Shown one piece after another: positions 1 through 64,000 of a stretch of 64,000 bases of DNA (positions are counted from its first letter, which is position 1; each line of letters begins with the position of its first letter). Position numbers and translations under genes: made by a program. This stretch comes from Natranaerofaba carboxydovora (GTDB lineage Bacteria > Bacillota > Natranaerobiia > Natranaerobiales > Natranaerofabaceae): assembly GCF_022539405.1 (NCBI RefSeq), contig NZ_CP054394.1, forward strand, positions 1,552,501 through 1,616,500, given 5' to 3'. Below the pieces are notes generated by a model. It made no database searches and was not told the DNA's origin. It saw only the letters and a list, made by a program, of their open reading frames with translations.

Positions 1-171
1 TGGATTAACAATACAACCTAATACAATAGGATCAAAAACACTAGTATGATTCGAACATAATATTGCAGGTCCTTTTGTTGGCAGATACTCTTTGCCTTCT
101 ATTTCAATTCTAAAAAAAAATTTTATTAATACCCTCAATATAAACTGCACAACACGGTAGAATAAACCCAT
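1..171 (-). CDS. plsC: 1-acylglycerol-3-phosphate acyltransferase, 5' part only
   Basis: The first 57 codons are present and the rest lies beyond the window start. The translation begins MGLFYRVVQFILR and reaches GPAILCSNHTSVFDP. The NHTSVFD stretch is the NHxxxxD catalytic motif of PlsC-type acyltransferases, which move an acyl chain to lysophosphatidic acid at the inner membrane face. The ATG lies one base after the cmk stop, with a GGTGG ribosome site inside the end of cmk, so the two genes are co-transcribed. A cmk-plsC pair is common in Firmicutes. The family call is firm from the motif; substrate preference cannot be seen. Confidence 0.85.
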   Translation of the reverse strand, partial: MGLFYRVVQFILRVLIKFFFRIEIEGKEYLPTKGPAILCSNHTSVFDPIVLGCIVNP

Positions 172-172
172 T

Positions 173-868
173 TTAACCACCCTGTACTTTTTCTTTATAT
201 CTTTGGTTTACAATATCAACAATCTTATTTACAACTTCGTTCAACGAAAGATCTGTAGTGTCAACTTCTACTGCGTCTTTTGCTTTCTTTAGTGCACCAA
301 CCTCTCTATTTTTATCTTTATTATCTCTATCTTCTATTTCTTTTTTTAAATCACCAAATTCTATTTCATATCCCTTTTCCTTTAGCTCATTAAGACGCCT
401 TTTTGCCCTTTCTTCTATAGATGCAGTCAAAAAAATCTTCATATCCGCATCTGGAAAAACATAAGTGCCTATATCTCTGCCTTCCAAAATACATTCTTTG
501 CCTTTAGCTAGTTCTCTTTGCTTATCTACCATATAATATCTCACACTTATATCATTTGCCACATAAGAAACGGCCTGGGATATCTCAGGCCGGCGAACTT
601 CTTCGGTTATATCCTTACCATCCAAAAAAAGTTCACTATTGCCTTTAGAGTCTGTTTTTATATCAATATCAAAATCATTTATTAATTCTTTAAGGCTGTC
701 ACTATCTTCAAGGTTTATATTCTTTTGCAAAGCAAACCAAGCAAGCGCTCTATACATAGCACCTGTATCTAAATAATTAAATTTCAATCTAAAAGCAGAC
801 ATTTTGGCAACAGTACTTTTACCAGCACCCGCTGGCCCATCTATAGCTACTATAAACCCGGTTTGCAT
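173..868 (-). CDS. cmk: Cytidylate kinase
   Basis: Phosphorylates CMP and dCMP with ATP to the diphosphates in the cytoplasm, feeding nucleotide recycling and lipid precursor supply. The P-loop DGPAGAGKST is at the N-terminus (about residues 9-18). ILEGRDIGTYVFPDA and later RRLNE are typical of the Cmk nucleotide-binding and lid regions. Length is 231 aa, normal for the family. The open frame runs back to an ATG at 886, but that ATG lies within the GGAGGTGG ribosome site; the ATG at 868, eight bases after it, gives the usual MQTGFIVAIDGP start. It overlaps nothing and runs straight into plsC. Confidence 0.95.
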   Translation of the reverse strand: MQTGFIVAIDGPAGAGKSTVAKMSAFRLKFNYLDTGAMYRALAWFALQKNINLEDSDSLKELINDFDIDIKTDSKGNSELFLDGKDITEEVRRPEISQAVSYVANDISVRYYMVDKQRELAKGKECILEGRDIGTYVFPDADMKIFLTASIEERAKRRLNELKEKGYEIEFGDLKKEIEDRDNKDKNREVGALKKAKDAVEVDTTDLSLNEVVNKIVDIVNQRYKEKVQGG

Positions 869-987
869 TTTATTTGCCACCTCCAAAAAACAACTATGTC
901 AAACGCCTATGTCATATGTCATTTGACTCATCCCGATTTCGACATTTACACAAATTTATCCTGCAACTTAACTAACATTTTAACTTC

Positions 988-1012
988 GATACTGGTGCAA
1001 AAAGTCTATTCA
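988..1012 (-). repeat. Terminal relic of the GATTC-ended dispersed element
   Basis: GATACTGGTGCAAAAAGTC followed by TATTCA matches the end of the full element copies (for example 5360-5579). Only the outermost 25 bases remain. The aroH stop codon (1006-1008) and last residue lie inside it. The rest of the 869-1005 gap between cmk and aroH holds no gene I can see. Confidence 0.6.
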
Positions 1013-1374
1013 AGGTCAGGCCTTAGCTTTTTAGCTTCTTTTAGATATATATGTTTAACCTCTTTATCCTCGTTATTATCATGAAAATGAATTAACACCC
1101 TAATGCATGAATTCATAGCACCGACAATTTCAAGTTCTCTTGCACACAACAAAGGAACACTTGTCCATCCCATGAGCCTTGCAGCTTTAGCCGGAAAATC
1201 TGCATCCAAATCACTTGTCGAGGTAAAAAAAGCACTTATTAACTGACTTTCATCTTTTATATTATTCTGTTTACAAATTTCTGTCAAAAGCTCTTTCGTA
1301 CTTTCAGAAATAGCTTCTATAGTGTTTTCATCAACAGTAGTTGCACCTCTAACAGCATAAACACGTCCTTGCAT
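1006..1374 (-). CDS. aroH: Chorismate mutase, AroH type
   Basis: Converts chorismate to prephenate, the first committed step to phenylalanine and tyrosine. The sequence begins MQGRVYAVRGATTV and contains FTSTSDLDADFPAKAAR and VPLLCARELEI, which are hallmarks of the monofunctional trimeric AroH fold. Length is 122 aa. The frame extends back to a GTG at 1386 that is part of the GGAGGTG ribosome site; the ATG at 1374 is preferred. The C-terminus ends at LRPDLE, with the stop codon supplied by a relic of the dispersed repeat, so a few residues present in other AroH proteins may have been lost. Confidence 0.93.
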   Translation of the reverse strand: MQGRVYAVRGATTVDENTIEAISESTKELLTEICKQNNIKDESQLISAFFTSTSDLDADFPAKAARLMGWTSVPLLCARELEIVGAMNSCIRVLIHFHDNNEDKEVKHIYLKEAKKLRPDLE

Positions 1375-1425
1375 TTGATTAGGCACCTCCCAGAGACAAC
1401 AGCTCTTCTCCCTAAAAAATTACTA

Positions 1426-1875
1426 TTATGATTCCATTTGTTTTCTCAGTTTATCTATTTGTTTATGAAGTTCTTCATTTATTTTTATAAAAAACCTCTC
1501 TAAACCAATCTTGCTGAAATTGGCAGATTCTGGATCATAAACTTCTATTTTTCTTAATTCAGGCTTTAAAATAAACGGTAAGATAGATTCACACGAGTCA
1601 GCTGATACAACAATTTCAACAGGAGCATAGGCAGCTTCTTCGTTATAAACTTCTTCGAAAATAGTATAAGGTTCTTTTTGTTCAATATTTTCTATTTCAA
1701 CGCCCTGCATAGGAATGTTTTCCCATACCATCAGCTGCTTTTCCCTTGCTTCCTCTGCAACTTCAATGGAATCTTTCCCACCAAAAAAGAATTTAGCAGG
1801 CTTTGCTAATCCTAAAAAATCCAGGCGAAGCTTACACCTCAAAACTTTTTCACCTTCTCTTCTTTCTTCCATCAT
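1426..1875 (-). CDS. Conserved-looking hypothetical protein
   Basis: I do not recognise this family. It is a soluble protein of up to 149 aa with no signal peptide or membrane segment, rich in Glu and Lys, with a charged helical C-terminus (INEELHKQIDKLRKQME). It has a hydrophobic core run APVEIVVSADSCESILPFIL that looks like beta-alpha structure. It sits between rluB and aroH. The start is uncertain: ATG ATG at 1875 has only a GGATGG site, while a TTG at 1842 follows AGAAGGTG by eight bases and would start MRCKLRLDFLG. No function is assigned. Confidence 0.6.
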   Translation of the reverse strand: MMEERREGEKVLRCKLRLDFLGLAKPAKFFFGGKDSIEVAEEAREKQLMVWENIPMQGVEIENIEQKEPYTIFEEVYNEEAAYAPVEIVVSADSCESILPFILKPELRKIEVYDPESANFSKIGLERFFIKINEELHKQIDKLRKQMES

Positions 1876-1959
1876 TTTTAGTCACCATCCAAAGTTGTAT
1901 AATTATTGCAGTCAAACGACATTATTTCCAAAATTATTCACCTAAATTCGTTATCACCA

Positions 1960-2688
1960 CTATTTTAAGTTTATCAATTTTTTTAATTTATTCAACTCAT
2001 TTTTTGTTAACTGTCTAAATTTCCCCTCAGGTAATCCTTTTAGATACAAATTCCCAAGCCTTGTCCTAACTAAATCAACTACTGGATATCCTACTTCTTT
2101 AAACATTCGTCTTACCTGTCTCTTTCGTCCTTCACCAAGAACCATTTCTATTAGAGTTTCGTCATTTTTTACCGTTAACAATTCGACTTTTAAAGGTTTT
2201 GCAAATCCATCTTCTAGCATAATGCCATCTGATAGTGTATTAACAACACTTTGTGGTATTTTTCCTTTAACCATTACCTTATATGTCTTATTTACTTTAT
2301 ATCTAGGATGGGTTAATCTATGTGCTAATTTCCCATCATTAGTTAACATCAAAAGGCCACGTGAATTAAGATCAAGTCTACCCACCGGATAAATTCTTTT
2401 GTCTGTATCTACAAGTTCTAAAACAGTAGGCCTGTTTTTTTCATCCTTAACAGTTGTAACATATCCTTTTGGTTTGTTAAGAATATAATAAACATTTTCA
2501 AATTCTATTTTAATTTCATCTCCGTCAACATAAACTCTATCAGTATCCGGATTAATCTTTGTGCCAAGTTCAGTTATAATTTCATTGTTTACTTTTACTC
2601 TTTTAGATGTAATAAGTTCTTCTGCCTTTCTTCTTGACGCAACACCTGCGTGAGCTATGAACTTTTGTAACCGCAAAGCACATTTCAT
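1960..2688 (-). CDS. rluB: 23S rRNA pseudouridine synthase, RluB family
   Basis: Isomerises uridine to pseudouridine in rRNA. An N-terminal S4 RNA-binding domain is visible (LQKFIAHAGVASRRKAEELI, about residues 7-26), followed by the RsuA/RluB catalytic domain with YPVGRLDLNSRGLLMLTNDG, in which the Asp of GRLD is the conserved catalytic residue, and GRKRQVRRMF near the C-terminus. Length 242 aa is normal. The ATG follows AAGGG by five bases. The neighbour upstream (2693) ends only a few bases before it, so the two are likely read together. RluB versus RsuA or RluE specificity is inferred from length and gene neighbourhood. Confidence 0.9.
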   Translation of the reverse strand: MKCALRLQKFIAHAGVASRRKAEELITSKRVKVNNEIITELGTKINPDTDRVYVDGDEIKIEFENVYYILNKPKGYVTTVKDEKNRPTVLELVDTDKRIYPVGRLDLNSRGLLMLTNDGKLAHRLTHPRYKVNKTYKVMVKGKIPQSVVNTLSDGIMLEDGFAKPLKVELLTVKNDETLIEMVLGEGRKRQVRRMFKEVGYPVVDLVRTRLGNLYLKGLPEGKFRQLTKNELNKLKKLINLK

Positions 2689-2692
2689 CCCT

Positions 2693-3394
2693 TCATCTTA
2701 AAGTTTCTTTTTTTAGTTGGGTAATAACCTTCTCTAAGAATGGCCCTATATTTCCCATTGAATAAGTTTTAACTGTTCCCGCTACAACATTATTCAAAAA
2801 AGCATTATACATTTCATCGTCTAATTCTATGTTATTTTCATCAAGCCTTTTTTCTATACGAAGTACCGTTCTAATTGCTTCAATAGCTCCGATCTTATTT
2901 ATTTTGGAAACATCTTTTTCATCACCCTTAATAGCATAGCCAAGGTTAGAAAAGAGATTTACGCTTTTTTCTACTAACTTTTCATTATGGCCATCCAAAA
3001 CAATCCCAGGTTTTTCACCTTTTTCTATCTCATAAGCATTCCCAATAATTTTGGCAGCCACAATACTTTCCTTAGACAACTCTGACTTAAGTTCTGTCAA
3101 ATAAACTTCAGTAGCAGTATTAATCACCCACTGATCTTTCTTTAATACTTTTTTTAGTGTCCTAGCCACATCTAAGGTTACCTCTGAAGGAAGTGTAAGA
3201 ATAACAACATCAGTATTACTAATTTCTTTTATATCATTTGTCGGCTCAATTTTGCCGTAATAATCATATTCTCTACAAAAATTTTCAGCTTTTTCTTTGT
3301 CTTGGTGATAAGCTAAAATTTCTTTTTGAGCGAGCAGAAGATATTTTGCAATCTGCGATCCTAATCTGCCAATACCTATCAGTCCAATTTTCAT
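2693..3394 (-). CDS. NAD(P)-binding pyrroline-5-carboxylate reductase-like protein
   Basis: The N-terminus MKIGLIGIGRLGSQIAKYLL is a Rossmann dinucleotide-binding site (GxGxxG). VVILTLPSEV and the C-terminal all-alpha half (IGAIEAIRTVLRIEKRL, EMYNAFLNNVV) resemble the ProC superfamily. Length is 233 aa, slightly short for true ProC, and the strongly conserved ProC C-terminal motif is not obvious, so it may reduce or dehydrogenate another imine or keto compound. The start at 3394 follows AAAGGAGG; the frame continues to 3448 but without a ribosome site. It follows a permease and a RidA protein, which suggests amino acid or imine metabolism, but this is inference. Confidence 0.65.
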   Translation of the reverse strand: MKIGLIGIGRLGSQIAKYLLLAQKEILAYHQDKEKAENFCREYDYYGKIEPTNDIKEISNTDVVILTLPSEVTLDVARTLKKVLKKDQWVINTATEVYLTELKSELSKESIVAAKIIGNAYEIEKGEKPGIVLDGHNEKLVEKSVNLFSNLGYAIKGDEKDVSKINKIGAIEAIRTVLRIEKRLDENNIELDDEMYNAFLNNVVAGTVKTYSMGNIGPFLEKVITQLKKETLR

Positions 3395-3444
3395 AGATAT
3401 TCCTCCTTTTATCATTACAATAATTTTACCACGAATCTTTATAA

Positions 3445-4821
3445 TCACGTCAACATCAAAATAACACTAGTTATTGTAGCAATAGTTAGCCCTATTAATA
3501 CAGGGAAAAAATTTTCTTTTGCAAGCTGGGCAGGGTCAACATTTAAAAGTCCAGCAGTTGTTAAAAGGCCAAAAGACCATGATATAATCGTACCACCCCC
3601 GCACCAAACAGACCCCATTTGCCCTATTGCTATTAATGGCTCAACAGGAAGTCCAGTGCCTTCAGCAAGGGCTTTTGCTAAGTTTGCCGTCAATGAAAGA
3701 CCAGAAAAACCCGAACCATCTAGTCCCGATACAATCCCAACAAACATGTTCGCAAAAGCTAAAAATATAGGATGTGAAGGAATTATATCCATGTAATACT
3801 TTGCTATGTCTAAAAGAATCGGAGAAGCTGTTTCACCTAAAATCATCTCGCCTTTACCAGACCCCAAAAAGAAAAATCCCGCAATAGGGATCACCGGACT
3901 AAAAATTTTTATAGCAAAAACAAAACCTTTTTTCAAATACTCTGCTGCAAACTTAACAGTATCTTTTTCTCTATTAAAACAAGAAGCCAGAAAAACTAAA
4001 GAAATTGCGAGGCCACCAAGAAGAGAGGAGGCTTCCTCACCTTTTAAATCATATTTAGCTAATAGAAAGATTGTGAATAAAAATGAAATCATTACTAAAG
4101 CTGCCATAATTTTACCGCTTAAATAATTGTTATCTGTTTTTGATGGACCATCACTAATTTCTTTTAATGTTTTAAAGTCTTTAACTTCTAATCTATCATT
4201 CAATCTAAAATAAGAAGTTGTAATGGCAATTATTCCTGTTACAAGAGATAGTACTAATACTTCCTGATTTATCGCTCCCCGCTCAAGGCCCGCTGCTTTT
4301 TCACTCAGCCCTGATGTTGCCTGCAGGATAAAATCTCCACTTAAAGCCATACCATGACCTAAGAGGTTAATGCTTACAGCAGCTGCCAGGGGAGATAATC
4401 CTGATTTAATTGCAGCAGGAGCTAATACAGATGCAACAAGAGCAGTGGCAGGAGTTGGCCAAAATACAAGAGACAAAAAGTACATCATTAACCCAAGAAC
4501 CCAAAATGATATTTTAGGGTTAATGAAAAATATTTTAAATGGCGCCACCATATAATTGTCAGCATTCACAGATTTTAACGCTTCCAACAATGCTACCATT
4601 ACACTTATAAGTATAACAATATCAAATAGTTCTTTTCCTGTAACAACCATTGAAAAGAAAACTGTCTGCAAACCACCAATAACTGAAAACTCATGAAATA
4701 TTAATCCAATAAAAAAAGTTCCACTAATTGTAACAAAAATTATCTGCTTCTTAAGTAATAAAAATATAAACACTGCTATTACAGTAAGTAAATAAGCATA
4801 GTGTACCAAACCGAGGCTCAC
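3445..4821 (-). CDS. Multi-pass permease, substrate unknown
   Basis: About 458 aa with roughly 11-12 hydrophobic segments along the whole length, so an integral inner-membrane transporter. Conserved-looking re-entrant segments include FWPTPATALVASVLAPAA, SGLDGSGFSGLSLTANLA and GQMGSVWCGGGTIISWSFG. The overall look is that of an ion or organic-acid secondary transporter, but I cannot name the family with confidence. The start is unsure: GTG at 4821 has a poor site, while TTG at 4809 follows AGGTGA by eight bases. It lies between a RidA protein and a P5C-reductase-like protein in a probable three-gene operon, so a nitrogenous substrate is possible. Confidence 0.6.
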   Translation of the reverse strand: MSLGLVHYAYLLTVIAVFIFLLLKKQIIFVTISGTFFIGLIFHEFSVIGGLQTVFFSMVVTGKELFDIVILISVMVALLEALKSVNADNYMVAPFKIFFINPKISFWVLGLMMYFLSLVFWPTPATALVASVLAPAAIKSGLSPLAAAVSINLLGHGMALSGDFILQATSGLSEKAAGLERGAINQEVLVLSLVTGIIAITTSYFRLNDRLEVKDFKTLKEISDGPSKTDNNYLSGKIMAALVMISFLFTIFLLAKYDLKGEEASSLLGGLAISLVFLASCFNREKDTVKFAAEYLKKGFVFAIKIFSPVIPIAGFFFLGSGKGEMILGETASPILLDIAKYYMDIIPSHPIFLAFANMFVGIVSGLDGSGFSGLSLTANLAKALAEGTGLPVEPLIAIGQMGSVWCGGGTIISWSFGLLTTAGLLNVDPAQLAKENFFPVLIGLTIATITSVILMLT

Positions 4822-4863
4822 CTGTGGATTAATGAAATGGCGCCCCCCTCCCAGTTTATATTA

Positions 4864-5334
4864 TTAATCTCTCACCTCTACAATCATCTCAACTTCTACT
4901 GCAGAGTTTAATGGAAGTTCATTCACTCCTACAGCAGACCTTACATGTTTACCCTTGTCATAAAATATTTCTCCTAGCAGCTCACTTGCTCCATTCAACA
5001 CTTTGGGCTGCTCATTAAAATTATCTGAACTGCTAACATATCCAGTTACTTTTACAATCTTTTTAATCCGTTTTAAGTCACCTACTTCATCCTTGATAAC
5101 ACTTAAACAGTTTAACACACACAATTTTGCTGCTTCATAACCCTGTTCTAAGGTTAAATCTTGACCAACTTTTCCTTCATATTTCAACTTATTTCCTTCA
5201 AGGGCTATCTGTCCCGCTGTAAAAACTAAATTTCCACTTCTAATGACAGGAATATAACTTGCTACTGGTTTTGGTGGCTCAGGTAATGTGTAATTTAATT
5301 CTTTTAATCTTTTTTCAATAGTTCCCATAATCAT
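4864..5334 (-). CDS. RidA/YjgF family protein
   Basis: RidA-fold proteins hydrolyse reactive enamines and imines made by PLP enzymes, or have related roles. This one carries YIPVIRSGNLVFTAGQIALE near residue 30 and VRSAVGVNELPLNSAVEVEM near the C-terminus, matching the family core. At about 156 aa it belongs to the longer RidA-like subgroup. The AGGAGG at 5339-5344 points to ATG 5334 (or ATG 5328). The frame extends upstream into a dispersed repeat (5360-5579), and those extra codons are element sequence rather than coding. Any promoter must lie within or beyond the element. Confidence 0.85.
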   Translation of the reverse strand: MIMGTIEKRLKELNYTLPEPPKPVASYIPVIRSGNLVFTAGQIALEGNKLKYEGKVGQDLTLEQGYEAAKLCVLNCLSVIKDEVGDLKRIKKIVKVTGYVSSSDNFNEQPKVLNGASELLGEIFYDKGKHVRSAVGVNELPLNSAVEVEMIVEVRD

Positions 5335-5359
5335 GTTCCCTCCTAGAAATTCAACTATT

Positions 5360-5579
5360 GATTCTGGTACAAAAAGTTTATTCACATAAGTATAATATTT
5401 TTAATTGATACATCTAAGATTTGTCAGCAGTTGAAATAAGGCTACCTAATCGAGAACTCCTCCTGAGTTCAATTAGCTAATGACCTCCTGTCATTAGACC
5501 TTATTTCTCCTGCTTTCTCATCAAGATGTATTGCAATTAAAAACAAAATTTTGTTCATATGACTTTTTGTACCAGAATC
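5360..5579 (-). mobile_element. Full-length 220-bp MITE-like element, copy with target duplication
   Basis: The element is bounded by GATTCTGGTACAAAAAGT and its inverse ACTTTTTGTACCAGAATC. The 7-bp sequence AACTATT is repeated directly on both sides (5353-5359 and 5580-5586), as a transposition target duplication would be. Inside are nested palindromes: CTAATGACCTCCTGTCATTAG, GAACTCCTCCTGAGTTC, and an outer pair near GATACATCTAAGA and TCATCAAGATGTAT. It has no ORF of useful length. It separates spmB from the ridA start. Copies at 6842 and 19311 are in the opposite orientation. Confidence 0.85.
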
Positions 5580-5646
5580 AACTATTATGGTTTATTTATA
5601 ATACCATAATTTAGTTTTTGTTTGCATTATTTTTATATATATTTTG

Positions 5647-6180
5647 TTAACCAAAAACCAGTGTACAAATTATCAACGCTGAAACAAAGCCGGTTAAGTC
5701 ACCGATCAATCCGATGGCAAGGGCATGTCGAGATTTCTTTATCCCTACGGAGCCAAAATACACTGTCAAAACGTAAAATGTAGTATCAGTACTTCCCTGC
5801 ATTGTAGAAGCTAATCTGCCAACAAAAGAATCCGGTCCATGGGTTTGAAAGATCTCAGTCATCATAGCAAAAGTACTAGAGCCTGAAATTGGCCGCATCA
5901 AAGCCATTGGTATAATATCAGAGGGAATATAAAATGCTGTCAGGATAGGTTCAATGAATGACAAAATAAATTCCATGGCACCACTTGCTCTAAAAATACC
6001 TAGCGCACACATCATTGCTACTAGAAAAGGAATTAGTTTTATAGAAGTATCAAATCCATCCTTTGCACCCTCAACAAAGGTATCAAACACATCTACATTT
6101 TTGATTTGACCATAAATTAGAGTCACAACTATTAAAAAGGGTATTGCCCATTTAGAAATTAGTGTAACCAAATCAGTCAT
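5647..6180 (-). CDS. spmB: Spore maturation protein B
   Basis: A membrane protein of 177 aa with four to five hydrophobic segments. It contains the nucleoside-recognition (Gate) domain signature seen as MRPISGSSTFAMMTEIF and STMQGSTDTTFYVLTVYFGSVG. In Bacillus, SpmA and SpmB are needed for full dehydration of the spore core; how they act is not settled. It directly follows spmA, with 37 bases between them, in the usual spmA-spmB order. The ATG at 6180 follows a GAGGGGAGCC site. Nothing looks broken. Confidence 0.92.
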   Translation of the reverse strand: MTDLVTLISKWAIPFLIVVTLIYGQIKNVDVFDTFVEGAKDGFDTSIKLIPFLVAMMCALGIFRASGAMEFILSFIEPILTAFYIPSDIIPMALMRPISGSSTFAMMTEIFQTHGPDSFVGRLASTMQGSTDTTFYVLTVYFGSVGIKKSRHALAIGLIGDLTGFVSALIICTLVFG

Positions 6181-6217
6181 TTAAAGGCTCCCCTCAAAAT
6201 ATTTTCTTTAATTTTAT

Positions 6218-6796
6218 TTATTTGCTAAACTTTCTAGCAACTTTATCAGCAGAAATGGCCGCAATTGCAGAACAAAGTGTAGCGATAAGAGTAGTCCCAA
6301 CAATTTCTGTTGGTTCTTGACTACCTGCCGCAGCTCTTATTCCTAAAACTGTCGTCGGAATCAAAGTAATACTTGATGTATTAATCGCCAAAAACGTACA
6401 CATAGAATCTGTTGCTCTATCTTTTTTATCATTTAACTCCTGTAAGTTTTGCATTGCTTTAATTCCAAAAGGAGTTGCCGCATTGCCCATTCCAAGAAGA
6501 TTTGCACTCATATTCATAAGTATAGCATTCATAGCTGGATGGTCTTTTGGTACATCAGGAAAAAGAAATTTAGCTATTGGGGTTAATATCTTATTTATAA
6601 CCCTGATTAGGCCTGACTTCTCAATTATTTTCATTATTCCTAACCAAAAGCTCATAATACTAATAAGCCCTATCGAAAGGTTGACCGCTTCATCTGCAGA
6701 ATTAAATAAAGCGTTTGTTACATCATCAATATTTCCATTAAAAAGGGAAAATAAAATACCACCAACTATAAAGAATAGCCAGATATAGTTAACCAA
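6218..6796 (-). CDS. spmA: Spore maturation protein A
   Basis: A membrane protein of 192 aa, the partner of SpmB in spore core dehydration. The motifs ANLLGMGNAATPFGIKAMQNL and MCTFLAINTSSITLIPTTVLGIR are the family core, and the first residues MVNYIWLFFIVGGILFSLF form a membrane segment. The start is TTG 6796, seven bases after a GGGGGAAA site. The order dacB-spmA-spmB is the same as in Bacillus, although here a 235-bp dispersed element separates dacB from spmA and may weaken co-transcription. Confidence 0.92.
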   Translation of the reverse strand: MVNYIWLFFIVGGILFSLFNGNIDDVTNALFNSADEAVNLSIGLISIMSFWLGIMKIIEKSGLIRVINKILTPIAKFLFPDVPKDHPAMNAILMNMSANLLGMGNAATPFGIKAMQNLQELNDKKDRATDSMCTFLAINTSSITLIPTTVLGIRAAAGSQEPTEIVGTTLIATLCSAIAAISADKVARKFSK

Positions 6797-6841
6797 AAGA
6801 TTTCCCCCTCTCCCCCGTCACTCATACCATAAGTAAATTTT

Positions 6842-7076
6842 GATTCAACTACAAAAAGTCATATGAACAAAGTTTTGTTTTTGAAAGTTTTGTTTTTGAT
6901 TGCAATACATCTTGATTAAAAAGCAGGAAAAATACGGCCTAATGACGCCGATGTCATTAGCTTATTGAATCAGGAGGAGTTCATAAATTAGGAAGCCGTA
7001 TTTCGACTACTGGCGAATCTTAGATGTATCAATTAAAAACGCTATACTTATGTGAATAGACTTTTTCAATTGAATC
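6842..7076 (+). mobile_element. Full-length 235-bp MITE-like element
   Basis: Ends GATTCAACTACAAAAAGTC and GACTTTTTCAATTGAATC are imperfect inverted repeats and match the 5360-5579 copy in opposite orientation. The internal order is the same: GAACAAAGTTTTG, ATACATCTTGATTAAAAAGC, AATGACGCCGATGTCATTAG, CAGGAGGAGTTC, AGATGTATCAATTAAAAAC. A short tandem repeat of AAAGTTTTGTTTTTGA adds length. The 7-base flanks (AAATTTT and AATATCT) are not identical, so the copy is older or its flanks have drifted. It lies between dacB and spmA. Confidence 0.8.
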
Positions 7077-7093
7077 AATATCTAATTAAATAA

Positions 7094-8215
7094 TTATCTT
7101 CCGAAGAAACTTAAAATCCTGTTCCAAAAACCTTTGACTTCTATATCATTTTCAGCAACTAGTTTAACTTCTGATACTTTTTGTCCATCGATAGTTACCT
7201 CTAAATTTCCAATATAATCTTCAGTATAAATTGGAGCTTCAATATTTTCCTTTGGCTTCAGTATATAGCTAATTTTACTTTTTTCTCTTTCACGTAAAGG
7301 TAGTGTAACTTTGTCTTTTGTAATCAATCTTACTTTCTCTTTTTCATTGCCATCTACTTGAAGTTCTTCTATGTGCTGTCCTTCTTCAAATAATGTAACT
7401 TGATTATATTCAGAAAAACCCCAATCCAGAATCTTACTGGCATCTTCATACATTTTAGGTGCATTTAGCAATGTTCCTACTAGTCTAGTACCGTCTTTTG
7501 ATGCAGAAAAAACAAGACACCTTCCAGCTTTTTCTGTCCAACCTGTCTTAACCCCATCTGTACCTGGGTATTTGCCAAAAAGCTTATTTGTATTTCTCAA
7601 AAATCTAAAACGAACTTCTTCATCAGGACCAGGAATAATCTTTCTTTTTGTTGCTACTACCCTAGAAAAGACAGGATCTGTTAAGGCTTCTTCTGTAATC
7701 TTTAGTAGGTCTTTAGCAGTAGTAAAATGATTTTTGGCCGGAAGGCCATGAGGGTTTTGAAATTTTGTTGAGGTTGCACCTAGCTCCCTTGCTTTTTCAT
7801 TCATTAACCTATTAAAATTCTGTATGTCACCTGCAATATGTTCAGCTATAGCATGAGCCGCATCATTTCCAGATTCTAAAATAAGACCGTACAACATTTC
7901 CTCCATTAATAATTCTTCATCTTCTTGTAAGTAAATCGAAGAGCCTACCACTTCTGAAGCCTCTTTACTAGCGGTCACTTTAGAATCTAACTCTTCATTT
8001 TCTAAAGCTAATAGGCCGGTCATGACTTTAGTTGTACTCGCCATAGGAAGTTCTTTGTCAGGATTTTTGACATAGATTATTCGACCTGAGTCTAATTCTA
8101 AAAGTGCTGCTCCATCTGCAGAAATTTCAGGGGTGGCTTTTAAAGATTGTGGGTAAACAAAGCTAATAAATATTATTAAAATTAGTATAGTAAAGTAACT
8201 TGTTAACCTTTTAAT
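7094..8215 (-). CDS. dacB: D-alanyl-D-alanine carboxypeptidase with apparent ATT start
   Basis: A penicillin-binding peptidase that trims the terminal D-Ala from peptidoglycan stem peptides. The position upstream of spmA/spmB matches Bacillus dacB, which acts on the spore cortex. With the start at 8215 the active-site motifs are STTK (residues 60-63), SGN (about 115-117) and KTG (about 223-225), followed by the C-terminal PBP5-like domain. The frame is open back to a stop at 8228-8230, but it has no ATG, GTG or TTG before the ATG that sits inside the active site. ATT at 8215 lies six bases after AGAGGTGG and gives a typical signal peptide, (M)KRLTSYFTILILIIFISF. The total is then 373 aa. Start loss by mutation is the alternative. 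Confidence 0.85.
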   Translation of the reverse strand: MKRLTSYFTILILIIFISFVYPQSLKATPEISADGAALLELDSGRIIYVKNPDKELPMASTTKVMTGLLALENEELDSKVTASKEASEVVGSSIYLQEDEELLMEEMLYGLILESGNDAAHAIAEHIAGDIQNFNRLMNEKARELGATSTKFQNPHGLPAKNHFTTAKDLLKITEEALTDPVFSRVVATKRKIIPGPDEEVRFRFLRNTNKLFGKYPGTDGVKTGWTEKAGRCLVFSASKDGTRLVGTLLNAPKMYEDASKILDWGFSEYNQVTLFEEGQHIEELQVDGNEKEKVRLITKDKVTLPLREREKSKISYILKPKENIEAPIYTEDYIGNLEVTIDGQKVSEVKLVAENDIEVKGFWNRILSFFGR

Positions 8216-8280
8216 TTTTATCCACCTCTAATTTCAAATCTTATATTATCCGTACACAATATATGATTATTGCCCGACCA

Positions 8281-8318
8281 AAAAAAATATGCCTCAAGGC
8301 TTTAGTTAACCTTGAGGC
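8281..8318 (-). terminator. Rho-independent terminator after ytfJ
   Basis: Read on the minus strand, GCCTCAAGG pairs with CCTTGAGGC across a short loop and is followed by ATATTTTTTT. The ytfJ stop codon lies in the loop. It closes the DUF2953-ytfJ unit and separates it from dacB. Confidence 0.85.
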
Positions 8319-8758
8319 TGATTAAATGGAGAGCTTCCCTGCTGGTTTTGCTGATTTTGTTGGTTTTGCTGGTTCTTAGCATTTTGCATCATGGTTTTTA
8401 GTTGTTCAACAAGCTGTGGAGCATAGTCTACAATTTTATCTAGTATTTGGTGATCATCAACCGTCATTAGTCTAACTTGCTCATTGTTAACAACCAAAAA
8501 GGCAACTGGCTGAACTGAAACTCCTGCTCCACTTCCACCGCCAAATGGTAAAGACTGCTGATTATTTTGACTTGAGGATGTTGATGAGTTAAATTCACTA
8601 CCTCCTGCACAGAAACCAAAATTCACTCTAGATATAGGAATAATAACACTTCCATCAGGTGTTTCTACAGGATTACCCACAATGGTATTTACCTCAACCA
8701 TTTGTTTAATGCTTTCCATTGCTGTTTTCATTAAGCCCTGGATGGGATGATTATCCAT
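8306..8758 (-). CDS. ytfJ: Sporulation protein YtfJ/GerW
   Basis: A soluble protein of 150 aa. The core MKTAMESIKQMVEVNTIVG, GSVIIPISRVNFGFCAGGSEF and GGSGAGVSVQPVAFLVV is the YtfJ (GerW) family signature. In Bacillus it is made in the forespore under sigma-F/G control and is needed for germination with some nutrients. The C-terminal tail carries NQQNQQNQQNQQ, a low-complexity Asn-Gln repeat that may vary in length. The ATG follows AAGGAGG by eight bases. The gene overlaps the 3' end of the upstream DUF2953 gene by 28 bases, which implies coupled translation. Confidence 0.92.
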   Translation of the reverse strand: MDNHPIQGLMKTAMESIKQMVEVNTIVGNPVETPDGSVIIPISRVNFGFCAGGSEFNSSTSSSQNNQQSLPFGGGSGAGVSVQPVAFLVVNNEQVRLMTVDDHQILDKIVDYAPQLVEQLKTMMQNAKNQQNQQNQQNQQGSSPFNQPQG

Positions 8759-9360
8759 TTTTTAATCCTCCTTCTTATCAAGTTAAATATTTGTCTAATA
8801 GTAATTAATGTTAAATGAACCAACCTAAATTGAATTTTGCAGCTTAGCTCTATTTCAAATTTATACTGATTATAAAATGGTTTGATAGTAATATTTTCTT
8901 TATAATCATTACTGGCTGATATATTATTTGTTATTGGTTTCATTATTCCCATTATGCTATAAATAAAACCCATTGCTATTGCAGTTGACGAAGCATTTTT
9001 TAAGCCAATAAAGAATTTTAAATATAGTTTGTGCAAAATAATAGAATTTATAAACTGCATCATAGATTGTTTAAGCATTTCAAACGAAATATTTGATTTT
9101 TTCTTTTTTGATTTATTTTTAGATTTTATTTTTTGTCTGATATTACTAAATTTTTGTCTTAGGCTTATAATTTTATGTAATATCTTTTGAATTCTTTTTG
9201 TATCTAGGGTTATTTTTATTATTCCAAACAAAGTAGTTATAATTATTTTGAAATTCCAGCTAGTATCTTGACAAGCATAGAAATCTACCTCAACATAGAT
9301 TGGCATTAACTGTATAGTCAAATAAATTGTCAGCACAGCCATAACATAATATATAATCAA
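8731..9360 (-). CDS. DUF2953 membrane-anchored protein
   Basis: About 209 aa. One N-terminal membrane segment (IIYYVMAVLTIYLTIQLMPIY) is followed by a region with a strongly basic central stretch (KSKNKSKKKKS). The C-terminal half contains YNQYKFEIELSCKIQFRLVHLTLI, which is typical of DUF2953 proteins that precede ytfJ in spore formers. The role is unknown; location suggests sporulation or germination. The frame begins at GTG 9393, but TTG 9360 follows GAGGTGG by five bases and is the more likely start. Its codons are more AT-rich than those of its neighbours. Confidence 0.7.
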   Translation of the reverse strand: MIIYYVMAVLTIYLTIQLMPIYVEVDFYACQDTSWNFKIIITTLFGIIKITLDTKRIQKILHKIISLRQKFSNIRQKIKSKNKSKKKKSNISFEMLKQSMMQFINSIILHKLYLKFFIGLKNASSTAIAMGFIYSIMGIMKPITNNISASNDYKENITIKPFYNQYKFEIELSCKIQFRLVHLTLITIRQIFNLIRRRIKKWIIIPSRA

Positions 9361-9417
9361 AAATACCACCTCATCATTTATTATTTTCGTCACGAGGAAA
9401 TTATATCCACATAAAAC

Positions 9418-9446
9418 AAAAAAACCCGGTAAATTTTTTACCAGGT
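9418..9446 (-). terminator. Rho-independent terminator after scpB
   Basis: On the minus strand AACCTGGTAAA pairs with TTTACCGGGTT around a short loop and runs into seven T residues. It ends the trpS/scpA/scpB transcript and lies between the repeat relic at 9458 and the DUF2953 gene. Confidence 0.85.
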
Positions 9447-9457
9447 TAGTAATTCAT

Positions 9458-9520
9458 AATCTTAAGATGTATCAATTGTAAACATTTCACTTATGTGAAT
9501 AGACTTTTTGTGGCGGAATC
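9458..9520 (+). repeat. Right-hand fragment of the dispersed element
   Basis: AATCTTAAGATGTATCAATT, CACTTATGTGAATAGACTTTTTG and the final GCGGAATC correspond to the last 63 bases of the full copies. It lies between the scpB stop (9529) and the scpB terminator. The left two thirds of the element are gone. Confidence 0.75.
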
Positions 9521-9528
9521 ACATTATT

Positions 9529-10065
9529 TTATCCTTTTGATATTTCCTCAATCTCTTCTGGTTTGGGTAAATCTTTTGTAGAGTTTAGGCCAAAGTGTTC
9601 TAAAAATTTTTTTGTCACCCCAAACAAAATTGGTTTTCCAGCAACATCTTTTCTCCCAACTGTGTTAATCAAATCTTTTTTTAATAATGAGTTGATTACT
9701 CCATCAACTTTTACACCTCTTATTTCTTCAATTTCAATTTTTGTTACTGGTTCTTTGTATGCAATTATTGCAAGGGTTTCTAGTGCAGCTTTACTTAATT
9801 TATTTTTCTTGCTATCTTTCTCATATAGCCTGTCCATATAAGGAGCTAACGTAGACTTAGTAACTAGCTGGTAACCACCGGCAACCTCAATAATTTGAAG
9901 TCCTCTATTATCGTCATTACTAAAATCATCATTTAAGTCTTTTATTACTTCTCTAATTACAGCAATATCTTTTTGTAATATCTTTGAAATCTCATTTAAA
10001 GTAACAGGCTCTGCCTTCGTAAACAAAATCCCCTCAATTATAGCTTTCAGTTTTGAGGCTTGCAA
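9529..10065 (-). CDS. scpB: Chromosome segregation and condensation protein ScpB
   Basis: A partner of the SMC-ScpA complex that organises and segregates the chromosome; ScpB forms dimers with two winged-helix domains. The signatures EGILFTKAEPVTLNEISKIL at the N-terminus and LETLAIIAYKEPVTKIEIEEIRGVKVDGVI in the second domain are clear. Length 178 aa is usual. TTG 10065 follows TAGGAGG by seven bases. It is 16 bases downstream of scpA, the universal partner order. Confidence 0.95.
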   Translation of the reverse strand: MQASKLKAIIEGILFTKAEPVTLNEISKILQKDIAVIREVIKDLNDDFSNDDNRGLQIIEVAGGYQLVTKSTLAPYMDRLYEKDSKKNKLSKAALETLAIIAYKEPVTKIEIEEIRGVKVDGVINSLLKKDLINTVGRKDVAGKPILFGVTKKFLEHFGLNSTKDLPKPEEIEEISKG

Positions 10066-10081
10066 ATTACATCCTCCTAAT

Positions 10082-10867
10082 TTAACCTATATTTATAACA
10101 CCCTCATAGTTAAGCTTTATCCAAATTGGTGCAAATACACCTTCTTGGATAACATCTAATCTGGCTTCTTTAATCAAATCCAAAAGAGCTAAAAAGCTTA
10201 CTACAAGCTCCTCACACGTAGTGCTATTTTGATTCATCAAATCCTGAAAAATCATTTCCTTATTTTGAGAAGACTCTAAGCTCTCTAGTATAAAACTTTT
10301 CTTTTCTTTTACAGTTACATTTATTCTATTATTTTTTATTTTTTCAAGCTCGTCCTTAACGTTATCCTGCCTGGTTTTTCTTTCTACTACATTATTAAAA
10401 GCTTCAAGTAAATTTATAACGTTTAAGTTCTCAAAATAATCCTCTGAAGAATCTGTTTGATTTATTTGCTTATTTAGATATTCATCAACGCTTGACACTT
10501 TCTTATAGAGTTTACTTTGTTCATTTTCTTTTATCTCCAAATTCTTTGCTATATTCTTATAAAAACGATACTCTACTAGTCTTTTTATTAGCTCTTCACG
10601 AGGATCTTCTTCTTCATCTTCTTCATTATCTTTAGGAGGAGAAGGCAGCAGCATCTTAGACTTAATTTCCATTAAATTTGCAGCCATTACTAAAAATTCA
10701 CTGGCAATCTCTAGATCCATCTGTTTCCACTCTTCAATGTATTCAAAATATTCTTCGGTAATCTCTGATATGGGAATATCATAAATATTAATCTCTCTTT
10801 TCTTAACTAAATGGCATAGAAGATCTAAGGGACCTTCAAAAGCATACAAATTAACTTTATAGCTCAA
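10082..10867 (-). CDS. scpA: Segregation and condensation protein ScpA (kleisin)
   Basis: The kleisin subunit that closes the SMC ring. The N-terminal helical domain has the family motif FEGPLDLLCHLVKKREINIYDIPI; the acidic linker EEDEEEDPREEL follows; and the C-terminal winged helix contains VVSFLALLDLIKEARLDV. Length 261 aa is typical. TTG 10867 follows GAGGG by eight bases. It lies directly downstream of trpS (18 bases) and upstream of scpB, so the three are probably one operon. Confidence 0.95.
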   Translation of the reverse strand: MSYKVNLYAFEGPLDLLCHLVKKREINIYDIPISEITEEYFEYIEEWKQMDLEIASEFLVMAANLMEIKSKMLLPSPPKDNEEDEEEDPREELIKRLVEYRFYKNIAKNLEIKENEQSKLYKKVSSVDEYLNKQINQTDSSEDYFENLNVINLLEAFNNVVERKTRQDNVKDELEKIKNNRINVTVKEKKSFILESLESSQNKEMIFQDLMNQNSTTCEELVVSFLALLDLIKEARLDVIQEGVFAPIWIKLNYEGVINIG

Positions 10868-10885
10868 GTCAAAGCACCCTCACAA

Positions 10886-11869
10886 TTAAAATTTAACATA
10901 TTCTTTAATCTCATCTATGGTTTGTCTTGCAACTTCACCGGCCTTTTTAGCTCCATCATTTAATACCTCATCTACAATTGACGGATTTTCTTCTAATTTT
11001 CTTCTCTTTTCTGCTATAGGTTCTAAGAAGTCTCTCATTACCTCTGCAAGACTCATCTTACACTGAACACAACCGATGCTGCCTTCCCTGCACTTGGAGG
11101 CAAAATTTTCGAACTCATTTTCATTAAAGATAGTATGAAATGTATATACTGTACATACTTCAGGATCTCCAAGGTCATCTTTTCTTACCCTCTGGGGATC
11201 TGTAACCATCATTTTTACTTTTTCTTTAATTTCATCTTCATAAGCTCCTAAAGGTATGGTATTGCCATAACTTTTACTCATTTTGCGGCCATCTACCCCC
11301 GGCAAAAGCGTCACCTTATTTAGAAGGGTTTGTGGTTCTGGGAAAATCTCTCCGTATAGATGATTAAACCTTCTTGCTATTTCCCTTGTCAGTTCGATAT
11401 GTGGTGCCTGATCTTCGCCCACGGGTACTTTGTTAGCTTTATATAACAAAATATCAGCAGCTTGAAGTACAGGATAGCCTAAAAACCCATAAGTAGATAT
11501 TTCTCTTTCGTTCATCTCCTTGAGCTGTTCTTTGTATGTGGGATTTCTTTCTAACCACCCAAGAGGAGTTATCATTGAAAGCATTAAGTGAAGTTCGGCA
11601 TGCTCTTTTACATCAGACTGACGAAAAATTACGTTATTTTCGGGGTCAAGCCCAGCACTTAACCAGTCTATTACCATCTCTCTAACATTATCTCTTAAAT
11701 TTGAAGTATCTTCATAACCAGTTGTCAGCGCATGCCAGTCCACTACGGAAAAGAAACATTTGTGGTCTTTTTGTAATTTAATCCAATTATCAAGAGCTCC
11801 AACCAAGTTTCCTAACTGTAGTTTACCAGTTGGTCTCATTCCGCTAAAAATTATACCTTTTTGTTCCAT
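10886..11869 (-). CDS. trpS: Tryptophan-tRNA ligase
   Basis: Charges tRNA-Trp using ATP and tryptophan. It is a class I enzyme: the HIGH-equivalent region is MRPTGKLQLGNLVGAL and the KMSKS loop is seen exactly in DGRKMSKSYGN. A Cys pair (GSIGCVQCKMSLAEVMRDFL) near residue 270 occurs in many TrpS proteins and may bind metal. Length 327 aa is normal. Only 40 bases separate it from the M50 protease gene upstream, so there is no room for a T-box leader here. Confidence 0.96.
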   Translation of the reverse strand: MEQKGIIFSGMRPTGKLQLGNLVGALDNWIKLQKDHKCFFSVVDWHALTTGYEDTSNLRDNVREMVIDWLSAGLDPENNVIFRQSDVKEHAELHLMLSMITPLGWLERNPTYKEQLKEMNEREISTYGFLGYPVLQAADILLYKANKVPVGEDQAPHIELTREIARRFNHLYGEIFPEPQTLLNKVTLLPGVDGRKMSKSYGNTIPLGAYEDEIKEKVKMMVTDPQRVRKDDLGDPEVCTVYTFHTIFNENEFENFASKCREGSIGCVQCKMSLAEVMRDFLEPIAEKRRKLEENPSIVDEVLNDGAKKAGEVARQTIDEIKEYVKF

Positions 11870-11908
11870 TATTTTTTAAACCTCCTATAGTTCTTAGATA
11901 TTATTTTG

Positions 11909-12601
11909 TCATAAAAAATTAAATAAATTAAATGGTAAATACATAAGTTCCATTATTCTATTAGCAAGGGGAACTAAAACATTTCCTATAACACCAGTAA
12001 ATAAAAGCAGGATTAATATTATAAATCCATACTGATTAAAAAAATCAATAATATTTTCGTGTTCTCTTGGCAAAAGTCCTCTAAGAATTTTGGACCCGTC
12101 AAGGGGTGGAATAGGTAACAGATTAAAAATCGCAAGATAAACATTAAGAATTATTATCCAACTCAATACAAAAAGTCCTACACTTTCTTGAATTACAGGT
12201 GGGTTTAATGGACTTTGCGGATTTATAATCATCATAAAAGTTGTTGGCGTTATGTTCATAAAAAATCTAATAAAAAAATCCGTAAAGCCAATAAATACAA
12301 AAGCCATTACCAGATTACTAAGGGGTCCGGCTAAAGCAACATATAGAAGCCCCTGCTTCATTGGCATATCCCTTCTAAAATTAACAGGATTTACTGGAAC
12401 AGGCTTTGCCCAACCAAAACCAACAAACCATAACATTATAAGTCCAATAGGATCAAGATGACTTACTGGATTAAGGGTAAGTCTTCCGTGCATTTTTGCA
12501 GTACCATCTCCTAGATAATAAGCTACCCTACCGTGAGAATACTCATGCACTGTAAGTGCAATTAATAAAGCAGGTATCCTAAATAAAAGGTCATCACCCA
12601 T
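11909..12601 (-). CDS. Site-2 protease family membrane metallopeptidase (M50)
   Basis: A 230-aa membrane protein with about five hydrophobic segments. The zinc site HEYSH (HExxH) lies in the first segment (LIALTVHEYSHGRVAYYLGD), and the third ligand motif is seen in FNLLPIPPLDGSKIL. It is the short YwhC/SpoIVFB-like group without PDZ or CBS domains, whose substrates are mostly unknown. Its ATG overlaps the end of the DHH-CBS-nucleotidyltransferase gene by eight bases. The call to family is firm; no sporulation role can be claimed from the sequence. Confidence 0.9.
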   Translation of the reverse strand: MGDDLLFRIPALLIALTVHEYSHGRVAYYLGDGTAKMHGRLTLNPVSHLDPIGLIMLWFVGFGWAKPVPVNPVNFRRDMPMKQGLLYVALAGPLSNLVMAFVFIGFTDFFIRFFMNITPTTFMMIINPQSPLNPPVIQESVGLFVLSWIIILNVYLAIFNLLPIPPLDGSKILRGLLPREHENIIDFFNQYGFIILILLLFTGVIGNVLVPLANRIMELMYLPFNLFNFL

Positions 12602-15254
12602 TTTTTGCTTCTCCTTTCTTAGAAAAGAAATCCATTACAAATTCTATCTCTTCATCGACTGAATTTACAAGTCCATCAAGCCGTGCTTTTCTGACTTGTT
12701 CTAATACTTCTTTGTATATTGGTCCAGGTTCAATGCCTAAGGATTTTAAGTCTTCTCCTGTTATTTCTATACCTATTCCCTGTAATTCATCCATATAATG
12801 ATAGATGTTTTCCCGTATTTGAAAAGAATCATTTTCGGCTAAAATATACAAAACGGTCTCAAGGGGAAGCCCTTCCATAATTTCTGCTAATTCACTATTC
12901 TTAATATCTTTTTGTTTAAGTTTATTTGAAATTTCAGGTGTTTTTTTAAGAGTCTCAAATATTACCTCCCTAACTTTTTTTGCAATTTTAATTCTCTCAA
13001 AATAGGAATCTATTAAAGAAAAAGACTGACCAAAAAACAACACAGAAAAAACAACAGCTTCTTTGCTAATAGAATAACTAAAGTTTTTGCGTTTGCTGTT
13101 ATACCATTTAATTACATCTTCTACATTATATAGCATTTTTACTTTTTTATCATCTAATCTAACACCAGGAAAAATATTATTTAATATACCCAGGTTATCT
13201 ATTCTACGAATTGCCTCAGGATAGTTAGGTTCATGAAAAACAAGCCTCAATTCTTCATGCAGCTTTTCTCCTGGCAGTTTTTCTATCACCCCTGTTTCTA
13301 CAGCATTTTTGATAAAAAGAAGTGTCTGCTCTTCAATTATAAATCCTAATCTGGTCTCAAACCTTATTGCTCTAAATATTCTTGTTGGATCTTCCACAAA
13401 GCTCAGGTTATAAAGAACCCGTATATGTCTTTTCTTTAAATCTTCCCTACCATTAAAGAAGTCTAACAATTTGCCAAAAGATGAAATGTTAAGTTCTACA
13501 GCCATTGTATTAATAGTAAAATCCCTACGATATAAATCTTGTTTTATTGTACTCTTTTCAACTTCAGGAGCAGCAGCCGGAAAGGCATAAAACTCAATCC
13601 TTGCAGTTGCAAAATCTATCCTCAGACCCTGAGGAAGAGTTAGGGTGGCTGTCTGAAATTGAGGAAAAGTTTTGAGTTCACCATTCAAATAATTAGCGAG
13701 TATTTTGGAAAGGGAAATAGCATCCTTTTCTACTACTAAGTCTAGGTCTATATTGTTTTTGCCAAGTAAAAGATCTCTAACAAATCCTCCAACTCCATAA
13801 ACTTTATAGCCTTCCTTCTCAGCTTTTTGACCAATTAAATAAAGTAACCCAACAACTCTTTCAGGTAATCTCTCATTAATTAATTCTTTAATATCTTCTT
13901 TTTCTTCATCTACTTCTTTTAAATACAGATTCTCTTTTTCTTCTGCCTTTTCACTCAAGCCATGCTGAATCCTTAGTAGATCAGACCTTGTAACAATACC
14001 AACTAACCTACCTGCTGAATTGAGAACAGGTAGTCTACCCACATTTTTATTAACTAGCAAATGCTGTATTTCTCTCAAAGGAGTTTCGGGTGTTATAGTA
14101 ACAACTTTTTGTGACATGTAACCTTTTACAGGTGCATGTCCAAGCCCATGGTGCTGTGCTTTTTCTACATCTCTTCTTGATATTACACCAACAAGTTTAT
14201 TTTCGTTTTCATCATTAACTATAGGCAAACCACTATGACCATAACGCATCATAGTTTTACCAGCTTCCTCAACAGTAATATCCATCGAAATTGTCTTAAC
14301 AGGCTTTGACATAATAGTTTCTGCATTTATATGAACAGGCAAATGCCAGTTAAGTAACTCTATAATTCGACCCTTGATCTCTTTAATATCAGTACCATGG
14401 TTATCAATTGTTGCTGAAGCTGCCTGATCGTGACCCTTACCATCAAAATGTTCAATAACCCTTCTAACATTTAACTCCTTTCTCCTACTTCTAGAAACTA
14501 TATGAATTTTATTTTTTAAATTTACAATAATAAAAAACATATCAACATTTTCTATTTCCATTAACTTATGTATCAGTATTGCAAGACCTGCTATGAATTC
14601 CTCTCTCTGGGCTATCGATATTCCTATTTTATAATCATTAATATTATAGTTTTCAGTATTAATAAGAAGCTCTTCTAGCAAATCTCTTTGTTCTTTTTCA
14701 AGGGTATCAGTAACATACTCTCTTATTAATTTTAAATCAGCACCACATCTTAGAAGATAACCAACAGCCTCTATATCACGATATGTAGTGGTATCAAAAG
14801 TCATAATCCCTGTATCAGCATATATTCCAAGAGCAAGAATCCCTGCCTCTAATGAACTTAATTCTATATTTTTTTCTTTTATTTCCTCAGTAATCAATGT
14901 ACAGGTAGCACCAACTGTATCCACTACCTGATAAGTAGGGGCTCTATCAAGGTCAAAGTGGGGGTGATGATCAAAAAGAATTAAATTATTCGCCTTTTCT
15001 ATTATTTCTTTTACAAAACTAAGCCGGTTAATATCCCTTGTATCAACAATAATTAAATTATTAATACTACCCGGATCAAAAGTTATTTTTTCAATAAAAG
15101 GAAATGTATCCTTATAAAGTGCCAAAAAAGCTTTAACATTATTACTAATTTGTTCAGGTAAAAGCAGCTTGCTATCAGGATACAGTTTATAAGCTCCAAT
15201 CATGGCAGCAAGACCATCAAAGTCTAGATTGTTATGAGAAGATATAAGATCCAT
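12594..15254 (-). CDS. DHH phosphoesterase-CBS-tRNA nucleotidyltransferase fusion
   Basis: An 886-aa three-part protein. Residues 1-310 are a DHH/DHHA1 phosphoesterase (DFDGLAAMIGAYKLYP, VDTRDI, DHHPHFDLD). Residues about 315-435 hold two CBS motifs that sense adenylates (GHSGLPIVN, NVGRLPVLN). The rest is a class II tRNA nucleotidyltransferase/poly(A) polymerase head (VGGFVRDLLLGKNNIDLDLV, RRDFTINTMAVEL) with its helical body. Such fusions exist in some Firmicutes and usually add A to tRNA 3' ends, with a separate CC-adding enzyme. The A-only role is inference. The ATG at 15254 follows a GGGG site; the gene leads the operon into the M50 protease and trpS. Confidence 0.88.
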   Translation of the reverse strand: MDLISSHNNLDFDGLAAMIGAYKLYPDSKLLLPEQISNNVKAFLALYKDTFPFIEKITFDPGSINNLIIVDTRDINRLSFVKEIIEKANNLILFDHHPHFDLDRAPTYQVVDTVGATCTLITEEIKEKNIELSSLEAGILALGIYADTGIMTFDTTTYRDIEAVGYLLRCGADLKLIREYVTDTLEKEQRDLLEELLINTENYNINDYKIGISIAQREEFIAGLAILIHKLMEIENVDMFFIIVNLKNKIHIVSRSRRKELNVRRVIEHFDGKGHDQAASATIDNHGTDIKEIKGRIIELLNWHLPVHINAETIMSKPVKTISMDITVEEAGKTMMRYGHSGLPIVNDENENKLVGVISRRDVEKAQHHGLGHAPVKGYMSQKVVTITPETPLREIQHLLVNKNVGRLPVLNSAGRLVGIVTRSDLLRIQHGLSEKAEEKENLYLKEVDEEKEDIKELINERLPERVVGLLYLIGQKAEKEGYKVYGVGGFVRDLLLGKNNIDLDLVVEKDAISLSKILANYLNGELKTFPQFQTATLTLPQGLRIDFATARIEFYAFPAAAPEVEKSTIKQDLYRRDFTINTMAVELNISSFGKLLDFFNGREDLKKRHIRVLYNLSFVEDPTRIFRAIRFETRLGFIIEEQTLLFIKNAVETGVIEKLPGEKLHEELRLVFHEPNYPEAIRRIDNLGILNNIFPGVRLDDKKVKMLYNVEDVIKWYNSKRKNFSYSISKEAVVFSVLFFGQSFSLIDSYFERIKIAKKVREVIFETLKKTPEISNKLKQKDIKNSELAEIMEGLPLETVLYILAENDSFQIRENIYHYMDELQGIGIEITGEDLKSLGIEPGPIYKEVLEQVRKARLDGLVNSVDEEIEFVMDFFSKKGEAKNG

Positions 15255-15301
15255 AATAACCCCCCTTACTTCTGTAACATTATACCATAGTTAATATCCA
15301 T

Positions 15302-15332
15302 AAAAAAGCAACCCTTATACCTCAAGGGTTGC
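15302..15332 (-). terminator. Rho-independent terminator overlapping a stop codon
   Basis: On the minus strand GCAACCCTTGAGGTATAAGG folds as GCAACCCTT/AAGGGTTGC followed by six T residues. The last five codons and stop of the 15315-16397 gene form the hairpin. Confidence 0.88.
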
Positions 15333-16397
15333 TCTCTCTCTTCTAGACAAGAGGTCATAAAAAGCTTCTAACCTGGTATGAAGGCCTAATCTGCCGGTAT
15401 GTTCATCTAGAGATAAAGTAAGTATAGGAATATTATAATCTTTAGAAACCTTTGGTAACAAACTTTGAGCTATTATCTCCGGGGCACAGGTAAATGGAAG
15501 TATATGAACAATACCATCATAATTTTCTTTTGCTTTAATTACAGCATCACCTACAGATTCCCTGCCGTGCCCACCAACAAAATGATCAAGATAAGGTTTT
15601 GCAGCATGAACTGCCGGATTTTTCTTTCTAAAAGGCAAAGGGTTAAGGTGCTCTCTAACCCAATTACCCAAGTAAACATTTCGCTTTACTACAGCACCCA
15701 AATTGCCTAAATATTTTTCTATGCCCATATTAGCCCGTTTTTCTAGCAGCATGTATATTTCACCCAAAAGCGCTATTTTAACTGGATTTTCTAATTCTAG
15801 ATTTTTATTCTCATTTAATTCATCAAATCCTTCTCTTGTTACCCTTTCTATATCTTTAATACCTGAAGCCTTATCTAACCTGTCCAAAATCTTTTCATAT
15901 GTATTATCTAGATCTGATTTGTTTTGACAGTAAGGTCTTACCTCTGCTGTATGAATATCAATTTTGTCTATTGCATCAATCTTTGCAATAGTTATTCGGA
16001 GTGCTTTATATATAGTGTTCCAAGAATTTTTGTTTTTTAATTTTTTTAGTTTATCCAAAAATTCATTATAGCTGTGCGGAGGTTCTAAAACTATCATTTC
16101 AAAATTATAACCTAAATCTGTAAGAATTCTTTTTTGTACCTGGGAATAATACCCAAATCTACATGGCCCTACACCACCACCCATTACAATGGTATCCGCA
16201 CCATCTTCTAAAGCCTCAATAAAGTTACCCATATTAAGTTTGAGTGGAAAACAAGCAAACTCCGGTGAATGTTTGACACCTAACTCTATAGTTTTATTAG
16301 TTATTGGAGGTGGTACTATTACTTCAAAACCTAATTCGTTAAATAATGCCTTTACTGGTATACTAATTGTCCCCATATGAGGGAAAGTTATCTTCAT
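15315..16397 (-). CDS. CoA-dehydratase activase-like protein, larger paralogue
   Basis: A 360-aa cytoplasmic protein of the 2-hydroxyacyl-CoA dehydratase/activase-related families (COG3581-like). Cysteines in FACFPLKLNMG, GPCRFGYYSQV and PFTCAPE could hold an iron-sulfur cluster. The C-terminus LDEHTGRLGLHTRLEAF is nearly repeated in the neighbouring gene (LDEHTGEAGINTRVEAF), so the two are paralogues and probably subunits. They overlap by four bases, which implies coupled translation and perhaps a fixed ratio. No ASKHA activase ATPase is nearby. The true reaction is unknown; dehydratase chemistry is only suggested by the family. Confidence 0.75.
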   Translation of the reverse strand: MKITFPHMGTISIPVKALFNELGFEVIVPPPITNKTIELGVKHSPEFACFPLKLNMGNFIEALEDGADTIVMGGGVGPCRFGYYSQVQKRILTDLGYNFEMIVLEPPHSYNEFLDKLKKLKNKNSWNTIYKALRITIAKIDAIDKIDIHTAEVRPYCQNKSDLDNTYEKILDRLDKASGIKDIERVTREGFDELNENKNLELENPVKIALLGEIYMLLEKRANMGIEKYLGNLGAVVKRNVYLGNWVREHLNPLPFRKKNPAVHAAKPYLDHFVGGHGRESVGDAVIKAKENYDGIVHILPFTCAPEIIAQSLLPKVSKDYNIPILTLSLDEHTGRLGLHTRLEAFYDLLSRRERATLEV

Positions 16398-17386
16398 ACA
16401 GCTTGTTTCCTCCTTTTTAACATTTCGACAAAAGCTTCAACTCTGGTATTTATTCCTGCTTCTCCTGTATGTTCATCAAGGGTAATCATTAAAAGGGGTA
16501 TATTCGCCCCTTTCATCTCTCTTTCTACAAGTTCATTAATTAGTGAATCCGGTCCACAACCAAAAGAAACTACCAGAATAATTCCATCAACTTCCCGGTC
16601 AGTTAAACTAGAATATGCCGAACCAATAATTTCTTTTCCAAAGGTCCAAAATATTGGTTTCTCAAGCTTTTTCAGCCCTTTTTCTTTTGACTTTTTACTA
16701 ATCATTTCAGTTGTAATAGGGAAAACATCAGAATTCCTTAGTTTTTCAATCAAGTTATGGTTTATAAAATCATCATTTATGTTGTATGAATGTCCTAAAA
16801 CTGCCACCTTTGTATCTAACATACTTCTTGTATCTAACATGCCCCTTCTTTTATCTGAATGGTTTGAATTAGCCTCCAAAATGTCTAATGGCAGATTACC
16901 GCTTAATAATTCATTTTCATAATTATTCTGGCAGGCAAGGGCTGTATTATATGATTTTAGTGTATCTACCATTCTGCAGTTAAGCTTATTACCCAGACTA
17001 ATTAATTCTTTTAGAAAAGCTAATGGCTTTTTAGTTAAGTCAACAGTAGGACTTAATATTCTATCTTCGCTAAGTTCAAATTGATTTATAATTAGGTTTG
17101 GGAGACCAAATAATTTTGGACAAAGATACTTTTTTCTTTCAACCCCAATGAACCGGGGTGCAAAAATAGTATCAACTTCGTTCTCCTCAATTAACTTTTT
17201 CACATGCCCAAGATAAATTTTAATTGGCAAACATACATCATCTATACATAATTTGACTCCATCGTCTAAAATCTTTTTGTCAGTTTTTGGCGAAACTTTG
17301 ACCTCATAACCTAAATTTTCAAAAAAAGCTTTCCAACCTGGGTAGTAATTATAATACAAAAGTGCCCTTGGTATACCAATTTTCAT
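16394..17386 (-). CDS. CoA-dehydratase activase-like protein, smaller paralogue
   Basis: A 330-aa protein (COG3580-like) paired with the gene at 15315. It starts MKIGIPRALLYYNYYPGWKAFF, typical of DUF2229-type activase-associated proteins. It has Cys residues in LCIDDVCLPIKIYLGH, KYLCPKLFGLPN and SFGCGPDSL that match cluster-binding positions of the dehydratase family. It follows spoVAF by eight bases, so it may be carried on the spoVA transcript. A sporulation link is possible but not shown. The ATG at 17386 lies just downstream of an AGGTGAA site at the end of spoVAF. Confidence 0.75.
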   Translation of the reverse strand: MKIGIPRALLYYNYYPGWKAFFENLGYEVKVSPKTDKKILDDGVKLCIDDVCLPIKIYLGHVKKLIEENEVDTIFAPRFIGVERKKYLCPKLFGLPNLIINQFELSEDRILSPTVDLTKKPLAFLKELISLGNKLNCRMVDTLKSYNTALACQNNYENELLSGNLPLDILEANSNHSDKRRGMLDTRSMLDTKVAVLGHSYNINDDFINHNLIEKLRNSDVFPITTEMISKKSKEKGLKKLEKPIFWTFGKEIIGSAYSSLTDREVDGIILVVSFGCGPDSLINELVEREMKGANIPLLMITLDEHTGEAGINTRVEAFVEMLKRRKQAV

Positions 17387-17394
17387 AGCTAAAA

Positions 17395-18870
17395 TTATTC
17401 ACCTCTTCTTCTTTTATCCTTAGTATCTAATACTGTTGGCCTATCAAACGATCTCATTGGCACAGGCTTTCGTAAAACTATTGCTAAAAAACCGGTCCAA
17501 TCAAATGGAACAACAGGCCATAAGTATGGAACGCCAAATGATTTTGTCCTTACAAGTATTCCAAATAACAGGATTAAAGAAACTAAAAAACCAATCAAAC
17601 CAAATAAGCCGGTTAATATAACAAAGAAAAATTGTGCTATTCTGTTACCTAGCTGCAATTCAAAACTAGGAGTAACAAACATTCCTACCGCAACAAGACT
17701 GACATAAAGTAGTACTTCTGGAGTAAAAAGCCCGACTTCAACAGCAATCTCACCAATTAATAACGCTGCTACTAGGCCAAGGGCAGTAGCTAGGGGTGAG
17801 GGAGTATGTATTGAAGCCATCCTGATTAAATCGACAAATACATGCCCAAATACAAACTGTAACCCTAGAGGAATCGGACCAATTTCTTCTGGACCCAAAA
17901 AATCAAGTGCTTCAGGTAAGAGCCATGGTTCAAGAGAAGCTAATAACCATAATGGTACAAGAAATAAGCTTATAAATACTCCTAAAAAACGAACCCATCT
18001 AAGATATGTACCAACGAAAGCATTCTGACGATATTCTTCTGCATGGTGTAAATGATTGAAGAAAGTAGCTGGAGCAATTATTGCAGCTGGTGAGGTATCT
18101 ACCAGTATTATCACATGACCCTCTAAAAGATGAATTGCTGCCACGTCAGGCCGTTCTGTATATCTAACCTGGGGAAAGGGATTTAAATGTTCATTTATAA
18201 TGTATTCTTCTATTGTTTTTTCCGCCATTGGTACACCGTCTAAGTTTATCGATTCTACCTTATTTTGTATATTTTTTACAAGTTGTGGGTTTGCTACATC
18301 ATCTAAATAGACAAGGGCAACATCACTTTTTGAACGTTTACCAAGCCTATAAGGAAGAACTCTTAAGCTATAATCTCTAAGTCTTCTTCTTATCAAACCT
18401 ACATTAAACACAAGAGTCTCTACAAAACCATCCCTAGATCCTCTTGTCACTCTTTCAGTTTCAGGCTCTTGAGGATCTCTAGCTGGATAAAAACGTGTAT
18501 CTAAGATTATTGCATCGCTTTCTCCATCAATAAATAAAGCCATTGGACCAGCAAGAATTTCATCCATTATATCTGCCATTTCATTTTTAACTTCTATATC
18601 TGTATAAGGAATATTACTCTTAATTTTGTCTTTTACATTTGGAACTATATCTTCCTGGTTCAATTTAACAAGGACTTGCATTACCAGCGCTATAACCTGA
18701 TCGTCACCGAAGGCATCTACGTGACATAGTGCTGCTTTTTTGTTGCCAATAGTAAACTCTCTAATAACTATATCAAAACTTATATCAGAACCTAATTTTT
18801 GCTTAACTACACTTAAGTTTTTTTCTATATCTTTATCTACTCTTTTAAGCTCTGGTAGTGAATCAACCAT
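17395..18870 (-). CDS. spoVAF: SpoVAF, spore germination protein GerA family
   Basis: A 491-aa protein. The N-terminal half is soluble, and residues from about 290 onward form four to five membrane segments (FLGVFISLFLVPLWLLASL, LVAALLIGEIAVEVGLF and others). GESDAIILDTRFYPAR and HLLEGHVIILVDTSPAAIIAPATFF are the GerAA/SpoVAF signature. In Bacillus it is a forespore inner-membrane protein of the SpoVA locus, related to germinant-receptor A subunits, and has been implicated in amplifying germination. It follows spoVAE by about 23 bases. The ATG is preceded by AGGTGGG. Confidence 0.92.
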   Translation of the reverse strand: MVDSLPELKRVDKDIEKNLSVVKQKLGSDISFDIVIREFTIGNKKAALCHVDAFGDDQVIALVMQVLVKLNQEDIVPNVKDKIKSNIPYTDIEVKNEMADIMDEILAGPMALFIDGESDAIILDTRFYPARDPQEPETERVTRGSRDGFVETLVFNVGLIRRRLRDYSLRVLPYRLGKRSKSDVALVYLDDVANPQLVKNIQNKVESINLDGVPMAEKTIEEYIINEHLNPFPQVRYTERPDVAAIHLLEGHVIILVDTSPAAIIAPATFFNHLHHAEEYRQNAFVGTYLRWVRFLGVFISLFLVPLWLLASLEPWLLPEALDFLGPEEIGPIPLGLQFVFGHVFVDLIRMASIHTPSPLATALGLVAALLIGEIAVEVGLFTPEVLLYVSLVAVGMFVTPSFELQLGNRIAQFFFVILTGLFGLIGFLVSLILLFGILVRTKSFGVPYLWPVVPFDWTGFLAIVLRKPVPMRSFDRPTVLDTKDKRRRGE

Positions 18871-18893
18871 TTAACCCACCTCTTTATTACAAA

Positions 18894-19292
18894 TTAATTT
18901 AAGCCCTTAGGATCAAATATTAATGCCATCACAAATGCAAATATTATAGCTGCAGTTATACCTGTACTTGTCACCTCAAACATACCTGTCAAAACACCTA
19001 TTATACCTGTTTGGGATGCTTCATACATTGCCCCTTGAACTAGAGAGTTACCAAAACTAGCAATTGGAATTGTAGCACCTGCACCTGCAAATTGTACGAT
19101 TGGTTCATACAGTCCAACACCAGATAAAACCCCACCTGCTATTACAAAGAGAACTAATATATGGGCAGGAGTGAGTTTAGTCAAATCAAAAAGCAGCTGC
19201 CCAATTATACAAAACAATCCCCCAACTAAAAAAGCTGTTAAATATGTACCTATTTGAAACACCCCCCTAATCAAGCTTGGTTGACGATACAA
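18894..19292 (-). CDS. spoVAE: Stage V sporulation protein AE (SpoVAEb)
   Basis: A small protein of 120-132 aa with four hydrophobic segments, part of the SpoVA channel that moves dipicolinic acid into the developing spore and out on germination. AFLVGGLFCIIGQLLFDLT and GAGATIPIASFGNSLVQGAM are diagnostic. The longest frame starts at TTG 19292, but similarity to other SpoVAEb proteins begins near the GTG at 19262, so the first 10 residues may not be translated. It is separated from spoVAD by a 221-bp dispersed element (19311-19531), an unusual break in an operon that is normally tight. Confidence 0.9.
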   Translation of the reverse strand: MYRQPSLIRGVFQIGTYLTAFLVGGLFCIIGQLLFDLTKLTPAHILVLFVIAGGVLSGVGLYEPIVQFAGAGATIPIASFGNSLVQGAMYEASQTGIIGVLTGMFEVTSTGITAAIIFAFVMALIFDPKGLN

Positions 19293-19310
19293 TGTACAAT
19301 CAAATTAGTT

Positions 19311-19531
19311 GATTCAACTGCAAAAAGTCATATGAACAAAGTTTTGTTTTTAATTGTAATACATCTTGATGAGAAAGCAGGAGAAATAAGGCCTAATGGC
19401 AGGATGTCATTAGCTAATTGAACTCAGGATGAGTTCTTGGATTAGGTAGCCTTATTCCGACTGCTGACGAATTTTAGATGTATCAATTAAAAACACTTCA
19501 CTTATGTGAATGGACTTTTTGCAGTTGAGTC
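19311..19531 (+). mobile_element. Full-length 221-bp MITE-like element inside the spoVA operon
   Basis: The ends GATTCAACTGCAAAAAGTC and GACTTTTTGCAGTTGAGTC differ at one of 19 positions as inverted repeats. Internal motifs follow the same order as the 6842 copy: ATACATCTTGATGAGAAAGC, CTAATGGCAGGATGTCATTAG, GAACTCAGGATGAGTTC, TTAGATGTATCAATTAAAAA. It runs into the 3' end of spoVAD, whose last residues and stop codon are made of element sequence. Flanks do not show an exact duplication. Confidence 0.85.
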
Positions 19532-20557
19532 ACTGTTTGATATTTCTACAGCATGACATATACCTGGGATTGATTCGCCTTGTGCACATGATATCGGACT
19601 ATGAAGAGCACCAGTTGCCATAAATAAAACATTGTCTAATTCATTGTTTTGAAGTTTGTTCCAAATATCCCCATAAAATATAACTGCAGAACAGGCACAA
19701 CCACTACCTCCACCATGTACATCCTGACTACTGTAATATACAGCAAGACCGCAATCAAGGTGATTCGTTTCTACGTTTATGTTGTTTTCATTTAACAGAT
19801 CTTTAAATAATGAACTTCCCTGCAGTCCTAAATCTCCTGTAATAATTAAGTCGTAATATTCTGGGTCTCTATCTGTATCCTGCAGGTGAGCAGTCAAAGT
19901 ATCTGCCGCCGCAGGAGCCATAGCTGACCCAAGATCATAAGGGTCTTTTTCTCCCAAATCTACTACCTTACCTGTAGTAACACTTTTTACCACAGGACCA
20001 TTTCCATCCAAAGATATTACAGCTGCTCCTGCTCCTGTAACCGTCCACTGGGCATACGGCGGCCTTTGCCCTCCATATTCAGTTGGGAATCTAAACTGTC
20101 TTTCACTACCATGATGATGACTTGAAGTACCAACCAAAATCCTATCAACAAATTTCCCAGAGACTAGCATTGAGGCAATAGATAAACCTTCAGCGGCAGT
20201 AGAACATGCACCATAGAGACCATAAAAAGGGATCCCCATATTTCTAGCCGCCAAATTGGAAGATATAATTTGATTAAGTAAGTCTCCACCTAAATATAGA
20301 TCTATATCACTAGTAGTGAGGTTTTCTTTTTGTAGAGCTTTTTGTAGGGCTTTTTCTAAATATTTACTCTCTGCAAGATCCCAGCTAATTTGACCAAGAC
20401 CATTGTCTTGTGTTATTTCATCAAAAGTTTCCCCGTAGGGACCTTTCCCCTCTTTTGGACCTACTACTGTTCCAACTGAACTAATATGTGGTGTTCTTGT
20501 TAATTTTATAGTTTGATTGCCAATTTTGGCCGAACTTTTTTCTGCCACTTCTACCAT
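19502..20557 (-). CDS. spoVAD: Stage V sporulation protein AD
   Basis: A 351-aa protein with a thiolase-like fold. In Bacillus it binds dipicolinic acid on the spore inner membrane as part of the SpoVA complex. YGACSTAAEGLSIASMLV, SSHHHGSERQFRFPTEYG and GGSGCACSAVIFYGDIW are conserved. The ATG at 20557 follows AAAGGAG. The ordinary end would be close to ICHAVEI; the tail after it (SNSDSTAKSPFT) is encoded by the right inverted repeat of the dispersed element at 19311-19531, which also supplies the stop. The core is intact, so the protein is probably functional. Confidence 0.95.
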   Translation of the reverse strand: MVEVAEKSSAKIGNQTIKLTRTPHISSVGTVVGPKEGKGPYGETFDEITQDNGLGQISWDLAESKYLEKALQKALQKENLTTSDIDLYLGGDLLNQIISSNLAARNMGIPFYGLYGACSTAAEGLSIASMLVSGKFVDRILVGTSSHHHGSERQFRFPTEYGGQRPPYAQWTVTGAGAAVISLDGNGPVVKSVTTGKVVDLGEKDPYDLGSAMAPAAADTLTAHLQDTDRDPEYYDLIITGDLGLQGSSLFKDLLNENNINVETNHLDCGLAVYYSSQDVHGGGSGCACSAVIFYGDIWNKLQNNELDNVLFMATGALHSPISCAQGESIPGICHAVEISNSDSTAKSPFT

Positions 20558-20584
20558 TTAATTTTCTCCTTTCCTACCCATCTT

Positions 20585-21028
20585 CTATATAATTGCCGAA
20601 ATAACACCTATTACAAAAGCTGTTACTACTCCATATACTATTACAGAGCCAGCTAATATGAACATTTTTGAGCCAATCCCCTGGATATAACCCTCTTTTT
20701 TGAACTCCATAGCAGCAGATGTAACAGCATTTGCAAACCCGGTAACCGGAACAAATGCTCCTGCCCCGCCAAACTGACCTAGTTTTTTATAGACACCTGT
20801 TCCTGTAGCAAGGGCAGCTAGAAATATTACCGTTGCTACCGTTGGATTAAGTGCATCAGTAGGTGAAAATCCCAAGTAAATGTAGAAATTAAGTATTGCC
20901 TGACCAATCAAACAAATGGTTCCTCCGACCAAAAAAGCTAATATAACATTTTTTAAAATTGGTGGCATGGGACGATGTTTTTGAACCAACTTTGAATACG
21001 CTTTACTCTGAGAGTTTAAATTACTCAC
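20585..21028 (-). CDS. spoVAC: Stage V sporulation protein AC
   Basis: A membrane protein of 147 aa. PPILKNVILAFLVGGTICLIG and FGGAGAFVPVTGFANAVTSAAM are the SpoVAC core, with four membrane segments; it is related in sequence to SpoVAE (compare FGGAGAFVPVTGFANA with FAGAGATIPIASFGNS). In Bacillus it behaves as a mechanosensitive channel component for dipicolinate release. The frame opens at TTG 21046, but GTG 21028 follows AAGGAGG by eight bases and is the likely start. It is the first gene of the local spoVAC-AD-AE-AF set; spoVAA and spoVAB are absent. Confidence 0.94.
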   Translation of the reverse strand: MSNLNSQSKAYSKLVQKHRPMPPILKNVILAFLVGGTICLIGQAILNFYIYLGFSPTDALNPTVATVIFLAALATGTGVYKKLGQFGGAGAFVPVTGFANAVTSAAMEFKKEGYIQGIGSKMFILAGSVIVYGVVTAFVIGVISAII

Positions 21029-21046
21029 TATTTTTCCCTCCTTCAA

Positions 21047-21070
21047 TTAAAAGCACCCTTAACGGGTGCT
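21047..21070 (-). terminator. Short hairpin terminator after the dodecin gene
   Basis: AGCACCC pairs with GGGTGCT on the minus strand and is followed by TTTTAATT. It lies between the dodecin stop and spoVAC, so the two may be transcribed separately. Confidence 0.65.
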
Positions 21071-21077
21071 ATTAAAT

Positions 21078-21284
21078 TTAGCGAGATACATTAAAAGCTA
21101 CCTTAACATTAGCTTTATATTCTACAATCTTTCCATCCTCAACATCACCGGTAAAATTATATATTTCTACACCAGCAATATCATCAATGGTTTTAGATGC
21201 TTCATGAACTGCATTTTGTACTGCATCTTCCCATCCTTGCTTTGACTCTCCAACTAATTCAACAACTTTTACTGTTTCAACCAT
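21078..21284 (-). CDS. Dodecin family flavin-binding protein
   Basis: A 68-aa protein beginning MVETVKVVELVGESKQGWEDAV, with VEIYNFTGDVEDGKIVEYKANV in the second half. This is the dodecin fold: small dodecamers that store or buffer flavins or CoA in the cytoplasm. The ATG follows GGAGGAAAATTAA. It stands between a small membrane protein and spoVAC; its own terminator follows. Finding it next to spoVA genes may be chance or may reflect expression during sporulation. Confidence 0.88.
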   Translation of the reverse strand: MVETVKVVELVGESKQGWEDAVQNAVHEASKTIDDIAGVEIYNFTGDVEDGKIVEYKANVKVAFNVSR

Positions 21285-21377
21285 TTAATTTTCCTCCTCT
21301 CAGGATATTATAGTTTATTTATAATCTGCCCTTTTATGAAACCTAGTATTCTTCAAAAAAATTTCTAATTTCTCTTG

Positions 21378-21530
21378 CTAATTTGTCTCAGTAATTTCTA
21401 TTAATACACGCTTAGAATCCCTTGGCGGAGTTTCATTATTACTTAAATAATAAAAAGCTGACAAAAATATGGATAATAAAACTGTAATTAACAACAAAAT
21501 CAAAATTTCATAACTTCTAATTTTAGACAT
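21378..21530 (-). CDS. Small single-span membrane protein, unknown
   Basis: A 50-aa product starting MSKIRSYEILILLLITVLLS, with one membrane helix and a short polar tail (NNETPPRDSKRVLIEITETN) presumably outside or in the intermembrane space. The start at 21530 is chosen because GGAGGG lies eight bases upstream; the frame continues to 21593 without a ribosome site. It lies downstream of sigF and upstream of the dodecin gene, where a sigma-F-dependent forespore role is possible but not shown. I do not recognise it. Confidence 0.5.
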   Translation of the reverse strand: MSKIRSYEILILLLITVLLSIFLSAFYYLSNNETPPRDSKRVLIEITETN

Positions 21531-21603
21531 TTTCTTTCCCTCCATTATTTTCTGACTTCTATATTTTTTACTTTTTTTTACTTTAATATTCATTAATATT
21601 CAT

Positions 21604-21642
21604 GTCTCTGATACAAAAAGTCTATTTACATAAGTGAAGTGT
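21604..21642 (-). repeat. Terminal relic of the dispersed element
   Basis: GTCTCTGATACAAAAAGTC followed by TATTTACATAAGTGAAGTGT matches the outer 39 bases of the full copies. It lies between the sigF terminator and the small membrane protein gene. Confidence 0.65.
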
Positions 21643-21690
21643 AAAACAAAAACAGCTCAAAGAAAAACTATAACAAAGTCTTTATTTAAC

Positions 21691-21730
21691 AAAAAATTAG
21701 CGGTCTAATAGAATCAATTTAGACCGCTAA
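21691..21730 (-). terminator. Rho-independent terminator of the spoIIA operon
   Basis: On the minus strand TTAGCGGTCTA pairs perfectly with TAGACCGCTAA and is followed by TTTTTTG. The sigF stop codon lies in the first arm. Confidence 0.9.
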
Positions 21731-22455
21731 ACAACATTCACGTTCATCTCTCTTAATTTCCTTAATATTTTTCGCTCCCACCTAGAAACTTTAACCTGGT
21801 TAATACCTAAGTATTCCCCTACTTCTTTTTGACTTTTCTCTTCAACAAATCTCATTATAATTAATCGCTTTTCTTTTTCATCCAAACCATGGGTAAGTTC
21901 TAGTATACCTATTTCATCATCTTTGTCTTTCTTTAATTTTTTAGTTACAATGTTTTCCATAAAAGAATTATTATTTTCACCTGTACTATAATCTATAGAC
22001 AAAGGATCTTTGCTAGATTCTAGTGCAGCAGCAACTTCTTCTGGAGAAGTATCTAGCTCTTCTGAAATTTCATTTAGAGTTGGGCTCCTATTTAAGTATT
22101 TTGCCAATTCTTCTTCTTTTTGCTTTACCCTTTTTCCTTGCTCTTTTAAAGTTCTGCTAATCTTTAGTTTATTATTATCTCTTAAAAAAGTTTTTATTTC
22201 CCCAATAATTACAGGTACAGCATAAGTTGAAAATTTTACGTTTTTGTTAATATCAAACCTGTCAATAGCTTTTATTAGTCCAATCATCCCTAATTGAAAC
22301 AAATCCTCGTAATCAAGCTTTCCTTTAAAACGTTTTATAATAGAATGCACTAAAGCTTCATTAGATTTAATTAATTCTTCCCTAGCCTTCTCATCTCCCT
22401 CTATCCTCCACTGTTTGATTAAAACATAAAATTTGTCGTAATAATCCTCCCTCAA
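21727..22455 (-). CDS. sigF: RNA polymerase sporulation sigma factor F
   Basis: The first forespore-specific sigma factor, held by SpoIIAB and released when SpoIIAA is dephosphorylated. The 242-aa protein has region 2 (DLFQLGMIGLIKAIDRFD, VKFSTYAVPVIIGEIKTF), region 3 (LNEISEELDTSPEEVAAAL) and the region 4 helix-turn-helix (SQKEVGEYLGINQVKVSRWE). TTG 22455 follows AAGGAG, which overlaps the 3' end of spoIIAB, in the conserved spoIIAA-AB-sigF order. The SPEEV and RWERKI features favour sigma-F over sigma-G, and the operon settles it. Confidence 0.95.
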   Translation of the reverse strand: MREDYYDKFYVLIKQWRIEGDEKAREELIKSNEALVHSIIKRFKGKLDYEDLFQLGMIGLIKAIDRFDINKNVKFSTYAVPVIIGEIKTFLRDNNKLKISRTLKEQGKRVKQKEEELAKYLNRSPTLNEISEELDTSPEEVAAALESSKDPLSIDYSTGENNNSFMENIVTKKLKKDKDDEIGILELTHGLDEKEKRLIIMRFVEEKSQKEVGEYLGINQVKVSRWERKILRKLREMNVNVV

Positions 22456-22461
22456 TCTAAC

Positions 22462-22911
22462 CTACTCCTTTTTATTGGTAGAAGTAGAAAACGACTTTTT
22501 CATGATAACTTTTGTTCCTTCTCCAGGAGTTGATGATATCTCCACTTCATCCATAAAACTTTCAATTATAGTAAATCCCATACCAGATCTCTCAAGCTCT
22601 GGTCTAGTTGTATACAAAGGCTCTTTTGCTTTTTCTAAATCTTTTATGCCTTTACCATCATCTTCTACAACTAAATTTAAAGTATTATTCTCAATACTTC
22701 CCATTATTTTTATTTCTCCGGTTTCCTCTTCTGAGTATGCATGTATAATACTGTTGGTAACAGCTTCACTCACTGCGGTTTTTAATTCATTTATTTCTTC
22801 TACCGTTGGATTTAGACGTGCCGCAAAAGATGCTACTACAACTCTTGAGAAGGACTCATTTTCAGATATATTAGGTATTATTAATTCCATATAATCATTA
22901 GATCTTTTCAA
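22462..22911 (-). CDS. spoIIAB: Anti-sigma F factor and serine kinase
   Basis: A GHKL-fold kinase that binds sigma-F and phosphorylates SpoIIAA. Visible are the N box ([17 protein letters not shown]), G1 (VEDDGKGI) and G2 ([16 protein letters not shown]). Length is 149 aa with the TTG at 22911, which overlaps the spoIIAA stop as TTGA and so suggests translational coupling; an ATG at 22890 ([14 protein letters not shown]) is the alternative. Both give a complete domain. Its coupled translation with its substrate fits the stoichiometric switch known from Bacillus. Confidence 0.95.
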
Positions 22912-23261
22912 TTTCTTCTCTCCCTTCTATTTTCAAGGGTTTTTTCTAAAGTTGGATAAATTGATATTAATTTCTTTAACCCCGCAAGCTCAAAGACTTT
23001 TTCCACTTGAGGTGATAATCCGCAAGCTTTCACATTACCTCCTGTCTTCGATGACAAATTCTTATATCTTCCAAGTATTGCACCAAGTCCAGAACTATCC
23101 ATGAACCAAAGCTTTGAAAGCTCTAGTATCAAATTTTTATAGATTCCCTTGTTAAGCTCTTCATCCACCCTTTCTCTAAACTCATCGGCATAGTGATGAT
23201 CAAACTCACCTTCAAGACTAACAATTAAATTATCTTCCTCAGCTGAGATATCTATCTTCAT
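22908..23261 (-). CDS. spoIIAA: Anti-sigma F factor antagonist
   Basis: A STAS-domain protein of 117 aa that frees sigma-F by binding SpoIIAB. The phosphorylated Ser lies in [17 protein letters not shown] near residue 57; the N-terminal strand [21 protein letters not shown] is typical. The ATG lies after AGGGGGGATAGTAA. It heads the spoIIA operon. About 75 bases upstream a GAAGGAAAA sequence resembles a sigma-H -35 box, but the -10 match is poor, so I do not annotate a promoter. Read-through from dacF would have to pass the hairpin at 23343-23386. Confidence 0.95.
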
Positions 23262-23342
23262 TTACTATCCCCCCTTTACTTAAGGTCCTCCATATCTTTC
23301 CTATAGTTTTTAAATGCTTCTAGAAACTAGAAAATTTTCCTT

Positions 23343-23386
23343 CTAAAGCAGAAAAATTGCACAAAAGTGCAATTTTTCTGCTTTAG
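23343..23386 (-). terminator. Perfect 20-bp stem hairpin between dacF and spoIIAA
   Basis: CTAAAGCAGAAAAATTGCAC and its exact complement flank a four-base loop. The inner part reads AAAAATTGCAC-loop-GTGCAATTTTT, an A-stem-T design that works as a terminator in both directions. It should end dacF transcription before spoIIAA. In Bacillus, dacF can read into spoIIA, so this stem may set that boundary. Confidence 0.75.
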
Positions 23387-23411
23387 TCTACAAAATAGGA
23401 CAATGTAATTT

Positions 23412-23434
23412 TGGTTTCGATGCAAAAAATCTAA
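23412..23434 (-). repeat. Weak terminal relic of the dispersed element
   Basis: TTTCGATGCAAAAAATCTAA resembles the element end GATTCTGGTGCAAAAAGTCTA with several changes, and abuts the dacF stop at 23438. It is recognised only because of its position and the better copies. Confidence 0.4.
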
Positions 23435-23437
23435 ATC

Positions 23438-24694
23438 TTAATCTCCAAATTTCACCCAATTCTCAATTATCCTACCAAAGAAGTCACTGTATGTTCCTCT
23501 TGAGATCTCTTGCTCAGCTATTAGGTCTACTTCCGTTCTTTTATTGCTATGATCAAAATATGCTTTTCCAATTTTTTGACCTTTCTCAATAGGTGCATCT
23601 AATATTTCACTATCTAATTCAATCTCTACATCAACGTCAACATCGTCTCCTCTTTCATAAATCACCGAAAGATTATCCGCTGCAACAGCATTTACGTTTT
23701 GTTTGTCACCTTTGTTAACAGGGACTTCTTTAAGCACATCTCCAGCTGGGTAAATATTTTCAACTTCATAGTTAGAAAAACCATAGTCAAGTAAATCTGC
23801 CGCTTCATCAAATCTTTCTTCTGAATTTTCGCTTTCTAAAACTATAGATATAAATCTTCTATCATCTCTTTTGGCAGTAGCAGAAATCCCATAGCCCGCT
23901 TCGTCTGTAAATCCAGTTTTTAGACCGTCACAATTAGGATACCAATCTATAAGTTTATTCGTGTTACTTAGATAAACACCCTCTTCATCTATTACACCTT
24001 CCAAAAAGCTTTCATCTAGCCATATCCGAAACCAGTCTAGCACCTGTCCATATTTAACTAACTCTGTTGACATTTTAAAAATATCTCTAGCTGAAGTATA
24101 GTGGTCATCATGGTGAAGGCCATGAGGATTTTTAAAATTAGTATTGTCCATTCCTAATTCTTTTGCTTTTCGATTCATCTCTTCTACAAAACCCGAGACA
24201 GATCCTGAAATATATTCGGCTACTGCTATGCTTGCATCATTTGCTGACCCAACTGCAATACCTTTTAACAAATCTTTAAGGGTTAAAGTTTTCCCTTTTT
24301 CTAAAAATAACGTCGTCCCTACAACACCTTCGGCATTCTTACTTATAACCACTTCATCTTCAAAAGAAGCCTTACCCTCTTCGATATGCTCCATAGCAAC
24401 AAGTAAGGTCATAATCTTTGTAATGCTTGCAGGATAAACTTTTTTATCAATTTCACGTTCAACAAGCACTTCTTTGGAACCTGGTTCTCCTAATAGTAAT
24501 ACTGGTGACTCAAATTCTTCAAACTCATCTACTTCTTCATCAGTATCTTCCCTACTATCATTTTCATTGTCTACTTCATCTTCTATCAAAATTTCTAACA
24601 GCCCATCAATATCAAACTCCGCATTAGCCGTTGAAAAACTAGCTAAAACTAATATTACTGCTAAGAATAAACAGGAGACTGTTTTTGACATCAT
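23438..24694 (-). CDS. dacF: D-alanyl-D-alanine carboxypeptidase, DacF type
   Basis: An exported penicillin-binding peptidase. The signal peptide is MMSKTVSCLFLAVILVLASF, with cleavage near TANA. Active-site motifs are SITK (in YPASITKIM), SAN (GSANDASIAVAEY) and KTG (DGLKTGFTDE). Length is 418 aa. In Bacillus dacF lies immediately before spoIIA, as here, and acts on forespore cortex cross-linking. Between the signal peptide and the catalytic domain is an acidic linker (EDEVDNENDSREDTDEEVDE) absent from the dacB paralogue at 7094; it fits an external salty or alkaline setting. Start ATG 24694 or 24691 follows AGGAGG. Confidence 0.93.
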   Translation of the reverse strand: MMSKTVSCLFLAVILVLASFSTANAEFDIDGLLEILIEDEVDNENDSREDTDEEVDEFEEFESPVLLLGEPGSKEVLVEREIDKKVYPASITKIMTLLVAMEHIEEGKASFEDEVVISKNAEGVVGTTLFLEKGKTLTLKDLLKGIAVGSANDASIAVAEYISGSVSGFVEEMNRKAKELGMDNTNFKNPHGLHHDDHYTSARDIFKMSTELVKYGQVLDWFRIWLDESFLEGVIDEEGVYLSNTNKLIDWYPNCDGLKTGFTDEAGYGISATAKRDDRRFISIVLESENSEERFDEAADLLDYGFSNYEVENIYPAGDVLKEVPVNKGDKQNVNAVAADNLSVIYERGDDVDVDVEIELDSEILDAPIEKGQKIGKAYFDHSNKRTEVDLIAEQEISRGTYSDFFGRIIENWVKFGD

Positions 24695-24785
24695 ATACCT
24701 CCTTCGTTTTGATCATAGTCATAAATCTTTGCATATTAAGTCAAGAATTGTTTTTTATATTTTTCCCTTGTAATTTTAAAACATA

Positions 24786-24830
24786 CAAAAAGAAAGAGCT
24801 TCTTACTTTTGAGTAAAAAGCTCTTTCTTT
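24786..24830 (-). terminator. Rho-independent terminator after pdp
   Basis: On the minus strand AGAAAGAGCTTTTTACT pairs with AGTAAGAAGCTCTTTCT, with one mismatch, and is followed by TTTTTG. It ends the nucleoside-salvage operon before dacF. Confidence 0.88.
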
Positions 24831-24871
24831 TCGACTGCCCTCGAAGTGACCAGACTTTTTGCAGTAGAATC
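24828..24871 (+). repeat. Eroded right end of the dispersed element
   Basis: TTCGACTGCCCTCGAAGTGA followed by CAGACTTTTTGCAGTAGAATC matches two blocks of the right half of the full copies with the region between them deleted. It lies between the pdp stop (24876) and its terminator. Confidence 0.6.
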
Positions 24872-24875
24872 AATT

Positions 24876-26198
24876 TTATAATATATCATAAATAAGTGGT
24901 ATCTCTTCTTTATTTTTTCTAGCCCACTCATCTTGGGAAATTATTTCGTATGAAGATACAAGTCTATCTTGTATAGTTTCTAAATCAACTAAAAGAGAAG
25001 AGGTGTTATAATGTATTTTAAACACCGGTTCCTCCTTGGCTACAAAATCACCTCTTTTTTTTAGTAATTCTATTCCTACAGCCGGATCAATGTCATCTTC
25101 TTTGGATCTTCTACCAGCACCTAACAGAACTGAGGCCTTACCTATAGTCTCTGAATCAAGCCAGGATATATAACCTTCAAGGTTAGATTTAACATAACAG
25201 TAAGTTTCGCTTTCTGGTAGTTCAAATATATTTGAACAATAGCTTACACCCTGTTTTAAAAAAAACTCTTCGAACTTTTTAAGGCCTTCTTTTTCTTTAA
25301 GTTTTGTCAGTAATATTTTTCTACCCTCCAAAACATCCTTTACTTTATCCGCCTCTTTAAGAATATAGCTCCCTATAGTCAAACATAACTCTTGAAGGTC
25401 CAGTGGACCTTTGCCTTCTAAGGTTTGTACTGCCTCTTTTACTTCAAGAGCATTTCCTATAGTATTTCCAAGGGGTTGGTTCATATCACTTATTACAGCA
25501 AAGACTTTTTTATCAAATGATTTTCCTATGCTAATCATTTCCTTTGCTAGCTCTTTTGCTTTATCTAGCTCTTTCATAAAGGCGCCTTTCCCCACTTTAA
25601 TGTCTAAGGCAATTATATCAGTACCAGCAGCTATTTTTTTGCTCATTATAGAACTAGCAATCAAAGGTATGGAATCTACCGTGGCAGTAACATCTCTTAA
25701 GGCATATATTTTTTTATCAGCAGGTGCAAGCTTTTCTGTTTGGCCAATAATTGACATGCCTACTTCATTAATCGCTCTGATAAATTCATCATTAGTAAGG
25801 TTAGCTTCAAAACCAGAAACAGATTCAAGTTTATCGATTGTGCCGCCTGTATGACCTAGTCCCCTTCCAGAAATTTTTGCCACTTTTAGACCACAAGAAC
25901 TCAAAAGGGGCGCAAGCACAAGGCTGGTCTTATCTCCTACTCCACCTGTACTGTGCTTATCAACTACTATTCCTTCAACCTCATCTAAGTTGAGTATTGT
26001 TCCGGTTTTGATAATTGCATGGGTCAAATCACTTGTTTCTTTTGAGCTTAGGCCTTTCAAAAAAGCCGCCATTAAGAATGCGGCCATTTGATAATCTGGT
26101 ATTGTCCCTTTATTATACCCATTAACTATAAAATCAAGTTCTTCTAGACTTAACTTTTCACCCATTCTTTTTTTAAAAATCACATCATAAGGAGTCAA
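24876..26198 (-). CDS. pdp: Pyrimidine-nucleoside phosphorylase
   Basis: Splits thymidine, deoxyuridine or uridine with phosphate to base plus (deoxy)ribose-1-phosphate. KHSTGGVGDKTSLVLAPLL is the thymidine/pyrimidine phosphorylase signature, with SGRGLGHTGGTIDKLE and ALRDVTATVDSIPLIASSIM following. Length is 440 aa. TTG 26198 gives an N-terminus matching the family (MTPYDVIFKKRMGEKLS). With punA and deoB upstream it completes a salvage pathway that sends the sugar phosphate to DeoB. The terminator at 24786-24830 closes the unit. Confidence 0.95.
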   Translation of the reverse strand: MTPYDVIFKKRMGEKLSLEELDFIVNGYNKGTIPDYQMAAFLMAAFLKGLSSKETSDLTHAIIKTGTILNLDEVEGIVVDKHSTGGVGDKTSLVLAPLLSSCGLKVAKISGRGLGHTGGTIDKLESVSGFEANLTNDEFIRAINEVGMSIIGQTEKLAPADKKIYALRDVTATVDSIPLIASSIMSKKIAAGTDIIALDIKVGKGAFMKELDKAKELAKEMISIGKSFDKKVFAVISDMNQPLGNTIGNALEVKEAVQTLEGKGPLDLQELCLTIGSYILKEADKVKDVLEGRKILLTKLKEKEGLKKFEEFFLKQGVSYCSNIFELPESETYCYVKSNLEGYISWLDSETIGKASVLLGAGRRSKEDDIDPAVGIELLKKRGDFVAKEEPVFKIHYNTSSLLVDLETIQDRLVSSYEIISQDEWARKNKEEIPLIYDIL

Positions 26199-26237
26199 CT
26201 AATAGACACCACTTTCTAAATAATTATAACTCTATAA

Positions 26238-27053
26238 TTAAAATTCTTTTACAATCTCTTTTACAAGGTTTGAAAAATTCTCGCTTATTTTTTCAGTAAC
26301 TTCCATAACCTCGCTATGGTCTAATTTTTTGCCTGCTTTGCCTGCAGCATCATTTGTAATACAAGAAATACCCAAAACATTGATACCCCCATGATTTGCC
26401 ACTATAACTTCGGGTACTGTAGACATACCTACTGCATCTGCTCCAAGAGCTTCAGCCATTTTAATCTCAGCTGGTGTTTCGTATGTAGGACCTGCCACAC
26501 CCATGTATATACCTTCTGGCATAGATATACCTAATTTTTCACCAACTTTTCTTGCTTTCTCTCTAAGTTCAGGATTATAAGCATAAGTCATATCAGGAAA
26601 TCTCTCCCCTAACCTATCATCATTTTTACCCATAAGAGGATTATCCCCAAAAAAATTAATATGGTCAGTAATAAGCATTAAATCACCAACTGATAAATGC
26701 TCTCCTAGTCCACCTGCAGCATTTGTTACAATTAAATTTTTGATACCCAGTAACTGCATCACTCTAACGGGAAAGGTCACTTCTTTCATGTCATAACCTT
26801 CATAGTAATGAAATCTACCCTGCATAGCCATCACATATCTTCCCTCTAATTGTCCAAAGACCAATCTTCCTTTATGACCTATCACAGTGGAACTTGGAAA
26901 ATGAGGAATCTCATCATAATTAAAAATTATTTCTGGCTCTATTTCATCAGCCAAAGGCCCAAGACCAGAACCCAAAATAATTCCTGTCTCAGGCTTGATG
27001 CTAATATTTTTTTCAATGAAATCTCTTACTTCAATTATCTTATAATAATCCAT
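26238..27053 (-). CDS. punA: Purine-nucleoside phosphorylase
   Basis: Trimeric-type PNP that phosphorolyses inosine and guanosine and their deoxy forms. GIILGSGLGPLADEIE, HFPSSTVIGHKGRLVFGQL (phosphate site), LIVTNAAGGLGEHLSVGDLM and VGMSTVPEVIVANHGGINVLGIS are diagnostic. Length is 271 aa from the ATG at 27053, which follows TGGAGG; the TTG at 27068 overlaps that site. It lies between deoB and pdp. A half copy of the dispersed element (27086-27190) separates it from deoB and could reduce read-through. Confidence 0.95.
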   Translation of the reverse strand: MDYYKIIEVRDFIEKNISIKPETGIILGSGLGPLADEIEPEIIFNYDEIPHFPSSTVIGHKGRLVFGQLEGRYVMAMQGRFHYYEGYDMKEVTFPVRVMQLLGIKNLIVTNAAGGLGEHLSVGDLMLITDHINFFGDNPLMGKNDDRLGERFPDMTYAYNPELREKARKVGEKLGISMPEGIYMGVAGPTYETPAEIKMAEALGADAVGMSTVPEVIVANHGGINVLGISCITNDAAGKAGKKLDHSEVMEVTEKISENFSNLVKEIVKEF

Positions 27054-27085
27054 CCCAAATACCTCCAATCATAAAATTTAATTAT

Positions 27086-27190
27086 CATTCTGGTGCAAAA
27101 AATCTTATGAACAAAGTTTTGTTTTTATTTAGATACATCTTGATGAGAAAGCAGGAGAAAAAGGTCTAATGACAGGAAGTCATTAGAAAT
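27086..27190 (+). repeat. Left half of the dispersed element, with terminator-like hairpin
   Basis: ATTCTGGTGCAAAAAATC, GAACAAAGTTTTGTTTTTA, ACATCTTGATGAGAAAGCAG and CTAATGACAGGAAGTCATTAG follow the order of the full copies; the right half is missing. Read on the minus strand, the CTAATGAC/GTCATTAG stem is followed by ACCTTTTT, which could act as an intrinsic terminator between deoB and punA. Confidence 0.75.
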
Positions 27191-27202
27191 CAATTATTAA
27201 TT

Positions 27203-28375
27203 TTATTCTAGTAAGTAAGCAAAGCTCTCTCCATCTTCTGTGCTATCTATGTCTAAAACCTGGGCTATAGTTTGGCCTACATCAGCAAAAGTATCCCTAA
27301 CTCCCAGATTTTTTGGTTCTTTAAAATTATGGTTATAAACCAAAAGCGGTACATACTCTCTGGTATGATCTGTTCCAGGATATGTAGGATCACAACCATG
27401 ATCGGAAGTGATAATTAATAGATCGTCATCATTTAGATTTGCCAAAAAAAGCGGTAAGTTAAGATCAAATTCGTATAATGCATCAAAAAAACCAGAACAA
27501 TCATTTCTGTGTCCATATAGCATGTCAAAGTCTATCAAGTTTGTTATAATAAGCCCTTCATCTATTTCATTTACCATCTCTAATGTTTTTTCTATACCAT
27601 CAGTATTATCCTTGGTCTTAATAGATTTAGTTAGGCTTTCACCTGCAAAGATATCTTCTATTTTACCAACACCTACAACTTCTTTGCCGCTATTTTTAAT
27701 TATAGATAATAAATTATTTTCTGGCGGTTTTAGTGAAAAATCCTTTCTCTTTTCAGTCCTGACAAAGTTAGGGTATTCCCCCTTAAAAGGTCTTGCAATC
27801 ACCCTTCCAACTCCATGTTCTCCAGTCAAAATCCTTCTTGCTGTTTCACATAATTCATAAAGTTCTTCCAAAGGAATCACTTCTTCATGAGCAGCAATTT
27901 GAAATACACTATCAGCTGAAGTATAAACTATTGGGGCTCTGTTTTTTAAATGTTCTTTACCAAGTTCAATTATAATTTCAGTACCTGATGCAGCTTTATT
28001 TCCGAGAACATCTTTACCTGTTTCTTTTTTGAACTTTTCAATTATTTCATCAGGAAATCCGTTCGGGTATGTAGGAAATGGTTTTTCTATAATATTTCCT
28101 GCAATCTCCCAGTGACCTGAAGTCGTATCTTTTCCGGCAGACTTTTGAGTCATCTTACCATAATAAGCAAGAGGGACCTCTGTTATATCTATCCCCGCAA
28201 TTTCACTGATATTACCAAGCCCAAAATCACTAAAATTTGGCAGTTTAAAGTCTTCAATTTTCTTGGATATATTCCCCAATGTGTTAGCTCCATCATCCCC
28301 AAAATTTTTTGCATCAGGCAGCGCTCCTATACCAACTCCATCAAGCACTACTAATACTACTTTATTTATTTTCAT
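27203..28375 (-). CDS. deoB: Phosphopentomutase
   Basis: Interconverts (deoxy)ribose-1-phosphate and -5-phosphate, linking nucleoside phosphorolysis to central metabolism. It is an alkaline-phosphatase superfamily metalloenzyme: metal-binding motifs [13 protein letters not shown] at the start, [13 protein letters not shown] in the middle, and [20 protein letters not shown] near the C-terminus. Length is 390 aa from the ATG at 28375, which gives the usual [13 protein letters not shown]; the frame extends to 28402. It follows xerD closely, the order xerD-deoB-punA also known from Bacillus. Confidence 0.95.
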
Positions 28376-28403
28376 CCACAAAATGCTCCTTTCAGGGTTC
28401 ATA

Positions 28404-29291
28404 TTAAGCTCTTGGATGCGCTTTAGAGTATATACTTTTTAGTCTTTTTTTAGTAATTTGTGTATATACCTGAGTAGTTGAAATGTCAGCATGACCTAAC
28501 ATTTCTTGTACCGACCTAAGGTCTGCTCCATTTTCAATAAGATGCGTAGCAAATGAATGCCTTAAAGTATGTGGAGTTATAGTTTTTGTTATTCCCGCTT
28601 TTATGGCATACTTTTTAATAATTTTCCAAAAGCCCTGCCTTGTCAATCTTCTTCCATGATGATTTAAAAATAAGGCTGTTTCGGCCTGATCTTTAATTAG
28701 ATTGGCTCTTGCTGTATCTAAGTATTTTTCTAAAAAATTCACAGCATAACTTCCAAGGGGAATAATTCTTTCTTTATCTCCCTTTCCTTTACATAGTATG
28801 TACCCATTCTTAATATCGGCATGCGTTCTATCTAAATCAATAAGTTCACTTACACGTATCCCCGTTGCATATAACATCTCTAACATAGCTCTATCTCTAA
28901 GTCCACGATTACAACTAGTATCAGGCTGGCTCAAAAGTCTTTCAACTTCATCAAAAGTAAGTACATCCGGTAGCTTTTTCTCTTGTTTAGGAGATTCAAG
29001 TTCACTAGATGGGTCAAAGTTAATAATGTCTTCACTGATCAAAAATTGGCAGAAAGTCCTTATCGAAGCTAAATTCCTCGATATTGTAGAGGGAGCTCGT
29101 CCTTTAGTTTTTAATAGAAATAAATAATCCCCTAATTCTGATCTGCTAATTTGTGTGAGTTTTGAAATATTTTTTGATTCCAAGAAATTAATAAAGCTAA
29201 GTAAATCTCTTCGGTAAGAAGACAGGGTGTTTTCAGCAAGCCCTTTTTCAACGCTCAAATAATGGATAAATTCATCTACTAAATTATTCAT
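28404..29291 (-). CDS. xerD: Tyrosine recombinase XerD
   Basis: Resolves chromosome dimers at dif during division, together with XerC. The 295-aa protein has the N-terminal SAM-like DNA-binding domain ([20 protein letters not shown]) and the catalytic domain with the full RKHRHY set: R in [10 protein letters not shown] in GKGDKERII, HxxR in [14 protein letters not shown] in [13 protein letters not shown] and the nucleophilic Tyr in that last motif. The site at the ATG is weak. The neighbourhood spoIIM-yqzK-xerD-deoB-punA supports XerD rather than a phage integrase. Confidence 0.95.
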
Positions 29292-29389
29292 ATTAAACTA
29301 CTCCCTTATGTAATAAAACATCTTTTTGCCGTAATCTGACAGCATAAGGCATACTTCAACAAAAATTGATAAATTCCTCTTTTGAGTTA

Positions 29390-29620
29390 TCAAAAACCAT
29401 ACCAATAGGATTCTTTTAATTCTAACCATAGCTTATTAAAAAAATCTTCATCTTCACTGTCTTCAACTGTAACTTCATAAATATTATTCATGTACCTTTC
29501 ATTATCTAGCAACTCTAAACCTAAGAAAAAAATTTTTGATACTACTAGAGTCAAAATAATCAATAACACTATGAATCTATATAATCCTTTTAAGTAATCC
29601 CCAAAAAAAATAAACTTCAT
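29390..29620 (-). CDS. Small membrane protein, YqzK (DUF4227)-like
   Basis: A 76-aa product with one N-terminal membrane helix (RFIVLLIILTLVVSKIFFLGL) and an acidic tail ending NKLWLELKESYWYGF. Its length, topology and position between spoIIM and xerD match YqzK of Bacillus, whose function is unknown; the residue similarity is weak, so the family is inferred mainly from synteny. The start at 29620 follows GAGGTG by six bases. About 100 bases separate it from xerD, with nothing else recognisable. Confidence 0.6.
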   Translation of the reverse strand: MKFIFFGDYLKGLYRFIVLLIILTLVVSKIFFLGLELLDNERYMNNIYEVTVEDSEDEDFFNKLWLELKESYWYGF

Positions 29621-29662
29621 AGAGTTCACCTCTTCCTCTGTAATAATTCTATGAAGTTTTCT

Positions 29663-29689
29663 CTATGAATAGACTTTTGCAGTAGAATC
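29663..29689 (+). repeat. Terminal relic of the dispersed element
   Basis: CTATGAATAGACTTTTGCAG followed by TAGAATC matches the right inverted repeat of the full copies, with one T lost. It ends six bases from the spoIIM stop codon. Confidence 0.6.
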
Positions 29690-29694
29690 AAATA

Positions 29695-30327
29695 CTAAAT
29701 GTAACTTAAAACTATACTCATAAAAGTTGGTGTAATATATGCTTCAACAAGAGAAGCAAAGATAGTAACAACACTAGTTGCTATTATAATAACCATATAA
29801 TTAAGGATCTCAACTGACACATTTAAACCTTTTTTAGAGAAATGATTCCTAAAAAGCATTATAGAAAATGCTATGGCAGCAATTGACATTAAAAAAAACA
29901 CAGGAATAAAAAGCAAATTATGTGGTAGTAATGATGTTATTGAAAAAAGAAAACCATTAAATGAAAGGCTAGAAGTCAGAAAAGTAACACTAAATCCAAA
30001 TAAAAAACCTTTCATGAAAACAAACAGTAATATAAGGGGAATACCAATAATAGTAACTCCTAAAAGCCAAATCACACTCATTAATGTTAAATTCTGACTT
30101 AAACTTGAGAAAAATATCTGACTTGAAGATATATTTTCTTGATCTCTCATTAACTCAAAAAAATTCTGGAGATAATCAAATAAAATAGTTCTGCTTTCAC
30201 CTGGCATTGTTATAGCCATAATTCCTCCAGAGATAATGCCAACCAAAAATAAAACTAGGCACAATATAAAAATAAACAAATTTTCTCTAATATATTCATT
30301 TAGAGCTAGTTTTATATTGATAAACAA
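29695..30327 (-). CDS. spoIIM: Stage II sporulation protein M
   Basis: A 210-aa membrane protein with five to six hydrophobic segments. In Bacillus SpoIIM joins SpoIID and SpoIIP to remodel septal peptidoglycan and drive engulfment. IRENLFIFILCLVLFLVGIISGG and LLPHNLLFIPVFFLMSIAAIAFS match the family. TTG 30327 follows GGGGGG by six bases. It lies downstream of the NUDIX gene with about 100 bases between, in which I see only AT-rich sequence and a short CCTGCA/TGCAGG inverted repeat. Confidence 0.9.
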   Translation of the reverse strand: MFINIKLALNEYIRENLFIFILCLVLFLVGIISGGIMAITMPGESRTILFDYLQNFFELMRDQENISSSQIFFSSLSQNLTLMSVIWLLGVTIIGIPLILLFVFMKGFLFGFSVTFLTSSLSFNGFLFSITSLLPHNLLFIPVFFLMSIAAIAFSIMLFRNHFSKKGLNVSVEILNYMVIIIATSVVTIFASLVEAYITPTFMSIVLSYI

Positions 30328-30424
30328 TTGTTTCCCCCCTGCAACTGTACTCTAATCAATTAATCTTATAAATAAATATGCAGGAGGGTTTTATATTATA
30401 CACGGCTTGTCATTTAATCATTAA

Positions 30425-30973
30425 TTATTTATTCTTTAGGCTTGAATAAAAAGTAACTGAAAGGACTGTTTTTCCATCTTCTATTTCGCCTTGCAAAATT
30501 TTATCCCATAATTCATCATAGTGTATCTTCTCCATCTCAATAACTTCATCATCATCTGCCTTGCCTTCACATATTGTAAGATCTTTTGCAACATAGAAAA
30601 ACATTTTTTCATCAGTAAAGCCAGGGCTTGTATAAACTGAAGTCAGGTAAGTCCAATCAGACGCTTTAAGATTTAACTCTTCTTTCAATTCTCTTATCGC
30701 ACACTCAACCGGAGGTTCATTATCATCAAGTTTTCCCGCAGGCAGTTCTAATAACTCTTTTTCTATAGGTTTTCTAAACTGTCTTGCCAGGTATACATAA
30801 CCCTCAGAAGTAATTGGCAAAATCACCACTGCCCCAGGATGCTTTACCACTTCCCGCACTCCTTCAGTACCAACATGATTTATTATTTTATGTAACTCTA
30901 CATTTATAATCTTCCCTTCGTACAGCACTTCTTTAGACGTAGTTGTCTCCTTTATTGTAATAACCCCCTTCAA
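30425..30973 (-). CDS. nudF: NUDIX hydrolase, ADP-ribose pyrophosphatase type
   Basis: Hydrolyses ADP-ribose to AMP and ribose-5-phosphate. The Nudix box is GKLDDNEPPVECAIRELKEEL, lacking only a canonical second glycine spacing, preceded by ELPAG; HPGAVVILPI and YTSPGFTDEKMFFYVA are typical of the subgroup. The start is unclear. TTG 30973 has no upstream ribosome site; AAGGGGG falls just after it, and the codon eight bases beyond is ATA (30955), which would give (M)KETTTSKEVLYEGKI, the normal length for the family. The order nudF-spoIIM-yqzK-xerD is that of Bacillus. Confidence 0.9.
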   Translation of the reverse strand: MKGVITIKETTTSKEVLYEGKIINVELHKIINHVGTEGVREVVKHPGAVVILPITSEGYVYLARQFRKPIEKELLELPAGKLDDNEPPVECAIRELKEELNLKASDWTYLTSVYTSPGFTDEKMFFYVAKDLTICEGKADDDEVIEMEKIHYDELWDKILQGEIEDGKTVLSVTFYSSLKNK

Positions 30974-30997
30974 ACTGTAAACTACTATATTTATATA

Positions 30998-32074
30998 TTA
31001 ACATTTTAAAAACCATTTTGAAACTACATAGAGGGTTTCAAAAAAGTCATTATCACTATCTAAATCCCTTCCCATAGTCATAAAAGGATGGTTAATTTTT
31101 TTAAAAAATTTAATAGCTCCTTCACTTTGAAGCCATAAAAATTTGTGACCCACCTTAGTGATATTTTTTATTTCCTTGCATTGTCTTTTTAATAGTTGTA
31201 ATTTGTTTTTATCACTCAATAATGGCATTGGCACATCAACGCTATTATCTAAAAAAGATAATATCCTTTTAGTATGATGAGATAATCCCCTATGTCTTTC
31301 TCTTTTGTCAGAAAAACTGATCCTGGGTACCAAAATTCCTTTCCCACCTAATTTATTAACCGCCATCAAATTCTCCACCTGTTCCATACCGCTAAAACCA
31401 AGGGCAGTAGCAGTCCCTACTATCCCAGGCCCCATTGTAATTATTGCAAAATCTGAATTAAACAACATTTTAGCTGATATTAGTGCAGAATAAATATTAA
31501 CAGCTTCATAATCACCACCAAATGCATTACCTACTGTTATTGTTTTATGAATAATATCTTCTTTCTTTAATTTACTTATACTGTTAGATAGTTCAAGAGG
31601 TAAAGCTGCCGCATCTGTCATAATGTAAACAATTTTAGTATCAGGTCTGTTTTTTTTGACACCATAAGCGATAGGAGCCACCATGCTATGTAGCTCACCA
31701 ACTGCAACTTTCATTGGCCATAAGGAAGTAAATTCTCTTTCAGCAGATTTGTAATCGTTATACTCCTCTATTGATGGGACAGCAAACTGATATGGAGTAT
31801 AACGAAGCTTCATTATATGACCATCGCCGTTACTTTTGAAAGTAGGCTTAGACAAATTAGAAACTACAAAATCTTCTCCTCCAGAACCTAATTTCAGATC
31901 TCTAGCCACCTGATTAATTAACACAGTTTCACCAGGTCCAGTCTCGAAACAAAACTTCTTATAAAGCCTGGCCGTCCTTTTTTCTTTATCTACTTTTATC
32001 TCCAAGACTTGATAGTCTGGTGTATTCTGTATTATCCTGTTTACGTTTCCTATATTTAGTGATATTCTAGCCAT
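30998..32074 (-). CDS. DUF3866 family protein
   Basis: A 358-aa cytoplasmic protein. MKVAVGELHSMVAPIAYGVK, YIMTDAAALPLELSNSI, KTITVGNAFGGDYEAVNIYSAL and IITMGPGIVGTATALGFSGMEQ are conserved features of DUF3866, whose function is unknown. The N-terminal region VLINQVARDLKLGSGGEDFVVSN looks like a small beta domain. In other spore formers the gene also lies near nudF and spoIIM. The ATG follows GGAGG and starts directly after the 2-oxoacid oxidoreductase gamma subunit stop, so it is expressed with that operon. Confidence 0.75.
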   Translation of the reverse strand: MARISLNIGNVNRIIQNTPDYQVLEIKVDKEKRTARLYKKFCFETGPGETVLINQVARDLKLGSGGEDFVVSNLSKPTFKSNGDGHIMKLRYTPYQFAVPSIEEYNDYKSAEREFTSLWPMKVAVGELHSMVAPIAYGVKKNRPDTKIVYIMTDAAALPLELSNSISKLKKEDIIHKTITVGNAFGGDYEAVNIYSALISAKMLFNSDFAIITMGPGIVGTATALGFSGMEQVENLMAVNKLGGKGILVPRISFSDKRERHRGLSHHTKRILSFLDNSVDVPMPLLSDKNKLQLLKRQCKEIKNITKVGHKFLWLQSEGAIKFFKKINHPFMTMGRDLDSDNDFFETLYVVSKWFLKC

Positions 32075-32638
32075 TTAACGAACCTCCGCCGTCATTACTA
32101 ACTCATAACCTTTTTCTAGAGCTTTTTTGTTTTCGTCAATTATAGTCTTGCCCTTTTTTATGAAGACTTTTTCTAAAGATTTTTCTATTGCTCTAAAGGA
32201 TACTACTTCAGTTTTATTAGCTATAGCTCCAAGTACCACGGTATTTTTAAGCCTGCTATCCCCAAGCCCTTTGGCTTCTTTTTTTAACGATAGTGCAACC
32301 ATCTCCATTTCAGTTTCAAACTTTTGTATTTTATCATCTAGTGCTTTGCTAATTTTATTTTCGAAAAAGACTATTCCACCCGGCTTTACATCAGGTAAAA
32401 ATTTGTCCATAGACTCCTGGTTCATTGCTACAAGTATATCAGGATAATTTATCATAGGTGAGGCGATTTCTTCTTCTGAAATTATCACACTACAATTTGC
32501 AGTACCTCCTCTCATCTCTGGGCCATACGAAGGTATCCATGATACTTCCTTACCTTCATGCATTGCCGCATATGCAAGCAGCTGCCCCATACTCAATATA
32601 CCTTCTCCCCCCGAACCAGCCATCAAAATTTCATACAT
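32075..32638 (-). CDS. 2-oxoacid:ferredoxin oxidoreductase, gamma subunit
   Basis: A 187-aa subunit of the pyruvate/2-ketoisovalerate oxidoreductase gamma family. It starts ILMAGSGGEGILSMGQLLAYAA and has SWIPSYGPEMRGGTANCSVIIS, both hallmarks. It acts with the alpha and beta subunits upstream to convert a branched 2-oxoacid, CoA and oxidised ferredoxin to acyl-CoA, CO2 and reduced ferredoxin. No separate small 4Fe-4S delta subunit gene is in this cluster. It is 15 bases after the beta subunit gene. Confidence 0.9.
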   Translation of the reverse strand: MYEILMAGSGGEGILSMGQLLAYAAMHEGKEVSWIPSYGPEMRGGTANCSVIISEEEIASPMINYPDILVAMNQESMDKFLPDVKPGGIVFFENKISKALDDKIQKFETEMEMVALSLKKEAKGLGDSRLKNTVVLGAIANKTEVVSFRAIEKSLEKVFIKKGKTIIDENKKALEKGYELVMTAEVR

Positions 32639-32653
32639 ATTTTATTGCCTCCT

Positions 32654-33382
32654 CTAGTCTGTTGTTTTTAGATCTCCTGTTTGAAAGATTGGTAACATAT
32701 TTTTTTCAATCCATTCTATAGATTGTTTTGGATTTAATCCCCAGTTAGTCGGGCATGTTGAAAGAATTTCAACCAGACTGAACCCTTCTTTATTTTGTTG
32801 TGCTACAAATGCTTTTTTAATAGCTCTTTTCGTATTTTCTATAGCATTTTTATTATGTACAGACTGTCTTGAGACATATGAGGCACCATCAAGATTTGCA
32901 ATTTGTTCAGAAATCTTATAAGGATAGCCGTGATCTTTACTGTTTCTTCCTTTTGTTGTAGTTGTAGTTATCTGCTCTATAAGTGTAGTAGGTGCCATTT
33001 GGCCACCTGTCATGCCATATATGGCATTGTTAACAAAAACAGTTGTTAAATTTTCCCCACGCACCGCTGAATGAATTATTTCTGCAGTACCTATTGAGGC
33101 TAGATCCCCATCGCCCTGATAAGTAAACACCATATTGTCTTCATTAGCACTTTTCATCCCCGTTGCTACTGCAGGTGCTCTACCATGAGGTGCTTGAACC
33201 ATATCACAGTCAAAATACTCATAAATCAGCACAGCACAACCTACCGGAGCAACACCTATAGCCTCTTCTTTTATTCCAAGTTCATCTATTGTATCGGCTA
33301 AAATTTTGTGGATTGTCATATGGGTACAACCCGGACAGTAATGCATTCTCTTTTCTTTTAAAGTTTTAGTCTCAAGTTTCAA
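32654..33382 (-). CDS. 2-oxoacid:ferredoxin oxidoreductase, TPP-binding beta subunit
   Basis: A 242-aa subunit. MHYCPGCTHMTIHKILADTI carries the Cys pair that helps bind a 4Fe-4S cluster; VFTYQGDGDLASIGTAEIIHS has the GDG thiamine diphosphate motif, with VFVNNAIYGMTGGQMAPTT completing the site. TTG 33382 overlaps the alpha subunit end by 11 bases. Leucine dehydrogenase and butyrate kinase upstream make 2-oxoisovalerate and related branched acids the likely substrates rather than pyruvate or 2-oxoglutarate. Confidence 0.9.
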   Translation of the reverse strand: MKLETKTLKEKRMHYCPGCTHMTIHKILADTIDELGIKEEAIGVAPVGCAVLIYEYFDCDMVQAPHGRAPAVATGMKSANEDNMVFTYQGDGDLASIGTAEIIHSAVRGENLTTVFVNNAIYGMTGGQMAPTTLIEQITTTTTKGRNSKDHGYPYKISEQIANLDGASYVSRQSVHNKNAIENTKRAIKKAFVAQQNKEGFSLVEILSTCPTNWGLNPKQSIEWIEKNMLPIFQTGDLKTTD

Positions 33383-34460
33383 TCATCTCACCCTTTAGCA
33401 TTTTATCTTCAATTACTGACATAATATCATTAGGCTTTGGCAGTACTCCTCCGCTCCTGCCATAAAAAAACACCTGAGCTCTGCCATCAACTGCTAGCTT
33501 CACATCTTCAATCATTTGGCCCATACTCATTTCAACACACAAAAATGATCTTGCGTTATCCATAACGTTTTCAAAAGCAATATCCGGAAAGGGCCATAAA
33601 GATATTGGCCTTATAAGCCCAATATTTAATCCTCTTTCTCTAGCGTTTTTAACTACTAATTTACATATCCTAGACACTATGCCATAGGCTACGAGAAAAT
33701 ACTTAGCTCCTGGATTAATTATTTCGAAACGCTTTTCTTTCTTTTTTATAACATCATATTTTTTATTTAGTTTTAAATTGTGCTTCTCTAACTCTTCAGG
33801 CTCAAGATATAAAGAAGTTAATTTGTTGACATAACTTCTATTTTTTTGACCAGAGGCCGCCCAAACCTTTGGTAGCTTATCTCTAGTTCTGTATTTGCTA
33901 AATAAGTTATCACTTTTGACATTAACGGGTTCCATCATTTGTCCTAATACTGCGTCAGCATATAACATAACCGGATTCCTATATAGCTCTGCCAACCAGA
34001 AACATTCCGAAGTTAGATCAATAATTTCCTGAATATTAGCCGGCGCTAATGTAATAACCCTATAATCTCCATGGCCACCTCCCCTTGTTGCCTGAAAATA
34101 ATCTGACTGGGCAGGCGCTATTCCTCCAAGTCCAGGACCGCCCCTGACGACATTCACTATAAGCGCAGGAAGTTCCATGCCGGTCATATATGAAATTCCT
34201 TCTTGTTTTAGGCTTATCCCTGGACCAGAGGAACTTGTCATAGCTCTAGCACCAGATGCTGCAGCACCTAAAAGCATATTTATAGCCCCAACTTCACTTT
34301 CCGCCTGTATAAACCTACCACCGTATTGTGGAAGTTTTTCACTCATATATTCAGTCAATTCATTTTGCGGAGTTATTGGGTATCCAAAGTAAGCCTCACA
34401 TCCTGCCTGTATTGCCGCTTCACCTATAGCTTCATTACCCTTGATTAATATCCTTCTCAA
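33372..34460 (-). CDS. vorB: 3-methyl-2-oxobutanoate (2-oxoisovalerate) oxidoreductase, alpha subunit
   Basis: A 362-aa VorB-type subunit holding the pyrimidine-binding and transketolase C-terminal domains. GNEAIGEAAIQAGCEAYFGYP, FIQAESEVGAINMLLGAAAS and MTSSSGPGISLKQEGISYM are the core motifs. TTG 34460 follows AGGAGG by about ten bases. It is 20 bases after butyrate kinase. Sequence alone separates VOR from KOR (2-oxoglutarate) imperfectly; the branched-chain context favours VOR. Confidence 0.88.
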   Translation of the reverse strand: MRRILIKGNEAIGEAAIQAGCEAYFGYPITPQNELTEYMSEKLPQYGGRFIQAESEVGAINMLLGAAASGARAMTSSSGPGISLKQEGISYMTGMELPALIVNVVRGGPGLGGIAPAQSDYFQATRGGGHGDYRVITLAPANIQEIIDLTSECFWLAELYRNPVMLYADAVLGQMMEPVNVKSDNLFSKYRTRDKLPKVWAASGQKNRSYVNKLTSLYLEPEELEKHNLKLNKKYDVIKKKEKRFEIINPGAKYFLVAYGIVSRICKLVVKNARERGLNIGLIRPISLWPFPDIAFENVMDNARSFLCVEMSMGQMIEDVKLAVDGRAQVFFYGRSGGVLPKPNDIMSVIEDKMLKGEMIET

Positions 34461-34479
34461 TAAAATTCATCCTCCTATA

Positions 34480-35556
34480 TTATCCTGGCATATATTTTTT
34501 GGGTTTTTCTTCATTTCTTAACACTCTAAGAGCTCCAAGAGCCAGAGCCTGCATCTCAAACTCTCCTGGAAAAACATAAACCGGAGCAATGAAATTCACC
34601 TTTTTCTTAATTAAATTAACTAATCGTTCACTATTAGATAGTCCTCCAGTTAGCACCAAAGCATCTACTTCACCATCCACTACAACAGAGCAAGCTCCAA
34701 TCTCTTTAGCCACCTGATAAGCCATGGCCTCAAATATCAATTTGGCTTTATCATCATTGTTTTCAATCAATTCCTCAACTTTTCTTGCATCAGTTGTTCC
34801 TAAATAGGAGGCCAGCCCTCCATTGCCTATTAAATCTTTTTTTGCTTCTTCATAATTTTTATTATTTTCCTTAAGGTTTTTTAATAAATCGCCCCAGGGA
34901 AGTGATCCACACCTTTCTGGTGAAAAGGGTCCATCTCCATCAAGGGCATTATTTACGTCGACAACTTTTCCATATTTATGCACTCCAACGGAAATTCCAC
35001 CACCGAGATGGCTAACTATAATTTTTGCTTCGTTATAGTTTTTACCAAGTTCACCAGAAACTTTTCTTGCTACTGCTTTTTGGTTAAGAGCATGGAAAAT
35101 ACTTTTTCGATCAACCTCTACAAATCCAGAAACTTTTGCAACTTGCTCCATTTCATCAACAACTACTGGATCTACAATATATCCCGGAATAAATAATTCA
35201 TCAGATAACTCCCTGGCTATCAATCCTCCCAAATTTGAAGCATGCTCACCTTCTACACCTTTCATCAGGTGATTATACATTAAGTCGTTTATTTCGTATG
35301 TACCACCTTTTAGCGGTTTCAAAAGTCCTCCTCTGGCTACTACAGCATTTAACTCACTTAGTGCAATATTCATCTCCTCTAATGATTCTAAAACCTGATC
35401 TTTGCGATATTTATACTGGTCATTTATCCTATTGAAATTTTTAAGCTTTTTGTGTGAATGTGCAAGAGTCTTATTTTTTATAATCTCCTCATCGTCAAAA
35501 ACCGCAACTTTTGTAGATGTTGAACCTGGATTAATAACAAGAATTTTATTAACCAA
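34480..35556 (-). CDS. buk: Butyrate kinase (branched-chain fatty acid kinase)
   Basis: Transfers phosphate between acyl-phosphate and ADP, making ATP from butyryl-, isobutyryl- or isovaleryl-phosphate. It is an acetate-kinase-fold protein: ILVINPGSTSTKVAVFDDE, VARGGLLKPLKGGTYEIND, IIVSHLGGGISVGVHKYG and SLPWGDLLKNLKENN are diagnostic, and its 358 aa match the family. TTG 35556 follows GGGAGG. Placed between leucine dehydrogenase and VOR, it likely serves branched acids. The partner phosphotransacylase (ptb) is not in the window. Confidence 0.93.
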   Translation of the reverse strand: MVNKILVINPGSTSTKVAVFDDEEIIKNKTLAHSHKKLKNFNRINDQYKYRKDQVLESLEEMNIALSELNAVVARGGLLKPLKGGTYEINDLMYNHLMKGVEGEHASNLGGLIARELSDELFIPGYIVDPVVVDEMEQVAKVSGFVEVDRKSIFHALNQKAVARKVSGELGKNYNEAKIIVSHLGGGISVGVHKYGKVVDVNNALDGDGPFSPERCGSLPWGDLLKNLKENNKNYEEAKKDLIGNGGLASYLGTTDARKVEELIENNDDKAKLIFEAMAYQVAKEIGACSVVVDGEVDALVLTGGLSNSERLVNLIKKKVNFIAPVYVFPGEFEMQALALGALRVLRNEEKPKKYMPG

Positions 35557-35582
35557 AAAATTCCCCTCCCTTTAAATTTCAT

Positions 35583-36635
35583 TTATAAAGTAATATAAGA
35601 CTTTTTGTTGTTTACAAGCCTTTTATTAGCAAGCTTGTATGCTGCTTCATTTGTAGATATATTTTCTCTTCTAGATATATTCAATAACTCTAAAATATTG
35701 TCATATATCTTTTCAGTCTTTTCTTTTACTCTTTTGTAATCGTAACCTTTTAACTCTTCTGAAACATTTATTAACCCTCCCGCGTTAATTACAAAATCAG
35801 GAATATACATAATATTCATATCTTTTAATAATTCAGAATGAAAACTTTCATCTTCTAATTGATTATTTGCAGCACCTGCTATTAAATCAACTTTTAATTT
35901 TGGTATAGTGTTTGAATTTAAAACTGCCCCCATAGCACATGGAGCAAATATATCTGCTTCAACTTCAAATATCTTATCTTCAGATACAGAATCTGCGAAA
36001 AAATCCTTTTTGACCCTTTCAACTTTATCGTGGTTAACATCGGCTACAATTAATTTAGCTCCGTTTTCGTAAAGATGTTTACATAGATAATACCCTACAT
36101 TACCTAATCCTTGTACTGCAATTATCTTGTTTTTTAGAGATTTTGAGCCCCAAAGATCTTTACAAGCTGCTTTCATACCCATAAATGTGCCGTAGGCAGT
36201 TGCAGGTGATGGGTCTCCACTTTTCTCTTTAAGTCCTACAACATAGTCAGTTTCCTGCGATATAATCTCCATATCATCAACTGTGGTATTAACATCTTCA
36301 GCTGTAATATAGTATCCACCTAACTTATCAATTCCTCTTGCGTATGCACGCCATAGCTTTTCTGTCTTTTTTCTTGGATCAGCAATTATAACGGCTTTAC
36401 CACCACCTAGTTCAAGATCAACCGCCGCTGCTTTATATGTCATTCCCCTTGATAATCTAAGGACATCCTTAATAGCTTCGTCTTCACTTTTGTAATCATA
36501 CATTCTGGTACCACCAAGAGCGGGACCAAGAGTTGTATCATGAATAGATATAATTGCTTTCAGACCCAACTCTTTATCCTGCAAAAAGATTAATTTTTCA
36601 TAATCATAAGAACTCATCTGTTCTAATATACTCAT
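35583..36635 (-). CDS. Leucine dehydrogenase (Glu/Leu/Phe/Val dehydrogenase family)
   Basis: An NAD-dependent deaminase of branched-chain amino acids to 2-oxoacids. ALGGTRMYDYKSEDEAIKDV, ELGGGKAVIIADP (catalytic Lys), YYITAEDVNTTVDDM and the Rossmann motif IAVQGLGNVGYYLCKHL are clear. Length 350 aa is that of leucine or valine dehydrogenases rather than glutamate dehydrogenase (about 420 aa). The ATG follows TAGGAGGAAG. It appears to head the buk-vorB operon and would generate its substrate, with ammonia release. Confidence 0.92.
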   Translation of the reverse strand: MSILEQMSSYDYEKLIFLQDKELGLKAIISIHDTTLGPALGGTRMYDYKSEDEAIKDVLRLSRGMTYKAAAVDLELGGGKAVIIADPRKKTEKLWRAYARGIDKLGGYYITAEDVNTTVDDMEIISQETDYVVGLKEKSGDPSPATAYGTFMGMKAACKDLWGSKSLKNKIIAVQGLGNVGYYLCKHLYENGAKLIVADVNHDKVERVKKDFFADSVSEDKIFEVEADIFAPCAMGAVLNSNTIPKLKVDLIAGAANNQLEDESFHSELLKDMNIMYIPDFVINAGGLINVSEELKGYDYKRVKEKTEKIYDNILELLNISRRENISTNEAAYKLANKRLVNNKKSYITL

Positions 36636-36678
36636 TTAAAACTTCCTCCTAAATTTAAGTAAGATCTATTTCTTATTA

Positions 36679-37500
36679 TTAACTTCTTCCCCAATTGTCA
36701 ATATGAGAAATTATAGGGGTCTTCTCAATTAATTTACTTAGAGAAACAATTTCAGTTAATATATGAAAAAAAATCAATCCTATCAATAAGAAAATATGGA
36801 TCTCAAAAGAAAAAAAGAAAACTGCATACCCTCCTAAAAAAGCCCCTAAAGTGTTAGCACCTGTATCACCTAGCATATATTCGGCTTTTAAATCACCCGG
36901 AAGGTATATTAAAACAGATATAATAAGAGGGATAAGGTGGAGTGCTTGCCAATTTTGGGTGTAATATATTGACAATCCCCCTAATATTAAAAATATTTTC
37001 CCTGCCCTTCCGGGTCTTAAATCTAGAGAATTCATTGCATTAGCACTAAGGGCAATAACAAATCCATTTATGAATAATTGATATATACTGGTTGAATTTA
37101 CCACATATAAAACAGCTGCTATCTTAAAAGACAAAATCAGGCCAAAAAAAGCCTTTAATAATCCAGTTGTTATTATTTTTTTAAACAAAAAAGCTTTTAA
37201 ATGTCCTCCAAATCCTTTGCTAGTGTCCCTTCCAAAAAAATCATCCAATAATCCTAGAAAGGAAAATCCCCAGCATAAGTAAGTGAGACTAATGATATAT
37301 ATAGGTGTGTTAATATAAAATAAAAGAGGCAAAATTACTGCTATGTAACTTAAAGGAAAAACTATACCTAAAGCTGTAGGAATTTTTTTATTTTTATAAT
37401 TATTTAACATAAAATTATTTTTTGTTAAAATAACTTTCATTACTTTTAACAATAATTTAGTTGAGATAACGCTAATTCCAATGCTTGTTAAGTATAACAT
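36679..37500 (-). CDS. Polyprenyl-phosphate sugar-1-phosphate transferase-like membrane protein
   Basis: A MraY/WecA-type (glycosyltransferase family 4-like) integral membrane protein of about 273 aa with eight or more hydrophobic segments. The catalytic Asp motifs are visible: GLLDDFFGRDTSKGFGGHL, ANAMNSLDLRPGRAGKIF and EYMLGDTGANTLGAFLGG. It would load a sugar phosphate on undecaprenyl phosphate. The start is uncertain: the frame reaches 37587 inside the upstream glycosyltransferase; MLYLTSIGISVIS at 37500 is a reasonable start and still overlaps that gene. In Clostridia this set lies beside spo0A; its product is not known. Confidence 0.8.
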   Translation of the reverse strand: MLYLTSIGISVISTKLLLKVMKVILTKNNFMLNNYKNKKIPTALGIVFPLSYIAVILPLLFYINTPIYIISLTYLCWGFSFLGLLDDFFGRDTSKGFGGHLKAFLFKKIITTGLLKAFFGLILSFKIAAVLYVVNSTSIYQLFINGFVIALSANAMNSLDLRPGRAGKIFLILGGLSIYYTQNWQALHLIPLIISVLIYLPGDLKAEYMLGDTGANTLGAFLGGYAVFFFSFEIHIFLLIGLIFFHILTEIVSLSKLIEKTPIISHIDNWGRS

Positions 37501-38191
37501 TTTTTTCTTCTGCCCTCTGTAGTAGGTGTTTAAGTAAAACAGTTTTAAAAATTTGATACCCCTGGTTAACTCTATGTAAAAATCCATCTAGATCACGCGT
37601 TGTTTTTCGATGATTCATATTAACTTCAACCTCTTTAATAGTAAGTTTGTTTTTTAATGCTTTTATGGTACCATCTATCTCTACTCCAAAGTCTTTTTCA
37701 AGGGGGAATATAGTTGTTGCGGCTAATTTTGTCATAACCCTCTGCCCACTAAGTGGCGCCGATATATATTTCCCCGTAATTAGATAAACACACAAGCTAG
37801 CTAAAAATCTTACAAAGCCAAAACCTTTAGAATTGTTTGTTTTCTTAAATTTAGCTATACTTATATCTACTTCGTTGTTTATTACAGGGCCAGCTAATTC
37901 TATTAATTCACAAGAACTAACTCCCAAATCTGCATCAATAAAAGCTATAATATCTTCTGTTGCATATTGTAATCCTGTATTTAAAGCATTGCCTTTACCT
38001 TTGTTTGAATCTATACGTAAAATCTCAGCTTTTGCACGTTTAGCTTCAAGAGAAGTATTATCCGATGAACCATCATCTATAACCAAAACCTGATTAATAA
38101 GAGGAACGCTTTTTGCGCCTGAAACTGTTTTATAAATCAAATCACCTTCATTATAGGCTGGAATTATAACTGAAATAAATTTGTCCTTCAT
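37472..38191 (-). CDS. Family 2 glycosyltransferase
   Basis: A 239-aa GT-A fold enzyme. SVIIPAYNEGDLIYKTV at the start, VLVIDDGSSDNTSLEAKRA, and FIDADLGVSSCELIELAG, with the DAD metal-binding triad, are standard GT2 motifs. It has no membrane helices apart from one hydrophobic stretch (LASLCVYLITG). The ATG follows ATGGAGG. It overlaps the downstream MraY-like transferase gene, so both act in the same glycan pathway; donor and acceptor cannot be read from sequence. Confidence 0.88.
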   Translation of the reverse strand: MKDKFISVIIPAYNEGDLIYKTVSGAKSVPLINQVLVIDDGSSDNTSLEAKRAKAEILRIDSNKGKGNALNTGLQYATEDIIAFIDADLGVSSCELIELAGPVINNEVDISIAKFKKTNNSKGFGFVRFLASLCVYLITGKYISAPLSGQRVMTKLAATTIFPLEKDFGVEIDGTIKALKNKLTIKEVEVNMNHRKTTRDLDGFLHRVNQGYQIFKTVLLKHLLQRAEEKNVILNKHWN

Positions 38192-38203
38192 TTTTTGCCT
38201 CCA

Positions 38204-38800
38204 TTAGTTTAAAAGTTCCTCAATTCCTAAGATCTCGTTAATAAGTTTAAATTCATCTAGAAGCCCATTAGTATCCTGGATGGAAACTATTTTATATTCA
38301 ATTTCTTTTTCTTCAAAGATTTCTTTTAGCTCGTCATTAAAGGTGTTATTAGAAACAATTAGCTTTTTACTCTTTAATTTATCTAAGTTTTCATTAATGT
38401 AGTATTCAAATCTACTGCTATTTACAAATTGTGAGGTAACATCAATATTCCAATCTGACAAAATATCTCTTTTATTATCAACAAACCTTTCTTCACCAAC
38501 AACTATAAGTTCAGGTATAGATGATAATTTATTGTCATTGATGTTTTTTGTAATTTCTTTTTTAAAAACTTCACCCTTAGTTTCCCACGTATTTAGTGTA
38601 TTTTTCATATCTTTTGTTTCCTTTTTAAGGGACCCAAAATCTTTTTCATAACTACTTAGCTCTTCTTTTAGATTATCTATTACTTGTGCTTGTTGAAAAG
38701 TTATATGATCTTCACCTAGAGAAATCCCTATTAATAACCCAAAAGTAAGACTAAAAAAAATTGATACAATCGTCAAAATGTAGTATTTAAATCTTATCAT
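38204..38800 (-). CDS. MctB/SteB-like single-pass membrane protein
   Basis: A 198-aa protein with one N-terminal membrane helix (YYILTIVSIFFSLTFGLLIGISLG), then a coiled coil (LKEELSSYEKDFGSLKKETKDM) and a small alpha-beta domain. It resembles the copper-transporter MctB/SteB family. In actinobacteria SteB pairs with SteA in the division apparatus, and here it directly follows steA (12 bases). A role in envelope or division is more likely than copper transport, but this is inference. Confidence 0.7.
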   Translation of the reverse strand: MIRFKYYILTIVSIFFSLTFGLLIGISLGEDHITFQQAQVIDNLKEELSSYEKDFGSLKKETKDMKNTLNTWETKGEVFKKEITKNINDNKLSSIPELIVVGEERFVDNKRDILSDWNIDVTSQFVNSSRFEYYINENLDKLKSKKLIVSNNTFNDELKEIFEEKEIEYKIVSIQDTNGLLDEFKLINEILGIEELLN

Positions 38801-38812
38801 TTTACCACCCTC

Positions 38813-39934
38813 TCAATAGCCTTGAATTAAACGTAAATTGATTAATCTAAAAATTATTTGTAATTTATCTGAATGTATTATTAGAAATGTTAGCGGTAGT
38901 AATGCCATAATTAATACAATTGCAAGGCTCTTCAATTCAACTATATCACTAAAAATATTACTTACCCCTTTTAAGTCGATAAGACGATCTCCAACTTTTA
39001 ACCTTGTCAATATAGTACTTGACATACCTTTTCTGTCCTTTTCGAAAAAATCAATAATATTTGTATGAGATCCAAGTGCAAGTATTTTTTTCGCTTTTAA
39101 TTGATGTGCTACAAGTAAAGCAAGATCTTCACTGGTTCCGGGAGCAGTTATTTTTGTGCAATCTAAAGATTTCTCCTGTAGCCGGCTCTCTCCTGGGGCT
39201 CTTCCATTCGTATACGCATGGATCAAAATTTCACCGGCTTTATGTAAAGTTTCATCACTTACACTATCCATATCACCCAGGACTACATCCGGTTTTAAGC
39301 CAAACATCATAAGAGCATCTGCTCCCCCATCAACCCCGATTAGAAGAGGCTTTTTTATATTAATATAATCAATTAGTGCTCTAAGATCATTTTTAAAATT
39401 ACTGCCTCTAGTAACTATTAAACATTCCTTCCCCTCGAATTTGGTCTTAACTTCAGATAAATCAAGTTTATCTACAAACATATCCTTTTCATAATCTGCA
39501 TAAGAGATGGTATTTTCAAAAAAATTTAAAAGGTTTTTACTCATCTTCTTTTCTGCTTGCTTAGTTAGTTCAACATGTTTATTCCAATTAAAAACTCTTC
39601 CTGTACCAATTTTCTGTTTAGAACTATCAAATACATTGTTACCTTTTATCTGTACTAAATCTCCATCATTTATTTTTTCAGTTAAGTTTTCATCAACAAG
39701 ATCTATAAAAGGCGTTTCATTCTCTAATAAAACCCTTGGCCCTCTATTTGGAAATTCACCTGTCATTGTATTATCAAGATTTATAACTGCTTTAACTCTG
39801 GTATTTACAAGGGAATCTGCTCCAACTTCATCTAAGTTTTTGTGCTTAATAACTGCTATCTCACCTGGCCGTAATTCTTTTACAAGGTTTTTTGTTTTGA
39901 ATCCTATTCGCACTTTCCCTTTAACATTTTTCAT
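38813..39934 (-). CDS. steA: SteA-like protein with thiamin pyrophosphokinase-type fold
   Basis: A 373-aa protein. The central region KKPLLIGVDGGADALMMFGLKPDVVLGDMDSV is the TPK catalytic-domain signature. The C-terminus has two hydrophobic segments (SLAIVLIMALLPLTFLIIH) that should anchor it in the membrane. This architecture is that of the cytokinetic-ring protein SteA, not a thiamin enzyme. It lies upstream of the SteB-like gene and downstream of spo0A. The ATG follows AAAGGTGG. The two-gene pairing supports the assignment; a division or sporulation-septum role is inferred. Confidence 0.75.
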   Translation of the reverse strand: MKNVKGKVRIGFKTKNLVKELRPGEIAVIKHKNLDEVGADSLVNTRVKAVINLDNTMTGEFPNRGPRVLLENETPFIDLVDENLTEKINDGDLVQIKGNNVFDSSKQKIGTGRVFNWNKHVELTKQAEKKMSKNLLNFFENTISYADYEKDMFVDKLDLSEVKTKFEGKECLIVTRGSNFKNDLRALIDYINIKKPLLIGVDGGADALMMFGLKPDVVLGDMDSVSDETLHKAGEILIHAYTNGRAPGESRLQEKSLDCTKITAPGTSEDLALLVAHQLKAKKILALGSHTNIIDFFEKDRKGMSSTILTRLKVGDRLIDLKGVSNIFSDIVELKSLAIVLIMALLPLTFLIIHSDKLQIIFRLINLRLIQGY

Positions 39935-39993
39935 AGTATACCACCTTTTTTACTTCTTAGTTTTATTATGTGTTTTAATTAACAGGTTATAAT

Positions 39994-40021
39994 AAAAAAA
40001 CTGCTCCCTTTGGGAGCAGTT
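39994..40021 (-). terminator. Rho-independent terminator after spo0A
   Basis: AACTGCTCCC pairs with GGGAGCAGTT on the minus strand around AAA, followed by TTTTTTTAT. It separates spo0A from steA. Confidence 0.92.
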
Positions 40022-40046
40022 AATATTTACAAAATAAATTGCTAAT

Positions 40047-40907
40047 TTAAGCTTTCACTTTTCTATTCAATCTTAATCTATCTGCTACTATCGCAATAAA
40101 TTCTGAATTGGTAGGTTTACCTTTTTCTGTATCTATGGTGTATCCAAAAAAGCTTTTTATTGTATCTAAATCATTTCTGTTCCATGCCACTTCTATTGCA
40201 TGCCTGATCGCCCTTTCTACTCTGCTTGGAGTTGTATCAAATCTTTCAGCAATTTTTGGATATAATTCTTTTGTGACAGAGCCTAATAACTCTAAATCAT
40301 CAATAACCATCATAATTGCTTCTCTTAGATACAAATATCCTTTAATATGTGCAGGAACACCAATCTCATGAATTATATTAGTTACCTCAGCTTCTAAATC
40401 AGTCGACAACATTTCTTTATCATAATTATTGCTCTGTGAATCCTCCATATTATTGTCTGTTACTGTATAATTATTATCTTTTGTTATATTAATCTCTCCT
40501 AATTCATGGTTGATTTCTATATTACTTTCTTCTAATCCACCATATATCTGATTGATCCTTTTGACAAGTACATCCATATTAAATGGTTTTAATATATAAA
40601 AGTCAGCTCCTAAGTTTACTGCTTTTTGAGTGGTGCTTTCATGACCAAAAGCTGTTAACATAATAATTTTTGGATTGAATTCTTTCATCTCTTCAGTTCT
40701 TAGCTTTTCTAACACACCAATACCATCTAAAACTGGCATAATTATGTCTAACAAAATGATGTCGGGATTAGTTTGTTTGATTTTTTCTAAGGCTTCCTCG
40801 CCATTATAAGAAATACCAACAACTTCCATATTTTCTTGCTCATTCAAAAAATCTCTTAAAATTTCACAAAATTCCTTGTTATCGTCCACAATCAGAACCC
40901 TTACCAC
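40047..40907 (-). CDS. spo0A: Stage 0 sporulation protein A, master response regulator
   Basis: A 286-aa response regulator. The receiver domain has [11 protein letters not shown], the phosphorylated Asp54 in LLDIIMP, Thr85 in MLTAFG and Lys107 in LKPF. An Asn-rich linker of about 45 residues ([20 protein letters not shown]) is longer than in Bacillus. The effector domain contains the recognition helix [19 protein letters not shown] near the C-terminus. Phosphorylated Spo0A starts sporulation. It follows spoIVB in the conserved recN-spoIVB-spo0A order, but a hairpin and an element fragment lie between, so it likely has its own promoter. Confidence 0.97.
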
Positions 40908-40979
40908 CTTTAAAACCCCCTTAAAAAGTATAAAACTATTACTAAGGAACTATTACTAAATTTTCATTCCTATCCTAAT

Positions 40980-41013
40980 ATTATAATAATTAGGTATAGA
41001 TTTCCTTCGACGT
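40980..41013 (-). promoter_or_regulatory. Possible spo0A promoter with Spo0A-box-like site
   Basis: On the minus strand a TATAAT hexamer (40980-40985) lies about 75 bases upstream of spo0A. CGTCGAA (41006-41012), one base from the Spo0A box TGTCGAA, lies where a -35 element would be. The -35 match to sigma-A is poor. This is a weak call from motif position only. Confidence 0.3.
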
Positions 41014-41083
41014 TATTTTTTGATTATCCTGCATAGTTTTTTAAAAAATATAAAATTTTCTAAAAAATTGCCAATTACCAATA

Positions 41084-41117
41084 ATAATGACCACCCCCAG
41101 ATGGATGTGGTCATTAT
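41084..41117 (-). terminator. Hairpin downstream of spoIVB
   Basis: ATAATGACCAC pairs with GTGGTCATTAT over 11 bases, enclosing a 12-base loop that can extend the pairing. No long T run follows, so terminator strength is uncertain. It lies between the element fragment at 41141 and the spo0A promoter region. Confidence 0.5.
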
Positions 41118-41140
41118 ATACATTTCCTTAATTTAAATAT

Positions 41141-41251
41141 GATTCTGGTGCAAAAAAAGTCATGAGTTAGGAAACCTTATTTCGATTGTTGATAAATCTT
41201 AGATGTATCAATTAAAAACAACTATGTGAAAAGACTTTTTGCACCAGAATC
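41141..41251 (+). mobile_element. Internally deleted 111-bp copy of the dispersed element
   Basis: Both inverted repeats are intact (GATTCTGGTGCAAAAA and TTTTTGCACCAGAATC), but the left half has been lost from just inside the end to ATGAGTTAGGAAACCTTATT. The remaining part runs GATTGTTGATAAATCTTAG, ATGTATCAATTAAAAACAAC. Flanks are AAATAT and AAACAT, a near match. It ends seven bases from the spoIVB stop. Confidence 0.8.
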
Positions 41252-41257
41252 AAACAT

Positions 41258-42541
41258 TCATTCTTCAAAGTATTCTATATCTCCAGATTCAGTTAACATC
41301 CATTCCATGTAAGTACCATACCCTTTTTTAGGGTTATTCATAAATACATGAGTTACTGAGCCCACTAGTTTGTCATCCTGAATTATAGGACTACCACTCA
41401 TACCTTGAATTATCCCACCTGTTTTGTCAATTAACTCTGGATCTGTAACCTCTATAACCATTCCTTTGCTAGAGTCATAATTTTGTGGCATAACTCTTCT
41501 AATTTTGATATCATAACTTTCAACATTTTGACCTTCTAAAACAGTTAGTATCTTTGCTGGACCTTCTTCTACATGTTGAGATAGACCAACTGGTATTGGT
41601 TCTTCATAATACAGATCTTGTGAATCCATCTCATCAAATTTGTCGCCAAATATACCAAATTCAGTATTTGTATCTATTGATCCTATGGGACCATTATTTT
41701 CAATAAAGGCTCCTCTTTTTTCTCCTGGTTTATTTTCTTCGCCTCTAGTAACGTCAACAATATTGGAGCTTACAATTTGACCATTTCTAATATCTAAGGG
41801 TTGATTTGATTCGGCATCAGAAATAGAATGACCGAGAGCTCCGAATCTATCGTTTTCTGGATCTACATAAGTTAAAGTACCTACTCCTGCTTTAGTATCT
41901 CTAATATACATGCCTGTAAGATGATCATTTGTTTCTGGGCACTCTTCAGGTTCCACTAACTTAACTTTTTCTTTACCATCACGATCAATTACAACTTCTA
42001 TCTTATCTTCATTCTTAGAATACTTCTCTAATATTCTTGCAGTGTTTTCAACGTCACCAACTTCATCGCCTTCAATTTCTAATATTGCATCACCCTCTTG
42101 CAAGCCTGCTTCTTTTCCTGGTGACATTGAACCTTCTGGTGTCTCAATTTCATGAAAACCAACAACCATTGTATCTGAAGGACGCAATTTAATGCCTACA
42201 GAATTCCCACCTGGTATTAATTCAATGGGCGAAATTACGTCAATATTTATAGTTCTAAGTGGTATATGACCAAATAACTTAAACTCAAGGTCAATCTCAC
42301 CTAATTCTAATGGTTTTACTTCCTTCGATTCACTATCAAATTGTACTGATTCTTTACTCTCTCCATGTACGCTAAGAATTAATGGGTAACTAACTTCTAT
42401 CTTTTCTGCCTGACCTTTTAACATAGTAATTTCATTAGGAAATTCACTAATTTGTCTTACCGGCGGTGTTAAACTCAAAATTACGATTAAAATGGCCAGT
42501 ATTATACCTATACTTTTACTGCGTCTATTGTCACATTTCAC
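41258..42541 (-). CDS. spoIVB: Stage IV sporulation protein B, serine peptidase
   Basis: An S55-family peptidase secreted from the forespore to trigger SpoIVFB and sigma-K processing. The 427-aa protein has an N-terminal signal anchor (IGIILAILIVILSLTPPV) and a PDZ domain with MSPGKEAGLQEGDAILEIEGDE. The peptidase domain has a catalytic His in FGALGHSISDAES and Ser in QGMSGSPIIQDDKLVGSVTHVF. GTG 42541 follows AGGAG by 11 bases. The order recN-spoIVB-spo0A is conserved in spore formers. Confidence 0.95.
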   Translation of the reverse strand: MKCDNRRSKSIGIILAILIVILSLTPPVRQISEFPNEITMLKGQAEKIEVSYPLILSVHGESKESVQFDSESKEVKPLELGEIDLEFKLFGHIPLRTINIDVISPIELIPGGNSVGIKLRPSDTMVVGFHEIETPEGSMSPGKEAGLQEGDAILEIEGDEVGDVENTARILEKYSKNEDKIEVVIDRDGKEKVKLVEPEECPETNDHLTGMYIRDTKAGVGTLTYVDPENDRFGALGHSISDAESNQPLDIRNGQIVSSNIVDVTRGEENKPGEKRGAFIENNGPIGSIDTNTEFGIFGDKFDEMDSQDLYYEEPIPVGLSQHVEEGPAKILTVLEGQNVESYDIKIRRVMPQNYDSSKGMVIEVTDPELIDKTGGIIQGMSGSPIIQDDKLVGSVTHVFMNNPKKGYGTYMEWMLTESGDIEYFEE

Positions 42542-42668
42542 ACCGGTTCACACTCCTAAAAATTAATTTAATTTTTAATTTGGCTTATTAATAAAATCCC
42601 CCTTCAAAGTAGGTCATATACCGTTTTTAGATAGGTAAACTGGGCTATAATTTCGAATGTTTAACAAT

Positions 42669-42697
42669 AAAAAAACATCATTCAATTAGAATGATGT
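42669..42697 (-). terminator. Rho-independent terminator after recN
   Basis: ACATCATT pairs with AATGATGT on the minus strand across TCTAATTG shared bases, followed by seven T residues. It closes the long folD-to-recN unit and leaves spoIVB to be read separately... transcription order places it downstream of spoIVB and upstream of recN, so it ends read-through into recN or a leader between them. Confidence 0.4.
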
Positions 42698-42735
42698 CCC
42701 ATGAACATAAAGATATTTATTTGATTTTACAAAAT

Positions 42736-44427
42736 TTAATTTTCCTTTTTAAGCATTTTTTTAGCATGAGATAAAGAAATTTCAGAAGGACTTGAACCGT
42801 CTAACATCCTTGCTATTTCCTGTATCTTTTTGTCTTCTTCAAGCTCTATAATATTAGTAAAAGTTTTATTTGAACTCTCTTCTTTATAAATATTAAAATG
42901 TCTATCTGCTTTAGCCGCTATCTGTGGTAAATGCGTAACACACAAAATCTGTTTTTCTTTTGATAAATTTTCTAATTTAATACCTACTTTTTGGGCTGCC
43001 TTACCACTAATTCCAGTATCAATTTCATCAAATATTAGTGTTCTTATGTTATCAACTTTTGACAAAACAGTCTTTAATGCGAGCATAATTCTTGCCAGTT
43101 CACCACCTGAAGCTATCTTAGATAACGGCTTTAGTGGTTCGCCAGGATTGGGGCTTATCAAAAACTCTACTTTATCACTACCTTTAGGATTAAGAGATGT
43201 TTCTTTGATTGATACTTCAAATTGAACTTTCTCCATTGCCAATTCCATCAATTCTTTAGATATATCTTTAGCTAACAATTTAGAAACATGCTTTCGCTTT
43301 TCGTTTAATTGCTCTGCTTTTTCCTTTAGTATATCATCTAACTGAATAATCTCTTTTTCAATTTTCTGTGCCTTTGATCTAGAATTTTCTAACCATTCTA
43401 TCTCTTTAATAATTTCTTCTTTATAATTTAATATTTCGTCAATATTATTCCCATATTTTCTTTTTAAATCATTAATTTTATCTATTCTTTCTTCAATGTC
43501 ATGTAATTCTTCTGGTTCTAATTCTATATCATTATAGTATGTACCAAGCTCCTGACTTGCCTCTTCTAAATGAATAAGTGCTGTTTCTATCTCTTTAACA
43601 AGGGTGGTCAAACTATCATCCATTTCCTTAAGTTCATTCAAATCTTCTAACACTACACCAAGCTTATCAGTTACCGAAGTTTCAGTTTCTCCTTGATATA
43701 TCGTGTCATAGGCTTTATAGATTCCACTTTTCAACCGTTCAAAATTTAATAGCTTTTTCTTTGTCTTTTGTAGCTCTTCTTCTTCTCCTGGTTTTAAATC
43801 TGCTGATTCTATTTCATCTAATTGAAATTTTAATAAATCAATTCTTCTTTCTCTTTCTTTAGGATCTCCTTTTAATTCTTTTAACTCTTTTTGTTTCTTT
43901 TCACGCTCAAAATATTTTTCTTTAAAATCATTTCTATCTTTTAAAATTTCTTTTCCACCGTAAGCATCCAAAATATCTAGATGATTTTTCTCATTCAAAA
44001 GTGACTGATGCTGATGTTGTCCGTGAATATCAACAAGCCCATTAGTAACCTTTCTTAAATTGCTTATTGTAGTAGCTGTACCATTAATCCTCAAAATACT
44101 TTTATTATTGGTTATCTCTCTTGATATAATCAGATCATCATTCTTATCAAATTCTACGCCTATTTCATTAAAAAAATTAATTATGTTATTATAATTATCT
44201 TCACCTATTTCATCAGTCAAAGAAAAAATTCCTTGAATTAAGGCTTTATCCTTTCCCTGTCTAACCATCTCCGTTGAAGCTCTATCTCCTAGTATTAAAC
44301 CTAAAGCATCCAAAATAATTGTTTTACCCGCACCTGTTTCACCTGTTAATATATTTAATCCCGGTCCAGGTTCAATTTCTAAATTATCAATCAAGGCAAA
44401 GTTTTTAATTTCCAGATGTAATAACAT
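42736..44427 (-). CDS. recN: DNA repair protein RecN
   Basis: An SMC-like ATPase that acts early at double-strand breaks. The 563-aa protein has Walker A (GETGAGKTIILDALGLILGD), long coiled coils in the middle (from about residue 150 to 380), the ABC signature (LSKIASGGELARIMLALKT) and Walker B (RTLIFDEIDTGISGKAAQ). The frame opens at GTG 44436, but ATG 44427 follows ATGAGGTG by six bases. It sits between nadK and spoIVB; the argR gene that separates tlyA and recN in Bacillus is absent, with nadK in its place. Confidence 0.96.
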   Translation of the reverse strand: MLLHLEIKNFALIDNLEIEPGPGLNILTGETGAGKTIILDALGLILGDRASTEMVRQGKDKALIQGIFSLTDEIGEDNYNNIINFFNEIGVEFDKNDDLIISREITNNKSILRINGTATTISNLRKVTNGLVDIHGQHQHQSLLNEKNHLDILDAYGGKEILKDRNDFKEKYFEREKKQKELKELKGDPKERERRIDLLKFQLDEIESADLKPGEEEELQKTKKKLLNFERLKSGIYKAYDTIYQGETETSVTDKLGVVLEDLNELKEMDDSLTTLVKEIETALIHLEEASQELGTYYNDIELEPEELHDIEERIDKINDLKRKYGNNIDEILNYKEEIIKEIEWLENSRSKAQKIEKEIIQLDDILKEKAEQLNEKRKHVSKLLAKDISKELMELAMEKVQFEVSIKETSLNPKGSDKVEFLISPNPGEPLKPLSKIASGGELARIMLALKTVLSKVDNIRTLIFDEIDTGISGKAAQKVGIKLENLSKEKQILCVTHLPQIAAKADRHFNIYKEESSNKTFTNIIELEEDKKIQEIARMLDGSSPSEISLSHAKKMLKKEN

Positions 44428-44456
44428 TAATTTCACCTCATTAGTGAAGCTTTATT

Positions 44457-45314
44457 TTATTCTTTTCGCTCCACCAGCTTATGATTTAATACGTCACAAA
44501 AACTTCTTTTGTTAAATTTCACTAATTTTGTAACATGTTCTGAATTCCTTATTATTACTTCATCCCCATCCTGCAAAGTAAATCCTTGCTGTCCATCAAT
44601 TGTCAAAACAACATGAGCGTAATTTGTATTTACTTTGACATCAATCTTTTCCTTAGGTGATACTACAACAGAACGACCATGCAAAATATGTGGACATATA
44701 GGTGTTACTAATATTGCATCAAGGTCCGGATTTATAACAGGGCCTCCTGCGGATAAAGAATATCCTGTAGAACCAGTTGAAGTTGCTACTATTAATCCAT
44801 CCCCCGGATACTTTTCAAGGTAGCTATCATTTATGTATGTCTCAAGTTCTATTAATTTAGAAAAAGGTCCTTTTGAGATTACAATATCATTTAGAGCAAT
44901 AAATTTACATAACTTGTTATTATTTCTCACTACACTTGTTTCTAACATTACTCTTTCTTTTATTTCAAAATTATCTTTTACTATATCATCTATGTAACCA
45001 TTAACTTCGCCTATTTCTATTTCAGTTAAAAAACCAACCTTCCCCACATTTATCCCAAGAATTGGTATGTCATACTTTGCATAATCTCTAGCAACTTTTA
45101 GAAGTGTCCCATCTCCACCTAATACTATTAAAAGCTCAGCATGTTCTGCAATCACATCTGGTTTTGCTCCAGCTTTTTCATTTCCTATAGCTTTAGCAGC
45201 TTCACATGTCAAATATATTTCAAGGTTGTGCTTAAAAAATTTTTCGTATAATTCTCTTGTTATTTCTAAAGCCTTCTCTTTTTTCATGTTTGGAATAAGT
45301 CCTATTCTTTTCAT
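44457..45314 (-). CDS. nadK: NAD kinase
   Basis: Phosphorylates NAD to NADP. The 285-aa protein has LLIVLGGDGTLLKVARDYAK with the catalytic Asp of GGDG, ALNDIVISKGPFSKLIELE, and the glycine-rich VATSTGSTGYSLSAGGPVI. The ATG follows GGGAGG by six bases. Placed between tlyA and recN, as in many Clostridia, it is probably co-transcribed with them. Confidence 0.96.
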   Translation of the reverse strand: MKRIGLIPNMKKEKALEITRELYEKFFKHNLEIYLTCEAAKAIGNEKAGAKPDVIAEHAELLIVLGGDGTLLKVARDYAKYDIPILGINVGKVGFLTEIEIGEVNGYIDDIVKDNFEIKERVMLETSVVRNNNKLCKFIALNDIVISKGPFSKLIELETYINDSYLEKYPGDGLIVATSTGSTGYSLSAGGPVINPDLDAILVTPICPHILHGRSVVVSPKEKIDVKVNTNYAHVVLTIDGQQGFTLQDGDEVIIRNSEHVTKLVKFNKRSFCDVLNHKLVERKE

Positions 45315-45351
45315 TTCAAGCCTCCCTAAAGCCCGGTTAGAATTACTAGGT

Positions 45352-46191
45352 TTATAATTTTATATTAGCAGAATAAACAACATCGTTGACAATCTTTGAT
45401 ACTTCAAGGGTCATATCTTTTACTGTAACAGTTTTAGATAATTCTTCAAAATATGCTAAATATTCAATGTTTCCCTTTGGGCCTTTTATTGGTGAATAAG
45501 TTAATCCTCTTAATACAAATTCATGCTCTTGCGCTTTATAGATTACTTTTTTAATCGCTTCTTTATGAAAATTAGGGTCTTTCACTACACCTTTTTTACC
45601 TATTTTATCGCGACTCAATTCAAATTGAGGCTTAATCAACACAATTGAAGTCTTAGGGTAAACAATAAAATCTTTAAGTTTAGGTATCACTAAATCAAGG
45701 GAGATAAATGAAACGTCAACACACGCTAAGTCAGGGGCTGCTGTAAATAAATCTTTTTCAACATATCTAATATTTGTCCTTTCAAATACACTAACTCTTT
45801 GGTCCTGTCTAAGCTGCCAAGCTAATTGTCCATAACCTACATCTACTGCATAAACATGCCTTGCTCCATTTATTAAAAGACAGTGTGTAAAACCACCTGT
45901 TGAAGCACCAATATCTAAGCACACCCTATTATTTACATCTATCTCAAAACTTTGCAGCGCTTTTTCTAGTTTAAGCCCACCTCTACTAACATATCTTTCG
46001 GAAGCTTTCTCTTTTATTTCAATAGGTAGATCGTCTCTGATTTTTGTCCCCGGTTTGTCAATTCTCTCACCATCTATAAAAACTACGCCTGACATTATCA
46101 GTCTCTTTGCCTTTTCCCTTGTAAGACTGTAATTTTTATCTACTAAAATTTGATCCAACCTTTTTTTATTTGCATAACCCAATCTTTTCAC
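45352..46191 (-). CDS. tlyA: TlyA family 2'-O-ribose rRNA methyltransferase
   Basis: Methylates ribose in rRNA (16S and/or 23S). The 279-aa protein has an N-terminal S4 domain (LDQILVDKNYSLTREKAKRL) and an FtsJ-like Rossmann domain with the SAM motif VCLDIGASTGGFTHCLL; VDVSFISLDLVIPKLK and VLIKPQFELSRDKIG carry the Lys-Asp-Lys-Glu-type residues. GTG 46191 overlaps the dxs end by 26 bases; a TTG four codons later, with GGGGTGA ahead of it, is the other possible start. Confidence 0.93.
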   Translation of the reverse strand: MKRLGYANKKRLDQILVDKNYSLTREKAKRLIMSGVVFIDGERIDKPGTKIRDDLPIEIKEKASERYVSRGGLKLEKALQSFEIDVNNRVCLDIGASTGGFTHCLLINGARHVYAVDVGYGQLAWQLRQDQRVSVFERTNIRYVEKDLFTAAPDLACVDVSFISLDLVIPKLKDFIVYPKTSIVLIKPQFELSRDKIGKKGVVKDPNFHKEAIKKVIYKAQEHEFVLRGLTYSPIKGPKGNIEYLAYFEELSKTVTVKDMTLEVSKIVNDVVYSANIKL

Positions 46192-48067
46192 CCCGGTTTT
46201 TCTTTAATATTTTGGCAGTGATTTTGTCCGGGGAAAGTCCGTATTTGTCTAAAATTGCGTTTCTATCACCATGTTCCACAAATTTATCATTTATCCCAAA
46301 CCTAACAACCAACTTGTCCGCTAGACCATATTCTGATAACAATTCTAATACACCACTTCCAAAACCGCCAACTAAACTATTTTCTTCTAAAGTATACAGT
46401 TCATTATGCGATTTTGCCAGATTTATAATATTATTTTCATCAAGTGGTTTAACAAATCGAGCATTAAATAAAGTTGCATTAACACCCTTTTCATTTAATT
46501 TTTCTAAAACTTGTTCACCAATTTTGACCATAGAACCCACACAAATAAGCGCAACATTTTTTCCTTTTTTTATAATTTCGCCTTTACCAATTTCTAATTT
46601 TTCAATACTTTCGTCGATATTAACTCCTTCTCCTTTACCTTTTGGATATCTAATAGCTACCGGCTTATCTATTGTAAATGCAGTCGAAAGCATCGTTTTT
46701 AGTTCTTTTTCATCTTTTGGAGCCATAATTATAATATTTGGTATAGTCCTCAAATAAGAAAGATCAAACAAACCCTGATGAGTCTCACCATCTCCACCAA
46801 CAATACCTGCACGGTCAATAGCGAAAGTGACCGGCAGCTTTTGCAGGCAAACATCGTGGACAATTTGGTCATAGGCTCTTTGCAAAAAAGTAGAATATAT
46901 AGCTACAACTGGTCTATATCCACCCTTTGCAAGTCCGGCAGCAAAAGTAACCGCATGCTGTTCTGCAATGCCAACATCAAAAAAGCGCCTGGGATATTTT
47001 TCCTTAAATTTATCCAGGCCAGTGCCAGAGCACATAGCAGCAGTTATAGCTAAAAGATTATTATTTTTTTCAGCAAGTTCAGTCATAACATCGCCAAAAA
47101 CTTTAGAATATGTTGGAGGTTCATTATCAGAAGACTTTTTTAGATCGCCTGTATCTTTATCAAATGGACCTACTCCATGAAATAGGTCTGGTTCGTTCTC
47201 TGCAGGCAAGTATCCTTTACCTTTTTTTGTTACTACATGGACTAATACTGGACCACGAGTTGCTTTCGCATTCTTTAACATCTGCTTCAATGTGGTTATA
47301 TTATGTCCATCTACTGGCCCAAGATAAGTAAAACCAAGCTCTTCAAACAACAAACCGGATACAAGAAGGTATTTCAGGGTATCCTTAACCCTTTCAATAG
47401 ATTTTACCATCTTACCACCAATCGCCGGGATCCTTTTTAATATAAATTCTAAATCTTCCTTCACCCTTTGATATTTAGGATCGGTCCTAATTCGCGTCAA
47501 ATAAGAAGACATAGCTCCAACATTTTCACCTATTGACATCTCATTGTCATTTAAAATCACTTTAATATCGGTTTTTTCATGACCTGCCTGGTTCAATGCT
47601 TCAAAAGCCATTCCTCCAGTAAGAGCGCCGTCTCCTATCACACTGATAATTTTCTCATTACCACCAGACAAGTCACGGGCCTTACACAACCCAAGAGCAG
47701 CAGAAATTGATGTGCTACTGTGACCAGTCTTAAATGCATCATACTGGCTTTCTTCAGGATTTGGAAAAGCACTAATACCTCCAAATTGCCTTATGCTAGA
47801 CATTTCATTTAATCTTCCGGTAAGCATCTTATGTACATATGCTTGATGCCCTACATCCCAGATAAACTTATCTTCCTCTAAAGAAAAAACATTATAAAGA
47901 CTTAACGTAAGTTCAACAACACCCAAGTTTGGTGCCAAATGTCCCCCAATTCCAGAAAGATTAACAATTAAATTTTCTCTTATTTCATCCGCTAATTGCT
48001 GCAGCTCATTAGTTTCTAAATTTTTCAAATCACCAGGCAAGCTTAAATTATTTAATAAATTTTCCAT
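46166..48067 (-). CDS. dxs: 1-deoxy-D-xylulose-5-phosphate synthase
   Basis: The first enzyme of the MEP isoprenoid pathway; joins pyruvate and glyceraldehyde-3-phosphate using TPP. The 633-aa protein has GIGGHLAPNLGVVELTLSLY, FKTGHSSTSISAALGL, the TPP motif VIGDGALTGGMAFEALNQAG with a paired N, and the catalytic IAEQHAVTFAAGLAKGG. It lies just downstream of oapA and OLE RNA, and ispA is on the other side, so isoprenoid genes flank the RNA on both sides, as known for OLE loci. Confidence 0.97.
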   Translation of the reverse strand: MENLLNNLSLPGDLKNLETNELQQLADEIRENLIVNLSGIGGHLAPNLGVVELTLSLYNVFSLEEDKFIWDVGHQAYVHKMLTGRLNEMSSIRQFGGISAFPNPEESQYDAFKTGHSSTSISAALGLCKARDLSGGNEKIISVIGDGALTGGMAFEALNQAGHEKTDIKVILNDNEMSIGENVGAMSSYLTRIRTDPKYQRVKEDLEFILKRIPAIGGKMVKSIERVKDTLKYLLVSGLLFEELGFTYLGPVDGHNITTLKQMLKNAKATRGPVLVHVVTKKGKGYLPAENEPDLFHGVGPFDKDTGDLKKSSDNEPPTYSKVFGDVMTELAEKNNNLLAITAAMCSGTGLDKFKEKYPRRFFDVGIAEQHAVTFAAGLAKGGYRPVVAIYSTFLQRAYDQIVHDVCLQKLPVTFAIDRAGIVGGDGETHQGLFDLSYLRTIPNIIIMAPKDEKELKTMLSTAFTIDKPVAIRYPKGKGEGVNIDESIEKLEIGKGEIIKKGKNVALICVGSMVKIGEQVLEKLNEKGVNATLFNARFVKPLDENNIINLAKSHNELYTLEENSLVGGFGSGVLELLSEYGLADKLVVRFGINDKFVEHGDRNAILDKYGLSPDKITAKILKKNRGEKIGLCK

Positions 48068-48078
48068 AACTTTTTACC

Positions 48079-48666
48079 TCACTTTCTACTTCTAAAGGGG
48101 GCTTTATTAGGAACTAAAGACAAAAAGTCATCTATCCTTGTCAGTATTTTCCCTACATAAAAAATAACCTCTGTACCAAAAGTAACAGCTATATATTTCC
48201 CAAGAGCTTTTCCTCCAACTGTCAGTGAAGAAACAAGAGCTGTTAATATTATATTTAAAGTAGTTGTACCTGCAAATTCCTGCAGGACAATCATTCTCAT
48301 AACCAAAATCGCAGTAATTGAACCTGTAGCAATCCCTGCGATATCACCTATTACATCGGCACAAAAACTAGCCACCTGATCTCTATTTTTAACAAGCTTT
48401 ACTGCTTTTTTAGCACCATATACTTTATTTGCAGCTCTAGCATTTAAGTTTGATTCCACTGCAGAAGTGGCAGATATTCCAATTAAATCAAATACTATAC
48501 CTATCATAATTACCAAAAATAATACAGCTACGTTGACAATTATTGACTCAACTTGACCAAGTATAATTTGTGTAATAATGCTAAACCCTATAGCTAACAC
48601 AAAAGTCCATATACTAATATATATAGCCCATTTTTTTATATAATTTTTTTTATTATTATTTCCCAA
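48079..48666 (-). CDS. oapA: OLE-associated membrane protein OapA
   Basis: A membrane protein of about 195 aa with four hydrophobic segments (YISIWTFVLAIGFSIITQIIL, IVNVAVLFLVIMIGIVFDLIG, FCADVIGDIAGIATGSITAI, ILTALVSSLTVGGKALG). Position and topology match OapA, which binds OLE RNA and brings it to the membrane. Between segments is a basic loop (NARAANKVYGAKKAVKLVKNR) suited to RNA contact. The open frame runs to 48768, inside the RNA, but TTG 48666 follows GAGGTG by six bases, just past the RNA 3' stem, so it is the likely start. Confidence 0.88.
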   Translation of the reverse strand: MGNNNKKNYIKKWAIYISIWTFVLAIGFSIITQIILGQVESIIVNVAVLFLVIMIGIVFDLIGISATSAVESNLNARAANKVYGAKKAVKLVKNRDQVASFCADVIGDIAGIATGSITAILVMRMIVLQEFAGTTTLNIILTALVSSLTVGGKALGKYIAVTFGTEVIFYVGKILTRIDDFLSLVPNKAPFRSRK

Positions 48667-48689
48667 AACATTCACCTCATGACAAACAA

Positions 48690-49310
48690 AACCATTGGGC
48701 GAATGGGACGGTAGTGAACCAAGTAAATGTTGTGGCTTAAGGTCTGGTAGGTTTTCCCAGAAAGCCAACCTCCCGTTTCCGAGAGAGGCGGTTTCCCTTT
48801 AATGGCTTCTCCATCTTTTGATGGCACCAGATCACCACTTAGTCCACACTTCAATCCCTGATTCACTTCCCTAGATGATAGGGAACAGCCTAGGAGCTTT
48901 CCTCAGGTAGGCATTGCCCATCTCCTAGCCTCTTTTGCAGTAACGGTTTCAAGTCACTGCTATACAGCCTAGGCGCCTTTCTCGGCTATATAGCATTATG
49001 AACTATCCGCCGCTACCACTCAAGGCAGGCTACGCTACACGCAGCTGATCACCACATGTAGGTTTCCCTCAGGTCGTAAATTGCACCCGGAAAAATTCAA
49101 TCTACGAACCCTGAGTCTCCACGAAGGCAGGGACGCGCCCTACATGCCTTTGTAGACCGCCCTACCTTCTTAACCCCCAGCATCGACCCCGGGCTGGGCG
49201 CCTAAAGCCGACACCAGAGACTTCATCGATGTGCCCTTTAGCGGATTTTTAGGCCCGCCTTCGGAGATGGGATGACCCACTAGGATACTGCACCGTCCAT
49301 CGCCCACTGT
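48690..49310 (-). ncRNA. ole: OLE RNA (ornate, large, extremophilic)
   Basis: A GC-richer, non-coding block of about 620 bases lies between ispA and oapA-dxs, exactly the known OLE setting, and matches the usual size of about 600 nt. The ends pair: TGGGCGATGGACGGT at the 5' side (near 49292-49306) is complementary, with a bulge, to ACCGTCCCATTCGCCCA at the 3' side (near 48696-48712). Many internal inverted repeats are visible, for example GCCTAGGCTGTATAGC with GCTATATAGCCGAG, and CCTAGG stems. OLE RNA forms a membrane ribonucleoprotein with OapA; links to alcohol, cold and magnesium stress are reported for Bacillus halodurans. The identification rests on context, size and fold, not on a covariance search. 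Confidence 0.9.
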
Positions 49311-49317
49311 CACCTTA

Positions 49318-49323
49318 ATTATA
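49318..49323 (-). promoter_or_regulatory. Candidate -10 box for OLE RNA
   Basis: A perfect TATAAT on the minus strand lies about eight bases before the predicted RNA 5' end. The sequence 17 bases upstream (TTTCCC) is a poor -35. A separate promoter would let the RNA be made apart from the folD-ispA operon. Confidence 0.35.
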
Positions 49324-49351
49324 ACACAGGATAAAATAAAGGGAAAATTAT

Positions 49352-50245
49352 TTAATAATCCCTATTGATTAAAAACTTAGTAAGTTCTTTTAATATATTG
49401 GCTTTATCACCATAATAACTGAGTTCCTCCAAAGCTTTTTCAAGCATTATGTTTGCTTCTTTTTTAGAATTTTGTAACCCAAAAACTCTAGGAAAAGTAG
49501 CTTTATCTATATCTTCATCCTGACCAATTTTCTTTCCTATTTTCTCTTCTTCTCCTATTACATCTAATATATCATCTACTATTTGAAATCCAAGACCTAC
49601 GTACTGAGAAAACCTCGATAATCTTTCAATGTCATCTTTTTTTGCTAATGCCAAAATCGCACCTGCTTTTATAGATGCACTAAGCAGTTTTCCAGTTTTG
49701 TTATTATGTATATACAATAATGTATTTTCGTCAATTTCTTTGCCTTCCATATCCAGGTCTACTACCTGCCCACCAATCATTCCATTAGTCCCAATTGCAT
49801 CAGAAATTTCTTTAGCAGATCTTAAATAAACTTCTCTATCCAAGTTTCCTTCAAGCCCCTGCTGCAGCATTATTTCATAAGCTCTATTTAAGAGCCCGTC
49901 TCCTGTCAAAATAGCGTTTGCTTCTCCAAAAACTTTATGATTAGTCGCTTTCCCTCTTCTTAGATCATCATTATCTAAAGCAGGCAAATCATCATGAACT
50001 AAAGAATATGTGTGAATCAACTCCACCGCACAAGCATAAGGCATCATTTCATCCAGGTCACCATCAAATAATTCACCAGCAGCTAACATCAAAATTGGCC
50101 TTAACCTTTTTCCCCCGGCAAACACACTATAATGCATACTTTCATGAATTACAGTAGGAAATTTATTTTGTGGAGGGAGATAATCTGCTAAATTTTTTTC
50201 TATCAATTCTGCTTTTTCTTGTAAATAGGCCTCTACATTAACCAA
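49352..50245 (-). CDS. ispA: Farnesyl/geranyl diphosphate synthase
   Basis: Condenses isopentenyl diphosphate with allylic diphosphates to C10-C15 prenyl chains. The 297-aa protein has the first Asp-rich motif in SLVHDDLPALDNDDLRRGK and the second in LGFQIVDDILDVIGEEE, with GGKRLRPILMLAAGE upstream. Residues before the first DDxxD suggest a C15 product, which is inference. TTG 50245 follows GGAGG by nine bases and is two bases from the xseB stop. Confidence 0.95.
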   Translation of the reverse strand: MVNVEAYLQEKAELIEKNLADYLPPQNKFPTVIHESMHYSVFAGGKRLRPILMLAAGELFDGDLDEMMPYACAVELIHTYSLVHDDLPALDNDDLRRGKATNHKVFGEANAILTGDGLLNRAYEIMLQQGLEGNLDREVYLRSAKEISDAIGTNGMIGGQVVDLDMEGKEIDENTLLYIHNNKTGKLLSASIKAGAILALAKKDDIERLSRFSQYVGLGFQIVDDILDVIGEEEKIGKKIGQDEDIDKATFPRVFGLQNSKKEANIMLEKALEELSYYGDKANILKELTKFLINRDY

Positions 50246-50246
50246 T

Positions 50247-50549
50247 CTAATTATCCTCCTCTATATCAAAAGGACGAAGGCTAATCTCACCATCTTCATC
50301 CTGGGTTAATACATTAATTTTCTGTTCCGCTTTTTCTAGTTTTTCGCTGCACAATTTCGTTAATTTAATCCCGTTTTGAAAATACTCAACAGACTCATCA
50401 AGAGTCAGTTTACCACTTTCAAGAGATTTCACAATTTTTTCAAGATTTTCAAGGGCTTTTTCAAAGCTTAATTCTTCACAATTATCCTCATTTTTATCTT
50501 CATTTACATCCTCATTTACTTCATTTTTATAATCTTTAGGTTCACTCAT
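50247..50549 (-). CDS. xseB: Exodeoxyribonuclease VII small subunit
   Basis: A helical partner of XseA. The 100-aa protein has the conserved SFEKALENLEKIVKSLESGK and LTLDESVEYFQNGIKLTKLC. The first 27 residues are an acidic extension with a short repeat (NEDVNEDKNEDN) not usual for XseB. The ATG overlaps the xseA stop as TAATG, so translation is coupled, keeping the small subunit in supply. Confidence 0.93.
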   Translation of the reverse strand: MSEPKDYKNEVNEDVNEDKNEDNCEELSFEKALENLEKIVKSLESGKLTLDESVEYFQNGIKLTKLCSEKLEKAEQKINVLTQDEDGEISLRPFDIEEDN

Positions 50550-51778
50550 TATTCCTCTTGCCCCTCCTCGCCACTGTACAAGTTTTCCACCTTACAATCT
50601 GCCTTACCGTCTTTAAAGTTAACTCTTATTTTCTCATTTATAGATATATTATTTACACTTTCAATTATTCTACCATCACCCTTTTCGCACATAGAGTATC
50701 CCCTCTTTAATACTGCAAGCGGACTTAAAGCTTCTAATCTATCGATCATTGATGATAGTCTTTGTTTTTTATCTTTAAAGTAATGATATTTTTCACGTAA
50801 TAAAAGCTGATAATAATAATCTAGTTCTTTTCTTCTTTCTTCAACTATAAAATGTGGATCTTTTAAAACATGTCTTTCTTTTAAATCATCTAGTTCATCT
50901 TTTAATTTTACAACTTTATTTTTTAGAGATACTACCATTCTACTTTTGTATTCTTGTATATCTTTTTGAATTTCATCTTTATCGGGTACAATAATCTCAC
51001 CTGCTGCTGTTGGTGTCGGAGCCCTAACATCTGCTACAAAGTCAGAAATTGTTATATCTGTTTCGTGACCAACACATGAAATGACAGGTGTAGAGCACTT
51101 AAAAATTGTTCTTGCAACTACTTCTTCATTAAAAGGCCAAAGTTCCTCTAAAGACCCTCCACCACGACCAGTCAATATAACATCCGGCTCAAGTACTTTA
51201 TCTGCAAGCTCTAAAGCATAGGATATTTCGTTAGCTGCTTTGTCTCCTTGAACTCTTACTGGAACTATTACCAATTCAACTCGAGGAAACCTTCTGGTAA
51301 TGGTAACAACCATATCTCTGACTGCTGCACCAGTTGGCGAGGTTATAATGGCAACTTTTGTGGGGAATTTTGGAAGTGGCTTTTTGGTTCTATCATCAAA
51401 TAAACCTTCTTCTCTTAATTGTTGTTTTAGTTTTTCAAAGGCCTGGTGCAAATCTCCAATACCATCAGGCTTTAATTCATCGACATAAAGCTGATAGAGT
51501 CCGGCTCTTTCAAATACACCTACGGATCCCCTAGCCACAACATTCATGCCGTCCTGAGGATTAAAATCCAGGGCCTGATTACGATTTTTAAACATCACAC
51601 ATCGCAAACTAGAACCCTGGTCTTTTAATGTAAAGTACATATGCCCTGAGCTATGGTGTTTAAAATTTGAGATCTCACCTCTTACCCATAAATCTTTTAA
51701 AACAGAGTTTTGACCCAGTATGTCTCTTACATACCGGGTCAATTCTGTCACCGTAAAGCTTTGTTTATTAGTCAGCAT
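50549..51778 (-). CDS. xseA: Exodeoxyribonuclease VII large subunit
   Basis: Degrades single-stranded DNA from both ends. The 409-aa protein has the N-terminal OB fold (FTVTELTRYVRDILGQNSVL, DLWVRGEISNFKHHSSGHMY) and the catalytic domain with VAIITSPTGAAVRDMV, ILTGRGGGSLEELWPFNEE and SCVGHETDITISDFVADVRA, then a long coiled coil. It overlaps folD by 11 bases. Confidence 0.96.
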   Translation of the reverse strand: MLTNKQSFTVTELTRYVRDILGQNSVLKDLWVRGEISNFKHHSSGHMYFTLKDQGSSLRCVMFKNRNQALDFNPQDGMNVVARGSVGVFERAGLYQLYVDELKPDGIGDLHQAFEKLKQQLREEGLFDDRTKKPLPKFPTKVAIITSPTGAAVRDMVVTITRRFPRVELVIVPVRVQGDKAANEISYALELADKVLEPDVILTGRGGGSLEELWPFNEEVVARTIFKCSTPVISCVGHETDITISDFVADVRAPTPTAAGEIIVPDKDEIQKDIQEYKSRMVVSLKNKVVKLKDELDDLKERHVLKDPHFIVEERRKELDYYYQLLLREKYHYFKDKKQRLSSMIDRLEALSPLAVLKRGYSMCEKGDGRIIESVNNISINEKIRVNFKDGKADCKVENLYSGEEGQEE

Positions 51779-52619
51779 GTCTCTTAGCGGATTCTAAAGT
51801 ATTATTCATAAGCATAGTAATTGTCATTGGTCCTACTCCACCAGGAACGGGTGTTATCATTCCAGCAACATTTTTGGCAGATTCAAACTCAACATCTCCT
51901 ACTAGCTTATCCTCTACCCTATTAACACCAACGTCAATTACAACTGCACCAGGCTTAATCATATCACCAGTAACCATCTCAGGACGTCCTACAGCAACTA
52001 CAAATATGTCCCCTTGCTTCGTAACTTCTTCTAAGTTCTTAGTTCTTGAATGGCAAATTGTTACAGTAGCATTTCTTTCTAGTAAAAGAAGTGATATTGG
52101 CTTACCAACTATATTACTTCTACCCAAAACAACTGCATGCTTACCATTTATATCTACATTGGAGTATTCAAGCAACTTGATTATACCGTAAGGGGTACAC
52201 GGAACAAAAGCATCCTGTCCAACTACCAGGTTACCTACGTTTTCAGGATGAAATCCGTCTACGTCTTTTTCGATAGAAATAGCATCCAAAACAGCTCCCT
52301 CATCTATATGATCTGGAAGTGGAAGCTGTACCAAAATACCATGTACGCTATCATCGTTGTTCCATTTCTTCACATAACTTAGCACTTCTTCCTGGGTAAT
52401 ATCTGCAGGAACTCTTTCAACTACTGACTTAATCCCAAGGTTATTGGCAGTCTTTTCCTTCATTCCTACATAAGTTTGTGAAGCTGGATCTTCCCCCACT
52501 AATAAAACATTAAGACCAGGGGTTATCCCTTTTTCGTTCTTAAGCTGCTCGATTTCCTTTTTTAGCTCTTCCCTAATTTGCTTACCAATTTCCTTTCCAC
52601 TAATTAACTCTGCACTCAA
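51768..52619 (-). CDS. folD: Methylenetetrahydrofolate dehydrogenase/cyclohydrolase
   Basis: A bifunctional enzyme of one-carbon metabolism. The 283-aa protein has VGEDPASQTYVGMKEKTANN with the catalytic Lys in the YVGMK motif, LPLPDHIDEGAVLDAI, KDVDGFHPENVG, PCTPYGIIKLLEY and the NADP site VLGRSNIVGKPIS. The ATG follows AAGGAGGG. It appears to head the folD-xseA-xseB-ispA operon, with a perfect palindrome 35 bases upstream (52655-52674). Confidence 0.97.
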   Translation of the reverse strand: MSAELISGKEIGKQIREELKKEIEQLKNEKGITPGLNVLLVGEDPASQTYVGMKEKTANNLGIKSVVERVPADITQEEVLSYVKKWNNDDSVHGILVQLPLPDHIDEGAVLDAISIEKDVDGFHPENVGNLVVGQDAFVPCTPYGIIKLLEYSNVDINGKHAVVLGRSNIVGKPISLLLLERNATVTICHSRTKNLEEVTKQGDIFVVAVGRPEMVTGDMIKPGAVVIDVGVNRVEDKLVGDVEFESAKNVAGMITPVPGGVGPMTITMLMNNTLESAKRHAD

Positions 52620-52654
52620 TTAAATCCCTCCTTAAATTTATTAATAGTTAAAAA

Positions 52655-52674
52655 ATAGTTAAAATTTTAACTAT
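52655..52674. promoter_or_regulatory. Perfect 20-bp palindrome upstream of folD
   Basis: ATAGTTAAAATTTTAACTAT reads the same on both strands and lies 36 bases before the folD start; a partial copy, AATAGTTAAA, precedes it. It could be an operator or the core of a promoter, but AT-rich palindromes also arise by chance. Confidence 0.35.
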
Positions 52675-52738
52675 ATCTAACATATTGAAGCTATAATTGC
52701 CAACTACCTTATTCTATCACACTGATATAAATTCCTTC

Positions 52739-53719
52739 TCATTTTTTAAAAACCTGTTTTTCAAACTTTTGTTTTGTTAGCCAAGCTACACCACAAGCAT
52801 TATCTTTAGACAGTTCTGGTGGGGTATAACAGGTCCTCAAATTAAAATATTCTTTTAAATTTTTTTGTAGATAATTTTTAATATACTTATTACTCATCAC
52901 ACCACCAACCAGGATAATATTCTTAATATTTTTTGGATATCTTACATTTGAAATGAGCTTTTCAATAGACTGAGAGATGTTATCAAATACCCCTCTCGCA
53001 ATATTAGCTTTTTCTATTTCTGTTAAATTATCCTTTTCTAGTTTTCTTTCTACATGCGACAAGGGTCCAGAAAAACTCACCTTGCTATCATTAACTGCAA
53101 CTGGTACCGATTCAGTCATCGTTGCCTTTTTCGATAGTTCTTCCAAATAAACTCCAGAGGGAAATTTATAACCAAGCTTTACCCCAACCCTATCTATGTA
53201 TTGACCTGCTGAAATATCTTCAGTTTCACCTAAAAGTTTAATATCAAATTTGTAATTATTAAACTTTACCTTCAATAATTCAGTAGTTCCTCCAGATATA
53301 TGTAAAGCTAAAAAATCATCTAAAGTAGTATTGTTGTAATAAAAGCTACATGCAAGATGATTCTCTTGATGGGTAGTGGTCAGAAAATCTATATTCAAAA
53401 CCCTTGAAAGAACTTTAGCATAAGAAGTTCCAGTAACAAATACAGGCATATATGAGCCTCTAACCGGCCGTGGGGCTGTACTTGCTCCAATTGCCTTAAT
53501 ATCTGTCACTTTAATTTTATTTTCTTTTTCTACATAATCCATAAGATGATCAAACAATACAGGTAAATTCTTTTGATGTTGAAAAACAGCCTCTGATTGA
53601 CGAAGCCCTTTTTGACCTTCCTGAACTTCTAGCACTTTTTCTTTTTTATATAATTTATCTCCACAAAAAAGCGCCAAAGATGTTGTATACGCACTAGTAT
53701 CAATCCCAAGATAAATCAT
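52739..53719 (-). CDS. TsaD-like (Kae1/M22 family) protein
   Basis: A 326-aa ASKHA-fold protein. YLGIDTSAYTTSLALF at the N-terminus, the metal ligands HQENH (HxExH, in TTTHQENHLACSFYY), LALHISGGTTELLKV and IILVGGVMSNKYIKNYL match the TsaD/Kae1 family. It is a diverged paralogue found in many Clostridia beside nusB, not the housekeeping TsaD that makes t6A, and its function is unknown. Four bases overlap with nusB point to coupling. Confidence 0.82.
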   Translation of the reverse strand: MIYLGIDTSAYTTSLALFCGDKLYKKEKVLEVQEGQKGLRQSEAVFQHQKNLPVLFDHLMDYVEKENKIKVTDIKAIGASTAPRPVRGSYMPVFVTGTSYAKVLSRVLNIDFLTTTHQENHLACSFYYNNTTLDDFLALHISGGTTELLKVKFNNYKFDIKLLGETEDISAGQYIDRVGVKLGYKFPSGVYLEELSKKATMTESVPVAVNDSKVSFSGPLSHVERKLEKDNLTEIEKANIARGVFDNISQSIEKLISNVRYPKNIKNIILVGGVMSNKYIKNYLQKNLKEYFNLRTCYTPPELSKDNACGVAWLTKQKFEKQVFKK

Positions 53720-54135
53720 TTCTTGTCACCTTGAAGACTTTTAAAAGCTTTGTCCAACACCCCATTAACATAAGAGGGTGACTCATGAGTACTGTATTTT
53801 TTAGCAAGTTCTACTGCTTCATTTATTGATACTTTATAAGGTATATCTTCAACATATAGTAATTCTGCCAGGGCAAGTCTCAAAATAGAAAGATCAACTT
53901 TTGATAGCCTTTCTATACTCCAATTTTCAGTATGTAAATCTATAATCTCGTCTATTTTATCTTGATTATCCATGGTTATATTTATTATGTCTTCTAAATA
54001 TTCCATATCCTGCTGACTAACTTTATTTTCCATCTTGTTTCTTAAATATCCAAGTGCATCTTCAGGGTTATTTTTTCCTACTTCAATTTGAAAAAGGGTT
54101 CTCATAGCACTTTCTCTAGTGTAACGCCTGCTCAA
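53716..54135 (-). CDS. nusB: Transcription antitermination factor NusB
   Basis: Binds boxA RNA with NusE (S10) in rRNA antitermination. The all-helical 139-aa protein starts MSRRYTRESAMRTLFQIEVG and ends with the conserved block DIPYKVSINEAVELAKKYSTHESPSYVNGVLDK. TTG 54135 follows AAGGAGG by eight bases; the frame reaches TTG 54156, which overlaps that site. Confidence 0.95.
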   Translation of the reverse strand: MSRRYTRESAMRTLFQIEVGKNNPEDALGYLRNKMENKVSQQDMEYLEDIINITMDNQDKIDEIIDLHTENWSIERLSKVDLSILRLALAELLYVEDIPYKVSINEAVELAKKYSTHESPSYVNGVLDKAFKSLQGDKK

Positions 54136-54156
54136 TTTGTATGCCTCCTTATCCAA

Positions 54157-54384
54157 TTAACTCCAGGGTGGAAAGATATATTCTAATAATCTATAAAAAT
54201 CTTTTCTATCGTAATTGTTCCCGATAAAATAACCTGCTGTTACAAATAAAATTATCAAAATTCCTCTCCAAAATCCAAATAACACAAAAATAAGAGCAAA
54301 AATTAATCCAATTATAGCTCCTATTATTCCTCTAAAATTATTTTCGATAAAATAATATATGTCATCTCTATTCAAAGTTATCAC
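54157..54384 (-). CDS. DUF2273 small membrane protein
   Basis: A 75-aa protein with two membrane helices (IIGAIIGLIFALIFVLFGFW, GILIILFVTAGYFIGNN), typical of DUF2273. This family occurs beside Asp23 and AmaP genes, as here, and probably helps anchor or assemble them. The start is GTG 54384, or TTG 54375 after AAAGGTG. Confidence 0.8.
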   Translation of the reverse strand: MITLNRDDIYYFIENNFRGIIGAIIGLIFALIFVLFGFWRGILIILFVTAGYFIGNNYDRKDFYRLLEYIFPPWS

Positions 54385-54392
54385 ACCTTTTA

Positions 54393-55115
54393 TTAATGAT
54401 TCTTATAATTCTCTTTGTCAGTGTTATTGTCTTCATTCATAAAATTAGATTCATTTTCTACATTCTCACTGGTTTCTTTTAGAACTTCTTCTTTTGTTTC
54501 GTTTGATTTTTCATCATCTACTTCAAGGTTTCTAGATGTCTCAGTTTTAGTTACTGCTTTTTTTCTGGTTTTAGCTTTTGGATTAATTGACTTTCCTTTT
54601 TCATTAGATATATTTTCTATTAGCATCTTAACCTCTTTCACAACAATACCAGAAACAGTTTCTACATGTTCTTTGATATCGTTTTGTAGTTCTTCTGATA
54701 GTTCTGGAATGATCACATCAGGTAGAACCTTTCCTTTAAAATATATTATCACTCCGTCTTCTTGAGATCTAATTTTGGTTTGTATATCTTTTACCCCTTT
54801 TGTCTGTTCAGCAACTTGTTTAACCATGGTTTCGATAGCATCTAAAGAAATCTTGACTTCCCCTAGTTCTAACTCTTTTGTTACACTGTCCACTTTCTTC
54901 TCCCTCTTAAATGCTATCCACAGTGTCCTTATTGAAATTAGCAAAATAACCAAACCAATCAAAACTATTTCTAAAACACCTAAAATACTAAGCATGCTTG
55001 TCCAGTAGTACTCTAAGAAGTTTTGATAAGGAGAAACCAAGATAAATAATGATATAGCACCTGCCAAAATCAACAAACCACCTAGTAAAGAAACTATCCT
55101 ATCAAAAGCATTCAT
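54393..55115 (-). CDS. amaP: AmaP, alkaline-shock-response membrane anchor protein
   Basis: A 240-aa protein with two N-terminal membrane helices (VSLLGGLLILAGAISLFILV, LGVLEIVLIGLVILLISI), then an Asp23-like domain of about 90 residues and a long polar C-terminal tail rich in Lys, Glu and Asn. In Staphylococcus AmaP holds Asp23 at the membrane. Here it lies between the Asp23 gene and the DUF2273 gene. Confidence 0.85.
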   Translation of the reverse strand: MNAFDRIVSLLGGLLILAGAISLFILVSPYQNFLEYYWTSMLSILGVLEIVLIGLVILLISIRTLWIAFKREKKVDSVTKELELGEVKISLDAIETMVKQVAEQTKGVKDIQTKIRSQEDGVIIYFKGKVLPDVIIPELSEELQNDIKEHVETVSGIVVKEVKMLIENISNEKGKSINPKAKTRKKAVTKTETSRNLEVDDEKSNETKEEVLKETSENVENESNFMNEDNNTDKENYKNH

Positions 55116-55145
55116 AAATTACTCCCCTTTCTAATTTTTATCCGT

Positions 55146-55514
55146 TTATTCTACAAAGTTAATACCTTGAATATAAACATCAACGGCTTCTACTGTCAGG
55201 TTTGTCATATTTTCAACAGAACTTTTTACTCTTTCCTGTATTTCATAAGAAACCTGAGGAATTTTGTATCCATAATTAATCTTTATATTTAGACTTATAA
55301 CAGCTTTATCTGCATCAACTTTAGTTTTAACACCTTTAAGTAATTTCTTTCTTCCTAATTTTTCATTTACATCTTCTGATATACTACCTGTCATACTATA
55401 AACACCTTTCACGTTATCTGCTGCAAGTCTGGCTATTGTTTTTACTACTTCATCAGATATCCTGATCTCCCCGTACTCTTTTTCTTCAACAAACATATTA
55501 GAGCTCAATTCCAA
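55146..55514 (-). CDS. Asp23/Gls24 family envelope-stress protein
   Basis: A 122-aa soluble protein. YGEIRISDEVVKTIARLAAD and INYGYKIPQVSYEIQERVKSSVENMT are the family signature. It is likely membrane-tethered through AmaP and takes part in envelope homeostasis. The start ATG 55514 or the following ATG at 55496 (MFVEEKEYGE) are both possible. The 200-bp gap upstream (55515-55716), after the spoIIIAH stop, holds only AT-rich sequence in which I see no firm promoter. Confidence 0.9.
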   Translation of the reverse strand: MELSSNMFVEEKEYGEIRISDEVVKTIARLAADNVKGVYSMTGSISEDVNEKLGRKKLLKGVKTKVDADKAVISLNIKINYGYKIPQVSYEIQERVKSSVENMTNLTVEAVDVYIQGINFVE

Positions 55515-55716
55515 CGTCCCTCCTCAAAAAATTAACTGTACTAAAGTCTCCTTAGTTATTATAAGTACATTTATATTCATTATTTTACCACATAAATAAA
55601 TTTTATTCCAAAAATTTATAATTTGTGAGCCCATTGAACTTTTAATCTGCGAGATTTTTAGCAAATTCTCAACAATGAGCTATAACAAGGCCTTCAATAA
55701 AAAAAAAGAAAATCCT

Positions 55717-56367
55717 TTATAAATTTTCTACAACTTTTACCTCGTCTAAATTTAAACCTATTTTGTCAGAAACGAGCTCAACAATTTGACGTACCTCAGT
55801 TTCGCTTAAGTTCTCAGCTTTTACTGCCACCGTCGCACTATCTTGCCTATAAAATAATATTGCATCCTCAAAACCATAAGACTTTATTAAATTTTCAATT
55901 AACATCTCCTTTTCCATTACATTCAAAATTTCAAGAAGCTTATTCTCTGCTCTTTCTTTAGCTTCCTGGCTTATTTCTGGATTATCCATTAATTGATTTA
56001 ATTTTTCAATTTCTTCACTTCTGATTCTATCCCTTTGAAGCCTATATTCTACAAAAAACTCTTCTTCATGCTCTATATCCCAATCCTCATAGTCTTCCCT
56101 GGGGAATATTTCCATAACTTCCTGGTCTAAACCCTCTATTTCATCAAACTCTATCTTTTCAGCCTCTTCAGCTTTTTCATGCTCATTTTCATTACTTTTC
56201 TCTATTATTTCACTACCTTCGCTATTTTGTCCACTTTCTTCCTTGATCAAAGAGTAATCATCGCTATTACTGATACCCAATATGGTGCTAAAGATTAAAG
56301 CCAGGCCAATTAAAACAACAGCACAAATTATTATTAATTTGCTTAATTTCATACTTATAATTTTCAT
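55717..56367 (-). CDS. spoIIIAH: Stage III sporulation protein AH
   Basis: A 216-aa protein with one N-terminal membrane helix (LIIICAVVLIGLALIFSTILG). A very acidic spacer follows (NENEHEKAEEAEKIEFDEIE), then a C-terminal YscJ/FliF-like ring-building domain (NLIKSYGFEDAILFYRQDSATVAVKA). In Bacillus it pairs with forespore SpoIIQ across the intermembrane space to form the feeding-tube channel. The ATG at 56367 follows GGAG by nine bases. The frame goes back to TTG 56388, which overlaps the site. Confidence 0.93.
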   Translation of the reverse strand: MKIISMKLSKLIIICAVVLIGLALIFSTILGISNSDDYSLIKEESGQNSEGSEIIEKSNENEHEKAEEAEKIEFDEIEGLDQEVMEIFPREDYEDWDIEHEEEFFVEYRLQRDRIRSEEIEKLNQLMDNPEISQEAKERAENKLLEILNVMEKEMLIENLIKSYGFEDAILFYRQDSATVAVKAENLSETEVRQIVELVSDKIGLNLDEVKVVENL

Positions 56368-56414
56368 GATATATCTCTCCCCTCCCAATATTGATTAAAT
56401 CTTAGGATTTAATA

Positions 56415-57002
56415 TTAATTTTGAGGCAAAATCCTTATTTTATGTGAAGGTACATCCATAAGACTTTCAACTGCCTTAGTTAATTTTTTTTGAGTCTGTA
56501 TATTAGCTCCACCTTCAGCTACTATTAGCACACCATTAACCTGTGGCTTTAAAGTCCTTAGAACAAGAGGTTTATCTTCTCCGCCTTCTCTTATCATCTT
56601 ATACTCTTCACTTGCCATCTCTTCCTCAATTACTCTTGTTCCACCACCTGCATCAGTTTCTTTGGTCTTTGTAATGTCTCTTTCCGATTCATATGCTACA
56701 TCTAGCTCTTTTCCTCCTTCTAACTGCAATAAAACCGAAACTTCTCCTGCACCTTCTATTTTTGATAGTATCTCAACAAGCCTATTTTCCAAGTTTTCCC
56801 TATAACGCGTTTTTTCACTATTCATATAATCACCCTTTCTTATTTCCTGTGACATCTCGTTTTCAGTTTCTCTTGTTAATTCATCTTTTTCATCCACTGA
56901 AAAAGGATTTCCAATTATCAAAAGCAAGAATCCAATAACACCTAAAACAATAAAATGGATTGGTATTTTACCGATTTTTAGTTTGTCAAAGTTATTTTTC
57001 AT
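56415..57002 (-). CDS. spoIIIAG: Stage III sporulation protein AG
   Basis: A 195-aa protein with one N-terminal membrane helix (HFIVLGVIGFLLLIIGNPF) and a ring-forming domain. YRENLENRLVEILSKIEGAGEVSVLLQLE and VNGVLIVAEGGANIQTQKKLTKAVESLM are diagnostic. SpoIIIAG forms a large ring in the outer forespore membrane. The ATG follows AGGAGG by eight bases and is six bases from the spoIIIAF stop. Confidence 0.94.
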   Translation of the reverse strand: MKNNFDKLKIGKIPIHFIVLGVIGFLLLIIGNPFSVDEKDELTRETENEMSQEIRKGDYMNSEKTRYRENLENRLVEILSKIEGAGEVSVLLQLEGGKELDVAYESERDITKTKETDAGGGTRVIEEEMASEEYKMIREGGEDKPLVLRTLKPQVNGVLIVAEGGANIQTQKKLTKAVESLMDVPSHKIRILPQN

Positions 57003-57008
57003 ATATTT

Positions 57009-57713
57009 TTACCTCCTTTTAACCCTGATATTTATATCTTTTTCTGATAAGTGAAACTCATCTGCCAATCTATTTTTCAACCTGTTTTTCTCTTCTTCTT
57101 TAACATCAGGTAGATAAGTAAAGTCTCCACTAGACTCATGTTCCTCTGCTTTACTTTTTTTATCCATTTGATTTTGATCTCCATTTTCAAATTTTATTTT
57201 AATATCCTCTACTTCTTCGATTGAAATATCCGAGAAAGTTGATTCTTTTTCATCCACCTTATTTTTTTCCGTTAATATTAATTTTAGATCATGAAGCTCA
57301 CCAAAATCTTCATCCCACTCTTCATTGTATGAAGGCTTAAGACTATAAAGATCATATTTATCAAAATATTCACCAACTAAATTAGATATCTCATCTTCTA
57401 GGGAGCTCTCAAACCTTCTACTGATTGCATCTAGTTCACTTTCTTTAATATCATCACCTCGCTTTATAATTTCTTTAGTTTCGTTTGGCGAAGCTGTTTC
57501 AATAAACAAATCAGGACCTTTGTCGAGTTTCGCTGCCATTTCAGTGTCTATTAAGTTTACCACCGGATTTAGTATAGTTAACATAATTAACAAACCAATA
57601 AAAAGTTTTACATAATTCTTAATTGATCCTTCTGGTAGTAGCAAATCAAGAAAAGTTGCAAGAACTATTATTATCACAATCGTACCAACAAGTTCACTTA
57701 TCATATCCAACAT
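57009..57713 (-). CDS. spoIIIAF: Stage III sporulation protein AF
   Basis: A 234-aa protein. Two N-terminal membrane helices (LVGTIVIIIVLATFLDLLLPE, YVKLFIGLLIMLTILNPVV) match SpoIIIAF, with the conserved LLPEGSIKNYVKLFIGLLIM. The rest is a charged soluble domain ending EFHLSEKDINIRVKRR. It lies 12 bases after spoIIIAE. Confidence 0.92.
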   Translation of the reverse strand: MLDMISELVGTIVIIIVLATFLDLLLPEGSIKNYVKLFIGLLIMLTILNPVVNLIDTEMAAKLDKGPDLFIETASPNETKEIIKRGDDIKESELDAISRRFESSLEDEISNLVGEYFDKYDLYSLKPSYNEEWDEDFGELHDLKLILTEKNKVDEKESTFSDISIEEVEDIKIKFENGDQNQMDKKSKAEEHESSGDFTYLPDVKEEEKNRLKNRLADEFHLSEKDINIRVKRR

Positions 57714-57724
57714 TTATATCACCC

Positions 57725-59017
57725 CTAGCCTCTGATCATCATTGATGCATTGGCTGCTCCCATAATAACGGCCAAAGCTACAAAAAACATAAAACCGACA
57801 ATTGCAACTCCTGCAAAAACAAAAGTTAAACAATTTGCCATAGTATTTAAACTATCAGGGATAGAATCATCTCCTAGTGGTTCCAATAATGATGCAGCAA
57901 TTTTGTAGATAAAAACTAGTGCCAATATCTTTAGTGCAGGAAATACTGCTGTGAAAAATATCAATGCAGCGCCAGCAATGGTAATGCTATTTGTAAGAAC
58001 TAAAGATGCTCCAACAACTGTTTCAACTGCATCTGCTAGTGATTTACCTACAACAGGTATAAAGGTTCCCGTCAAAAATTTGGCCGTTCTAATTGAAATA
58101 CCATCAACAACTGCTCCACCAATTCCTTGAAGTCCCATAACCCCTAGAAAGATCGTCATAAAAAAACCAAGGGCACCAATGCTTATATCTTTAAATAAAC
58201 CTGCAAGCCTGGTTACCTTAAAATGAGGACTTAGATGGCTAATAATATTTAAAACAGCTGAAAACACCAGTAAAGGAAATACAACGTTTCTGATAAGAGC
58301 GCTAAATGTGTTTATTAGAAATATCGAAATAGGATGAAATATAGCCACAGAAGTAACAGCACCCATTGACGCCATTAAACTCAAAAGCAACGGAATCAAA
58401 GCTAAAATTACATCTACCATATTTTGTACTGCTTCCCTACCTATGTTTAACGCTATAAAAAAACTTTGTAAAGCAATGCTCATAATTAGTAAATACACAA
58501 CCTTATGTGCTAAATCACCTATAAATTGCTCAGAAAAAGCTGTTTGTAAATTTACTAATAGTGCAGCTATCACACTTAAGACCATAACTTTGCCAAGCAA
58601 ACTAAGATTAGCAGTTATTTCCCCTAAAAAGAAGTTTATTAATCCAAAGAAGAGCTTGTTTAATTGAAATTCACCATCTTCCCCTCTAACCATATCTAGC
58701 AAATCTCCAAAACCAATTTGAGGCATATATCCTTCCATTTCCTCGGAAAGTTCCATCCATTGTTTCTCTAGGTCCTGCATTTCAGGCTCATCGATCATCT
58801 GATCTTGTTTTTCTTGAATTTCCCTTTCTATCTCTTTTTCAGCCTCATCTTCAGCCTGATCAATGTCTTCTTTACTTAATTCCCGTTGCTCATGTTTTTT
58901 TTCTACCTCATTACCTTGCACCTGGCCAAAAGCTTCATGGCTTATAGCAAACAAAACAGTAATTATAGTAATTATAACAATTAATATCACAATAACATTA
59001 CTCGTTTTGCCTTTCAT
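57725..59017 (-). CDS. spoIIIAE: Stage III sporulation protein AE
   Basis: A 430-aa membrane protein: an N-terminal signal or anchor (VIVILIVIITIITVLFAIS), a highly charged coiled segment (EDEAEKEIEREIQEKQDQM), then seven or more membrane helices. AFSEQFIGDLAHKVVYLLIM, GFFMTIFLGVMGLQGIGGAVVDG and TGTFIPVVGKSLADAVETVV are family features. It is a core part of the SpoIIIA-SpoIIQ channel, related to export-apparatus proteins. Confidence 0.95.
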   Translation of the reverse strand: MKGKTSNVIVILIVIITIITVLFAISHEAFGQVQGNEVEKKHEQRELSKEDIDQAEDEAEKEIEREIQEKQDQMIDEPEMQDLEKQWMELSEEMEGYMPQIGFGDLLDMVRGEDGEFQLNKLFFGLINFFLGEITANLSLLGKVMVLSVIAALLVNLQTAFSEQFIGDLAHKVVYLLIMSIALQSFFIALNIGREAVQNMVDVILALIPLLLSLMASMGAVTSVAIFHPISIFLINTFSALIRNVVFPLLVFSAVLNIISHLSPHFKVTRLAGLFKDISIGALGFFMTIFLGVMGLQGIGGAVVDGISIRTAKFLTGTFIPVVGKSLADAVETVVGASLVLTNSITIAGAALIFFTAVFPALKILALVFIYKIAASLLEPLGDDSIPDSLNTMANCLTFVFAGVAIVGFMFFVALAVIMGAANASMMIRG

Positions 59018-59036
59018 ATATTGCTTCCACCTTTCT

Positions 59037-59423
59037 TTAAGGCAACAGCCGCATAACCGTTTCGAGTATCATTATTATTAGTGGTACGGCCAGAAGCATG
59101 ATAATAATTTTACCGGCAAATTCAATTTTTTTGGCAATTGTCTCTTCATCAGCATCTTTGCAAACCTGGGCACCAAATTCAGTAATATATGCTACCCCTA
59201 TAATTCTTAAGAGAGTATCAACATACCTCATCTCTATATCACCTTCAACAGTTAACTCTTCAATGATATCTAGTACCTCTACTAGGGGCTCTACTATTTG
59301 TAAAAATATCACTATTCCAGCAGCTACCGATAACAGCAGAGCCATCTCCCGGTTGTACTGTCTAAGAGTAACTGATAAGATAGCAGCGATTATACCAAAG
59401 GTTACAATCTGAATGATACTCAT
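59037..59423 (-). CDS. spoIIIAD: Stage III sporulation protein AD
   Basis: A 128-aa membrane protein with three to four helices. VTFGIIAAILSVTLRQYNRE at the start and IGVAYITEFGAQVCKDADEETIAKKIEFAGK in the middle are the SpoIIIAC/AD family signature, related to small export-gate subunits. It lies between spoIIIAC and spoIIIAE. Confidence 0.95.
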   Translation of the reverse strand: MSIIQIVTFGIIAAILSVTLRQYNREMALLLSVAAGIVIFLQIVEPLVEVLDIIEELTVEGDIEMRYVDTLLRIIGVAYITEFGAQVCKDADEETIAKKIEFAGKIIIMLLAVPLIIMILETVMRLLP

Positions 59424-59452
59424 GTTTTATTCTCCTCTGTCTACAGTTCTTG

Positions 59453-59659
59453 TTAATAAATTCCAAATACTTCTCTAACTGTTTCAAAAAGATCTGCTAG
59501 AAGCTGAATTATCATAAATAGTACAATTATTATTCCTGTTAAGTTTACATAAGTAGTAACTTCCTTTCTATCCAAAATTTCTAAAACTGGATTTAAGACT
59601 GCAAGGATCATTCCCACACCAGCAATTTTAAAAAGTAAATCAATATCTATCCCATTCAT
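59453..59659 (-). CDS. spoIIIAC: Stage III sporulation protein AC
   Basis: A 68-aa protein with two membrane helices, beginning MNGIDIDLLFKIAGVGMILA; DRKEVTTYVNLTGIIIVLFM is conserved. It is similar to FliQ-type export subunits. The ATG follows GGGGGCTCTCTT at a short distance. It is 18 bases after spoIIIAB. Confidence 0.95.
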   Translation of the reverse strand: MNGIDIDLLFKIAGVGMILAVLNPVLEILDRKEVTTYVNLTGIIIVLFMIIQLLADLFETVREVFGIY

Positions 59660-59677
59660 AAGAGAGCCCCCTTATAA

Positions 59678-60202
59678 TCACCAGAATAAAACGATTAATA
59701 AAAGCCCAGCCAAAACTCCCAGATAACGCCACATTTTTTCATTTTTCTTCCTATCTTCTTCTGCTTCATTTTTGGCATTTTTCAATTGATATAAAGTAAG
59801 TTCAATTAATTTTATTTGATCATCACGATGGCTTTTTCCAAGATTAAAAAACAAGGATTCTAATATTTCCCAGTCTGCTGAAGTTAAGGAAAGTTCATGT
59901 TCTAAGTCCTCTAGGCAGGTTTTAAAAGCTTCTTCTAAAGATATAGTTGGGTCTTGACTTTCGTTTAACAATCCACTTATTTCAGAGAATATCTTGCCTG
60001 TCTCTTTTGGATAACGACTAGCAAGGTCCTCAAAAATTTCTGGTATAGGTGTTGCTGTATAGTCTATTACTGAAGATAATGAGCGTATTTGTACTTCTAA
60101 TTGTTGTAACTGGTGGGGTCTTTTCCTATAAGTCCATGCTATTTTTGTACCTATACCAACTGTTGAAAATAACAAACATCCAGCACCAACTATCTGAATC
60201 AA
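59678..60202 (-). CDS. spoIIIAB: Stage III sporulation protein AB
   Basis: A 174-aa protein with N- and C-terminal hydrophobic segments (IQIVGAGCLLFSTVGIGTKIA, YLGVLAGLLLIVLFW). RPHQLQQLEVQIRSLSSVIDYTATPIPE and LTSADWEILESLFFNLGKSHRDDQ are diagnostic. It resembles type II secretion GspF half-domains and probably anchors the SpoIIIAA ATPase. The start is ATG or TTG near 60202, just after spoIIIAA. Confidence 0.94.
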   Translation of the reverse strand: MIQIVGAGCLLFSTVGIGTKIAWTYRKRPHQLQQLEVQIRSLSSVIDYTATPIPEIFEDLASRYPKETGKIFSEISGLLNESQDPTISLEEAFKTCLEDLEHELSLTSADWEILESLFFNLGKSHRDDQIKLIELTLYQLKNAKNEAEEDRKKNEKMWRYLGVLAGLLLIVLFW

Positions 60203-60214
60203 TTAAGACCACCT

Positions 60215-61140
60215 CTAAATTTTATTTTTATTTAAAAATTCTTTGCCAGATATTGTGGCTTCTATTGTTCCAGGACCTTTTTCGCGGCTTAATAAAATAA
60301 CATTTTTTATGCCACCGGTTTCTAAAAGTTCTCTAAAACCTTTTCTATTCATTAACGATTTTAGACTGTCAGAATGAGCAGAAACTAAAACTTTCACTCC
60401 TGCATTGACAGCTTCATTTATCGCTTTTATATCCTCGTCTTTTCCTATTTCATCAGTCACTACTAAATCTGGGGACATAGATCTGATCACAAGAATTATA
60501 CCTTGTGCTTTTGGACAAGCATCTAAAACGTCGGTTCTGATACCAACATTTTTTTGTGGAACCCCAAGGTACGAGCCAGCAATTTCTGAGCGTTCGTCCA
60601 CCAGGCTAACTTTGCAAGGTGATATATCTTTGTCTCCATCACTAAAAATCTTGGTCAAATCTCTTAACAAAGTTGTTTTACCTGCTCCCGGTGGGCTTAC
60701 TATCAATGTATTTTCAATACTCTCCCGTTTAGAATTAAAAATTATAGGAGCAATTTTATCTCCAGCTCCTATAATCTCCCTAGAGATTCTAAAGTTTAGC
60801 CCTGAGATATTTTTTTGATTTAATATTTTATCGTTTTCAACCATCACTTCTCCGACTATCCCCACCCTATGACCTCCAGGTATAGTAATATATCCTTGTT
60901 TTAACTCTTCTTGAAAAGCGTACAGTGAATTCTTACTTAATATTTGTATTATGTTTTGGATTTCTTTATGTCTACATATTTGATCTATAATTATTTCATC
61001 ATCACGTAAATTTAATAAAACAGGACGGTTTATCCTAAACCTTATCTCCTCTGCTTTGTCTTTTTTCTCTACCGGGAGTTTATTTAATTTTTTTTAATTT
61101 GCTCTGGTAGTAAGTTTATGATTTGATCAAATTCTTTCAT
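60215..61140 (-). pseudogene. spoIIIAA: Stage III sporulation protein AA, apparent frameshift
   Basis: An AAA+/secretion-type ATPase that should power the SpoIIIA channel. The ATG at 61140 follows AGAGGAGG by eight bases and reads MKEFDQIINLLPEQIKKN before a stop. A -1 shift in a run of eight A residues (minus strand; 61088-61095) restores LNKLPVEKKDKAEEIRFRIN and then the full protein. This includes QGYITIPGGHRVGIVGEV, Walker A SPPGAGKTTLLRDL, VSLVDERSEI and Walker B DLVVTDEIG. The joined protein would be 308 aa, the normal family length. The cause may be a sequencing error, real mutation, ribosomal -1 slippage on A-AAA-AAA, or transcriptional slippage. No intact internal start covers the whole domain (GTG 60865 would give 216 aa). 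Confidence 0.85.
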
Positions 61141-61228
61141 CGCCTGGCCTCCTCTCTTAAAACATTCTTTATTTAGACAGGCTCTCATTATAATCTATTA
61201 AGCTAGTCCTACATTTATGCTTTAATAT

Positions 61229-61266
61229 AAAAAAAATCCAAGAAGCTAAATTAGCCTCTTGGATTT
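61229..61266 (-). terminator. Rho-independent terminator before spoIIIA
   Basis: AAATCCAAGAGGCTA pairs with TAGCTTCTTGGATTT on the minus strand with one mismatch, followed by five more T residues. It ends the efp-downstream unit, so spoIIIA starts from its own promoter within 61141-61228. Confidence 0.92.
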
Positions 61267-61306
61267 CTTATGTACTCCAACAGTTTACTCCAATAGTCCT
61301 ATGTTT

Positions 61307-61729
61307 TTATCTGGGTTGAAACTCTTCATTCATAACTTCTTCCTTCCCTGATTGACTTGAAGGATTGTTTTCAAAAATAAAAAGGTCTTTACATACAGGA
61401 CAATACACTTCAGGTGAGCTATTCTCATCTAATATTCCTTCTTCAACTGTAACCATTTCACTGCATCTCGGGCATTCTATCTCAACAAGCCCAGGATCAT
61501 AAGCCGGATAATTATCACCATAAAAATCTCTTTCCAGCAAGTTCAATCTTTCCTCTAAGTATTCGTTGTCCTGTTCCACTGCTCCTAGGTCCTGATCCAT
61601 GGCTTCAAACATTTCTGCAAACTCCTCTAATGCCATGGTAATCTCTTTGATAACTTCACCTTCTTTAGATTTTTTGGAAAGCTCTAATCCATCAACCAGG
61701 CCATTTAAGTAAGACATCCTATCTCTCAT
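61307..61729 (-). CDS. Zinc-ribbon-containing small protein (CD1247-like)
   Basis: A 140-aa soluble protein. The N-terminal helical part MSYLNGLVDGLELSKKSKEG and EMFEAMDQDLGAVEQDNEYLEE form a coiled coil of the CD1247 type; the C-terminal part has two CxxC pairs (IECPRCSEM and VYCPVCKDLF) that should bind one zinc. Function is unknown. It lies between efp and spoIIIA in many Clostridia. The ATG follows AAGGGGG by nine bases. Confidence 0.8.
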   Translation of the reverse strand: MRDRMSYLNGLVDGLELSKKSKEGEVIKEITMALEEFAEMFEAMDQDLGAVEQDNEYLEERLNLLERDFYGDNYPAYDPGLVEIECPRCSEMVTVEEGILDENSSPEVYCPVCKDLFIFENNPSSQSGKEEVMNEEFQPR

Positions 61730-61805
61730 TCGCTGTTACCCCCTTGTACCTAATTAAATGCTGTTAACTCTAATACATAGTTTTCCCCAAATGGCCCATG
61801 CTTAA

Positions 61806-62363
61806 TCAAACCCTTTCAATATATTCGCCTGTTCTGGTATCAACTTTTATTGTATCACCTTCATTAATAAATAATGGGACATGTACTGTAGCACCGGTTT
61901 CTAATTTGGCAGGTTTTGTACTTCCAGAAACAGTGTCACCTTTTACCCCGGGTTCTGTCTCAGAAATAGTTAGCTCAACAAAAGTTGGAAGTTCAACTCC
62001 AATATTTTCACCTTCATGAAATAATACATTTATAACTGCATTCTCTTTTAGAAACTTGACACCTTCTCCAAGTTGTTCTTTATTAATTGTCATTTGATCA
62101 AAGTCTTCCATATCCATAAAAATATAATCATCATCAGCACTGTATAAAAACTGCATTTGTTTTCTCTCAAGATGTGCCTTTTTCACTTTTTCCCCGGCTC
62201 TAAAGGTTTTCTCAGTAATCGTTCCTGTTTTAAAGTTTTTCAATTTAGACCTAACAAAAGCAGCACCTTTTCCAGGTTTAACGTGCTGAAATTCTAATAT
62301 CGTAAAAATTTGCCCATCATATTCTATAGTCATACCATTTTTAAAGTCATTTGTACTGATCAA
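61806..62363 (-). CDS. efp: Elongation factor P
   Basis: Relieves ribosome stalling at polyproline. The 185-aa protein has three beta domains: KOW-like N-terminus with [19 protein letters not shown], where the Lys of PGKG is the residue usually modified, then [19 protein letters not shown], and ending [21 protein letters not shown], all canonical. TTG 62363 follows AAGGAGG by nine bases. An 85-base inverted repeat lies just upstream of the ribosome site (62390-62474). Confidence 0.97.
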
Positions 62364-62389
62364 TGTTTTATACCTCCTTTATGTTTTTC

Positions 62390-62474
62390 ATAGTTTGTCT
62401 GCATACTAACGCCTCGCAAGAATTTGCAAAAACACGCAAATTAAAAGCTCGCTTATAGTATGCAGACAAACTAT
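62390..62474 (-). repeat. Inverted repeat with perfect 19-bp arms in the efp leader
   Basis: ATAGTTTGTCTGCATACTA (62390-62408) and its exact complement (62456-62474) enclose 47 bases that contain further small stems (TTTGC/GCAAA, GCAA/TTGC). In the transcript this makes a strong hairpin ending ten bases before the efp ribosome site. No T run follows in the coding direction, so it does not look like a terminator. It is unrelated to the GATTC-ended element. Confidence 0.75.
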
Positions 62475-62513
62475 CGAATAAATGATCTTCTCTAACCCTA
62501 CTTCTATATGTAA

Positions 62514-63593
62514 TCACAATACCAGAAGTTCTTTAGTTGATTTAGTTAAAGGGACGCAGCCATCATCAGTAAGGATTACTGTATCCTCTATCCTTACTCC
62601 ACCAAAGCCAGGCAGATAAATACCCGGTTCAACGGTAAATACCATACCGGGTTTTAATACATCTTTTCCATTAAAAGAGATGCCAGGAGATTCATGAACT
62701 TCTAACCCTAAGCCGTGTCCTAGGCCATGGCCAAAGTTTTCACCATAACCGGCCTTGTTTATCTCTTCTCTGGCAATTCCATCAGCTTCACTAGCCATCA
62801 TTTGAGGTTTGATAGAATTAAGCGCATTTTTTTGAGCATTTAATACAATATTATAGATTTCTTTCTGTTTATCATTTCCTTCACCCAAGATTATAGTCCT
62901 GCTAAGATCAGAGCAATAACCATCATACACTGCACCAAAATCCATCTTTACTAAATCACCAAAATTGAATTCTTTACTGCTTGCAATTCCATGAGGAAGA
63001 GAAGATCTTTTGCCAGATGCTACAATTATATCAAAAGCAATATCATCCGCGCCATTTTTTTTCATGTAGTGTTCTAATTCTAATGATACATCTCTTTCCA
63101 AATTCCCTGGTTTAATAAATGATAGAATGTATGAGAAGGCATCATCGGCTATTTTACAAGCTTCACGGATTTTATTTAATTCTATCTCATCTTTTTGTAG
63201 ACGAATTTGTTCTAAAGCACCACTATGAGGAATAAAACTTAAAAAATCAAATTCATTTTTTAACTTTTCATACTGTTCATAAGTTAAATGCTTTTTTTCA
63301 AAAGATAAGTTCTTAATATTTAAATCATACAGGTATTCCTTAAGTGTTTTCGTTGCAGGGCTTTCATGCTTTATTACTATTAAGTCATTCAATTTTTTAG
63401 TTTGCTCTTTAGCTTGTTCTATATATCTAAAATCAGTAAAAAGCATGGTCTTGTCCTTCGTTATTATAACAATCCCACTACTGCCACTAAAGCCAGTTAT
63501 ATATCGGATATTAACAGGATTAGTTACCAAGAGGGCCTCAATGTCACCTGCTTGTAGAGTTTCTTTTAGCTTCTCTTTTCTTTTATTATACAT
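62514..63593 (-). CDS. pepQ: Xaa-Pro aminopeptidase/dipeptidase (M24B)
   Basis: Removes residues N-terminal to proline. The 359-aa protein has a creatinase-like N-domain and the pita-bread domain with all metal ligands visible: Asp pair in KMDFGAVYDGYCSDLSRT, His in NFGHGLGHGLGLEVHESP, Glu in FTVEPGIYLPG and Glu in GGVRIEDTVIL. The ATG follows AAAGGAG by nine bases. The order aroQ-pepQ-efp is conserved in Firmicutes. Confidence 0.95.
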   Translation of the reverse strand: MYNKRKEKLKETLQAGDIEALLVTNPVNIRYITGFSGSSGIVIITKDKTMLFTDFRYIEQAKEQTKKLNDLIVIKHESPATKTLKEYLYDLNIKNLSFEKKHLTYEQYEKLKNEFDFLSFIPHSGALEQIRLQKDEIELNKIREACKIADDAFSYILSFIKPGNLERDVSLELEHYMKKNGADDIAFDIIVASGKRSSLPHGIASSKEFNFGDLVKMDFGAVYDGYCSDLSRTIILGEGNDKQKEIYNIVLNAQKNALNSIKPQMMASEADGIAREEINKAGYGENFGHGLGHGLGLEVHESPGISFNGKDVLKPGMVFTVEPGIYLPGFGGVRIEDTVILTDDGCVPLTKSTKELLVL

Positions 63594-63609
63594 TAATGCA
63601 TACTCCTTT

Positions 63610-64000
63610 TTATTTTAGTTCATTGATTAATGCATATAAGCCTAAAATATAGCTGTAATAACCAAACCCAGAAACCTGTCCAGAAACAACAGGGGCTATA
63701 ACAGACTTGTGTCTAAAAGACTCCCTTTGATAAATGTTTGACAAATGCACTTCTACAGCCTTAATATCAACAGAAGCGATGGCATCCCTAAGGGCAATAC
63801 TATAATGAGTTAGAGCACCAGGATTGATTAATATCCCATCATATTCACCTCTTACTTTATGAATCAGTTCAATTAGTTCTCCCTCATAATTACTTTGATA
63901 ACAGTCCAATGAAACTTCCATTTTTTTTGCTTCATCGTTTAGTTTTTCATTTAAATCGTCTAATCCCATTTTCCCATAAATATCAGGTTCTCTTTCACCT
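63610..64000 (-). CDS. aroQ: 3-dehydroquinate dehydratase type II, 5' end outside window
   Basis: Converts 3-dehydroquinate to 3-dehydroshikimate in the shikimate pathway. The reading frame is open to the window edge and begins GEREPDIYGKMGLDDLN, so the conserved GPNLNLLG start with the catalytic Arg/Tyr lies beyond it. Visible active-site parts are INPGALTHYSIALRDAI and VEVHLSNIYQRESFRHKSVI (catalytic His in EVHLSN). It feeds the chorismate used by aroH elsewhere in the window. Confidence 0.95.
   Translation of the reverse strand, partial: GEREPDIYGKMGLDDLNEKLNDEAKKMEVSLDCYQSNYEGELIELIHKVRGEYDGILINPGALTHYSIALRDAIASVDIKAVEVHLSNIYQRESFRHKSVIAPVVSGQVSGFGYYSYILGLYALINELK

Follow-up and report, generated by a model that had tools for sequence, protein, structure and literature searches.

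The OLE RNA of Natranaerofaba carboxydovora is probably part of a functional membrane ribonucleoprotein with OapA, and likely OapC, that has lost OapB, and the tip of its P13 hairpin has changed from GYRA to GAAA, most likely through a lost constraint. The OLE class is well studied, with thousands of members known, and its RNA ranks among the largest structured RNAs of bacteria that lack an assigned biochemical function. The locus described here is an ordinary member of this class, and earlier work (PMC11332333) has covered OLE and OapA, the way the two occur together, the operon, the patchy occurrence of OapB and the disappearance of its binding site from variant 1 RNAs. What appears to be new, judged from sequence comparison, is a modest but testable detail, the joint loss of OapB and of its binding site; outside the two main OapB-OLE papers, we found no account in the literature of a GYRA to GAAA switch in P13 of a full-length OLE RNA that lacks OapB. 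The host had been described as apparently anaerobic in the initial annotation of this DNA; it is probably an anaerobic member of the Natranaerobiales, and Natranaerofaba is a haloalkaliphilic, CO-using anaerobe (PMC12835891).

A full-length OLE RNA with a covarying terminal helix

We searched the window, the whole 64-kb stretch of DNA under analysis, with covariance models. The Rfam OLE model RF01071 matched the minus strand at 471.6 bits (E 2.8e-135; gathering score 50) over model positions 1-616 of 616, and it was the sole Rfam family above threshold within the window. Across the whole 3.26-Mb, single-contig genome there was a single OLE match. The coordinates of the features are collected in Table 1. 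This copy forms standard pairs at 149 of the 159 consensus pairs of the model, with 6 broken and 4 gapped, and 54 model pairs differ from the consensus at both sides with pairing kept, whereas sliding one partner by 1-3 positions as a control left 36-46% pairing. The initial annotation had called the region a structured non-coding RNA of about 620 bases, named it OLE and suggested the Rfam model on the minus strand as a check; the strong match from one end of the model to the other and the conserved pairs bear this out. OLE was carried by 284 of 398 sampled genomes of the phylum, and by all three genomes, from two families, in our sample of the Natranaerobiales.

Table 1. Features of the OLE locus, all positions given in the window
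Feature	Position	Strand	Basis
OLE RNA, full length, 621 nt	48692..49312	-	RF01071 covariance match
P13 hairpin tip of OLE RNA; GAAA loop 48776-48779, closed by G48780-C48775	48769..48786	-	RF01071 alignment
Shortened P12.2 hairpin with an AAAA loop in place of GGNRAC	48811..48824	-	RF01071 alignment
oapA, 195 aa, TTG start, stop included	48079..48666	-	ORF and ribosome-binding site, homologues, CNNM-like fold
ispA (polyprenyl synthetase), upstream neighbour of OLE	49352..50245	-	Pfam PF00348, E 1e-58
dxs, downstream neighbour	46166..48067	-	Pfam PF13292, E 6e-118

In the ORF list of the window, no ORF of at least 60 aa crosses the OLE RNA; the only frames that overlap its 3' end are one of 64 aa and a version of the OapA frame extended at its 5' side. 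A TATAAT lies a few bases ahead of the OLE 5' end, and the promoter scan listed no site immediately upstream of OLE. A terminator-like match at 48786-48769 was set aside, being the P13 hairpin of OLE. The complete OLE ribonucleoprotein of the Halalkalibacterium halodurans type includes a bS21 partner and an anti-Shine-Dalgarno mimic in P6, and the 3' strand of P6 in the RF01071 alignment of this copy reads UCCCUGCCUUC.

The RF01071 consensus structure leaves both ends of OLE unpaired. In this copy the ends pair (GGGCGATGGACGG with CCGTCCCATTCGCCC), and the end segments have a duplex energy of about -29 kcal/mol. Among 133 distinct OLE loci, pairing at positions 2-8 of this terminal helix was above that in all 200 swaps of ends between loci; the seven positions beside the conserved GG/CC were paired in 70-98% of the loci, compared with a mean of 43-92% after end swaps, and up to six pair types occurred per position. 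Because pairing exceeds every end swap and several pair types are found, we conclude that the terminal helix, already noticed in this copy by the initial annotation, is a real, covarying element. It may correspond to P1 in the published OLE drawings, and the Rfam OLE model would gain from adding this helix, which is missing in its consensus structure.

OapA and the gene neighborhood

The setting is an isoprenoid and DNA-repair gene cluster, in which ispA is followed by the OLE RNA, by oapA 25 nt downstream of OLE, and by dxs directly after the end of oapA. OLE and OapA had been placed between ispA and dxs and recognized as the known OLE-OapA setting, and this reading stands with a full-length RNA, an adjacent oapA and two flanking genes confirmed by Pfam. 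Elsewhere in the cluster, a NAD kinase-like ORF lies at 44436-45314, between the FtsJ/S4 gene and recN, and the window ORF list holds no argR-like ORF between those two genes; ArgR has been reported as a candidate partner of OLE.

The oapA frame starts with the TTG at 48666, with GAGGTGA upstream, and homologues of OapA adjoin OLE in most relatives. In a 16-row alignment of homologues, D60, D104 and D108 are invariant. OapA proteins are recognised as membrane proteins of about 190-200 aa that share a conserved DxxxD and a weak likeness to CNNM, and this protein of 195 aa agrees with that description. By our reading of the alignment, the DxxxD formed by D104 and D108 would correspond to D100/D104 of H. 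halodurans, which are the residues mutated in the PM1 protein (PMC9723947). No Pfam or NCBIfam model matched OapA above its cut-off, and against Pfam CNNM the protein reached 14.5 bits, below the cut-off of 28.4. In the AlphaFold model (pLDDT 85), four long helices are interspersed with short ones and followed by another helix at the C terminus; this arrangement, together with the OLE-adjacent homologues, agrees with the earlier description of a four-helix membrane protein, OapA. The only sensible PDB matches of the model were CNNM transmembrane domains, MtCorB 7m1t (TM-score 0.52-0.60) and CorC 7cff (0.52), with weak E-values of 0.018-0.65. The predicted structure resembles the transmembrane domain of the CNNM/CorC Mg2+ transporters (MpfA, MtCorB), in agreement with the published relation of OapA and MpfA (PMC11332333); unlike these transporters, OapA lacks both the CBS and the CorC domain. 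A Pfam CNNM search of the genome found no CNNM/MpfA protein, save the weak match to OapA itself, and this absence of MpfA fits the published OLE-MpfA anticorrelation.

The arrangement varies among relatives. In one genome of the same order (G001), OLE lies outside the isoprenoid cluster, in which oapA is kept between a DUF212-like gene and dxs, so that the pair (L011, G001:C2:969739-970317, and L193, G001:C2:1771636-1772145) is about 0.8 Mb apart. In family f5 (L083, L084, L086 and L090), OLE stands alone, away from oapA, with a c-di-AMP riboswitch downstream of it on the same strand, and in L083 and L086 the two RNAs are followed by a gene for an NlpC/P60-like cell-wall hydrolase. A connection of c-di-AMP with OLE function has been proposed. 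The idea that OLE occurs without OapA in relatives having a non-adjacent pair was rejected, since OapA is found elsewhere in those genomes.

OapC is present and OapB was not found

The search for oapB and oapC elsewhere in the genome, suggested by the initial annotation, succeeded for oapC and failed for oapB. OapC is present as an L7Ae-family ORF between rpoC and rpsL; an in-frame TAG in oapC was merely its own stop codon. OapB was not found in this genome by two profiles. The first, made from the solved H. halodurans protein (7k9b) and two further sequences, had matches in 318 of 398 phylum genomes, among them the other two genomes of the order. The second, 18 rows built from the matches of the first, gave nothing up to E 10 in this genome. 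Two Pfam KOW proteins are present, and by place and size these are L24 and NusG. In the sister genome G001, oapB sits between map and infA; here (L010) map ends at 4992 and infA starts at 5002, and the place of oapB is empty. We conclude that oapB was probably lost in this lineage. A small protein of variable sequence can escape profile searches, and a highly diverged OapB might have co-evolved with the GAAA tip, but we consider this very unlikely given the silence of the 18-row profile, the empty place between map and infA, which is conserved, and the clear matches in sister genomes.

The loss of OapB and the shortened P12.2 might also be taken to mean that the OLE gene is decaying and non-functional. 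This is hardly credible, however, for an RNA with so many intact and compensated pairs and a strong terminal helix, next to an intact OapA and in a genome that keeps OapC. A truly decaying pair differs: in G015 (L095, L208 and L209), where the OLE-oapA pair looks to be decaying, a weak OLE match of 169.9 bits lies beside an oapA cut by stops into two pieces.

The P13 tip is associated with OapB status across genomes

The binding site of OapB comprises the P13 stem-loop together with part of P12.2 (PMC12265935, PMC12054373). We read P13 loops from a covariance-model alignment of the P12.2-P13 region that comprised 146 OLE RNAs from the phylum and a further 80 from named genomes, with six identical segments common to both sets; 195 aligned OLE RNAs with usable sequence and OapB status formed the tally set. 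The tip was G[GYRA]C in 170 of 171 OapB-positive RNAs, the sole exception being A[GCGA]U, and other than G[GYRA]C in 17 of 24 OapB-negative ones, G[GYRA]C being found in the other 7. The tip G[GAAA]C without OapB is shared by this genome and families f5 and f94, and GAAA has been fixed in two separate lineages, one being this genome and the other f5 with f94. Family f108, also OapB-negative, has C[GAAA]G or C[GUAA]G, and A[GUAA]U is found in five OapB-negative RNAs that resemble the published shortened variants. The OapB-negative set also holds an OLE-OapA pair with a C[UAAG]G tip and no detectable OapB (L283) on contig JAGYOJ010000044.1 of a 1.6-Mb MAG named Actinomycetota.

Loss of the P12.2 loop was considered as a mark of OapB loss and rejected, because 11 OapB-positive genomes lack that loop motif. 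The P12.2 loop varies freely in OapB-positive genomes, the motif being absent in these 11 and GGAAAC in 4. The shortening of P12.2 seen in this copy has no tie to the missing OapB.

To take kinship into account, a FastTree tree was built from the OLE RNA upstream of the P12.2-P13 region; some of its joins involve long branches. Five of the six losses of the canonical tip fell on OapB-negative branches, which make up 16.5% of the tree length (binomial p ~6e-4, post hoc). A stricter independent-pairs test was underpowered, as just 2-3 pairs were informative; each of these pointed in the expected direction. One clade behind the association is that of the already known shortened variants, and there were about five events in total. 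The association between OapB absence and P13 tip change is strong in counts and moderate once kinship is taken into account.

These data bear on the possibility that this is an ordinary OLE-OapA locus whose missing OapB and changed P13 are unrelated drift. The small number of independent events and the lack of significance in the pairs test are consistent with it, as are six full-length OapB-negative genomes that keep GYRA, although these mostly have OapB-bearing close relatives and may represent missed genes or recent losses. Even so, we hold unrelated drift to be unlikely, if still worth considering, given that GYRA is nearly invariant in OapB-positive RNAs while the neighbouring P12.2 loop is free to vary there, and that the tip changes concentrate on OapB-negative branches.

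Discussion

Studies in H. halodurans and on OLE RNAs of clostridia describe an RNA that forms dimers, binds OapA and is located in the membrane. Its domain 1 is bound by OapC and bS21, and the complex helps the cell to grow when faced with cold, alcohol, Mg2+ or poor carbon sources (PMC9723947, PMC12265935, PMC12054373, PMC12286853). By analogy with the H. halodurans work, we infer a membrane location, a stress role and binding of OapA and OapC here as well. The OLE RNA and its membrane anchor OapA would form a ribonucleoprotein that aids stress survival and Mg2+ handling, and in this lineage the complex would retain OapA and OapC, without OapB. The loss of OapB may have caused the P13 change, with the tip most likely changing from GYRA to GAAA once it was no longer constrained. 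It is rather doubtful that P13 was instead rebuilt as a GAAA tetraloop that docks into an RNA receptor, located either in domain 2 or on the other RNA of the dimer, so that an RNA-RNA contact replaces the OapB clamp.

The H. halodurans ribonucleoprotein consists of OLE RNA, OapA, OapB, OapC and bS21. The present system shares with it the RNA class, the full length, an oapA directly downstream, the isoprenoid cluster, an oapC beside rpsL and the lack of MpfA, but differs in having no detectable OapB, a GAAA rather than GYRA tip on P13, and a shortened P12.2. The OLE variant 1 and variant 2 RNAs (TANB77 and RF39 clades; PMC11332333) are likewise without OapB and altered in the binding region; unlike them, this copy has the full length, including an intact P7-P9, in a 3.26-Mb genome that keeps OapC.

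In a complex without OapB, domain 2 of the OLE RNA would have to fold alone or with another helper. Attempts to determine the structure of domain 2, the part bound by OapB, have so far not succeeded, and OLE RNAs of genomes without OapB are candidates for the study of this domain without protein. A natural full-length OLE RNA that lacks OapB and bears a defined change at its site would help to separate the needs of OapB from those of the RNA.
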